Below, in pieces: positions 1 through 44,878 of a DNA stretch of 44,878 bases. The number at the start of each line of letters is the position of its first letter. Position 1 is the first letter of the stretch. This stretch comes from Planctomycetota bacterium (GTDB lineage: Bacteria > Planctomycetota > Phycisphaerae > UBA1845): the NCBI GenBank assembly GCA_030616775.1, contig JAUWWQ010000035.1, positions 1-44,878 on the forward strand, given 5' to 3'. The translations under genes and the position numbers were made by a program. Below the pieces are notes generated by a model, which did not search any database, had not been told where the DNA came from, and saw nothing but the letters and a program-made list of their open reading frames with translations.

Positions 1-1
1 G

Positions 2-94
2 CTCGCCGATGAGGTCATCGCCTCCCTCGATCAGATCAGCACAGACCAGCAGATGTTGCGCTCGTTCTTCCACCATGCCGGACTCAGACTATGA
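2..94 (+). CDS. C-terminal tail of an unidentified protein entering from the left edge
   Basis: The frame is open from base 2 and ends with TGA at 92-94, giving about 30 residues ending in RSFFHHAGLRL. Codon choice is plausible for a GC-rich genome. The piece is too short to assign to a family, so this may be the end of a real gene or chance. The sequence after the stop turns AT-rich, as expected for an intergenic region. Confidence 0.3.
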   Translation, partial: LADEVIASLDQISTDQQMLRSFFHHAGLRL

Positions 95-304
95 AGTGTT
101 TATTTATCTACTCAAAGATCAATAGGATTGCGACAGGTTCTAACTCCTCGTGAGGCGGGAGGAGAAAAGGTGTCAGGATGAATTTCTAGACACAGAGCTA
201 GTCGCGTTTTTTCGTTTTTCTCGCTCAGGGTTTCGTGGGACGTTTCCCTGCCCTTGGTTCGCCCGATTGGACCTCGGAAAGGACTTCGACGGCCTCATCG
301 GTGA
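95..304. other. Intergenic stretch without a recognisable gene
   Basis: No convincing reading frame is seen here. It is more AT-rich than the neighbouring genes at its left end. Together with the decayed frames at 305-635 and the blank 636-708, it makes a 600-bp zone without an intact gene. No terminator or attachment site could be defined. Confidence 0.4.
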
Positions 305-635
305 CTATGGCGCGGAACCCAGGGCGAAGAGGCTGATTCGTTTGGTGCCGATGGTGTTTGTGACGAACAGGAAGTAGGCGGGCTGAAAGTTGGCGGGGAC
401 TAAGGAACCCAGGCGGTCCGGCAACTTTGAGGTGATGGCCACGCCGACGGGCATGGGTGTACTGCCGGGCTGATCCTCGCGGCCGCCGCCGGACACCAGC
501 CGAGTTCTCTTGCCGTTTAGATCCAACTCCGCAAGCCCGATCGAGCACATGATCATCTACGAAAAACACGGACGCTGCCCTCTTCGTGACGGTGATGGGG
601 CCCTTTCTACTACGGCAAGACGGCGGGGCAGCCAA
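305..635 (-). pseudogene. Frameshifted remnant of an unidentified protein
   Basis: Two overlapping minus-strand frames each look coding over part of their length. The upstream part reads ITVTKRAASVFFVDDHVLD in one frame. The downstream part (from about base 545 to the stop at 305) reads GLAELDLNGKRTRLVSGGG in another and continues to FVTNTIGTKRISLFALGSAP. Joined by one frameshift near 545 they give a single plausible protein tail with GC-rich third codon positions. The downstream frame has a TAG directly before its first ATG, so it is not a good independent gene. The family is not recognised. A sequencing error is the alternative to true decay. Confidence 0.33.
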
Positions 636-708
636 TAACGTCGAGCTTAGCCCGACGTGCCCTGCTCGACAGAATAAGATTAGTCGCTATTAGACTGTTG
701 CATCGCGC

Positions 709-1779
709 TTATTCCTGAAGATGGACACCTAAACCGGATTGCTCAGTGGGACGCATGAACCCGTCTTCCAGAATAAAGCCGCCCTCAACGACATCCCGCC
801 CCAGATCGAAGCTCCCATCAAGATCCAGATAGCGCGTCGCCGGACACGAAAGTGCTGCGTGAAGGGCGGCAGCAATGCTAATCCGGCTCTCGTCCATACA
901 GCCCCACATGAGCTCCACATCAGCGAGCTCGGCCACCGTCGCAATGCGTAGGGCAGAGTGGATACCACCACACTTCATCAGTTTGATGTTGAAGACGCCG
1001 CAGGCCTTTGGAGGTGAGACAAGCGATAAAGCGTCGCGGTCGGTAAGGAGACTCTCATCCGCAACCAACAACCGTCTCACCTTCTCCGGCAGGTTTCTCA
1101 TGCCCTGCACATCTTCCGCCTTCATTGGCTGCTCGAGAAGTTCTATATCCACATGCTGAGTCGCCTCGACAAATTCGGATACCTCTTGTCGAGAGTAACC
1201 CTGATTAGGATCGACCCGAATCCTTATTTCTTTCCCAACCTTCTCCCGCAGCTTATGCAACCGTTCTAAGTCCTCCTCCAAAGACTGGCCTAGTTTCACC
1301 TTGAGAATTCTGAATCCCCGGCCAAGGTACTCTTCCGCTTCCGCTAGAGTCTCAGGTAGTGACTTGATGCCGATGGTGATGGACGTCGGCAGTGTCTGGT
1401 GCACTCGACCCAGCATGTCCACAAGAGAAACACCTAATCCTTGGGCCGACAAATCGTGAAGGGCCATGTCTACCGCGGCGCCCGCTGCAGGTGTCGCCGC
1501 ATTCCGCCTGCGATTCTCACGACAGAGGGCGGGCAGTTCCCGAATATCTTTGCCAATCAGCCAGTCGAGTTGCCCGTCAATCAGGCAGCGTTTACAGGTC
1601 TGGAATGTCTCTCCGGTGACATCAGCTACCGGAGCCGCCGCGCCCACACCGATCATGCCGCGGTCAGTTTGGATTTTCACAATAACGTTCTGAACCGAGT
1701 CGAACGTCTTATAGGCGATCGTATAAGGACGGGTAAGCTCGAATGATTCGACCCAAGCGTCAGTTGACGTAACCTTCAT
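709..1779 (-). CDS. dgcA: Enolase-superfamily epimerase, N-acetyl-D-glutamate racemase (DgcA-like) or dipeptide epimerase
   Basis: This 356-residue protein has the full mandelate racemase/muconate lactonising enzyme layout. An N-terminal capping domain is followed by a barrel with the acid-base KVK at 160-162, metal ligands D190 (in RVDPNQG), E216 (in LLEQP) and D241 (in ADES), the second catalytic lysine K266 (NIKLMKCGG), and CMDES and LDLDG motifs near 294-322. These are the marks of the L-Ala-D/L-Glu epimerase group. Its ATG overlaps the stop of the upstream DUF1611 gene (ATGA, 1776-1779), so the two are translationally coupled. In the described DgcN-DgcA route, a DUF1611 protein N-acetylates D-glutamate and an epimerase of this type racemises N-acetyl-D-glutamate. 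The context therefore favours DgcA; muropeptide dipeptide epimerase remains possible from sequence alone. Confidence 0.82.
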   Translation of the reverse strand: MKVTSTDAWVESFELTRPYTIAYKTFDSVQNVIVKIQTDRGMIGVGAAAPVADVTGETFQTCKRCLIDGQLDWLIGKDIRELPALCRENRRRNAATPAAGAAVDMALHDLSAQGLGVSLVDMLGRVHQTLPTSITIGIKSLPETLAEAEEYLGRGFRILKVKLGQSLEEDLERLHKLREKVGKEIRIRVDPNQGYSRQEVSEFVEATQHVDIELLEQPMKAEDVQGMRNLPEKVRRLLVADESLLTDRDALSLVSPPKACGVFNIKLMKCGGIHSALRIATVAELADVELMWGCMDESRISIAAALHAALSCPATRYLDLDGSFDLGRDVVEGGFILEDGFMRPTEQSGLGVHLQE

Positions 1780-2840
1780 GCGGCAGTCTCCTCATCGATA
1801 TACTGTTTGATCACCGGGATCAAAGCTTCCACGCCCTCCTTCAATGGGATCACCACCGGCAGGCCGAGAGTCTTGCAAAGACGGTCGCGCTCCGCGCGAA
1901 GCTCATTCGGTGCCAGGCCGTCGTCATTAAGCGTAAGAGCCAAAGTTCGGGCCCCAAGCAATCGGATCAATTCGATATCCTCAGATACGGGAGGAATTCT
2001 ACAGTCCAGGTTCTCAAAACCCGAGAAACAGCGGCGCCCCGGCGCGTGTTGCAGCACAACGCCGTGGGCTCCGCCGGAGAGGATGAATTCCGAGCCGCAC
2101 GGTCCCGAGGGGCTCCGCAGCGCAGATTGGCCTTCCAGAAATATCACATCCGGCGAGCACTCCCGATTGGCTGATACGATCGCATGCTCGAGTTCGCCGC
2201 CCACAAAATCGTTGGGAATCGCATCGAAGATAAACCCGTGCGGCATTCCCTGCATCCAACCGGTCTGCCCGGTGTAGATCATCTCAGCCTTAATGCCAAG
2301 GCTAAGGCACGCTTCCCTCAAAAGCTGCATGGTTGTGCGCTTGCCCACCGCACAATCAGTGCCCAATACGGCGATGCGCGGCGCTTCAACCGATAGAATC
2401 TCTCCCGTCCAGAAGTGCAGTGGTTTGCGAGGTTTGCGCACGTCAACGATGGATACACCAGCTTGATCCGCCAGCGCCGCAAGCGCGGGATCGTCACTCA
2501 GAAACTCATGCAGCCCGTTGACGATCGACAAGCCCGCCTTGACGGCATCTTCCAGAATAACGCGAAGCACCGGTGGGATCACTCCGCCGTGCGTGGCGCA
2601 GCCGATGATGCAAAACTCGGGCTTCCTCTCGATCGTAGCGAACATATCTGCCAGAGAAGCGAAAACCGGAATACCCCGAGATCGGCCGTCAAGGACTTCA
2701 CCGGCATCACGGCCGGCGTGTCGAGCATCGATCACCGCCACAACCTTGAAACGCTCGGAACCGCGGATCAGCCCGTGGGCGGTTTTCCCATAAATGTCGG
2801 CCAGATGACCGTCTGTCACGACGACGGCAGTGCCGTCCAT
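1776..2840 (-). CDS. dgcN: DUF1611 family protein, D-glutamate N-acetyltransferase DgcN-like
   Basis: This 354-residue protein has the DUF1611 two-domain form. An N-terminal Rossmann-like half (to about residue 150) is followed by a P-loop half with GTDCAVGKRTT (160-170) and a Walker-B-like DVIFLEGQ (231-238). Family members lie beside enolase-superfamily epimerases, and the characterised one (DgcN) acetylates D-glutamate before racemisation by DgcA. Here the epimerase follows with a 4-base overlap. The start is supported by a GGAGG (2847-2851 on the plus strand) six bases before the ATG. The likely role is cytoplasmic salvage of D-glutamate, for example from peptidoglycan turnover. The function is inferred from family and pairing. 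Confidence 0.8.
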   Translation of the reverse strand: MDGTAVVVTDGHLADIYGKTAHGLIRGSERFKVVAVIDARHAGRDAGEVLDGRSRGIPVFASLADMFATIERKPEFCIIGCATHGGVIPPVLRVILEDAVKAGLSIVNGLHEFLSDDPALAALADQAGVSIVDVRKPRKPLHFWTGEILSVEAPRIAVLGTDCAVGKRTTMQLLREACLSLGIKAEMIYTGQTGWMQGMPHGFIFDAIPNDFVGGELEHAIVSANRECSPDVIFLEGQSALRSPSGPCGSEFILSGGAHGVVLQHAPGRRCFSGFENLDCRIPPVSEDIELIRLLGARTLALTLNDDGLAPNELRAERDRLCKTLGLPVVIPLKEGVEALIPVIKQYIDEETAA

Positions 2841-3332
2841 ACCAGGCCTCCGTTAGCTATGCTCGTGGGCAGAGTTGCATTCCTCCAGGTCAGTCCGGAG
2901 GGTACCTGCCACATGCCAACCTACCACTCGCCGCTCTGACGCTCCATACCCCGATCCTTGCCCTCGGATTTGTCCTCACGGGTGATCGACAAGCTGTCGG
3001 CAATGCTGAGGAATCGATCAGGCCCAAGGGTGTCAGCAATTGGACGATAGCCCACGTGGGCGACCGCGTGGCTCGTGACATAGCAGGTTCGATCGGCCTT
3101 TGAGGGCCGTTCAAACGTGTGTCGAACCCGTGTTTTTTAGAGAAACCAAGCCCATCTTGGCCGGGGGATGTATGTGCTGACCCCTGGCCATATTTTATTG
3201 AGCGTAACGCCAGACGGGTATCGCACCGATAACGTGGGCCGTTGCTCTGCCATTCTGGCAGCGGCAGCGACGATGTGGCATTTCACGGGCAGAATCGTTG
3301 TGTAACCTATTGTCATTACGGTGGTTACGCTT
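2841..3332. other. Intergenic region between the divergent dgcN-like and clpB genes
   Basis: No intact gene is seen. One plus-strand frame (about 2892-3102) stays open with a hydrophobic LAALTLHTPILALGFVL stretch but has no start or ribosome site, so it is not called. The region must hold the promoters of both divergent genes. A GTAACC...GGTTAC inverted repeat at about 3302-3328 lies just upstream of the candidate clpB promoter. Confidence 0.4.
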
Positions 3333-3360
3333 TTGACGCTCCTGGTACACAGTGTGCTAT
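3333..3360 (+). promoter_or_regulatory. Candidate clpB promoter
   Basis: TTGACG (3333-3338) is followed after 16 bases by TGCTAT (3355-3360). The -35 is good and the -10 is weak. No CIRCE operator (TTAGCACTC-N9-GAGTGCTAA) and no clear sigma-32 box was found, so the mode of heat control cannot be read from the sequence. Confidence 0.3.
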
Positions 3361-3374
3361 CCGGTGTCTCGGCA

Positions 3375-3396
3375 GGCGGGATTATGCGATCCCGCC
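3375..3396 (+). promoter_or_regulatory. Perfect hairpin in the clpB 5' leader
   Basis: GGCGGGAT and ATCCCGCC form an 8-bp perfect stem around the 6-base loop TATGCG. It ends four bases before the AAGGGG ribosome site (3400-3405) of clpB, whose ATG is at 3413. The position would allow it to affect ribosome access. No function is shown. Confidence 0.5.
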
Positions 3397-3412
3397 GTGA
3401 AGGGGTACACAC

Positions 3413-6052
<2,640 letters not shown>

Positions 6053-6120
6053 CTACGCATGTTGGATTGACCTGCCGGTCCCGGCGTAGCGTCACCCCTC
6101 GAGGATGACACAATTGCCCC

Positions 6121-6145
6121 GAGCCGCGGGCTTCAGCCCGCGCGG
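6121..6145 (+). repeat. Dispersed palindromic repeat, copy 1
   Basis: GAGCCGCGGGCTTCAGCCCG followed by CGCGG forms a GCGGGC-TTCA-GCCCGC hairpin. It lies between clpB and the convergent gene ending at 6257. Close relatives are at 19688-19712, 22650-22674 and 32561-32583, all intergenic. It could act as a transcript end; it has no T-tract. Confidence 0.7.
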
Positions 6146-6256
6146 CGTGTGAAGTAGCCAACAACTCCGCATCGACGTTGAGCATGGGAAGATCCGGCTT
6201 CTAGCTGCGCAGAGACCGAGGGCGCCATGTCCTATCTTCCCCGAGGATGCCCAATG

Positions 6257-7204
6257 TCAATCAACACACAGTGATCCAACAATCCGAGTCAGCAATCCGT
6301 GACTCAGTAGCGTGAAACTGTCGGCGGGCATTATGGCGACTACGCAAAAGGACCGATTATCCTTTATGGTCGTCACTCGATAGCGGACCACACCCACGCC
6401 TATTTCCACGCCGTAGGATATCCGCAGAGCCCCAGGATCTCCATTGGATAACGTGATTGACTCTCTGCTAAGAAGCTTGTATCCTTTCAGGACGCTCGTT
6501 ATATCAGCATACAGCGACAGCGATTCTACTTTCACGTGTTGCTGGTCGCCCACGTTAGTTCCCACCAAGACAACTTCAGGTCCGAGGTTCTTGAATATCC
6601 AACCGGCATCGAACAGCTCCAACTCCTGATCGCCGGGCGTAGGGTCCGTTACGGGATCGCCTCCGGTCGGAAGATCGAACCCATACCCGAATCTCGCATT
6701 GTAGTACCGAACATTACACTTCGCCTGTGACTTACCCGCTCTGTCTTTCTGCCATTGCGCTGCTATGTATCTTTTTTCATCTTCCTCGCACTGAAGATGG
6801 TACTCGATGAACTCAAAGCGAAATCTGGGACTCAGTCTGTTCTTAAAGTCGGTCAGACTACTCCTGTCACCAGCGTCTGCTTGGCCGATTACATCCAAAT
6901 AGATCATCGCCCGCGCGCACTGTGTACGAATCTTTTCGATTGTCGATAGCTCTCCCTCATCACGAATGAACGGCCAGTCGGGCCTGTCCTCGGCTCTCGG
7001 GCGTGGGTCTACGCTCTCCTTTATGCTATAATGTGGAGCCTTGGTGTTTTCCTGTACGGTGCGACAATTGCCGATGGAGGGGTCGGCAATATCGGGCTGA
7101 GTATTGCGTTTAGACGCCCCATCGAGCATTACTGCCGGAGTTAGTATTGCCGGGACTGAACAAACACCAACCACTACCGCGACGAGTTGACGTAAGCCTG
7201 TCAT
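6257..7204 (-). CDS. Exported protein of unknown function, partner of the upstream protease
   Basis: This 315-residue protein begins MTGLRQLVAVVVGVCSVPAIL, a typical signal peptide, so it is predicted to be exported. The rest shows no motif that I can name. It has several Cys residues (about 48, 94, 138, 162, 300 and 313) and a middle part rich in charged residues. Its start codon overlaps the stop of the trypsin-like protease gene (ATGA, 7201-7204), so the two are made together. A role as substrate, regulator or partner of the protease is an inference from coupling only. Confidence 0.75.
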   Translation of the reverse strand: MTGLRQLVAVVVGVCSVPAILTPAVMLDGASKRNTQPDIADPSIGNCRTVQENTKAPHYSIKESVDPRPRAEDRPDWPFIRDEGELSTIEKIRTQCARAMIYLDVIGQADAGDRSSLTDFKNRLSPRFRFEFIEYHLQCEEDEKRYIAAQWQKDRAGKSQAKCNVRYYNARFGYGFDLPTGGDPVTDPTPGDQELELFDAGWIFKNLGPEVVLVGTNVGDQQHVKVESLSLYADITSVLKGYKLLSRESITLSNGDPGALRISYGVEIGVGVVRYRVTTIKDNRSFCVVAIMPADSFTLLSHGLLTRIVGSLCVD

Positions 7205-8397
7205 CTGGGTGCCTCCTGATGCTGCTGCTTCCCGGCAGCGTGCTGCGTTATGAGTTCCCTCCGAACATGGTGGTCGTCCTGCCGCAAATCATTCACTTCT
7301 CTTTCGATGTCGGCAATCTTTGTTTGCATGACCTCGACGAATCGGTCCATTCTCTCAATTGACTGTCTCTGGAGCTTCGCACGCATCCGTGCAAGCTTCA
7401 GGAAGGTCAGCGAGACGATGCCTATGCAGATGATGGCGGCTACGGGCCAGCCGCCGACCGCCTCGGCTGTCTCGTTTATGAAAGCCTGGAACTCCGATTC
7501 CGGCTCCGGCTCCGGTTCCGGGTCGGGGCCTAAGTCATACTCCATGTCAACCGGCGGCAGAACATCTCCCCTGACCATACCGAGAAGCCCACGGAGCACG
7601 TCAATGCGGACGGCGAACCCATTCTGGCCCAACTCGTCGTGTGTCTCGGCTGAGACGACTGCAATAACCTCGCCGCTTCCGTTGAGGATCGGGCTTCCAC
7701 TCATGCCGTGCGTCACCGGGATGTCGTGCTGAATCAGGAGAGTATTGACCGGGGAAGCGTCCTGCGACGTGTTAAACGGGCGAAGGGACGTGATGCGTCC
7801 GGTCAGGCATGTTGCACGCGGTCGTAGACCGCCGTGAAGCAGTTGCTCGAAGTCGATCGCACGTGCCACGTCTCCGGGGAAGCCGTACAGGCGTACCTCG
7901 TCCAACACGGCGAGGCCGTGCAGCGTGGCGTCGGAAGCGAGTGCCAGGAACGACGGCAGCGGCTCGGAAACCTCGATCACGCCAACGTCGGGGCCCAGGG
8001 CTGGTTCTTCGTCATAGCCGGGGTGCAGCCACATCCGCGAGATGTAGCGTTCCATCCCCGTCTCGTTCTGTACGGCGTGTATAACACCGCCCTTGCGTAG
8101 TGCTTCGGCGGCTGGCTCGACGACGTGCGCGTTTGTGGCGAGCAGGTTGTCACTGATCGCAAAGGCACTTGCAATGAACAGCGGATCGTGGTCACTGTCG
8201 TATGCAACAATCTGCCAGCAAGCCGCGACAGGATTCGCATCGGTGGACGTGGCCGCTTCTAAACCGGATTTGGATGTTTCGTTACTCGACGACGCGAAGT
8301 CCGTGGGTTGACTCGCTGCGAATTCGGAGATCGGCGGCGTGGGCTCCGTCAAGAACGCACAGACAGCCAGGATGATTGTCAGCGGAGTTGCGTTCAC
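7201..8397 (-). CDS. Membrane-anchored trypsin-like serine protease with C-terminal coiled coil
   Basis: This 398-residue protein has an N-terminal signal sequence (MNATPLTIILAVCAFL). Its S1/S46-like protease domain contains the triad H91 (ATNAHVV), D137 (GPDVGVIEV) and S233 (HGMSGSP). An acidic DPEPEPEPESE linker near 291-302 leads to a single membrane segment at about 317-334 and then a charged coiled coil at about 340-390. The topology suggests a protease outside the membrane with a cytoplasmic coiled coil. It is first in a two-gene operon, with a 4-base overlap to the exported protein downstream. The target is unknown. The layout resembles envelope-stress proteases but there is no PDZ domain. 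Confidence 0.85.
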   Translation of the reverse strand: MNATPLTIILAVCAFLTEPTPPISEFAASQPTDFASSSNETSKSGLEAATSTDANPVAACWQIVAYDSDHDPLFIASAFAISDNLLATNAHVVEPAAEALRKGGVIHAVQNETGMERYISRMWLHPGYDEEPALGPDVGVIEVSEPLPSFLALASDATLHGLAVLDEVRLYGFPGDVARAIDFEQLLHGGLRPRATCLTGRITSLRPFNTSQDASPVNTLLIQHDIPVTHGMSGSPILNGSGEVIAVVSAETHDELGQNGFAVRIDVLRGLLGMVRGDVLPPVDMEYDLGPDPEPEPEPESEFQAFINETAEAVGGWPVAAIICIGIVSLTFLKLARMRAKLQRQSIERMDRFVEVMQTKIADIEREVNDLRQDDHHVRRELITQHAAGKQQHQEAPR

Positions 8398-8894
8398 TCT
8401 GCACCATTTCCGATGCGGACGGGCTGCCCATCCACTCCTTACGAACCAAAGCGAGTGTCCAAACCCTCCAAGGAGACTTTACAATACCTGTGGCCGGTCC
8501 TGACGCTGGGTTTACATGGGCGAACCGTCCGCCGTGCAGCCCGATAATGCCGAGTCACCGTACCGTTCGTGCGTCGTGAGCCGATGGGCTCAATCACTCC
8601 CACCCGATCGACCACTCGCAGCCGTCCGGGAACGATTCCCGGCATAGATCAAGGATTCAGCCGTGGGGATCGCCGATCTCGTCGAGGTGTCATGGGTTGT
8701 GTTGGCGTCGCCTTGATCCCATATGGTGCGGCCTATAACATTGCCCGTGGACTTACACCCAAGGTGGCCGGTGCAATCCGTGTCATGGTCCGGCGATTTC
8801 GGCGGGGCGCCGTTTCCTTGGGTGAGTGATGACTATTAGTCGTCACCAAGATCGAACCTTTAATGAACAGTCCACATGCTGCTCGCTCCCCGCA
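8398..8894. other. Intergenic region between the divergent protease and NusG-paralogue genes
   Basis: Short plus-strand frames here (for example one ending at 8829) lack ribosome sites and recognisable motifs and are not called. A hairpin GTGATGACT-ATT-AGTCGTCAC (about 8824-8844, one G-T pair) covers an ATG at 8826 that is in frame with the NusG-like gene. This is one reason to prefer the later ATG at 8895 as its start. Confidence 0.4.
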
Positions 8895-9422
8895 ATGACT
8901 GAAAACGACCTCGAGCTGTCACCGCTGGACGCCTACCAGGGTAGGTGGTGGGTCCTGCATACCAAACCTCGTAACGAGAAGGCCGTGGCCGCCGATCTTA
9001 CCAGACTGCAGATCAATCATTTTCTCCCACTTACAAAGCACAGAAGGACCTACGGCAGGCGAGTGCACGAGGTGGAGATCCCGCTGTTTCCGGGGTATGT
9101 CTTTTTGTGCGGAGAGGAGAATGACAGACTGGCGGCGTTGCGCACGAACCGCCTGGCCAACGTTCTGCACGTGGGGGACCAGGAGCGGCTTTGGGCCGAT
9201 CTGCGCCAGATCTACCGGGTGATAAAGAGCGGTGAGCCTGTGGATCTTTACCCGCGACTACGCGAAGGGTGCCGTTGCCGGGTCACTCGTGGTCCGCTCG
9301 CCGGGCTTGAGGGCGTAGTGCTCAGGCGGCGCGGGCCCTGGCGAGTATACGTCGGGGTGCAGTTCATTGGACAATCGGCCGAGCTTGAAATCGACTCTGC
9401 GCTTCTCGAGGTGATCGACTAG
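8895..9422 (+). CDS. NusG-family transcription antiterminator paralogue (RfaH/UpxY-like)
   Basis: From the ATG at 8895 the protein is 175 residues, the normal size for specialised NusG paralogues. The NGN domain begins WWVLHTKPRNEKAVAADL and includes IPLFPGYVFL. A KOW motif follows near the C-terminus (VTRGPLAGLEGVVLRR). Such proteins ride on RNA polymerase and usually promote read-through of long surface-polysaccharide operons. Here no such operon follows; the next gene is convergent, so its target must lie elsewhere. An in-frame upstream ATG (8826) would add 23 residues that are not NusG-like. Its last 28 bases are repeated at 9610-9637 behind a hairpin array. Confidence 0.85.
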   Translation: MTENDLELSPLDAYQGRWWVLHTKPRNEKAVAADLTRLQINHFLPLTKHRRTYGRRVHEVEIPLFPGYVFLCGEENDRLAALRTNRLANVLHVGDQERLWADLRQIYRVIKSGEPVDLYPRLREGCRCRVTRGPLAGLEGVVLRRRGPWRVYVGVQFIGQSAELEIDSALLEVID

Positions 9423-9637
9423 TGCTTTGTCGCCGCTCAATTGAGGGACGGAGCGTCTCGCTGGGCCGAGAATCCCTTCTCGGCCCATTCGTGCGAGAAA
9501 GGATTCTCGCACGAGCGTTGTTTCGCAAGTAATACGACTATACGCTGTGCCGAGAATCCTTTCTCGGCACCTGCCAGAGGACCGAGAAGGGATTCTCGGT
9601 CAAGCGATGCTCTGCGCTTCTCGAGGTGATCGACTAG
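9395..9637 (+). repeat. 28-bp direct repeats flanking a hairpin array
   Basis: The last 28 bases of the NusG-paralogue gene, including its TAG stop (9395-9422), recur exactly at 9610-9637. The 187 bases between them hold the hairpin array. An insertion that duplicated the gene end as it entered would give this structure. The preceding base differs between copies, which helps define the repeat edge. Confidence 0.85.
9463..9600. repeat. Array of four related hairpins in alternating orientation
   Basis: Four palindromes share the core GAGAATCC(C/T)TTCTC or its complement: 9463-9486 (forward, GGGC ends), 9489-9514 (reverse, GTGC ends), 9547-9570 (forward, GTGC ends) and 9581-9600 (reverse). Each folds into a stem of roughly 8 to 11 bp with a small loop. 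The stem tips differ (GGCC, TGC, TGCC, ACC), but both arms of each stem match, so compensatory change has kept the pairing. The alternating order recalls the REP/BIME arrays of enterobacteria. Confidence 0.85.
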
Positions 9638-9676
9638 CCGGCCGTCGCGGGCTTCGCCCAGGCCATCCGACCATCA

Positions 9677-10825
9677 TCAGTTGAGACGTTTGCCAGCCTG
9701 ATCCGCGGCGAAGATGTGTATCTGCGAGATGTCCAAAAAAGGCCTCACGCGGTGTCCCGGTGACACGGTCACGTTCGGAGACACCCGTGCCACGAAGGAT
9801 TCACCGCCAGGCGCAACCAGGTGAACGTTGATGCTATCGCCCAGGGGCTCCACGATGCGAACCGACATTTCGGCAATCGGAGTATACCCTCGCGGCAGGT
9901 CACCGAGGCCGGCAACTGCGAGCCCCGCATCCGTCCCACTCAATCGTAGGTGCTCCGGGCGAATACCCAACACGACGACTTGACCGCGATGCGCTCTTAA
10001 GCCGGTTGCAGCCTCAGGTGAGACTTCCAGCCGGCCTACCGAACCGGCGAAGCAGACCGACTCGCCCTCACCCTCCAGCCGCCCTTCCAGCAAGTTCATC
10101 GGGGGTGTTCCGATGAAGCCGGCTACAAATCGATTGGCCGGACGATTATAGACCTCGAGCGGGGCCCCGCATTGCTGGATGACACCGTCTTTTAAGATCA
10201 CAATCCGGTCGCCCAGCGTCATGGCCTCCTCCTGATCGTGCGTCACGTAAATGATGGTGGTCCCAAGATCGCGGTGCAGGCTCTTGATCTCGGTTCGCAT
10301 CTGCACTCGAAGTCTGGCATCCAGGTTCGAGAGCGGCTCATCGAACAGAAATACCTGCGGTGTGCGTACGATCGCCCGACCCAGGGCGACGCGCTGACGC
10401 TCCCCGCCGGACAGCGCCGCCGGTTTTCGATCCAGAAGGTGTTCCAAATGGAGCGTGCAAGCTACTTCGCCGACCTTCCGTTTGATATCATTTTTGGGAA
10501 CGCGGCGCATCTTCAGCCCGAACGCCATGTTCTTGAAAACCGTCATGTGCGGATAGAGAGCGTAGTTCTGGAACACCATAGCGATGTTGCGATCTCGAGG
10601 AGCCACGTCGTTGACCACTCGTTCTCCGATCCGGATGGTCCCCGTGGTCAGCTCCTCCAATCCGGCAATCAGGCGAAGCGTGGTGGTCTTACCGCATCCG
10701 GACGGGCCCACCAGGACTGCGAACTCCTGGTTGGCTACGGCAAGGTTGAGGTCGTCGACGGCGCGCACCTCGCCCCGTTTGCTGCCGAAAGTCTTCGTGA
10801 CGTGTTCGAGCGTCACCTCGGCCAT
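9677..10825 (-). CDS. ugpC: ABC transporter ATP-binding protein, UgpC/MalK/MsmK type
   Basis: This 382-residue protein has Walker A GPSGCGKTT (about 39-47), Q-loop MVFQNYALYPHM, signature LSGGERQRVALGRA, Walker B VFLFDEPLSNLD and switch histidine in THDQEEA. The C-terminal TOBE/OB region of about 140 residues is what sugar and glycerol-phosphate importers of this group carry. No permease or binding protein is nearby, so it probably serves several carbohydrate importers in trans, as MsmK-type ATPases do. The substrate cannot be told from the sequence. Confidence 0.9.
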   Translation of the reverse strand: MAEVTLEHVTKTFGSKRGEVRAVDDLNLAVANQEFAVLVGPSGCGKTTTLRLIAGLEELTTGTIRIGERVVNDVAPRDRNIAMVFQNYALYPHMTVFKNMAFGLKMRRVPKNDIKRKVGEVACTLHLEHLLDRKPAALSGGERQRVALGRAIVRTPQVFLFDEPLSNLDARLRVQMRTEIKSLHRDLGTTIIYVTHDQEEAMTLGDRIVILKDGVIQQCGAPLEVYNRPANRFVAGFIGTPPMNLLEGRLEGEGESVCFAGSVGRLEVSPEAATGLRAHRGQVVVLGIRPEHLRLSGTDAGLAVAGLGDLPRGYTPIAEMSVRIVEPLGDSINVHLVAPGGESFVARVSPNVTVSPGHRVRPFLDISQIHIFAADQAGKRLN

Positions 10826-10902
10826 TTGGAGCCTCTCGCGTTGTCCTTTGTCGTGAGTGGATCAGCTTACCGGCGCCGATCACCCTTGTCGTAAACCGGC
10901 CT

Positions 10903-10929
10903 TTTATAGCATAGACAGCCGGCGTTCAA
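10903..10929 (-). promoter_or_regulatory. Candidate promoter for the ugpC-type gene
   Basis: On the minus strand TTGAAC (10924-10929) is followed after 15 bases by TATAAA (10903-10908), about 78 bases before the start codon at 10825. The spacing is short, so this is tentative. Confidence 0.3.
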
Positions 10930-11117
10930 CTCCGCGCCGATTATCACCCGAGCGGCCAGACCCAACCGCCGCGCCGCGGGGGCGGTTGTACGTTTTTCTC
11001 TACGGGAGGCGTGAGAGGTACTTGCGTGGTCCGTCGGTGGGCGTGTACTGTCTACGTTTCCTGACCGGCGGTATGATCCCAGGCTCGAAACAGCGCACCA
11101 CAGGCGAGAAATGAGCG

Positions 11118-12236
11118 ATGAGCGACGACCTGTATGACGTGGCGATTGTTGGAGCCGGGCCGGCGGGAGCGACGGCTGCTATCGTTCTGGCCCAAAAGGG
11201 CCGCAAAGTAGTCCTGGTGGACCGTGCAACGTTCCCGCGCCAGACCACATGCGCCAGTTGGCTTAACGCCCGTTGTGCTCCGTTGCTTACCGACTTAGGC
11301 GTTAAGGACAAATCGCTGCTGAAATGCCAGTTCTCGGATGTCACCTTGTACCGCCCGGATTTCTCGCAATCGGCCAAACCAACCTTTGAGCACACCCCGG
11401 GGTATCTGATCGATCGGGCACGGTTTGACAACGCACTGGTCACCACCGCGGCCGATCAAGGAGTCAACTTCGTCCAGGGGTGTGCAGCTACGGACCTCCA
11501 GTTGAAGGAATCCTCTGCCGTCATTGAGCTTGCTGACGGGCGGCATCTGGACGGCAGGCTTCTCTTACTTGCCTCCGGTCGTCGGGCGGAGCTGTTCGAA
11601 CGCCTTGGGCTTGCCGCTAGTAAGGGTGAGGCGCCAATTTGGGCGGCTCAGGTGGATGCGCCGCTCACTGGAAAGGCCGCCCCGAGAAAGGCCCAGATCG
11701 GCGTCATCCTCGGCTTGGATAATGCCGGCAGCTTAGGAATCTGCTTACTCTCGACGGATCGGGTGTCCATGGGGATCAATTGGGCTGGCGAAGGCACCGA
11801 AGCCGTTCCCGCGCTGGTCCAGCTTTGCCGCCAGGCATTCCAGCACCAGGTTGTGCCTGTCGACTTGTCGGATGAAGCAGGTTCGGTGACGCTGAGCCAC
11901 AGCCCCGCCTCAGCCGCTCTGGATATGGAATCACACGTGGGAAAGCACACTCTGGTGATCGGTGACGCCGGTGGATTCATATCAGCGGCGAGTAACGAGG
12001 GCATCTATCCTGCCATGTGGTCGGCACAGATCGCCGGGGAAGTGATTGACAGGGCCCTGCACAGTGTGCACTCCCAGGACGAGCTGATGACCTTCGACTC
12101 GACCTGGCGGATGCAAATGGCCGACTATCTTCGCTCACCGCACACCGATATCCAATTCCTCTTGCCGCTGATCTTCACCAACCAATCCATGGCTGACCGG
12201 ATGGGCGCGGCGTTCTTCTCGGGTGAGAACATCTGA
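11118..12236 (+). CDS. FAD-dependent oxidoreductase of the geranylgeranyl reductase/halogenase-like group
   Basis: This 372-residue flavoprotein begins with the dinucleotide-binding DVAIVGAGPAGATAA (about 7-21) and has a second FAD contact, VIGDAGGFISAASNEGI (about 279-295), near the C-terminus. Both belong to the PHBH-fold reductases, which include geranylgeranyl reductases and many uncharacterised oxidases. Length fits. It is divergent from the ATPase gene and single. The substrate is unknown; saturation of an isoprenoid chain or a hydroxylation are both possible. Confidence 0.82.
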   Translation: MSDDLYDVAIVGAGPAGATAAIVLAQKGRKVVLVDRATFPRQTTCASWLNARCAPLLTDLGVKDKSLLKCQFSDVTLYRPDFSQSAKPTFEHTPGYLIDRARFDNALVTTAADQGVNFVQGCAATDLQLKESSAVIELADGRHLDGRLLLLASGRRAELFERLGLAASKGEAPIWAAQVDAPLTGKAAPRKAQIGVILGLDNAGSLGICLLSTDRVSMGINWAGEGTEAVPALVQLCRQAFQHQVVPVDLSDEAGSVTLSHSPASAALDMESHVGKHTLVIGDAGGFISAASNEGIYPAMWSAQIAGEVIDRALHSVHSQDELMTFDSTWRMQMADYLRSPHTDIQFLLPLIFTNQSMADRMGAAFFSGENI

Positions 12237-12368
12237 CGAGACGCTGTCTCGCCGCCGGGTATTTTGGGCCACGCACCTTGCCACGGCACGACTACTGTGG
12301 TATTCTTGACGGGCCTGCGGAGGTTACCGCCTCCGCCAAATCACAGCGGCATTTGAAAGGGTGGAGGT

Positions 12369-14651
12369 ATGTGGCTGAGCACGTTTCGGACCAGCGTTCT
12401 CACGTTGGCAATTGGGGTGTTTCTGCAGGCAAGTGGGCGGTCGGCCCAGGCCCAATGCGAAGTCGCCAAGCCCACCTCGTCAGGCGTGCGCGTCGAGGAC
12501 GATGGTTCGGGCGGCGGTATGGATGAGGAGCTTTGCACTGAGTTAGGCGGGACCTTCACGAGCGGTGTGGACTGTAGCTTGGTGACAGAGTCCTGCTCGG
12601 CCTGCGTGATCGAGGGTGAAGCCAACTGCCAGCTTGCTGATCCGAATCACCTTAACCTCGGGATCATGAGCGATCTGAATGTCCCGCCGACCGGGGCTGT
12701 CACGGCCGACGATTTCCTGCCGGCGGGCGACGCCCTCACGCAAGTTTGCGTGTGGGGTACGTACATCGATGCCAGTGCTCCGGGTGAGACGGGTCCGCAG
12801 GGCTACGAAGAGTACAATTGCACACCATTTGTTGCCGACGAAAACGAAAGCTTCCGCATCCGTGTCTATAGCGACAGCAACGGGCAGCCGGGATCGCTGG
12901 TCGGCGAGTCCACCTCAACCGGGCCCAACATCTACCGCGTTCCCGTACCGAGCCCCGCGTTTGAGGAGGACTACGGATGGCGGCTTCATGGCTACATGTT
13001 GCTCCTCGACACGCCGATTAGTGGCATGGCGCCGGGCGACACGTATTGGCTGGAGGTCGTTAGCGACAGGAACGTCTGTCCCGACGGAAGTTGTGATCGC
13101 TTCGGCCTGTGCGATGGCGGTTACCGCGACGGGGAGCCGTGCGACGAGCACGATACATGTTACTGGCACTGGCTGCAATCGTACCTGGAGAACGAGGGCA
13201 ACGACTACCACGTGGTCGGCACCGATGATCGTCCGGAGCGGGGCGGTCTCCCCGGCACCGGTTACGTCCATGTCAGCGGCCGGCATTCGGATCTGGCGTT
13301 CTGTCTGGGCAGTTCGTCTGGTCCGCTCGACTTCACTCCTCCGGGAGCTCCGACAGGCTCGTGTTGCGACTGCCAGGACGTTTGCACCGACGATGTGACG
13401 CTCGTAGATTGCCACGAGGTTTTCGGAGGCGTATGGCTTCGTGGATGGGACTGTGCCACCTCTCTGAACTGTGACGAGTTTCTCGACAACTGCAACGACT
13501 ACCCTGCCATTGTTGTCCCTGAGAGTTTGTTGTTCTTCGACACCACTTGTTACACCACGGATGGTCCGCCGGCTACAACAGAATTCAACGGGCTGGAAAA
13601 GGACATCTGGTTTCGTTATACTGCGACCTGCACGGGCACCCTGGTTGCCAGTATGTGCATGAGCGGTCACATCCAAGGCGCCTACGACAGCTTGATCGCC
13701 GTTTTCCATGACGACGACCACCCGTACGAGTGTCTGTGCCCCGACGACATGCGGTGGCGAGTCGCCTACAACGACGAGAACTGCAGCGGGATCAGTGACG
13801 GCGGTGGCGGAATCATTGAGGTGGATGTCAAGCCTGGCGAGTGCTGGTTGATTCAGGTCGGCGGATGGGGCTTCAGTGAGGCCGACGCCGCCGCCGGCAT
13901 AGGACTGCTGGATCTCAAGTGCGTAGAATCGGCCTGCATCCAGCTAAGTCCGCCGGAGCCGGACGTGCTCCCACTTGCGGGAGAACCTGTCAACCAGAAA
14001 GTACGTTACCTCTCGTTCCAGGTAGGCGAGGCTGATGCCGGTCGCGAGCAGGCCATGCGAGTGACATTCGTGGACCTGCCGGCGCCATTCGATAGTTGGA
14101 ACGGCACGAAGATGTTTGTCGGCCCGCCAGAGATGTACTGTGAGAACGCAGGTAAAAGGAGACCTCCATGTCCTCCTGCTGAGCCCGCGGCCGAGTTTAG
14201 GGCCGCCACGCTGCAGTCATCTGCCGGGTTTAGGGACTGGAGTACTGAGGGTGTCGTCCACGTGTTCCACGAGGGGATCGTTCCGGGTGGGGTGTATCAC
14301 GTACAGGCGGTTGACAAGACCTGCGAGCTGGATCTGGACAGCAGCTACTCGGATCCGCTCATTGTCCAGATGAGCCCGTGGGGTGACTTGGTGAAGGACT
14401 GCTCGACGTGTCCGTGCGGCCCGCCTGACGGAGTCGTAGGCATACCCACTGACGTCACCGCCTTGCTTGATAAGTTCAGGAACCTGGCACCGCCGAGCGT
14501 CCCATGTCCGGCGGTGAGCAAAGTCCGGGCCGACCTCGACTGGGCAACCCCCAACCAGCGGGTCGATATCTCGGACGTCACGTTCTGCCTCGATGCTTTC
14601 CGGGGATTCGACTATCCCTTCCCCGCCCCTCCTACCCCACCGTGTCCGTGA
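12369..14651 (+). CDS. Large secreted Cys-rich protein with dockerin-like C-terminus
   Basis: The 760-residue protein has a signal peptide (TFRTSVLTLAIGVFLQASG, with SAQAQ at the likely cleavage site). A GSCCDCQDVCTDD module with the pattern DCHEVFGGVWLRGWDC lies near 330-365; similar modules recur in exported proteins of this type, including the gene at 43720. A pre-peptidase C-terminal-like domain (EKDIWFRYTATCTGTL) follows. The C-terminus has paired dockerin-like segments (GIPTDVTALLDKFRN and VDISDVTFCLDAFRG). AAAGGG lies seven bases before the ATG. It is probably a cell-surface or released protein held by calcium-binding modules; no catalytic domain was recognised. Its stop codon overlaps the start of a heptamer array. 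Confidence 0.85.
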   Translation: MWLSTFRTSVLTLAIGVFLQASGRSAQAQCEVAKPTSSGVRVEDDGSGGGMDEELCTELGGTFTSGVDCSLVTESCSACVIEGEANCQLADPNHLNLGIMSDLNVPPTGAVTADDFLPAGDALTQVCVWGTYIDASAPGETGPQGYEEYNCTPFVADENESFRIRVYSDSNGQPGSLVGESTSTGPNIYRVPVPSPAFEEDYGWRLHGYMLLLDTPISGMAPGDTYWLEVVSDRNVCPDGSCDRFGLCDGGYRDGEPCDEHDTCYWHWLQSYLENEGNDYHVVGTDDRPERGGLPGTGYVHVSGRHSDLAFCLGSSSGPLDFTPPGAPTGSCCDCQDVCTDDVTLVDCHEVFGGVWLRGWDCATSLNCDEFLDNCNDYPAIVVPESLLFFDTTCYTTDGPPATTEFNGLEKDIWFRYTATCTGTLVASMCMSGHIQGAYDSLIAVFHDDDHPYECLCPDDMRWRVAYNDENCSGISDGGGGIIEVDVKPGECWLIQVGGWGFSEADAAAGIGLLDLKCVESACIQLSPPEPDVLPLAGEPVNQKVRYLSFQVGEADAGREQAMRVTFVDLPAPFDSWNGTKMFVGPPEMYCENAGKRRPPCPPAEPAAEFRAATLQSSAGFRDWSTEGVVHVFHEGIVPGGVYHVQAVDKTCELDLDSSYSDPLIVQMSPWGDLVKDCSTCPCGPPDGVVGIPTDVTALLDKFRNLAPPSVPCPAVSKVRADLDWATPNQRVDISDVTFCLDAFRGFDYPFPAPPTPPCP

Positions 14652-14726
14652 TTGTCGATTGGGGATTGTCGATTGTTGATTGGGGATTGCCGATTGCGGA
14701 TTGCCGACGGCTGATCGCTGATCGCT
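14650..14726 (+). repeat. Heptanucleotide array, GATTGNN x8 plus three diverged units
   Basis: Eight consecutive 7-base units of the form GATTGNN run from 14650 to 14705, then GACGGCT and two GATCGCT units to 14726, with perfect 7-base phase. The array begins inside the TGA stop of the preceding gene. The same unit, on the other strand, forms an array inside the radical SAM gene at 21474-21515. Confidence 0.85.
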
Positions 14727-14882
14727 GATGTCCGCTCTCTAGTCTCAATGATTCTGCCTTGGTGTCGATCTTGATATCCGGCCAGCACCCCCGGGTGCCG
14801 CCTACATACGCCGCGTTTACAGGTCGTGCCATTGGCGTATAATGCAAGGGGTTTCTACGATACCTTCTGCAAAGGGTGTGTG

Positions 14883-15623
14883 ATGGCGCTGCTGGGAGTC
14901 AACATCGACCACGTAGCGACGGTCCGTCAGGCCCGTCGCACGGACGAACCCGATCCGGTGTGGTCGGCCGTGGAGGCGGAACTCGGTGGGGCGGACGGTA
15001 TCACCTTCCACCTCCGGGAAGACCGAAGGCACATCAACGATCGTGACGCTCGCCTGCTTCGCGAGACGGTCGCGGTCAAGCTGAACATGGAAATGGCCAT
15101 CGCGGATGATATCGTTGACATCGCCGTGGGTCTTACGCCTCATCAGTGCACGCTCGTGCCGGAACGGCGCGAGGAGCTGACCACCGAGGGCGGGCTGGAC
15201 GTGTTGCGCCACAGGGCGAGGATCGCAAAGGCCGTTACCCGCCTCCGCGACGCGGGTATCACCCTAAGCGCTTTCATCGAACCGATACGGGAGCAGATCG
15301 AGGCTTCGGCGGAGGTCGGGTTCCACGCCGTCGAGCTGTGGACCGGCGCGTATGCCCACGCCAAGACGCCTCCGGACCGGAACGCCGCTCTCGACGATTT
15401 GCGCAAGGGAATCGAGACCGGACACCACGCCGGGCTGGAGGTTCACGGCGGGCACGGGCTGACGTACCGCAACATCGCGCCGGTAGCGGCCCTGCCGGGT
15501 TTCGGCGAGTTCAACATCGGGCATTCGATCGTCTCGCGAGCGATCTTTGTCGGCATTCGCGAGGCCGTGCGTGAGATGAAGCGCTTACTGACGGTTCACG
15601 CGCCACCGGCCGAACCGGAATAG
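14883..15623 (+). CDS. pdxJ: Pyridoxine 5'-phosphate synthase PdxJ
   Basis: PdxJ condenses 1-deoxyxylulose 5-phosphate with 3-amino-2-oxopropyl phosphate in vitamin B6 synthesis. The 246-residue protein opens [15 protein letters not shown] and carries [54 protein letters not shown] and [13 protein letters not shown], covering the whole barrel and phosphate site. A frame extends 19 codons upstream, but [10 protein letters not shown] at 14883 matches the usual PdxJ start and has AAAGGG just upstream. It is the first gene of a tight run with dapA (44 bases), a membrane protein and a small protein. Confidence 0.95.
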
Positions 15624-15667
15624 AAGGCACAGCACGGTATGACCATACAAGGAGGGAGACTTCGGTC

Positions 15668-16582
15668 GTGAAGGAACACTCCGACAAAACCACGGACATG
15701 CGCGGTTCCATGACCGCGCTGGTAACACCGTTTCGGGACGGCGAGATCGATTGGCCGTGCCTGGATAAGCTGGTCGATCGACAGATCACCGGCGGTACGG
15801 ATTGGCTGGTGCCCTTGGGCACCACCGGTGAATCGCCGACGCTTACACGCGGTGAGCGCGACAAGCTGTTGGATGCCGTAATCGCCCGCTCCGCGGGTCG
15901 TTGTCCGGTCATGGCCGGTACGGGTTCAAACAATACTGCCGAGGCGGTCAACCGGACCAAACACGCGGCCTCCGCCGGTGCCAACGCTGCCTTGGTCGTT
16001 GCCCCGTCCTACAACCGTCCTACGCCGGAAGGTTTGTTTCGCCACTTCGCCAAAGTGGCCGAGTCGGTGGAATTACCGATCGTGCTCTATAACGTCCCCG
16101 TTCGTACCGGTGTCAACATCGATAACGATGTGGTCGTTCGACTGCGTGAGGACTTCACGAACATCATCGCGATCAAGGATGCCACTGGAAACGTGGATAA
16201 CGTGACCGATTTGCTCAGCCGCTGTGACATTGCAGTATTAAGCGGCGACGATTCGCTTACCTGGCCTTTCATGGCTCTTGGTGCGGTCGGGGTCATAAGC
16301 GTGATTGCCAATCTGGCCCCGTCACTGATGAAATCGCTGGTAACAGCGGCGCTCGAGGGGAATGCTTCAAGTGCGTTGCAGATTCACAGGAAGGTCTATG
16401 ATCTGGCCGTGGGCATCGGCCGCTACGGTCCGAACCCGCTGCCCATCAAGACCGCCTTGGCGATAAACGGGCTGATTGAGGAGGAGTTTCGCCTTCCCCT
16501 CTGCCCGCTTGATGCCGACAGCCGCGCCGGGATCGAGCGTGTCCTGCGCCGGCACGAGATGGTGGAAACAAGTGCCACATGA
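15668..16582 (+). CDS. dapA: 4-hydroxy-tetrahydrodipicolinate synthase DapA
   Basis: DapA joins aspartate semialdehyde and pyruvate, the first committed step to lysine and diaminopimelate for peptidoglycan. The 304-residue protein has TALVTPF, GTTGESPTL, the catalytic tyrosine in YNVPVRTG and the Schiff-base lysine in IAIKDATGN, followed by LSGDDSLTWPFMALGAVGVIS. A strong AAGGAGG (15649-15655) sits 12 bases before a GTG at 15668, which sets the start there and not at ATG 15698. The stop overlaps the next start (ATGA, 16579-16582). Confidence 0.95.
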   Translation: MKEHSDKTTDMRGSMTALVTPFRDGEIDWPCLDKLVDRQITGGTDWLVPLGTTGESPTLTRGERDKLLDAVIARSAGRCPVMAGTGSNNTAEAVNRTKHAASAGANAALVVAPSYNRPTPEGLFRHFAKVAESVELPIVLYNVPVRTGVNIDNDVVVRLREDFTNIIAIKDATGNVDNVTDLLSRCDIAVLSGDDSLTWPFMALGAVGVISVIANLAPSLMKSLVTAALEGNASSALQIHRKVYDLAVGIGRYGPNPLPIKTALAINGLIEEEFRLPLCPLDADSRAGIERVLRRHEMVETSAT

Positions 16583-17604
16583 GTGACGCCCCGAGCACTA
16601 TCATGGTCGAGCGACCGCAGCCTGGCTTGCTGGACAGGGCCGCCACCACGGTCTCCTGGGTGCTGGGCGGGGCGCTGTTTCTGACGGTCGGCTGGTTCGC
16701 CATGGAGCCTGATGATCCACTCGGACCGGTCAGCGCCTACGCCCGACAGGGCGGATTGATGATGCTGATACAAGCGGCTGCGCTCTCCGGTGTGGCTGCC
16801 GGGCTGGCAACCCTGATTGCAGGACGGCGTGTGGCCGACATAGGAACGTTCGCCGCTTCGTTGGGACTGGCCGCGGTCTCCCTGCGCGGTGCCACGGCGG
16901 AGTATCTGCTGCTGCAGGGCGCGGACCATTCCGAGACGTTCGAGCACTCTCTCGCCTGGAGCTTCGCTATCGAAGCGGTGGGTTGGCTTCTCGTTGTGCT
17001 CGTCGCTGTCGCCGTTTCGGCGCTGGTGATGCGCTGGTGCTTCGGCTCTACGGAGACCCCGGACCCCAAGCGGGCGGATGCGTCGCCAGACGTTGTGCAC
17101 ATGCTCGCCGGCTTCGATGTCCCCCGGATGTCGGCGCGTTGTTTCGGGGTAGCCAGCCGGCGGCAGACTGTGAGCACCGATGGTGTTCGCCACACGCTTG
17201 TCACCGCCGGAGTGGGACTTGCGGCGATGGCAGTCCTTTCTGCCGGGCTCAGGTGGCGATCGATCCAACATGGGCAGGTCTGCTTCGTGGTCGCCGCGGC
17301 GGTGTTCATCGGCACCTACGCCGCCTGCCGAATGGTGCCCGTGCGTTCGGCGTTGTGGTCGATCCTCGCGGTCGGACTAATAGCGCTGGTGGGGTATTTG
17401 TGGGCTGCTTTGCGCCCGGAGGTTGCTGGACTCCCGCCTAACATCCCGTCAAGTCACTTTCTGCGGATTCTGCCGATTCAGCTTATCGCCGTCGGGACAA
17501 CGGCGGCCCTGCTGGCCTTCTGGTACGTATTTGTTCCGCACTCCGAGGCGAATTCCGGGCCCGGGGACGGTGGGCGAGCCCCTGAGCGAAAGGGCGGTGC
17601 CTGA
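16579..17604 (+). CDS. Polytopic membrane protein of unknown function
   Basis: This 341-residue protein has about eight hydrophobic segments and a hydrophilic loop near 155-205 (SAL..RWCFGSTETPDPKRADAS). No family was recognised. It is coupled to dapA by a 4-base overlap and to the next small gene by a TGATG overlap. It may therefore act with lysine/diaminopimelate or envelope metabolism, but this rests only on position. Confidence 0.8.
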   Translation: MSDAPSTIMVERPQPGLLDRAATTVSWVLGGALFLTVGWFAMEPDDPLGPVSAYARQGGLMMLIQAAALSGVAAGLATLIAGRRVADIGTFAASLGLAAVSLRGATAEYLLLQGADHSETFEHSLAWSFAIEAVGWLLVVLVAVAVSALVMRWCFGSTETPDPKRADASPDVVHMLAGFDVPRMSARCFGVASRRQTVSTDGVRHTLVTAGVGLAAMAVLSAGLRWRSIQHGQVCFVVAAAVFIGTYAACRMVPVRSALWSILAVGLIALVGYLWAALRPEVAGLPPNIPSSHFLRILPIQLIAVGTTAALLAFWYVFVPHSEANSGPGDGGRAPERKGGA

Positions 17605-17855
17605 TGCAGTTGCGTCGGTTCAGGGTGGGCTCGTTCGATGCGTTGCGAAAGCGCATGATCGCGGAGACCGAGCTGGCCCTGTTGATCGGCCTGCGGTTCC
17701 CCGATCGCATGCCGCGCATCCCTACAATGGAAGTCGGCCCGGGCAGGTTCCATCCGGACTTCGCCGCGCGGTACTGGTCCCGGACGTTGGGTGTGGATCT
17801 GGTCGAGCTGGCGGTCCTGGAGGAAGCCTGCGGCACCCCTCGATTGGTCCTGTAG
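17604..17855 (+). CDS. Small conserved-looking protein at the end of the pdxJ-dapA run
   Basis: This is an 83-residue soluble protein. Its ATG shares one base with the previous stop (TGATG at 17602-17606), a common coupling signal and the main reason to accept it. It is rich in Arg, Leu and Glu, with RRFRVGSFDALRKRMIAETE at the start and no Cys-metal motif. The family is not recognised. Confidence 0.6.
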   Translation: MQLRRFRVGSFDALRKRMIAETELALLIGLRFPDRMPRIPTMEVGPGRFHPDFAARYWSRTLGVDLVELAVLEEACGTPRLVL

Positions 17856-17985
17856 ATAACCTTGCCGAAAGGGTCTTGCGACTCAACCGAACCGCGTTAT
17901 TCTGCGGTACCGGTGCGGCGTGTCGGCGGGCCCGCCCATGCTCGTTTGGCAAACTAAGTGACTCCCCGTGCACGGAGGCGAAACC

Positions 17986-19014
17986 GTGGCGAGATACCCA
18001 ACATACCCACGAAGACGACGGCGCAGGCGGGTTCGTACGAGCTTGCTGCTTGTGGCCGTTATGGGTCTGGCGGCTGGCATCTGGTGGATCTTCATCCGTG
18101 ACGAATCGTCTACTTCCGTGGACGGCAACCTGGCGTTGGGGCCTCAGCCAACCCTGACCACGGATCGCCCCGAGATCCTCCCGGAATCGCAGCCACGACC
18201 GGGAATCTCGGAAAAAGGCGATTTTCCGGTGCTTGGGACGCCGGTCGACCCCACGGACTCCCCAGGGCAGCGGGCGGAATCGCTCCTGGCTGCAGGACAA
18301 CGGGCATTGGAAAGCGGCGAGCTGGTCACTGCCCGGGCATATCTGAGTGAGGCATTACAGCTCGGGCTCCGGGAATCGGAGCTGTCCCCGGTTCGTGCCG
18401 AGCTGACCCGGATTGGCAATGAGACGGTCTTCTCGCCCAGCCTCTTCGAAGGCGACCCGCTTGTATCCCGCTACGTAGTCAAGCCCGGTGAAACGCTGGG
18501 GAAGATCGCCAAAGCGAACAAGGTCTCGGCGGACCTGTTGGCAGCGATCAACCACATCGCCGACAAGAATCGCATTCGCGCCGGCCAGACCATCAAGATC
18601 ATTGCCGGCCCGTTCCGCGCGGTCATTCACAAGCGGTCCTATTCGCTGGACATGTATCTGGGTAACACGTTCATGAAGCATTTCAAGGTCGGCCTTGGTG
18701 CGGAAGGCAGCACGCCCAGCGGCCAGTGGCAGGTGGGGACGAAGCTTACCAATCCGACCTACTACCCGCCGCGCGGCGGGCGGATCGTAGCCGCTGACGA
18801 CCCTGAAAATCCCCTTGGGGAGCGGTGGATCGGTCTGGTTGGTGTGGGTGGAGAGGCCGCCGGCCAGGAACGCTATGGAATACACGGAACCATCGACCCG
18901 GAGACCGTCGGACAAAACGTCTCCTTGGGCTGCATCCGCATGTACAACGAGGATGTCGAAGCGCTGTATACTTATCTGATTCCCAAGCATTCCACCGTGA
19001 CAGTGCGCGACTGA
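17986..19014 (+). CDS. L,D-transpeptidase with LysM domain (YkuD family)
   Basis: Counting from the GTG at 17986, the protein is 342 residues. A cytoplasmic Arg-rich tail (RRRRRRRVR) precedes one membrane anchor (LLLVAVMGLAAGIWWIFI). A helical spacer follows, then a LysM peptidoglycan-binding domain (YVVKPGETLGKIAKANKVSA, about 160-205) and a YkuD catalytic domain with H300 (YGIHGT) and nucleophile C316 (SLGCIRM). It should make 3-3 crosslinks or attach proteins to peptidoglycan outside the membrane. A GGAGG (17974-17978) seven bases before GTG 17986 makes this a better start than the GTG at 17968. Its TGA originally probably overlapped the start of the next gene (see repeat 19011-19125). Confidence 0.92.
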   Translation: MARYPTYPRRRRRRRVRTSLLLVAVMGLAAGIWWIFIRDESSTSVDGNLALGPQPTLTTDRPEILPESQPRPGISEKGDFPVLGTPVDPTDSPGQRAESLLAAGQRALESGELVTARAYLSEALQLGLRESELSPVRAELTRIGNETVFSPSLFEGDPLVSRYVVKPGETLGKIAKANKVSADLLAAINHIADKNRIRAGQTIKIIAGPFRAVIHKRSYSLDMYLGNTFMKHFKVGLGAEGSTPSGQWQVGTKLTNPTYYPPRGGRIVAADDPENPLGERWIGLVGVGGEAAGQERYGIHGTIDPETVGQNVSLGCIRMYNEDVEALYTYLIPKHSTVTVRD

Positions 19015-19125
19015 TGGCCTGGATTATCGGTTGTGGGACCGACTATCCAGTCGGTCAACAGATCCCGGTGTGCCGGGAGAAAGCCTGTCCCACATTGGCT
19101 CCGAGGGATAGCTGATGGCCTGGAT
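19011..19125. mobile_element. 63-bp two-hairpin element inserted between 14-bp direct repeats
   Basis: The element proper spans 19032-19094 and has outer arms TGTGGGAC and GTCCCACA. Inside are two smaller stems (CCGAC/GTCGG and CCCGG/CCGGG). The 14-base sequence CTGATGGCCTGGAT occurs at 19011-19024 and again at 19112-19125. Each copy contains a TGATG in which the transpeptidase stop overlaps the AhpD-like start. The left copy supplies the stop actually used, and the right copy the start actually used. Insertion into an overlapped junction, with duplication, explains this. A second copy in inverse orientation is at 30922-30984. It encodes nothing, so any mobility would need proteins supplied from elsewhere. 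Confidence 0.7.
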
Positions 19126-19663
19126 CAAACTCATTGACGAAGACGAAGCTTCCGGGCTGCTGGGCCGTATCTACGAGGAGGTCCGCAAGCGCGCCGGCCG
19201 GGTCTACAACATCATCAAGATCCAAAGCAATAACCCACCCGCACTTCAGTCGATGCTCGAGCTCTACCGGGCGGCGATGCATGGTGACTCGCCTTTGACA
19301 CGGGCTCAGCGGGAGATGCTGGCCGTCGTGGTGTCCAAGACCAACGGCTGCCGGTACTGAGTTGAGGCCCATGCTTATGACCTCCGGGCTGAGGTCAAGG
19401 ATGCCGCCTGGGTCGGGCAGATCAAGACGGACTATACCAAGGCCGAGCTCACTAAGGTCGATCGGGCCCTGTGCGATCACGCCGTCAAGCTGACGAAAAC
19501 ACCGGCCGAGGTGACCGAGGCTGACATTGATCGTTTGCGGAAGCTGGGCCTTTCCGACCAGGCCATCAACGACGCCACCCAGGTGATCTCGTTCTTCAAC
19601 TACGTCAACCGCATCGCCGACGGCCTGGGCATCGACCTCGAACAAGGTATGGCCACTCGATGA
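19115..19663 (+). CDS. Probable selenoprotein: AhpD-like peroxidase-related enzyme with in-frame TGA at the resolving Cys
   Basis: From ATG 19115 the frame runs to a TGA at 19358-19360 and then stays open and protein-like to a TGA at 19661-19663, 182 codons in all. This matches the usual length of the carboxymuconolactone decarboxylase/AhpD 'peroxidase-related' family. The family's CxxCxxxH redox motif reads C79-R-Y-TGA-V-E-A-H86, so the TGA takes the place of the second cysteine. The flanking sequence is family-like on both sides (REMLAVVVSKTNGCRY before, VEAHAYDLRAEVKD after). A SECIS-like hairpin lies 17 bases past the TGA. Selenocysteine in place of cysteine is the simplest reading. A TGC/TGT-to-TGA nonsense mutation is the alternative. 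The selenium machinery (selA, selB, selC, selD) is not in the window. Confidence 0.75.
19378..19397 (+). promoter_or_regulatory. Candidate bacterial SECIS element
   Basis: TGACCTC and GAGGTCA form a perfect 7-bp stem around the loop CGGGCT. The loop starts 24 bases after the TGA, and G is its second base. This agrees with the general rules for bacterial SECIS hairpins: within the coding region, loop about 16-37 bases after UGA, and a G among the first two loop bases. It is coding sequence at the same time (residues about 88-95). Confidence 0.6.
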
Positions 19664-19687
19664 GGCGCCACCCGTAGGGACTTCTCC

Positions 19688-19712
19688 GAGCCGCGGGCTT
19701 CAGCCGGCGCGG
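19688..19712 (+). repeat. Dispersed palindromic repeat, copy 2
   Basis: This matches the copy at 6121-6145 except at one base (GCCGG for GCCCG), which weakens the stem. It lies 24 bases after the AhpD-like gene, in the gap before the methyltransferase gene. Confidence 0.7.
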
Positions 19713-19820
19713 ACGTCAGAGTACCATCAAGGCTGTCGAAGGGTTCCGAGGCTCTATCCGGACTGATGTTTCGCGCATCAATTGCTGCCCAGCCGAGAAG
19801 ACTCGAGAGGTAGATCCACA

Positions 19821-20642
19821 GTGCCACAATATAAGCACGAACCGGAGTACCTGCACGGTGCGGAGGCGTCGGAGCAGGCGCGCCTCGAGGCTATGGTGAA
19901 GATCCTCGGCGGGGCGGAGTTTCTGCCACCGCTGCGACCGGGCATGCGCATTCTCGAGGTCGGTTGCGGTACGGGGACAATCGCTCGCGAGGTGGCTGAG
20001 AGGATCGCTCCCGGCCAGATCATCGGCGTCGACCAGCAGGAGGCCCAATTGCAGACCGCTGGGCGCATCGCGGCCCGGCGTGGGATCGGTAACGTCTCCT
20101 TCCGTCGGGGCGACGCGGCCGGTCTGGAGTTTCCCGATGCCGAATTCGACGGGGCCTATTGTCGATTCCTGCTCGAACACGTCGCCGACCCGGTCGGTAT
20201 TGTGCGCGAGATGGCCCGCGTGGTCAGGCCCGGGGGATGGGTGTGCGCCTTCGAATGGGAAAACGGCTGCTCCGTCATCTACCCCGATTCGCCCGCTGTG
20301 GCCAAGGTTTGGCAGGCCTTGTACGACTTGCAGGTGGCGATGGGAGGAGACGCCGTGATCGCGCGGAAGCTCTACGGAATACTAACGCAGGCGGGCCTCA
20401 GGCAGGTCCAGGCCGAGGGACGGGCCTGGAGCATAACGGCCAACGACAAGGAGAAGCTCCGCGTCTACGTCGATGGCGCCCGGGAGATTATCCGCCAGGG
20501 TCGCGACCGTCTGCTGTCCGAAAGGCGCGTGACTGAGGAACTCCTGAAGCAGGCCGATGATGAGTACCAGCAGCTCCTGGAAAGCCCCGTAACCTTCGTG
20601 ATGGAAGGACACGCATGCGCGACCGGAATCAAGGTCGTGTGA
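19821..20642 (+). CDS. SAM-dependent class I methyltransferase
   Basis: This 273-residue protein starts at GTG 19821, with GAGAGG (19805-19810) upstream; the in-frame extension before it looks non-coding. Motif I is LEVGCGTGTIA (about 45-55), followed by the acidic IIGVDQQ, then RRGDAAGLEFPDAEFDGAYC and LLEHVADPVGIVREMARVVRPGG. This is the UbiE/type 11 pattern. The C-terminal third is helical and charged. The substrate is unknown and the neighbours do not point to one. Confidence 0.85.
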   Translation: MPQYKHEPEYLHGAEASEQARLEAMVKILGGAEFLPPLRPGMRILEVGCGTGTIAREVAERIAPGQIIGVDQQEAQLQTAGRIAARRGIGNVSFRRGDAAGLEFPDAEFDGAYCRFLLEHVADPVGIVREMARVVRPGGWVCAFEWENGCSVIYPDSPAVAKVWQALYDLQVAMGGDAVIARKLYGILTQAGLRQVQAEGRAWSITANDKEKLRVYVDGAREIIRQGRDRLLSERRVTEELLKQADDEYQQLLESPVTFVMEGHACATGIKVV

Positions 20643-20724
20643 AATCACCGCCCACGGCGTCGCCTGCGCCTGCTTGGGCCGCCGCACGGCTGCCGGTGAG
20701 CACCGCGGTCTTGTCACATAGCGT

Positions 20725-20910
20725 TCAGCTTGCGAGCAGGATTACCTCTCGTGCAACGCCGATGACGTGACACTCGTCCGCCTCGATCACGATGTTCTCG
20801 ATCGTGGCCGGCTCTAATCCTTCAGCTTCGACCCCAACTTCCTCGAGGCTTCTTACGGTCTGGACGATAATTCAGCCCTCGGCAGTTCGCTTCCGATAAT
20901 CAAATGGCAC
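20725..20910 (-). pseudogene. Small minus-strand frame interrupted by TGA
   Basis: A GTG at 20908-20910 opens a frame reading VPFDYRKRTAEG, then TGA (20872-20874), then IIVQTVRSLEEVGVEAEGL and on to IEADECHVIGVAREVILLAS before the stop at 20725. Composition after the TGA looks coding. The residues next to the TGA carry no Cys or redox motif, so selenocysteine is not suggested. A nonsense mutation of a Trp codon or decay is likelier. The family is not recognised. Confidence 0.28.
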
Positions 20911-20981
20911 CGATTGGGCCGGAATTCGCCTTCAGACGATCCACGGTCGCTGGGCCGTGGCCGCTCTCTGGAGCACCAACC

Positions 20982-22592
20982 GTGAAGGTCGCGCTGAACG
21001 TCCTCGACAACTTGCCCGCCTCGTCAGAGCCGGAGTATGATGGCCGGCCCATCAAGCCGTTCAAGATCGTGCTGGCCGACCCGCCGGCTAAGGATGACGA
21101 CTACGACAAAGCCTATCCGAACCTGGGGATATTGCAGCTAATCTCGTACCTGCGTCAGCACACGCCGCTGAGCGACGATGACATCATCTTCCTGGATCAG
21201 TTTCACTCGCTCAAGGATCATATCCGGGCCATCGAACAGCATCGGCCTCAGCTTTACGGGCTGAGCTTCGCGTTTCTGACGCAGCGTGTGGCCTACCGGA
21301 CAATCAACGAGCTCAAGCGCCGTTTCCCCGAGTTGCTGATCATCGCGGGCGGGCCGCATCCGACGGCCGCGCCGGAAGAGGTGATGACCGAGGCACTTGT
21401 CGATCTCGTGTGCATTGGTGAAGGAGAGTCAACACTCGCCGACATCGTCAACGAAATGCGTCGCCCGCCCGGCCATAATCCCCAATCCCCAATCCCCAAT
21501 CTCCAATCTCCCATCCGCTTCGCCAACATCCCCGGTTTGCTCATCCGTACGCCGGATGGGCCGCTTAAGACGGCTAACCCTCGTGTGATCCCGAACCTGG
21601 ATGACCTGCCGCTACTTGCCTGGGAGCGCATCGATTTTGGCAAGTTTGTCGGACAGCACTACTCGAGATCGCACCGTCAAAGCTGCATCGTTATCAGCCG
21701 CGGCTGCCCACACAAATGTACGTTCTGCTCATTGCCGGTGTGGCGGGCGGCCAAGCCGTTCGTCCGGCTGCGCTCGCCGGAGAGTATTGCCAAGGAAGTC
21801 GATTGGCTCTACAGGCTTGGCGTACGCGAGATCAAGATAGTATCCGACGAGATCAACGTCGCACTGCCGTGGGCGAAGCGTGTATGCCGGGCCATCGCTG
21901 ATCTAGGCCACAAGGACCTGTTCTTCCAGTCCAACCTGCGGGCCGACAAGATCGACGACGAGCTGGCGAGTCTGTTCAAACGCATGAACATGTGGCTGGT
22001 GCACCTGGGCGTTGAGAGCGCCAACGATCGAGTGCTGCGCGGCATCGACAAGAAGATCACTGTCGAGCAGGGCGAACACTGTCTGAAGGTGCTTAAAAGG
22101 CACAAGATCCGCGTGCTCTTGTTCATGATGGCGTTCCAGCTATGGGAGGAGGACGGGAAGCTGCAATTTGAAATGCCCAGCGAGATTCGTCATTCGCTGT
22201 GGTGGGCGTGGAAGCAGTTTTTGCGTCGTCGGATCAGCTACATGACCTGGTCGATCACCACGCCGATGCCCGGTGCCCCACTTTACGAGATCGTCGATCG
22301 CCACGGCCTCAAGTCCGCCGAGCAGGTGCTCGACAACTGGCAGCTCAACAAGGACTATCTCGGGATTGATCTGACCTCATTGGGGATCACTGAAAAAGCC
22401 AAGTTGCGGCTGCTCCGTGCGGGTATTCTTTCGAAGGGCATTTTCGTGATGCTCAGCGGGCACTTTGATTGGCGCCGCCACTTCTACCGCGTTGGTATTC
22501 TCATGCGCAGCTTCCTCGGCAAGTGGAACACCCGGGCTGACGCCGCCCCGCCGATTATGAATGCACCGTTGCGAACAAACGCTGGGGGATAA
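20982..22592 (+). CDS. B12-binding radical SAM protein
   Basis: From the GTG at 20982, preceded by GGAG (20970-20973) with an 8-base gap, the protein is 536 residues. A cobalamin-binding-like N-terminal domain (FKIVLADPPAK, PNLGILQLISYLRQ, IIAGGPHPTAAPEEV, CIGEGE) is followed by a radical SAM core with the iron-sulfur cysteines C242, C246 and C249 in SRGCPHKCTFC. An HxGVES-like segment and a C-terminal extension complete it. Such enzymes often methylate or rearrange lipids, cofactors or peptides; the substrate cannot be read here. Residues 165-178 are encoded by a heptanucleotide array that seems to have been inserted in frame. An ATG at 20904 gives a longer alternative start without a ribosome site. 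Confidence 0.85.
   Translation: MKVALNVLDNLPASSEPEYDGRPIKPFKIVLADPPAKDDDYDKAYPNLGILQLISYLRQHTPLSDDDIIFLDQFHSLKDHIRAIEQHRPQLYGLSFAFLTQRVAYRTINELKRRFPELLIIAGGPHPTAAPEEVMTEALVDLVCIGEGESTLADIVNEMRRPPGHNPQSPIPNLQSPIRFANIPGLLIRTPDGPLKTANPRVIPNLDDLPLLAWERIDFGKFVGQHYSRSHRQSCIVISRGCPHKCTFCSLPVWRAAKPFVRLRSPESIAKEVDWLYRLGVREIKIVSDEINVALPWAKRVCRAIADLGHKDLFFQSNLRADKIDDELASLFKRMNMWLVHLGVESANDRVLRGIDKKITVEQGEHCLKVLKRHKIRVLLFMMAFQLWEEDGKLQFEMPSEIRHSLWWAWKQFLRRRISYMTWSITTPMPGAPLYEIVDRHGLKSAEQVLDNWQLNKDYLGIDLTSLGITEKAKLRLLRAGILSKGIFVMLSGHFDWRRHFYRVGILMRSFLGKWNTRADAAPPIMNAPLRTNAGG
21474..21515 (-). repeat. In-frame heptanucleotide array inside the radical SAM gene
   Basis: Six 7-base units (plus strand CATAATC, three CCCAATC, TCCAATC, TCCCATC) make 42 bases, exactly 14 codons, encoding HNPQSPIPNLQSPI. 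On the minus strand the units are GATTGNN-like, the same as the intergenic array at 14650-14726. The segment lies between the B12-binding domain and the radical SAM core, where a linker can grow without harm. Confidence 0.85.
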
Positions 22593-22649
22593 ACATCGAA
22601 ATGCGCCAACACCGCCCGGTGTGGATGAAGGTATGCCACACATCCTCCC

Positions 22650-22674
22650 GAACCGCGGAGTTCAGCCCGCGCGG
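22650..22674 (+). repeat. Dispersed palindromic repeat, copy 3
   Basis: This diverged copy of the 6121 element begins GAACCGCGGAGTTCAGCCCG. It lies in the gap between the radical SAM gene and the HEPN gene. Confidence 0.6.
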
Positions 22675-22715
22675 ATTGCCCTACGGCACGTCAACGTCAC
22701 CATCGTCTGGAAGGT

Positions 22716-22812
22716 CCGCGCAAGCTAAAGCATGCGGCTCGGAAGACTCTGCGTCATTCCCGCGTCACCGTCGTCCGGATGCCCGCGCAAGCTAAAGCAT
22801 GCGGCTCGGAAG
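22716..22812 (+). repeat. Two identical 30-bp direct repeats, 67-bp period
   Basis: The 30 bases at 22716-22745 recur exactly at 22783-22812. The core is CAAGCTAAAGCATGCGGCTC, which contains GCATGC. About 20 bases before each copy are also similar (CACC-TCGTC-GGA), so the real unit is near 50 bp. They sit between the radical SAM gene and the convergent HEPN gene. No coding sense is seen. Confidence 0.85.
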
Positions 22813-22830
22813 GACATTCTGTTGTGGCAT

Positions 22831-23217
22831 TCACGGCAGAGCTGCTTGGACGCGGTCGTAGATCCTTTCAGCGGCGGCGACGGCGTCGCGGCCCTCCTGC
22901 TCCGACGGCTCGCCTGTCACACCGGGGTACCTCAGCATGATTGCGTAGGGGGTCAGCAGGCGGCAATCCGCTTCAAGCGCCTCGAGCGGTGCACCGGCCG
23001 CAACGGCCTCGGCCAGCAGGGCCACCAGGTCGTGCGTCCGAGACACGGTCTGACCACGTGAGGCTAAAACCGCTTTCAGCATCTTCTCGGCCGCTTGCTG
23101 AGCGTGAAAGCAGACCGTATCCCATGGGACGTGCTCGGCGCTGAGGTTGTTGCGAATGTTGAGCAGGTCGCTTTCGGCTTTGGCGATCCAGCTCTGCGGA
23201 TCATCGGGGTTGCTCAT
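22831..23217 (-). CDS. HEPN domain protein, partner of a minimal nucleotidyltransferase
   Basis: This is a 128-residue all-helical HEPN protein (PF05168-like). It has WIAKAESDLLNIRNNL, the hallmark CFHAQQAAEKMLKAVLASRG, THDLVALL and RYPGVTGEPSEQEGRDAV. Its start lies inside the end of the nucleotidyltransferase gene (17-base overlap), so both come from one transcript. HEPN-MNT pairs are widespread; several are toxin-antitoxin modules in which the HEPN protein is an RNase and the MNT protein silences it by adding nucleotides. Confidence 0.88.
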   Translation of the reverse strand: MSNPDDPQSWIAKAESDLLNIRNNLSAEHVPWDTVCFHAQQAAEKMLKAVLASRGQTVSRTHDLVALLAEAVAAGAPLEALEADCRLLTPYAIMLRYPGVTGEPSEQEGRDAVAAAERIYDRVQAALP

Positions 23218-23518
23218 ACAGCACCTTGCCTTCGGACTCGATTCCCCGAATCAACGAGTTGCGGTATTGCCGTTGCTGCTGGACCTCTTGAGGGGTGTAC
23301 ACAATCAGGTCCATGGCCCAGCGATGTAGACCGAACAGGGCGTCAATCGCCCGGATACGCTCCGCGGGCGGGTCGGAGGTTTCCATTTCCACCATTAGGT
23401 CCAGGTCGCTGTCCGGTCGGGCGTCGCCCCGCGCCCGGCTGCCGAACACAACGATCCGGCGTGGTTGGAACGCCTCGGCGATCCTTCGAACGATTTCCTG
23501 AATCGGTGGCTCGATCAT
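23201..23518 (-). CDS. MNT-type minimal nucleotidyltransferase
   Basis: From ATG 23518 the protein is 105 residues. It contains the polymerase-beta-fold signature VVFGSRARGDARPDSDLDLMV (GS...DxD), in which the two aspartates bind catalytic metal, and a third acidic position in MDLIVYT. An in-frame ATG at 23575 would add 19 non-homologous residues. AGGT is close before 23518. The gene comes first in the pair; in known modules of this form it is the antitoxin. Confidence 0.88.
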   Translation of the reverse strand: MIEPPIQEIVRRIAEAFQPRRIVVFGSRARGDARPDSDLDLMVEMETSDPPAERIRAIDALFGLHRWAMDLIVYTPQEVQQQRQYRNSLIRGIESEGKVLYEQPR

Positions 23519-23778
23519 AAGACCTGTACGCAATTTACCCTGTCTCGCCGGGCGGTTCAACAAGTCGGCGAGCATCGTTCAGCAGGAGTTGCTGCACGAA
23601 ACGGTCGAAAGGGACTCTCGTGTAGTGGCTTTAGCACATATTCAGTACTCATAACGCCTCATGGCAGATGATATCCTCTCCGGTTCGATACGGCGAAGGA
23701 AAGGCCTGTTAACGTGCCGCCTTCCAGGCCGTCTTACGGAGTGGAAACAGCGTCGGATTCCTGCGGAGGCGACTGGTT

Positions 23779-26541
23779 ATGACCGATATCCGCCGACAGA
23801 TCCTCGACATACTACTTGTAGGCTTAGCAGGACAAATCGGCGCGTTGGGGCCCGTCGTGCGGGCTGACTCACCCGATGGGCCATCCGGGACTCGACCGGC
23901 ATCACAGACCGTCCTGAAAGTGGCCCGCTCGGATGACGGGCTGACATTCAATGATACTGGAGAGGTTTTTCTCCAACACGCCGCCGCACCGGATCTCGTG
24001 GCCCTCCCGGATGGCCGCCTGCTGGCCGTATTCGACTATGCGGGCAGCGGCGACGCGGGAGAGCCTACCGTGATGGCCGTCTCGCGATCGAGGGATGGAG
24101 GTCGCTCCTGGTCTCCGGCTAGAGCAGTCCGCTTCAAAGGACGCAGCGCTCGAAGAGTCAGGGGCTACCACGGAGACCTGGTGCGAATGCCCAATGGGCG
24201 GCTCCGCCTGTATTTCCTGGCTGAGGCCGGCTACCGAAGCGCCAAACACCGCGCCAAGTCGAACGGCCCGGCCATGATACGTTCGGCCGTGACGAACGAC
24301 GGTCTGAACTATCACCTTGACAGCCGCACCCGCATCCGTCCTGGGCGAGCGCAGGACTTACATCTGATGACCGCTTGGATGGGCAAGGTGTTGCACCTTT
24401 ACGCCGCCGGTTTGGACAACCGGGCCGCCGGGTCCGACAAAAGTATGTCAATTACACGACACTACGTCTCCCCCGATGGGCGCCGCTTCGTTAAGCTCCG
24501 TTCAATCCAGGTGTCCGACGCGGACTTTGTCGGCAGCATTGTGTCAACCGACGATGGCCTGCGGGCCTATGTGTCAACTGATGGCGGCATCAGTTCCCTC
24601 GTGTCTCACAACGGTGGTGACTGGAGGCTCGAACCCGAACCTCGTTTGTCGGTTGGGTGGGATCCGGCCGTGGTCCGGCTCGATAACAGCTCGTATCTGA
24701 TGTTGTACTGCGCCACGGCGGACAAAGAGTCGCTAGCGTCGTCGCAACTTGTCGACGCGTCGGAGTTTTTTGCTGACGGTGACGACGGGGAGATGACACC
24801 CGATTCAGAGTGGGCCGAGGATTTCGCTGAGGATCTGGCGGAGCAAACAGCGGAGGATGGAGCGTACGCGGATGCGGATGACGCGACGAGCGATCCTACG
24901 TATGGCGATGCGGGCGATGCGGGCGATGCGACACACGACGCCACCTACGCCGATGCGGGGGATATGGCGGAGGCCGCCCCTGCGGATGGTGGTCAAATCG
25001 GATCAACCGACGCCGGCGGGAACAGCGCCGCCTCGGCCGACGCGAAACAGGCCGGCGCACAGGCAGGTAACCTCACCCCGCCGGACTTAGAACAAACCGC
25101 GGGACTCGAACCGGGTGCGTCAGCCGACGGCTCGTACGATACAGAGTACGAACAGAATCTCACCGGCCTTGAGGAGTGGGACCCAATCGCCACCGACGGA
25201 TTCGCCCCGCTCCCTAACTTCAAGAACAGGATCGACTACTTCGAATGGTACCGTGAATATGCCCTCGGTCACCCCGAGGACAATGCATACTGGGCGTATG
25301 CGTCCTTTATGCCCGACCCACCCGGCCCACCCGGCGATCCAGCAACCAAACCCGAGTGGCCTGAGCTGAACGACATGTTCAACAGCGACTACGACGGTCC
25401 GCCGGGACCCTGGGACCCGGCCGAGCATCCCGATTGGGAGACCTCGTACCAGGCTTCCCAAGAGGTACTCGAGCTATTCCGCGAGGCGACGACGCACGAG
25501 GGATACGCCTCACCACCCGACGTCAAGTTCGAGGGCCGCATCGGCCCGGTTGAAGATGCCAATCTGCTGCTCGGCATCCTTCTGCCGTCGCTCAGTAATC
25601 ACCGGGCCATGGTGAAGGCAACGCTGGCGGCTGCTTGGCGGATAGAGGGCGGCAAAGTGTCGTCCGGGCGTATGGTGCAGGCGTGGGAGACGTCGTTGCG
25701 CGGTGCGAATCACATTGGCAGCGGGGCTACGCTCATCGAGGATCTGGTGGGAATCGCGGATCGAGCGATGGTTCAGAAGACGGCGCGTTGGGCACTGAAG
25801 CACGACGTCTTCTCCGGCGACGAACTCGAAACCGCGCTGGATATCCTGAGGGAGTACGATCGCGACGATCGAGACCCGGTTGAGATGCTGCGAGGCGAGC
25901 ACGCTATGTGCATGGACCTGACGCAGTACTTGTATATGCCGCCCGGGGCAAACGGCACGCCGAAATCTTATAAGCCGGAACGTCTGAACGGCGTGTTCGA
26001 TTTCTCGCCCGAGATGATCGACCGGATAGCGCGCATGGAACCGGATGAGGTGCACGCCTCGATCAACGCTTTCGATAACCACTACCGGAAGCTGGTCGAA
26101 CAGTTCCGTATCGGCTATCCGGAGGTGCGTACGGCCGACATCTCGGCCATCACGGAGGAGCACCTCCGTACGACTCCGTTGACCGAGTTCCTCATGCCCA
26201 ACTTGAGCCGCTACTACCAGTTGAAGGCTCGGTCGAAGGCCTCGCGCCGCGCGACGCAGCTTGCCTATGCGACGCGTCTTTTCAAGGAGCGGAACGGGCG
26301 CTGGCCGGAATCGCTCGATGAGTTGCCGCCTGAGCATGGCCAGAATATGCGCATCGATCCGTACTCCGGAGATTACTTCGGATATCAGCTCACCGACGAC
26401 GGCCCGAAGATCTACTCGGCCTCCGAAAACGGCGTCGACGACGGCGGTGTCCACTCACCGCGCTGGGCCGACGAAATCGAAAACGACGCCGGCTCCGACG
26501 ACCACGTCTTCTGGCCGCCGCAACCCAGACGCAAACGTTAG
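23779..26541 (+). CDS. Exported chimera: sialidase-like propeller, Asp/Ala-rich linker and pseudopilin-like C-terminus
   Basis: The 920-residue protein has an N-terminal hydrophobic segment (ILDILLVGLAGQIGALGPVV) acting as a signal. The first third is a BNR/sialidase-like propeller with an Asp-box near 103-110 (SRDGGRSW) and further repeats (SDDGLTF, SPDGRRF). A low-complexity acidic region, about 350-430, repeats ADAGD and DAT units. The rest (about 440-900) is helical and ends in LAYATRLFKERNGRWPESLDELPP, which resembles the C-terminal part of type II secretion pseudopilin-like planctomycete proteins. I do not know a characterised protein with this combination. Enzyme activity on glycans is possible but not shown. 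Confidence 0.75.
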   Translation: MTDIRRQILDILLVGLAGQIGALGPVVRADSPDGPSGTRPASQTVLKVARSDDGLTFNDTGEVFLQHAAAPDLVALPDGRLLAVFDYAGSGDAGEPTVMAVSRSRDGGRSWSPARAVRFKGRSARRVRGYHGDLVRMPNGRLRLYFLAEAGYRSAKHRAKSNGPAMIRSAVTNDGLNYHLDSRTRIRPGRAQDLHLMTAWMGKVLHLYAAGLDNRAAGSDKSMSITRHYVSPDGRRFVKLRSIQVSDADFVGSIVSTDDGLRAYVSTDGGISSLVSHNGGDWRLEPEPRLSVGWDPAVVRLDNSSYLMLYCATADKESLASSQLVDASEFFADGDDGEMTPDSEWAEDFAEDLAEQTAEDGAYADADDATSDPTYGDAGDAGDATHDATYADAGDMAEAAPADGGQIGSTDAGGNSAASADAKQAGAQAGNLTPPDLEQTAGLEPGASADGSYDTEYEQNLTGLEEWDPIATDGFAPLPNFKNRIDYFEWYREYALGHPEDNAYWAYASFMPDPPGPPGDPATKPEWPELNDMFNSDYDGPPGPWDPAEHPDWETSYQASQEVLELFREATTHEGYASPPDVKFEGRIGPVEDANLLLGILLPSLSNHRAMVKATLAAAWRIEGGKVSSGRMVQAWETSLRGANHIGSGATLIEDLVGIADRAMVQKTARWALKHDVFSGDELETALDILREYDRDDRDPVEMLRGEHAMCMDLTQYLYMPPGANGTPKSYKPERLNGVFDFSPEMIDRIARMEPDEVHASINAFDNHYRKLVEQFRIGYPEVRTADISAITEEHLRTTPLTEFLMPNLSRYYQLKARSKASRRATQLAYATRLFKERNGRWPESLDELPPEHGQNMRIDPYSGDYFGYQLTDDGPKIYSASENGVDDGGVHSPRWADEIENDAGSDDHVFWPPQPRRKR

Positions 26542-26778
26542 CACCACCGATCCAACATCCGCCGCCCGGCCACAAACCGCCCGCGGCCCACAACAGCGAC
26601 CCCATCCGTCTCCGACCCGGCCCAAGCCCGTGCGGGGACTGCGTAGCCCGCTGCGTCCACGGAGCAACTGTCTACCACGTTTCTGATAGAGCGGCTCACG
26701 AGATTCCTGGACAGGGACCGATTCCAGTAGTAGGATGATTCGGATGGGTTTTGTTAGGTAGGTGTGGGAAGTCTGACG
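26542..26778. other. Intergenic gap before the DUF5131-TcmP pair
   Basis: No gene is seen. An AGGTAGG-like purine stretch just before 26779 may serve as the ribosome site. A long antisense frame across this gap is a shadow. Confidence 0.35.
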
Positions 26779-27537
26779 ATGGCTGACGGTTCGCGCATCG
26801 AGTGGACGGAGGCTACCTGGAACCCCGTGACCGGGTGTACGAAAATCAGCTCCGGATGCAAGCACTGCTATGCGGACCGTATGGCGTGCAGGCTGAAGGC
26901 AATGGGGGTGCCCCAGTACCGAAACGGGTTTGCATTGACGCTGCACTCCGACATGTTGCAGGTCCCGCTGCGCTGGAGGAAGCCAAGACTCGTTTTCGTC
27001 AATTCTATGAGCGACTTGTTTCATGAGGCTGTGCCACTCGGCTTTATCGAACGGGTGTTTGCGGTCATGGAAGGCGCTCGGCAACACACCTTTCAGGTCT
27101 TAACAAAGCGACCAGAAACGGCGCTCAGATTTGCAGGGAGTGTCCCTTGGCCACCGAATGTGTGGCTGGGAACGAGCGTCGAGAATGCGTTCTACGTTTA
27201 CCGTGTTGCGGCCCTGCGCAGAATCCCAGCCAAGGTCCGGTTTCTCTCTCTGGAACCGCTACTCGGCCCGATCCCAAGGCTTGGCCTACGTGACATACAT
27301 TGGGTCATAGTGGGTGGGGAATCGGGTCCGGGAGCCCGCCCTATGGACCCAGACTGGGCCAGACAAATCCGCGATCGCTGTCGTGCTAGCGGTGTTCCCT
27401 TTTTCTTCAAGCAATGGGGTGGCATAAACAAACTGCGCGCCGGGCGGATACTGGACGGGTGCACGTGGGACGAGATGCCGCTTCTCAGGGCGGAAAGGGA
27501 GAGCACTAATGTTCGAGTTACGACCTCCCGAAGATGA
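26779..27537 (+). CDS. Three-Cys-motif protein, DUF5131 (phage Gp37/Gp68 family)
   Basis: From ATG 26779 the protein is 252 residues, starting [20 protein letters not shown] as family members do. The three-cysteine motif [16 protein letters not shown] could hold an iron-sulfur cluster and resembles a radical SAM motif with changed spacing. Other family blocks are [51 protein letters not shown] and FFFKQWGG. It overlaps the TcmP gene by 29 bases. The pair occurs in phages and genomic islands; its biochemical role is not established as far as I know. Confidence 0.9.
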
Positions 27538-28345
27538 CGGGTTGTACATTCCGGAACCAGTGGGTGAGTGGGCCCGGGACAAACACTATTTCCTGCGCCG
27601 TTATATCGACGCGTTTACAACCTCCATGAAGAGCAAGCCATGGTCCAGCCTACACTATATCGATCTTTTTGCGGGGGCCGGAATCGTCAGACTTCAAGAT
27701 TCTGGCGACCTGGACTGGGGTTCTCCGCTGATTGCTGCACAAACTCCGAATCCGTTCGATGGATTGCACTTCTGTGAGCTGGAACCGCACAGCTACGAGG
27801 CGCTTCGTCAACGTGTAGCTCGGATTCGTTCGGGTAGAGAGCCTCAGATACTCCACGGTGACGCGAACGAGAAAGTCGGCGACGTCGCTGCTAAGATTCC
27901 TACAGGGAGTCTTTCCCTGGCGTTTCTCGACCCGACCGGGCTACACTTAGACTTTGAAACGCTCAAGGTCCTCGCAGCGAACCGGGTCGACCTGATCATC
28001 TTCTTTCCTGACCACCTCGACGCTTTACGAAACTGCCAATACGTTTATCGTGATAATCCCAGTTCCAACTTGGACCGCGTTCTGGGGCCCGGCGCCGACT
28101 GGCGCGCAGCGCTTGACGAAGCTTCCAAGCGCCAATGGGCTCAGGTCTTGCGTAAGCTTTACTGTCAGCAAATTCAGCAGCTCGGTTACACTCATTTCGA
28201 GTTTGAACGCATATATGCAAAACGGCATCCGCTGTACCTTCTGATCTTCTGTTCGCGCCACGAGCTCGCCGCCGGACTGTGGCGTCGAGTCTCATCGACG
28301 AAACCTGACGACCAACGCACGTTTGATTTCAATGCACGGGGCTGA
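27509..28345 (+). CDS. tcmP: Three-Cys-motif partner protein TcmP
   Basis: This 278-residue protein has a methyltransferase-like Rossmann core. [13 protein letters not shown] (about 49-61) looks like a SAM-binding loop, [12 protein letters not shown] like the acidic second strand, and [17 protein letters not shown] like the catalytic-strand region of amino-methyltransferases. This is the TcmP family named for co-occurrence with the three-Cys-motif protein. Here the two genes overlap by 29 bases. A nucleic-acid modifying role for the pair is an inference. Confidence 0.88.
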
Positions 28346-28374
28346 CCAGCGCCGGGAGTGTTGGGTCGGCTGCC

Positions 28375-28614
28375 GTGGGGCTGTCCGGAATCTTCGTGTT
28401 GGGCGTGGTGGGTCAGAGAATCCAAGAAGTTCCACCTCTAAGGGGTAAAGGTGCGAATGGTGCTCTGGAGGCGTTGCCGACCGAGCGCCGCCGGGAATTG
28501 CAAGCGGCCAGGGAGCTGCGAAAGCAGGAGAACATCAAGCTGCGGCAACGCCTGATCCCCTGGACGCAAGCCCACACCGTGTCTTATTCGGAGGCAGCGA
28601 TTGTCTCGCTTTGA
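28375..28614 (+). CDS. Possible small protein or truncated gene end
   Basis: An open frame from GTG 28375 encodes 79 residues. The last 50 look coding: an Arg/Glu/Leu helix (ERRRELQAARELRKQENIKL) and then RQRLIPWTQAHTVSYSEAAI. No ribosome site is visible and the first 25 residues look random. This may be the tail of a decayed gene. The family is unknown. Confidence 0.3.
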   Translation: MGLSGIFVLGVVGQRIQEVPPLRGKGANGALEALPTERRRELQAARELRKQENIKLRQRLIPWTQAHTVSYSEAAIVSL

Positions 28615-28620
28615 TTGAAA

Positions 28621-29135
28621 CAAATCAGGGATTCCTCACTCCGGGCCGCAACGCCCGGCCCAGTCCCATGCTCTGGTCCTGGCCGCGCGCCCGGGCACGC
28701 CCCGGAATGCCGGACGCACTCGGCGTCCAACTCTGAGGTGCCTGAGAGTGCCTCTCGACGAGGACTTCGAGCAAGGTTTGGAGGCCGCCACCCGGGCTCG
28801 GTGCGGTAAGGGTCCGTGACAGAATCGGCGGGGGCACGAATCACATACTGGAATCGCCGATCCGGATCGGAAACGCGCACGGCGCGACGGGCTCGCCCGC
28901 TCCCTCACGGTCGCGGCTCTGATCGGGCGTACACATCCCGCCGGAAGTGTCACGGACCCGGTGCGGTGAGGGGACGGACGGCGCTCGTTGACGCACCGGA
29001 TCACATTCGATAACATGCGGTTCCTTCGGAGTTTGGAGAGTAACGTAGCTGGATGAAGGGCTCTCCCTCATGTGGTCTCTGCGTGCTCGACCGCGCGGCA
29101 CGCCGAAGTGAATGAGGAATCGAGGCTAGTACATA
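28621..29135. other. 500-bp intergenic region upstream of icd, with inverted and direct repeats
   Basis: No gene is convincing. GGGTCCGTGACA (28810-28821) and its exact complement TGTCACGGACCC (28948-28959) form a 12-bp inverted repeat 126 bases apart. GGTGCGGT(A/G)AGGG occurs twice as a direct repeat, beside each arm (about 28800 and 28961). CGCTCCCTCACGGTCGCGG (about 28900) looks like a dispersed element known to me from planctomycete genomes. Control sites of icd should be in the last 100 bases. Confidence 0.45.
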
Positions 29136-30443
29136 ATGATGTTCGAAAATCTTGTCCCACCGACGGAAGGTTCCCCGATCACCAAGACTCCCCAGGGGCT
29201 CAAGGTCCCTGATCAGCCGATCATCCCGTTCATTGAGGGTGACGGGACCGGCCCCGATATCTGGCGGGCGGCAGTGAGGGTCCTCAGCGCCGCCGTCGAA
29301 AAGGCGTACCGCGGTAAGCGGAAGATCATCTGGTTCGAGGTGTTTGCCGGGCAGAAGTCCTATGACAAGTACGGCACCTGGCTGCCGGAAGACACCGTCA
29401 ACGCGTTCAGGAACTACCTGGTCGGGATCAAAGGTCCGCTTACGACGCCGATCGGCGGCGGGTACCGTTCGCTGAACGTGACATTGCGGCAGACGTTGGA
29501 TCTATACGTCTGCCTGCGACCGGTGCGATATTTCAACGGGGTGCCCTCACCGGTGAAGCGTCCTGAACTCGTGGATATGGTCATCTTCCGCGAGAACACC
29601 GAGGACATCTATGCCGGCGTCGAGTGGGAGGCGGGAACGCCGGAGGTCAAGAAGGTCATCGCCTTCCTTCAGGATGCGATGGGCGTCAAGAATATCCGGT
29701 TCCCGGAGACGAGCGGTATCGGCATAAAGCCGGTCAGCAGCGAGGGCAGCAAGCGACTGATCCGTGCGGCCATCAACTACGCCATCGAGAACGGGCGCAA
29801 GAGTGTCACCATGGTGCACAAAGGTAACATTATGAAGTATACCGAGGGTGGGTTCCGAGATTGGGGCTACGAGCTGGCCGATGAGGAATTCGCCGACAAG
29901 ACCTATACCTGGTCGCGCTGGGGTCGGACGAAGAAGGAGAAGGGTGAAGAGGCTGCCAACGCCGAACAGGAGAAAGCACTGGTGTCCGGCAAGATCCTGT
30001 TCAAGGATGCCATTGCCGACATCACCTTGCAGCAGGTGCTGACCAGGCCGAAGGAGTTCGACGTCATCGCCACGATGAACCTCAACGGCGATTACATTTC
30101 CGACGCCCTGGCCGCTCAGGTCGGCGGCATCGGCATCGCCCCGGGCGGGAACATCAACTATGACACCGGGCACGCCATCTTCGAGGCCACCCACGGGACA
30201 GCCCCCAAGTACGCCAATCTGGACAAGGTAAATCCCGGGAGCGTGACCCTCTCCGGTGAGATGATGCTGCGGTATATGGGCTGGACAGAAGCGGCCGACC
30301 TGGTAATAAAGGGCGTGGGTAACGCCATAGGTGCAAGAGAGGTCACCTATGACTTCGAGCGACTCATGCGGGCCGAAGGCATCGACGCCAAACTGCTAAA
30401 ATGCAGCGAATTCGGCCAGGCGCTGATCAAGCATATGGGATAG
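29136..30443 (+). CDS. icd: NADP-dependent isocitrate dehydrogenase
   Basis: This 435-residue enzyme of the TCA cycle oxidises isocitrate to 2-oxoglutarate. It is of the E. coli homodimer type: [12 protein letters not shown] at the start, [13 protein letters not shown] (with the substrate-loop serine that Icd kinase targets in E. coli), [55 protein letters not shown] and the cofactor-site [10 protein letters not shown]. Length and motifs are complete. A weak leader (TAGTACATA) precedes two ATG codons, so the first residue is uncertain by one. Confidence 0.95.
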
Positions 30444-30495
30444 ACACTCGTGGAGAATGCAGAACCCGGGATGTAGTCACGTCAGGAGCTAAGCC

Positions 30496-30819
30496 ATGAA
30501 GGCCGGTTTGATCTTTTCCGGTAGCGGACCCATCGTTATCTTGACCAGTCACGAGGGGCTCGAAGATCCCGCGCTGCTGAAGCGACTGGCCGTCAAGGGG
30601 ATCACCAAGTTCATCGCCTTTCCGATCCCGATTGACGTGGCCAAGGCCAAGTACGGGGTCCACTTCGACATCGTGTGTCACGATTTGCATGAGACGGACG
30701 ACCTGCGGGTGTTAGACTTTGATGGTCGACGAGCGATGGAGCTGCTGCCCTTCGACGTGCTCGGCGAGCCGATCTACCACGAAAAACCGGCGGATTCTGC
30801 CACGGGCGGCACGCCATAG
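30496..30819 (+). CDS. Small conserved cytosolic protein of unknown function
   Basis: This 107-residue protein begins KAGLIFSGSGPIVILTSHEG and continues with ITKFIAFPIPIDVAKAKYG and HETDDLRVLDFDGRRAMELL. I recognise the type as a conserved hypothetical found in several phyla but know no function. CAGGAG lies eight bases before the ATG. It follows icd by 52 bases on the same strand and may share its transcript. Confidence 0.75.
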   Translation: MKAGLIFSGSGPIVILTSHEGLEDPALLKRLAVKGITKFIAFPIPIDVAKAKYGVHFDIVCHDLHETDDLRVLDFDGRRAMELLPFDVLGEPIYHEKPADSATGGTP

Positions 30820-30921
30820 AAGCGGTCCACGAGCGTCGCTGATGCCTCTGGGCAACGTTTTTGTCGTCTGCTTCATCGTAGCCCGGGCCGTGCGACTGCT
30901 GCCGGCGTGCGGCAGGACCCA

Positions 30922-30984
30922 TGTGGGACAGGCTTTCTCCCGGCGCGCCGGGATATCTTGACCGGCTGGAAAGTCGGTCCCACA
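30922..30984 (-). repeat. Second copy of the 63-bp two-hairpin element
   Basis: This is the reverse complement of the element at 19032-19094 with a few changes. Its outer arms are TGTGGGAC and GTCCCACA and its length is the same 63 bases. It lies between the convergent small gene (ends 30819) and the symporter gene (ends 30992). No clear flanking direct repeat is visible here. As two stem-loops between convergent genes it could also end transcription from both sides. Confidence 0.8.
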
Positions 30985-30991
30985 GCTTTTA

Positions 30992-32515
30992 TTACACATT
31001 TCTCGCTGAACCGACGCGCCCAGTCCGTGGTGTTAGCAGGCTGACCACGATGTTGACGATCAAAGCGGCGATGAAGGCCAGAGGCAGGTTGTACACTTCG
31101 ATTTCGCGCTCGGCGGCCCCGTAGGTCTGTTGCCAGATGAGCGCCGTCGCAAAGCCGGTGAGCATCCCCGCCAGACATCCCGCGTATGATGCCCGTCGCC
31201 ACAGGAGAACCAGGATCATCTGCGGGCCGAAGGAAGCGCCAAGAATCGCCCAGCCATAGGTCAGCACGAACTTGTAGACCTCCTTGGGGTCGAAGAGGAC
31301 AAGCATGACTGCCCCAACGCCCAGGGCAAGAACCACAAGCCGGTTAACGACCATGTGCGACTTTTCCTTGCTCTTGGCGAACAGGCGCGCATACAGGTCG
31401 TTGGCGGCGGAGCTGGCGGCCACGACAAGCTGGCTGTCGGCCGTAGAACATATGGCGGCCAGGACCGCGGCAAGCACCACCCCGGCTAGAACACCCGGCA
31501 ACAGGTGCATGGCTGACAGGACCAGCCCAAGTTCCTTGTAGACCTCCGCGGTCTCTTCGGCCAGCATTCTCTGACCCCACGGCGCTCCCCCGGCCGTCAT
31601 GGCCCGGGCCATCAGCCCCACGGTCACCGCGCCCCAATACACCAGTAGACCCCATACAAACGAAATGACCCCACCGAGCATGGCCTCGCTTCGACTCTTT
31701 AGGGCCATGAAACGGATAAGGACGTGCGGTTGGCCGGGGTAGCCAAAATTGATCCCTAAAGCACCGTGACCAAGCAGGAAACCCAGCAGCGCCGCCCCGG
31801 CTTTGTCGGGCGTGAACCTAAGCAGCGACTCATCCGCGCCCCCTAGCTGCTCAGCGATGAAGCCGTACCCTCCCTGCGTGGCAAGCAGGTAGATCGGAAA
31901 CACAACCAGCGTACCGACCATAAGCAGTGCCTGAATGAAGTCAGTCCAACAGACCGCGCGGAAACCGCCAAGCACGGTGTAGATCAACACCACACCCGCA
32001 CCGATCAGCACGCCAATGGTATAGTCGATACTAAAGCTCACCGCGAAGGCTTTGCCGGCCGCTGCCAACTGGGCTGCGACGTACAGCAGCATGGCCACCA
32101 GAATGACGATGACGCTGAGCGTGCGCAGAAGCGGCACACGCTCGCGAAAACTGAAAGCGAAGAAGTCGGGAATGGTCAGGGCGGACAGCTCATACGATCG
32201 GTCGCGCAGCCGCCCCGCGACCACAAACCAGTTGAACAGAAATCCCAGAAGGCAACCGGGGATGATCCAGTAGGCGGACACACCGGAGGTGAATGCCAAG
32301 CCGACCAGACCCAGCGTGACCCAGCCCGATTCGCTGGAAGCAGACGCCGACAATGCGGCAAGCCAGCTACCCAGGGATCGACCCGCGAGAAAATAATCCT
32401 CGTCGCTGCGGCGGGCGAAGCGGGCCGAGTAGAGCCCGACCGCGACGATCCCAAGCGTGTAAATGGCGAAAGAGACGAAGAAAACCGTCGTGTTTACGCT
32501 GCTTGCTTCGGGCAT
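30992..32515 (-). CDS. Sodium:solute symporter, PutP-like
   Basis: This 507-residue membrane protein has about 13 transmembrane helices. It carries SSF family signatures: DYFLAGRSLGSWLAALSASAS near the start, VVLIYTVLGGFRAVCWTDFIQ in the middle and a later GYPGQPHVLIRFMA. The last two are close to proline permease PutP. It probably imports proline or a similar solute with sodium. It converges on the small conserved gene across the 63-bp repeat. Confidence 0.9.
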   Translation of the reverse strand: MPEASSVNTTVFFVSFAIYTLGIVAVGLYSARFARRSDEDYFLAGRSLGSWLAALSASASSESGWVTLGLVGLAFTSGVSAYWIIPGCLLGFLFNWFVVAGRLRDRSYELSALTIPDFFAFSFRERVPLLRTLSVIVILVAMLLYVAAQLAAAGKAFAVSFSIDYTIGVLIGAGVVLIYTVLGGFRAVCWTDFIQALLMVGTLVVFPIYLLATQGGYGFIAEQLGGADESLLRFTPDKAGAALLGFLLGHGALGINFGYPGQPHVLIRFMALKSRSEAMLGGVISFVWGLLVYWGAVTVGLMARAMTAGGAPWGQRMLAEETAEVYKELGLVLSAMHLLPGVLAGVVLAAVLAAICSTADSQLVVAASSAANDLYARLFAKSKEKSHMVVNRLVVLALGVGAVMLVLFDPKEVYKFVLTYGWAILGASFGPQMILVLLWRRASYAGCLAGMLTGFATALIWQQTYGAAEREIEVYNLPLAFIAALIVNIVVSLLTPRTGRVGSARNV

Positions 32516-32560
32516 GTGCTGCTCGCTAGGGGTGTCAACACATTATCCGTTACAACACCG

Positions 32561-32583
32561 GAGCCGCAGGCTTGAAGCCTGCG
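32561..32583 (+). repeat. Dispersed palindromic repeat, copy 4
   Basis: GAGCCGCAGGCTTGAAGCCT followed by GCG is a diverged relative of the 6121 element in which both stem arms have changed together (GCAGGC/GCCTGC), keeping the hairpin. It lies between the symporter and lipoprotein genes. Confidence 0.65.
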
Positions 32584-32618
32584 CTGGGCAGCGCGCGGCC
32601 TCGGGGCCGTGGCTCAGT

Positions 32619-33197
32619 TCAGGGTTGCGGGACGCCGTCGACGTATTCAGCCTGCCCCAGAACGTTACCCTCTTCGTCCCAGTACGTCTCGAGTCCCTGC
32701 TTCTTACCCTTAACGAACTCGACCTCCCTCCTCTTCTGGCCGTTGACGTGCCATTCGGTATACGTTCCCTGATATGCCCCGTGTTGGAAGTTTATCTCTC
32801 GGGCCTTGCGGCCGTCGGGATACCACTCGCTCCAGGTTCCGTCAGCCGCTCCGTCAACATTCCGGCCCAGGGACCAGATCTGCCCGCTCTCGTACCAGGC
32901 GGTGCGAGGTCCGTGCATAAACCCCTGCACGTAACTCACCTTCGACTTTTTCTGGCCGTTCTCCCAATAGTTGGTGAGCATGCCGTGAAGAACAAACTCG
33001 CCGTCGTCATCGAGCCGGCCTTCCGCGCGAACTCTTGCAGTTCCGTCCGGGAAGTACTCTTCGCGTATTTCAACCTGGCCGGTATCGCCAGGCTGCTGAT
33101 CGCCGACCCCGACATGCTGCTCCTTCTTGGCGGTGACACACCCTCCAATACAAAAGCACGCCAACATGACAGCCGTGCCGACACGTCGGTTCCTCAT
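32619..33197 (-). CDS. Lipoprotein with MORN_2/YwqK-type repeats
   Basis: From ATG 33197 the protein is 192 residues. MRNRRVGTAVMLACFCIGGC is a lipoprotein signal with the lipidated Cys in IGGC. About six repeats of the MORN_2 type follow, each with a Y/W-x-E/D-x-G-x-x-K/R pattern (NYWENGQKKSKV, AWYESGQIW, EWYPDGRKAREI, EWHVNGQKRREV, TYWDEEGNV). Such repeats are annotated as YwqK-like antitoxins, but in a lone exported lipoprotein a surface or binding role is likelier. An ATG at 33230 is in frame but gives a poorer signal sequence. Confidence 0.85.
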   Translation of the reverse strand: MRNRRVGTAVMLACFCIGGCVTAKKEQHVGVGDQQPGDTGQVEIREEYFPDGTARVRAEGRLDDDGEFVLHGMLTNYWENGQKKSKVSYVQGFMHGPRTAWYESGQIWSLGRNVDGAADGTWSEWYPDGRKAREINFQHGAYQGTYTEWHVNGQKRREVEFVKGKKQGLETYWDEEGNVLGQAEYVDGVPQP

Positions 33198-33687
33198 GAA
33201 TTTCGTTCTTAGTGGTGCGTTATGGTGCACGCGAGATCCTCCAACATCGTTATCTAGTTGACATAATTCGAGCCAGGTATGCCCGGTTTCGCCGGGCCGG
33301 GCCTACCCGCCCCACGGACAGGTCATCATATCGTCTTTCCAGGACGCTGCGTCAAGCGCCCCGCCGGGTAGGCGGTCGGGTGGCATGGGCAAACTTGTTT
33401 GCCCGTGCTGGGGCGTCAAGACACGGGTAAGCTGGCGCTTACCCATGCCACTGAGCTTTCTGCCACCTTTTTCGGGATGCACTGCCGGGTAGGCGGGCTG
33501 GGGATCCGGCTGTTGGTGCACCAGCCGCGATTCGGTTACAATCATTGCTCATGGTAGGCGAGGGATGGGAAGTGTCTTCCCCACCCAGTTTGGCTGACGA
33601 AGGCGGCCCAACGTGCGCTTCTGGGGACGAACGAGGGGCAGCCTGGGAGTGAAGGATTCTTCGTTTTCCTCAGAGGAGGATACGGCG
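33198..33687. other. 490-bp intergenic region made mostly of repeats
   Basis: No gene is seen. The stretch holds a composite palindromic element (33363-33496) and inverted pieces of its GCCGGGTAGG border near 33285-33312. The ribosome site of the next gene (GAGGAGG) lies at its end. Confidence 0.5.
33363..33496 (+). repeat. Composite palindromic element A, upstream of the FGE-like gene
   Basis: GCCGGGTAGGCGG occurs at 33363-33375 and 33484-33496 as direct repeats. Between them, CGGGTGGCATGGG is followed by the hairpin GGGCAAAC-TT-GTTTGCCC and then a 36-bp module (33416-33451) with the hairpin GGGTAAGC-TGGC-GCTTACCC. The 36-bp module recurs exactly at 34814-34849, on the other side of the gene. 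Confidence 0.8.
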
Positions 33688-34752
33688 ATGAACAGCGTGG
33701 CAAGATTCGCGGCAGTGGCAGCAATGGTGTTGGCCTGCGTATCGGTAGCGCAGGCGGTGGACATCGACACTGTGACCGTCGGCAGCCCGGGAAACGTAGC
33801 GGACACTCGCTACGAAACACCCGGTTACGGCGGTGTGGACTACGTGTATAACATCGGCAAGTTCGAGGTCACCGCCGGGCAGTACACGGAGTTCCTCAAC
33901 GCCGTGGCGATGACTGACACCTACGGGTTGTACAACCCGAAGATGGACAGCGAACCCAAAGGCTGCCAGATCACGCAGAACGGCAGCAGCCCGAATTTCA
34001 CGTACGACTTCAGCGGGCGTCCAAGCGGAACGGAAGCCGACTGGGCCGACCGCCCCGTGAACTACATTTCCTGGGGCGACGCGGCTCGGTTCGCCAATTG
34101 GCTGCACAACGGCCAACCGACGGGTGCCCAGGACCTCAGCACGACGGAGGACGGGTCGTACTACCTCAACGGTGCAACGAGCGACGTCGAGCTAATGGCC
34201 GTGGTCCGTAAGGTGAACGCCACTTGGGTGATTCCGTCGGAGGATGAATGGTACAAGGCGGCGTACCACTACAACGACGGCGTAACTGGCAACTACTACG
34301 ATTACCCGACATGCAGCGACAGCCGACCGGTGTCTGAACCATGCCCCGGCGGAAGTAATTCAGCGAACTACCATGACAACGGTGTCTTCGCAGTCGGGTC
34401 ACCGTTTTACAGAAACGAGGTGGGCTGCTACGTCGCCTCTGACAGCTGCTACGGCACATTCGACATGGGCGGAAACGTCTCGGAATGGACTGAGGCAATA
34501 CTCTTCGGGGTCTCCAGAGGAGCTCGGGGAGGGTCGTTCGAAGCGCACGGAGAGGACACGTTGCACGCAGCCTACCGGGCAAGCGGCAACCCGACGGTTG
34601 CGTTCAGCGTTTCCGGTTTTCGCGTCGCCGAAGTATCTGAGCAAGCTCCGGTGCCCGCTGTTTCCGAATGGGGTGTCGTCACGATGGCGTTGCTCGTGCT
34701 GACGGCGGGGACCGTGCTGCTCGCCCGGCGTCGCGCTGTGACTGCTACTTGA
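33688..34752 (+). CDS. Surface-anchored FGE-fold (SUMF1-like) protein with SEWG-type C-terminal anchor
   Basis: From ATG 33688 (GAGGAGG just upstream) the protein is 354 residues. A signal peptide ends ACVSVAQA (about 24). An FGE-sulfatase-fold domain follows: YNIGKFEVTAGQYTEFLNAV, RPVNYISWGDAARFANWLH, WVIPSEDEWYKAAYHY, FDMGGNVSEWTEAI and RGARGGSF with a final GFRVAE. The two catalytic cysteines that real formylglycine-generating enzymes carry after RGGS are absent, so it is probably a binding domain. The tail VPAVSEWGVVTMALLVL, a membrane segment and RRRA form an IPTL-CTERM-like sorting signal. The gene is flanked by two copies of a composite repeat. Confidence 0.85.
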   Translation: MNSVARFAAVAAMVLACVSVAQAVDIDTVTVGSPGNVADTRYETPGYGGVDYVYNIGKFEVTAGQYTEFLNAVAMTDTYGLYNPKMDSEPKGCQITQNGSSPNFTYDFSGRPSGTEADWADRPVNYISWGDAARFANWLHNGQPTGAQDLSTTEDGSYYLNGATSDVELMAVVRKVNATWVIPSEDEWYKAAYHYNDGVTGNYYDYPTCSDSRPVSEPCPGGSNSANYHDNGVFAVGSPFYRNEVGCYVASDSCYGTFDMGGNVSEWTEAILFGVSRGARGGSFEAHGEDTLHAAYRASGNPTVAFSVSGFRVAEVSEQAPVPAVSEWGVVTMALLVLTAGTVLLARRRAVTAT

Positions 34753-34762
34753 CACTCATGCC

Positions 34763-34864
34763 CGGGTGGCATGGGTCCCGACGTACGTCGGGATTTGCCC
34801 GTGCTGGGTGGTATCAAGACACGGGTAAGCTGGCGCTTACCCATGCCACCCACCGCCGGGTAGG
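34763..34864 (+). repeat. Composite palindromic element B, downstream of the FGE-like gene
   Basis: It has the same order as element A: CGGGTGGCATGGG, an inner hairpin, TTTGCCCGTGCTGGG, the 36-bp module (34814-34849) and GCCGGGTAGG (34855-34864). The inner hairpin is different: here it is the 16-base perfect palindrome CCCGACGTACGTCGGG (34777-34792). Confidence 0.8.
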
Positions 34865-34938
34865 GGGATTAGAGTCTTACGGTGAAACATGTGCGCCTTT
34901 TGCGCGCATCGCTTGGCGGCGGCGTAGGCGCACCTTGG

Positions 34939-34999
34939 GTAGCGGCCGGCGTCTCGCCGGCCGAGGGTCTCGTCGGCCTGCGGGGACGCAGGCCGCTAC
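34939..34999. repeat. Nested inverted repeat made of two hairpin units head to head
   Basis: GTAGCGGCCGGCGTCTCGCC begins one hairpin unit (34939-34964). The second unit, on the other strand, begins GTAGCGGCCTGCGTCCCCGC (34999 back to about 34972). Each folds alone (GGCCGGCG/CGCCGGCC and GGCCTGCG/CGCAGGCC) and the two also pair with each other. It lies between the convergent FGE-like and coiled-coil genes. Confidence 0.75.
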
Positions 35000-35063
35000 T
35001 TGGGTTGCGGGACCGCCCACATTAAGATTTGTGAATTGCCCATGCCTGGAGAGGCACCCCGAT

Positions 35064-36470
35064 TCACGGCCAGGTATGCCGCCGGGAGTAACCCAGGAAA
35101 TTCAGAAAAACCTCTTGGGTCAAGACCGGAACCGCGAGTGTCTTCGCTGCTGCAAGCGTTTCGAGGTATCGATCATACACCCGCTTCTGGGCAGCAGCCC
35201 GCCGGGCCTGTTCGGACGATCCTTCCGCCGTGGACCTGGGCCGACGCGGAGCCCCGCCGAGCACGACAAAATCGGTCAGGGCGGTAAGCTCGGACGACAG
35301 GGTCCCACCCCAATCGGTGATCATCGCTTCGATTGTGGCGGCGCCGTACGGGTCAGTTGCCCCGTCATGATTGAGATCGAATTCCCCCACCACCACAAAA
35401 CTGACCGCACGGTCGCGATCGTAGATGGGATTGGCGATCAGATCGCCTTCCAGAATGACTTCGTCGGGCGCAATGCCGACAATCTTGCACTCTGCAGATA
35501 TGTTGTCGATCGAGACCACCTCGATCTGGGCCTTGGCTCGACCATCCGGTGGAATCCCCGAGCGGGGTGAATACACCGCGAATGTCAATCCGAGAACCAG
35601 CCGGTTCTTCCGCCCGAGGTCGATAAACACGACCTCGTCGCCGGGAGCGGCCCTTAAGATCGTCCCGTCCGGCTGCCGCGCGGTTGACAGCTCCTGTGGA
35701 CCGATCATCTGACCCCCGAACTTGTCCTGTAGCGCGGTGACGCGTTCCTGGAGTTGGGCGACCCGGTCTTCAAAGGCGGCGCTCCGCTGCCGCTCCTTTG
35801 TCAGATCGGCGTCGCTTTGCTTGTCACGCTCGGCAAACCTGCGCTCCAGGTTGGCCACCTCATCATCACGTTCCTTGCGGTACCGATTACGATCCTTTTC
35901 CACGTCTGCGAGTTGATCACCCAGCTCTTTTGCACGCTTGTCGAAGTTGCTGCTTTGCTGCGTATTGGCCACCAGAAGCTCGTCAGTATTGGCCTCAAGC
36001 TCGGCTACACGCTGTTCCGCATCGCCCCGTAGAGCGTGATCGGCGCTGAACGCTTCGTAGAGCATTGTTAACGCCTCGTGGTAGGAAATGTCCTGGTAAC
36101 TTTCGGGTTCGGGTACCAGGCGATCACCGCGGATGGTTCGCAAAATGCCCTCGAGCTCGTCCCGGACCGCGGAGGCATCGCCAATCGACTCCCCCGTAGC
36201 CAATCGGGCGGTCTCGCTTCGAGCCTCCTCCAACAAACCGACCACGGTCGGTCCTCCCTTGCTGGCATTTTTGAAAAGTGGTACGGAGTTGCGCTCGGCC
36301 GGGCTGATCAGCCGCAGGTTGTCTTCCGTTAGACGCGCGTTCTCACTACGCAACTCATCTTGACCCGTCCAGAAGTAGAACAGAAACACCGTCGACGTCG
36401 CCCCCCAAGCGGCGAACACAATCAACCATACCGTCACGGAACCGATGCCTTGCAGTTGCCCTCTGGCCAT
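35064..36470 (-). CDS. Membrane-anchored coiled-coil protein with BRCT-like C-terminus
   Basis: From ATG 36470 the protein is 468 residues; the longer frame above it lacks coding character. One membrane segment lies near 11-33 (VTVWLIVFAAWGATSTVFLFYFW). A long coiled coil follows, from about 155 to 265 (QRVAELEANTDELL, LGDQLADVEKDRNRYRKERD). A beta-rich region comes next, then VSFVVVGEFDLNHDG and a segment with the TIEAMITDWGGTLSSELT pattern of a BRCT-like fold. Membrane anchor plus coiled coil suggests a structural or scaffolding role. Function is unknown. Confidence 0.75.
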   Translation of the reverse strand: MARGQLQGIGSVTVWLIVFAAWGATSTVFLFYFWTGQDELRSENARLTEDNLRLISPAERNSVPLFKNASKGGPTVVGLLEEARSETARLATGESIGDASAVRDELEGILRTIRGDRLVPEPESYQDISYHEALTMLYEAFSADHALRGDAEQRVAELEANTDELLVANTQQSSNFDKRAKELGDQLADVEKDRNRYRKERDDEVANLERRFAERDKQSDADLTKERQRSAAFEDRVAQLQERVTALQDKFGGQMIGPQELSTARQPDGTILRAAPGDEVVFIDLGRKNRLVLGLTFAVYSPRSGIPPDGRAKAQIEVVSIDNISAECKIVGIAPDEVILEGDLIANPIYDRDRAVSFVVVGEFDLNHDGATDPYGAATIEAMITDWGGTLSSELTALTDFVVLGGAPRRPRSTAEGSSEQARRAAAQKRVYDRYLETLAAAKTLAVPVLTQEVFLNFLGYSRRHTWP

Positions 36471-36845
36471 AGTGAGCGATCTCCAAGAGACTCTGCACGG
36501 TGTAAGCTTACGCGTGGCATGCCTCTCCGCGCTTGGCGGAGATAGGCATGAGAGAACACGAGCATGCTTATCTGCTTCGCGCGAAAGCATGCCGCCCGCC
36601 GGACCGGGATTCTGACGCGGATTGCCGGGGCAAGTCCGGTCCTGCTCGAGGCCACGCGCGGGCCAGCCTGCCCGCTCTTCCACATTCGCACCGGGCAAGG
36701 TGCAGGGCGCTACCGCCACTGCCGTACCGAATTGTTGTTGACCAGAGTCGGTCTGTCAAGAACGACAGTAGTCCCGGGAATGCTCGACACGGGGCCCACC
36801 CGCCGGGCACCCATTTGTCGCCACCAAGGGACTCATTTGCACAGG
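36471..36845. other. Intergenic region with two strong hairpins
   Basis: No gene is seen. CATGCCT-CTCCGC and GCGGAG-AT-AGGCATG form a long hairpin with a small bulge (36518-36550). GCATGCTT (36562-36569) and AAGCATGC (36585-36592) form a second stem. They lie between two minus-strand genes, downstream of the secreted protein gene and upstream of the coiled-coil gene, and may end the first transcript. Confidence 0.5.
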
Positions 36846-39359
36846 CTACGGCCCGCCGGTGTTTCCCTGAAGCGCCTTAATGTCGTCCAGGTCGATGTCG
36901 TCGTCCTCGTCGAAGTCGAAATACAGGGTGCATTCGGCGGAGGGGCTGACGTAGCCAGTGGCGCCGAACGGACCGGTGTAGCAGCACTGGACGCCCGCCC
37001 AGTCGCGCAAATCGCGGTCGCCGTCGCTATCGTAGTCGCCAATCAAACAACCGTCCCGACAGGGCGACTCGATACAGTCGGGCATCCCTCCGCTCGGGAT
37101 GCAGGCATAGCAGAGGTAGAAATCGTAGCAGAACCCCGAGGGCCAACAACATCGGCACTGATCCGGGCACCGGCAGGCACCCTCCGGCGAGGTCAGCGGG
37201 CACAGGTCGAAGCAATCAAAGATGCCGTCATTATCGGCGTCCTCGAAGGTATCGCATTCATCGGGGATGCCGTCATGGTCACAGTCCGGCTCGCATTCAT
37301 CGGGGATGGTGTTCTCATTGCAGTCGTTGCTCATAGCGCTGGCAATGTCATACGAGTCCGCGACGCCGTTGGCGTTGCAGTCCGGCTCGCACTCATCGGG
37401 GATGTCATTTTGGTTGCAGTCCACACTTTCGCCACAGGGCGGCTGGCAACCTTCACCGCAACTTATGTCACAAAGATCCGCGATGTCGTTGTTGTTGCAG
37501 TCCAGGAAATCGAGCGAGGGGCCGGTGATTCTGGCCGCCACTTCGTCCGGCTCGCCCGGCTTGAACAGACCAATGATCACCACAGTCGAGCCGGGACCTA
37601 CGTTGGCGTCGAACCAGAAGTTGTAGATCGTGTCGAATCGCAAGGCGTTGGCGTTGGGATTGACGTCGTTACTCTCCGTCGACCAGGTGATGGTCCCGCC
37701 TTCGACGGTCGCCGGCCAATCGGTCAAGTCATATATCTCACCGCTATGATAATCCACGTCGTGGAACCCGATGTTCTGAACCACAGCACCGCGTGGCAGG
37801 GGCACGCTTAATGAACCGGCGGAACGGTCGGAGTTGAGATTTTGGAGGGCATATTCGTAGTGCCAAAAGCCGTTATCAAGGTCCGTTGCCTTGGCCGCCA
37901 AGATGAACAAGCCCTCCCCCGGTACCTGGATGTCGGTTTCCATGACCGAGGAGTCGGTATCCTGCCACGCACGGACAGCCGGCTGCTGGCGCTGGGTCAC
38001 CCCGGTGACGAAGACGTTGTAGGTATTGGGCGGCCAGGGCGGCTGGTCAGGCGGCGCTTCCGTTACCACCGCCACCGGCCGATATGAGGCGCTGTTGTTC
38101 TGAGTTCCTGCAGCGCAATCGTCCGGGTGGACGTAGTGGCCCTCGACGAAGTAACGCGCCCCCTGGTTCAAGGTGGGGTCGATGTCAACATCGTGCACCT
38201 GCAACCGCTTCCCGATCACCGGCTTCGGTTCCGGTGCGGTCCACGGATAGGGGAAATAGCCGGTATGGGCGTTGGCATCGGATCGCAGACTCATGTTGTC
38301 CTGGACACCATTCAGGTAAGCAGAATACGGATCGGAGCAACCCACGCCGAGGCTCGTTCCAAAGGGGACCGGGTCCAGGCACGGGCCGCAAAGGCTTTGC
38401 GAAACGGCGTAGAAGCCGTGCTTCACCCAACTCATCCCAATCTGCTCGAATCGGCCGTCCTTGAGCCGATACATGTTGCTAATGATGAGCGGGTGATCGT
38501 TGGTGTGGGCAATCCAGCTTGCCCTTTCATCACCAATGTTGCACGCGTTAGTTCCAACCGAATAGGCGGTAATGTCACCCACCCGGCCGAAGCGAATAAC
38601 GCTCTGCAAGTTCCCGATGATGACATCGGAGCCAATAACCCCAGCCACAGTGCCCTCGTCGCTGGAAGGCGCACCTGTCCGGTCTGCCTCCGTGGATCGG
38701 ACACTCTTGGCATCCTCGATTGGGGCGGCGGTGCCACTCGGACGAAGGCTCGCATCGACGGTCATCACTCCAATGACGATCCCAGCCGTTCCCGGGAAGC
38801 CTAGCTCGTTGGCCCATGATTCGGCCACCGACAGCTCACCGACCAACCGTAGGTTCTGCTGAGCAGCGGAGAAATCGGTCATTACCGACGGCAATTCGAA
38901 CACCACACGCCGATCATCCTGCCCGCCCAGGTTGCTAGTTACCGTCCAAACACCGCTCGCACCCACTCCAATGGCTAGATTTCCGATAACCACACGATCG
39001 CCGAGTCCGGTGAGCAGGAGCGCTCCGGTAGTTCGTGCGGTTCCGCTAACAGTCCCTTCATGTACACCCTTGACCGTTTCGACCTGCAAAGTCGATGAAG
39101 GTTGGACAGTGAACGTCAACTCGTCGCCGACATGGTCCTGATACTTTTTGCCCACGGTCGTGACGTTCCATCCAAGCTCCTTGAGGGTCCACTGGTCAAA
39201 CACGATCCAGGCCGTCCCGCCATGGGCCGTGTAGATATGCCTTTGGTCTGCAGCTAATCCTGCAGACCCTGCACCAGCCCGCATCGTAACCACGGCCACT
39301 CCAACGACGGTCAGTGCAAATGCCACCAGGTTTCTTACTGTTCTCACCTGCTTCACCAT
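36846..39359 (-). CDS. Large secreted protein with thrombospondin-3-like calcium repeats and dockerin-like end
   Basis: From ATG 39359, six bases after a GAGGAGG, the protein is 837 residues. A signal peptide (LVAFALTVVGVAVVTMRAGAG) leads into about 500 residues of beta-rich sequence without a family I can name. Then come repeats of CNQNDIPDECEPDCN type (about 640-700), a TSP3-like DADNDGIFDCFDLCP, a Cys-rich part and a dockerin-like pair (GDYDSDGDRDLRDWAGVQCC, YFDFDEDDDIDLDDIKALQG). The calcium repeats suggest a cell-surface or matrix protein. A 415-codon antisense frame over this region is a by-product of the repeats. Confidence 0.85.
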   Translation of the reverse strand: MVKQVRTVRNLVAFALTVVGVAVVTMRAGAGSAGLAADQRHIYTAHGGTAWIVFDQWTLKELGWNVTTVGKKYQDHVGDELTFTVQPSSTLQVETVKGVHEGTVSGTARTTGALLLTGLGDRVVIGNLAIGVGASGVWTVTSNLGGQDDRRVVFELPSVMTDFSAAQQNLRLVGELSVAESWANELGFPGTAGIVIGVMTVDASLRPSGTAAPIEDAKSVRSTEADRTGAPSSDEGTVAGVIGSDVIIGNLQSVIRFGRVGDITAYSVGTNACNIGDERASWIAHTNDHPLIISNMYRLKDGRFEQIGMSWVKHGFYAVSQSLCGPCLDPVPFGTSLGVGCSDPYSAYLNGVQDNMSLRSDANAHTGYFPYPWTAPEPKPVIGKRLQVHDVDIDPTLNQGARYFVEGHYVHPDDCAAGTQNNSASYRPVAVVTEAPPDQPPWPPNTYNVFVTGVTQRQQPAVRAWQDTDSSVMETDIQVPGEGLFILAAKATDLDNGFWHYEYALQNLNSDRSAGSLSVPLPRGAVVQNIGFHDVDYHSGEIYDLTDWPATVEGGTITWSTESNDVNPNANALRFDTIYNFWFDANVGPGSTVVIIGLFKPGEPDEVAARITGPSLDFLDCNNNDIADLCDISCGEGCQPPCGESVDCNQNDIPDECEPDCNANGVADSYDIASAMSNDCNENTIPDECEPDCDHDGIPDECDTFEDADNDGIFDCFDLCPLTSPEGACRCPDQCRCCWPSGFCYDFYLCYACIPSGGMPDCIESPCRDGCLIGDYDSDGDRDLRDWAGVQCCYTGPFGATGYVSPSAECTLYFDFDEDDDIDLDDIKALQGNTGGP

Positions 39360-39860
39360 CACCGCCTCCTCGTGACCCGGGAATATAGGAATGTATGATC
39401 GGATTGGCTTTTGAGAGCACCTGGCTCCGGTACGCTCCCTTTGCCCCAGCTCCCGGGTGTCGCACCACGATCCCGCAAGACGGATGCCGCGCGCAAATGT
39501 AAGGACACTTCGCCCCACAGGGGCATCAACGCCCACAACGGATCAAACACCCCTAAGGCCCCCAAATCAGGCCATTGCGGTTTACGACCTTGAACTTTAT
39601 GGTACCCTCATATCGCCGAAATGTCAATCGAAACGATCTCGTCGCCAGGGACGTCAATCGGGCAAGTACCGGACCCGCGGCCGCATGAGTGGCGGGTAGC
39701 CGGTCGGACGCGGGGCGCGCGGAAACACTACAGTAATCTCGAAGTGCGCCTGGTACTGCTTGGCTGCGTGCATTTCAGGACGTCCACCGGGACAGGCCCA
39801 TAGATTGTATAGCGCGCTGTAAACGGCGCAAGGACTGGTATGTACCGCGAAGCCTACACC
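39360..39860. other. 500-bp intergenic region
   Basis: No gene, repeat or RNA was recognised. It must contain the promoter of the secreted protein gene (minus strand); only its ribosome site at about 39365-39371 is clear. Confidence 0.4.
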
Positions 39861-40658
39861 CTATTCTTCACCAGGTTGTTGTGCGGGTAGGCTGCCGAAG
39901 CGTTGGTCCCAGAAGACTCGAAACTGCCGACGGGACCGCTCGAACATTTCAAAGACTAGCCCCTGACCCCTGTCGTAATATCTCTTTGGTCGTGCTCCAA
40001 GGGTAACTTCCACATCGAACTGATCCGACCCGCGGAGCACAGTCAGCACCACGGGCGTACCAGGTCCGCGAACCCGAATCAGTTCTCCAAATGCCTGGGC
40101 CACCTGCACGTCGACTGCGCTTATCGGTTCTTCGTCCAGGGCGATTATCACATCCATCGCCTGGAGCTCCACCTTTTCCGCAGCAGTTCCTTCAATCACT
40201 CGTCCCACCTGAATCCCAACGTGGCCTTTCTGAATTCGGGCGTCGTCATCGTGAGTGATCGGGAAACGACGTTGCTGGATCCCAAGAAACGCGTTGCGGT
40301 CGTACACGTGATGGTTTAGGTAGGACTCGTGCACGATTCTCTCTATCAGCAACCGGGCTTCGAGTTGTTCGGTTCCGTGATAGGCAGTCCGAAGCTGGGC
40401 GGAAGCTGGAGGGCCGATCTTGATCAAACGCGAGGTTGCGGTTTCCCGCTCAGTAAAATGCGGGGAACCAAGCTGTGATATCAGGGTGGCGATCTCGGAC
40501 GCCAGCTTCTCGTCATGGGGCCGTTGGAAATCCTCGCCCGACTCCAATTCGACGTCCGGTGCGGCCTTTGGCTCCGGCGCGGTTTGGCCTAGGACCGCCT
40601 CGGGTGAAAGCGCCAGCAAAAGCACTGTACCCAACAATAGACCCCGCATGGCTGTCAC
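39861..40658 (-). CDS. Exported PDZ-domain protein
   Basis: This 265-residue protein has a signal peptide (MRGLLLGTVLLLALSPEAVLG). A helical middle region (about 45-115) contains ISQLGSPHFTERETATSRLI, a pattern common in planctomycete HEAT-like segments. A PDZ domain follows at about 145-225 (GHVGIQVGRVIEGTAAEKV, MDVIIALDEEPISAVD). There is no protease domain. The start is six bases after the stop of the aminotransferase gene, so the two are co-transcribed, although the functions do not obviously connect. Confidence 0.82.
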   Translation of the reverse strand: MTAMRGLLLGTVLLLALSPEAVLGQTAPEPKAAPDVELESGEDFQRPHDEKLASEIATLISQLGSPHFTERETATSRLIKIGPPASAQLRTAYHGTEQLEARLLIERIVHESYLNHHVYDRNAFLGIQQRRFPITHDDDARIQKGHVGIQVGRVIEGTAAEKVELQAMDVIIALDEEPISAVDVQVAQAFGELIRVRGPGTPVVLTVLRGSDQFDVEVTLGARPKRYYDRGQGLVFEMFERSRRQFRVFWDQRFGSLPAQQPGEE

Positions 40659-40664
40659 TCCGTG

Positions 40665-41780
40665 TTAAAGCCGTTTGCGCAACTCGCCGCAGACTCTGTC
40701 CACATCCTCCTCGGTCAGCTCATGGTGAAAAGGCAGGGCGATCGTCCTTGCCGCAAGGGCCTCGCAGACCGGGAAATCACCAGGTTTGTATCCGAACCGC
40801 TCAACGTAAAACGGCTGAAGGTGAATCGGTGCGAAATAGTTGCTGCACCCGATGCCGTGAGCATCCAACTCTCCAAGAATCCGATCGCGGTCTGCTTGAT
40901 CATATTCGTCGGACAGGCGAACGACAAAGACGAACCAGCTCATCTCCACCTCGGGGTGAACCTTCTGGAGTTGCACCCGTGGCTCATTGGCCAGCCGTTG
41001 CTGATAGAGAGATTGCACGCGGCGCCGCGCGGCAATGATCTCATCAATTCGATTGAGCTGGGCGATCCCCAAGGCACAGTTAATGTCGCTTATCCGGTAA
41101 TTGTAGCCCAGTCGCAGGTGGGCAAGCCATCCGCCGTTGGCCTCACGTCCCTGATTGCGGATCGATCGGCACAAGCGGGCTAGATCTGCATCATCGGTGA
41201 CAATCATGCCGCCCTCGCCGGTGGTGATCTGCTTGTTCGGGTAGAATCCGAAGACCCCGGCATCTCCGAGCGATCCGGCGGGCTTACCCCGATACCGGCT
41301 GCCGAGGGCCTCGCAGGAGTCTTCGATCACACGAAGGTCATGGCGCCGGGCAACCGCAAGGATCGGATCCATGTCGGCCACCTGGCCGAAAACGTCCACC
41401 GGAACGATCGCCTTCGTCTGTGCGGTGACAGCCGGTTCGATGAGGCCGGGGTCGATGTTCCACGTCTTAGGGTCAATGTCCACGAAAACCGGCTTGGCAC
41501 CCTCCATCAGTGGGCAACTGGCCGACGCCACGAACGAAAAGGGCGACGTGATGACCTCGTCGCCAGGTCCGATCTCGATGGCCCGGATCAACAGATGCAG
41601 CCCGGCGGTACCGCTGGAGCAGGCGACGGCCTCTTTCGTCCCGCAGTACCGCGTGAAGGCCGCTTCAAACTCCGCCAGTTTTGGCCCCAGGCTCAGATGC
41701 GGCGTGCGGAGGACGGCCACAACCGCATCAATCTCGGCTTGGGTGATGTTCGGACGGGCCAGAGGTATCGACTGGGACAT
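40665..41780 (-). CDS. DegT/DnrJ/EryC1/StrS family sugar aminotransferase
   Basis: This 371-residue PLP enzyme has ACSSGTAGLHLLIRA for cofactor phosphate binding, VIEDSCEALGSRYRG, the PLP lysine near 182 in GFYPNKQITTGEGG and GYNYRISDINCALGIAQL. Family members transaminate keto-sugar nucleotides for surface polysaccharides. It is divergent from a UDP-sugar dehydrogenase gene; dehydrogenase plus aminotransferase is the pairing used to make UDP-amino-uronic acids. The exact sugar is unknown. Confidence 0.9.
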   Translation of the reverse strand: MSQSIPLARPNITQAEIDAVVAVLRTPHLSLGPKLAEFEAAFTRYCGTKEAVACSSGTAGLHLLIRAIEIGPGDEVITSPFSFVASASCPLMEGAKPVFVDIDPKTWNIDPGLIEPAVTAQTKAIVPVDVFGQVADMDPILAVARRHDLRVIEDSCEALGSRYRGKPAGSLGDAGVFGFYPNKQITTGEGGMIVTDDADLARLCRSIRNQGREANGGWLAHLRLGYNYRISDINCALGIAQLNRIDEIIAARRRVQSLYQQRLANEPRVQLQKVHPEVEMSWFVFVVRLSDEYDQADRDRILGELDAHGIGCSNYFAPIHLQPFYVERFGYKPGDFPVCEALAARTIALPFHHELTEEDVDRVCGELRKRL

Positions 41781-41886
41781 TTTCGTGCGTCGCGCTGTCA
41801 GCGAGATTCCATGAACTTACCAGGGCAACCCGAGCCCCACGCGAGCTTTAGGTTTCAGCACCCGAGACTTATTTCAGCGTCGCGCT

Positions 41887-41937
41887 TTGCGAACGCCTGT
41901 CGAAACACATTATAGTATCGGTTTGTCGTCACCGATA
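41887..41937 (+). promoter_or_regulatory. Promoter with overlapping inverted repeat upstream of the UDP-sugar dehydrogenase
   Basis: TTGCGA (41887-41892) and TATAGT (41911-41916) are separated by 18 bases, a fair housekeeping-type promoter. TATCGGT (41916-41922) and ACCGATA (41931-41937) form a perfect 7-bp inverted repeat right at the expected transcription start. It could be an operator or a hairpin at the 5' end of a leader of about 150 bases. Confidence 0.5.
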
Positions 41938-42074
41938 TGCCTTCGGCCTAGTTAGGTGGACGTTATGACCCAGGTGTGCTGCCGGGCTCCAACCGGCGCA
42001 ATGCAGGCGATGATCTTGTGTCGACGTACTGAATCGCGGCGTCCTACGCCTGACCCCAACAAGGAGGCCCGAAT

Positions 42075-43472
42075 ATGCCCTACTCACCCGAGATACTCAT
42101 CATGAAGCCCAAACCAGCCGCCGATATGACCCGCCGACCCGTCCGCCCTCTGCTTTCGGAAGACTCCTGGCACGACGCCGTCAAGCGCCGCACAGTTCGC
42201 GTCGGCATCGTCGGCATGGGATACGTGGGCCTTCCACTGATGCGCACCTTCTGCGGTGCAGGCTTTTCCTGTCTGGGTTTCGATGTCGATTCAGTCAAGG
42301 TCGATCGACTCAATGCCGGCAAGAGTTACATCAACCACATCCCCTCATCGCTCATCAAGCGGGTTGTCTCGGAGGGGCGGTTCCGCGCTAGTGACGACCC
42401 TAGGTCACTCCGACAATGCAACGCCATCCTCATCTGCGTCCCCACGCCGCTGACCAAGACGCGCGAACCGGACATGAGCTTCGTAGAGAGCACTGCCCAT
42501 TTGATCGCCGATCATTTGCGGCGCGGTCAACTTATCGTCCTGGAAAGCACCACCTACCCGGGTACCACTCGCGAGCTGATCAAACCCATCCTGGAAGCAA
42601 GCGGTCTTAAGGCCGAGAGAGACTTCTTCCTGGCCTATTCCCCGGAGCGCGAGGATCCCGGCCGCACCGATCACACCACGGAGACGATCCCCAAGGTCGT
42701 CGGCGGCTTGGGCCCGCAAAGCCGCAGGATTGCCCTGGCCCTGTACGGTGCAGCCGTCAAACAGACGGTACCGGCCTCGAGCTGTGAAGTCGCGGAAGCG
42801 TCCAAGATCCTCGAGAATGTCTACCGCTGCGTCAACATCGCCATGATCAACGAGCTGAAAATGCTGTTCGATCGGATGGGCATCGATGTGTGGGAGGTCA
42901 TACAGGCCGCCTCGAGCAAACCCTTCGGCTTTCAGCCCTTCTACCCGGGTCCCGGCCTGGGCGGCCACTGCATTCCCATTGATCCTTTCTATCTGACCTG
43001 GAAGGCCCGACAATATGACATGACCACCCGATTCATCGAGCTAGCCGGCCAGATCAACACCTCCATGCCGGAGTACGTTATTGCCCGCCTGAGCGAGGCC
43101 CTCAACACAAAGAAGAAGGCGATCAACGGATCGAAGATTCTCGTGCTGGGACTGGCCTACAAGAAGGATGTCGATGACATACGTGAGTCACCGTCGATAG
43201 AGCTGATTGAGATGCTCAGGAGTCTCGGCGCCAAGGTCGACTACAACGATCCGCACGTTCCGCGCACGCCCAAGCAACGTGAACACGACTTACGCATGAC
43301 CAGCAAGAAACTTACGGAGACAACGCTCAAGTCCTATGACTGCGTTCTGATCGCCACTGACCATTCCGCCTACGACTACGACTGGATCGTCAAGCACGCA
43401 AGGCTCGTCGTCGATACCCGCAACGCCACGGTCAACGTCAAAACCAGCCGAAAAAAGATCGTCAAAGCGTGA
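42075..43472 (+). CDS. UDP-N-acetylglucosamine/UDP-glucose 6-dehydrogenase (WbpA/TviB-like)
   Basis: This 465-residue nucleotide-sugar dehydrogenase has the NAD site VGIVGMGYVGLPL near 44-56, CVPTPLTKTREPD, ESTTYPGTTREL, AYSPEREDPG, the catalytic C299 in GPGLGGHCIPIDPFYL and a C-terminal domain with LGLAYKKDVDDIRESPS. The HCIPIDPFYL form is that of WbpA-type UDP-GlcNAc dehydrogenases more than plain UDP-glucose dehydrogenase. AAGGAGG (42060-42066) is eight bases before the ATG. An N-terminal extension of about 40 residues precedes the fold. Confidence 0.9.
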   Translation: MPYSPEILIMKPKPAADMTRRPVRPLLSEDSWHDAVKRRTVRVGIVGMGYVGLPLMRTFCGAGFSCLGFDVDSVKVDRLNAGKSYINHIPSSLIKRVVSEGRFRASDDPRSLRQCNAILICVPTPLTKTREPDMSFVESTAHLIADHLRRGQLIVLESTTYPGTTRELIKPILEASGLKAERDFFLAYSPEREDPGRTDHTTETIPKVVGGLGPQSRRIALALYGAAVKQTVPASSCEVAEASKILENVYRCVNIAMINELKMLFDRMGIDVWEVIQAASSKPFGFQPFYPGPGLGGHCIPIDPFYLTWKARQYDMTTRFIELAGQINTSMPEYVIARLSEALNTKKKAINGSKILVLGLAYKKDVDDIRESPSIELIEMLRSLGAKVDYNDPHVPRTPKQREHDLRMTSKKLTETTLKSYDCVLIATDHSAYDYDWIVKHARLVVDTRNATVNVKTSRKKIVKA

Positions 43473-43719
43473 GGTCCGCTGTACAGACCACAGAAAGTCG
43501 CAGGGTTTCTCATGCGGACGGAGTGCACCTGAACAGAACCGCGACTATCAGGGAGCGGCCTGGTGGGTGGCCTATGTTCTTTCGAACGGGGTCACGACCT
43601 CTTGGCTAGCGTGATGGATTATGTCAGGTAACTATCCCGATTGACATTCCAACCCACGAGCAGGTATGCTACAGAGTAACAACTGTGATACCGGAGTCTT
43701 GCGTCAGACGGAGACCGAC

Positions 43720-44878
43720 ATGTCCGCACATAGCTTGGCGCCGCGCGTTCTTGGGTTGGCGGTTGGGATTGCTACTGCCGCCTGTCCGACCGCAGCCCTG
43801 GCCCAAACTGGGGCGTGCTGCTTCCCCGACGACATCTGCTTCGACGGCGTCGACGGTACCGATTGCCTCCTCGTTGACGGCAGGTTCCTCGGCGACGGCT
43901 TAACCTGTAACGGCGACCCGGATGGCGACAGCGTTTTCGGTTGTTATGATGGGTGTCCGCTGGATCGCGAAAAGGATGATCCAGGCGTTTGCGGCTGCGG
44001 CGTACCCGACGACGACTCTGACGCGGATGGAGTTTTTGACTGCGTCGACTTATGCCCGGGAACACCGCCCGGCATGCCGGTGGACGAGAGCGGCTGCCCA
44101 CCTCTCGGTGCGTGTTGTTTCCTGGTCGGTGTGTGCATTGACGACACCCTTCCTTACGATTGCTTCGCCGTTGGTGGGGTACACCAAGGTGCCGGGTCAA
44201 CCTGCGGTCAAGAGTGCCGGTTCCCAGGTGACGGCGATGTTGACGGCAGCGGTCTCGTCGACCTTGGCGACTTCTGGTACTGGGATCCCTGCGCCACGGG
44301 CCCGCTTCCTGGTCCTTTAACAGAAGGCTGCCGTCCCCTGGATCTCAACGGGGATCGGGACGTAGACCTGGCGGACTTCGCTCAATTTCAGCGAATATCC
44401 TTCACATGCACACATGACGGCGGTTGCGGCGACGGAGATCTGTGCACCGATGACCAGTGTATCGGCAATCAGTGCAACCACACTGATGTTGATTGTCCGG
44501 AGGGTTGGATCTGCGATCCGGGCACCGGTAACTGCGTCGAGTTCATCCGCCCCGCCAATGACGATTGCGACGATCCCATCTCCGTCGGTGATGGCAGTGA
44601 GTCCTTCAGCAACGAAAGGGCCAGCACCGATGGACCGAACGATGGCGGCGAATGCGCAGGCCTGGAAGGCGACGTCTGGTTCTGCTACACGGCTTCGTGT
44701 AACGGCACGGCCACCGTGGACCTCTGCACCAGCGACTTTGACACAGTGGTAGCCGTGTATGCCGGGTGCGCGTGCCCCACGACGAATCCGGTTATGTGCG
44801 ATGACGATGGCTGCGGCACCCAGGGTGGCGGTTCCGAGGTGACTTTCACCGTTTCAGACGATGCATTGTACCTGATCC
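43720..44878 (+). CDS. N-terminal part of a secreted Cys-rich calcium-repeat protein (runs off the window)
   Basis: The frame from ATG 43720 (GGAGA five bases before) is open to the last base, 386 codons without a stop. A signal peptide (LGLAVGIATAACPTAALAQT) is followed by a GACCFPDDICFDG module, TSP3-like repeats (DDDSDADGVFDCVDLCPGTP), a second GACC module and a dockerin-like pair (GDGDVDGSGLVDLGDFWYW, DLNGDRDVDLADFAQFQ). A Cys-rich linker and the start of a pre-peptidase C-terminal-like domain (LEGDVWFCYTASCNGTATVD) end the visible part. It shares module types with the gene at 12369. The rest lies beyond the window. Confidence 0.85.
   Translation, partial: MSAHSLAPRVLGLAVGIATAACPTAALAQTGACCFPDDICFDGVDGTDCLLVDGRFLGDGLTCNGDPDGDSVFGCYDGCPLDREKDDPGVCGCGVPDDDSDADGVFDCVDLCPGTPPGMPVDESGCPPLGACCFLVGVCIDDTLPYDCFAVGGVHQGAGSTCGQECRFPGDGDVDGSGLVDLGDFWYWDPCATGPLPGPLTEGCRPLDLNGDRDVDLADFAQFQRISFTCTHDGGCGDGDLCTDDQCIGNQCNHTDVDCPEGWICDPGTGNCVEFIRPANDDCDDPISVGDGSESFSNERASTDGPNDGGECAGLEGDVWFCYTASCNGTATVDLCTSDFDTVVAVYAGCACPTTNPVMCDDDGCGTQGGGSEVTFTVSDDALYLI

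Follow-up and report, generated by a model that had tools for sequence, protein, structure and literature searches.

An AhpD-like gene whose in-frame UGA, at codon 82, is predicted to be decoded as selenocysteine (Sec) was identified in the genome of a Planctomycetota bacterium. We place the probability of this reading, in which Sec82 is the catalytic residue, at about 96%. The gene lies in the window, that is, the whole 44,878-nt stretch of DNA that was analyzed (contig JAUWWQ010000035.1). Judged from sequence, Sec insertion at this codon is very likely; it had been proposed in a first-pass annotation made from the DNA alone, and it agrees with the conservation of the TGA, a covarying bacterial SECIS (bSECIS) hairpin and the presence of selA, selB and selD. 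The features discussed below are listed in table 1.

Table 1. Positions, in the window, of the AhpD-like gene and associated features.
Feature	Position	Strand	Length	Details
LysM + YkuD L,D-transpeptidase gene, upstream neighbor	17968..19014	+		Directly upstream in 7 planctomycete loci (L056-L062)
AhpD-like (peroxidase-related, TIGR01926/PF02627) selenoprotein gene	19115..19663	+	182 aa	Terminal TGA 19661-19663
In-frame TGA, predicted Sec codon 82	19358..19360	+		U82 of C79-R-Y-U82-V-E-A-H86
Predicted bacterial SECIS hairpin	19378..19397	+		Arms 19378-19384 / 19391-19397; loop 19385-19390, CGGGCT

The gene occupies a frame of 182 codons whose sole interruption is the TGA at codon 82, and the positions given for both in the first-pass annotation (19115-19663 and 19358-19360) proved correct, as did its placement of Cys79 three residues before the TGA and His86 four residues after it (motif C79-x-x-U82-x3-H86). 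In profile searches, the read-through protein matched the TIGR01926 family "peroxidase-related enzyme" with 161.4 bits over residues 2-173 (cut-off 81.8) and PF02627 (CMD) with 47 bits. Thus, homology extends through the TGA, and the earlier impression of 100 family-like codons beyond it is borne out. Homologs are collinear with the selenoprotein over residues 1-182. The best match in PDB was 6k40 ("Alkyl hydroperoxide reductase AhpD"; residues 5-173, E = 4.7e-29), which we take to be DR1765 and whose CxxC aligns at C79/U82. A scan of the whole window for read-through open reading frames (ORFs) with a single TGA revealed this gene alone as having convincing protein character. In the plain ORF list it appears as a truncated ORF of 81 amino acids, and a standard annotator is likely to call it in that form.

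We compared relatives at several taxonomic depths. Of the 114 genomes searched in the same order, 73 have a match to the AhpD-like protein; that of a congener is 90% identical, and the remaining members of the orthologous group are about 45-71% identical. Almost all of these matches contain exactly one TGA; a few show an additional stop, which in most cases lies close to or at the frame's end. TGA was present at the equivalent site in 95 fetched homologous loci from several phyla, with the motif C-x-[Y/F/H]-U-x3-H and with Cys at -3 and His at +4 in all 95. Public records place the orthologous group in Planctomycetota (Phycisphaerae, Pirellulaceae), Anaerolineae/Chloroflexi, Myxococcota and Actinomycetota. 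Remoter homologs have TGC or TGT at this site and retain Glu at -15, Cys at -3 and His at +4; in 21 Cys homologs, Cys stands at the Sec position with flanking residues as in the Sec loci. One locus of the Cys group (L180) was read in a wrong frame, which leaves the conclusion unchanged. Homologs thus have either TGA or TGC/TGT precisely at residue 82, in line with the check that the first-pass annotation had proposed.

These comparisons bear on the possibility that the TGA is a true stop, leaving a pseudogene or a truncated protein of 81 amino acids. TGA is indeed an ordinary stop in this genome, ending 15 of the 25 long ORFs of the window as well as the AhpD-like gene itself, and an intact tRNA-Sec gene was not found in the assembly (see below). 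However, dozens of genomes, at 45-90% identity, retain both the TGA and the 100 codons downstream and show no frameshift, and the hairpin that follows covaries; such conservation would not be seen if the gene were dead or truncated. No decay of the reading frame was seen in the relatives, including the downstream frameshifts in close relatives that had been named as a sign of a dead gene. We consider a true stop very improbable.

A sequencing or assembly error at a codon that is really TGC or TGT would be compatible with the occurrence of these codons in Cys homologs, but it has a negligible probability: the same TGA recurs together with the SECIS in independent assemblies from many studies, and a 90%-identical congener assembled as a single contig has both. 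The presence of TGA in assemblies of independent genomes thus contradicts a TGC or TGT at 19358-19360, which had been raised earlier as a way in which the Sec reading could fail.

In a sample of 246 genomes covering Planctomycetota, about 125 matches were listed, and only five of them lacked a TGA; in this sample, Sec is almost always used, and it is strongly favored by Planctomycetota in the AhpD-like TIGR01926 subfamily. The order and the phylum also contain several other Sec clades of AhpD-like proteins (CHYUxxHHGAGL, CxFUxxxHAAVA and others), whose short hairpins are differently placed (L107, L113, L115-L128, L162-L167, L173, L194-L197), and some of their members are second copies within one genome. 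Partial or tandem duplicates of the AhpD-like gene were also observed (3001-3537 and 4794-5009 of locus L058; G184:C155), and in genome G184 a Sec copy adjoins a copy without an in-frame stop.

A 7-bp hairpin with G at loop position 2, at a distance typical of bacterial SECIS elements, had been noticed downstream of the TGA, and our analysis agrees: it has a 6-nt loop that starts 24 nt past the UGA, and folded alone it has an energy of -9.4 kcal/mol (z = -2.4). The published bSECIS model calls for an apical loop of 3-9 nt, an upper stem of 4-16 bp, a minimum free energy of at most -7.5, G in the first two loop positions and a distance of 16-37 nt from the UGA (PMC13188914). In line with the SECIS check that had been recommended for 19361-19400, the hairpin satisfies this model and covaries. 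The same rule set was passed by 80 of 103 Sec genes versus 6 of 25 Cys genes, and Cys-type homologs are mostly without the hairpin. By itself the structure is unremarkable, because 15% of synonymous recodings of the same peptide produce the full 6-bp core and the z-score of the wider region is about -0.5; the whole region of 40-48 nt folds no better than its shuffles (z -0.3 to -0.5).

Conservation of the hairpin across relatives exceeds chance by far. It is fully paired in 56 of 65 distinct orthologs, compared with 8.6 expected and a maximum of 17 in 1000 trials under a synonymous-recoding null; 97.4% of alignment cells are paired, and two-sided changes number 13 versus 2.7 in shuffles, all of these being counts among orthologs related by descent and hence not independent events. 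When the register was slid, the pair count came nowhere close to that of the predicted hairpin. Codon usage follows the pairing: a Leu codon within the hairpin is CTC in 63 of 63 cases in which Leu is present, and a change of Asp from GAC to GAT accompanies a change of Val (GTC) to Ile (ATC) in 12 of 13 cases, so that the pair is preserved.

We also searched the host genome (a draft assembly of 4.45 Mb, 97.8% complete) for the Sec-decoding machinery, which the first-pass annotation had proposed as a check. selB and selA adjoin each other on contig C45. Two selD genes were found: one on contig C69 is a 741-aa open frame, the size of known Ndh-SelD fusions, and the other (G000:C70:30451-31374, L025) has an in-frame TGA of its own (CAGUAGK). 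In the same order, selA is present in 95 of 114 genomes. selA, selB and selD are present, but a search with the tRNA-Sec model found no intact tRNA-Sec gene (selC) in the draft assembly, nor was one present in the 10.5-kb region of the selA/selB contig; hits just below the cut-off in this genome are ordinary tRNAs.

What was found of selC is a stretch of 38 nt (C24:2192-2229, L100) that matches the 3' end of the congener selC with 97% identity. This remnant lies 2.2 kb from the end of its contig, and that end starts inside a serine recombinase gene (PF07508). Among genomes of the family, 40 of 50, one congener included, have a match to the tRNA-Sec model over the gathering cut-off. The weaker of these, at 47-53 bits, might be tRNAs of a different kind, but those of 95 nt with 61-71 bits look genuine. 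ARAGORN called four matches as tRNA-SeC with anticodon TCA, among them that of congener G048, in which an intact selC is followed 2.7 kb downstream by a copy of its 3' 72-74 nt (G048:C1:137801-140592, L101). selC thus looks like an integration site or hot spot in this genus. The 3' remnant in the host and the intact selC of the congener suggest, rather than prove, that the intact selC of the host lies in sequence missing from the bin, i.e., in an assembly gap.

The missing selC might also be taken to allow UGA to be read as some other amino acid, by reassignment (such as to Trp or Gly) or by suppressor read-through. Nothing specific points to such a reading, and TGA serves as a normal stop throughout, selA, selB and selD are present in the genome, and the codon lines up with a redox Cys and has a conserved SECIS after it. 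We regard it as extremely unlikely.

With Sec at codon 82, decoding would follow the ordinary bacterial route, in which tRNA-Sec is charged with Ser, SelD supplies the selenophosphate used by SelA, and SelB binds the SECIS hairpin downstream of the UGA. Sec82 would replace the second, catalytic Cys of CxxC, and Cys79 would be the resolving residue for a selenenic acid. All residues of the AhpD proton relay are found in the selenoprotein (E67, C79, Y81, U82 and H86), the Glu at -15 being present in 83 of 95 Sec homologs and 21 of 21 Cys homologs, and Glu67, Tyr81 and His86 may form the relay. By analogy with Cys homologs, the protein would be an AhpD-like thiol/selenol oxidoreductase that most likely serves to reduce peroxide directly and/or pass electrons to a peroxiredoxin. 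A tentative and rather doubtful suggestion is that the Planctomycetota subfamily, almost always Sec-containing and linked through a conserved gene order to a LysM/YkuD L,D-transpeptidase, may act in a redox process of the cell envelope and not as a generic cytosolic peroxidase. Elsewhere in the window, a DUF5131 protein is encoded at 26764-27537 (337 bits), adjoined by a 920-aa ORF (23779-26541) that gave no match in a Pfam search.

AhpD-like selenoproteins with CxxU were reported in 2005 from the Sargasso Sea (27 sequences, COG2128; PMC1088965) and again in the GOS data (299 sequences, "AhpD-like 1"; PMC2398784), and a 2026 catalog lists an "AhpD-like protein, TIGR01926, CxxU" (PMC13188914, citing PMC1088965). 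Since the family is already cataloged, the gene described here is a new member of a selenoprotein family known since 2005, and it changes no general picture. Its corrected form adds a SECIS family with clear covariation support, which is useful for training selenoprotein predictors. Like the Sargasso and GOS proteins, it belongs to the TIGR01926 subfamily, with Sec as the second residue of CxxC and a SECIS directly downstream; it differs in coming from a Phycisphaerae-type planctomycete genome. The papers on these proteins report many Cys homologs overall, whereas our Planctomycetota sample almost always has Sec. Other AhpD-type selenoproteins (NF041238 with CFYUT, CMD-like PF02627 proteins and NF041537 ArsM-AhpD) share CxxU at the same motif but belong to different subfamilies, and the present protein scores below the cut-off of NF041238 (68.8 vs. 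175).

Among Cys-containing relatives, a mutant of the Deinococcus radiodurans AhpD-like protein DR1765 is reported to be sensitive to H2O2 and the CxxC cysteines to be required (PMC8945050); DR1765 has CxxC and no Sec codon, in contrast to the CxxU of the present protein. The relay is composed of Glu118, Cys130, His132, Cys133 and His137 in Mycobacterium tuberculosis AhpD and of Glu36, Cys48, Tyr50, Cys51 and His55 in Pseudomonas aeruginosa PA0269 (PMC3141380). Both PF02627 proteins are distant in sequence and have Cys where the present protein has Sec, and the motif of M. tuberculosis AhpD lies in a C-terminal helix pair, unlike that of the present protein. However, all three share the arrangement of Glu at -15, Cys at -3, an aromatic residue at -1, Cys or Sec at 0 and His at +4, and these matching relay layouts place Sec82 at the equivalent of Cys133 and Cys51.
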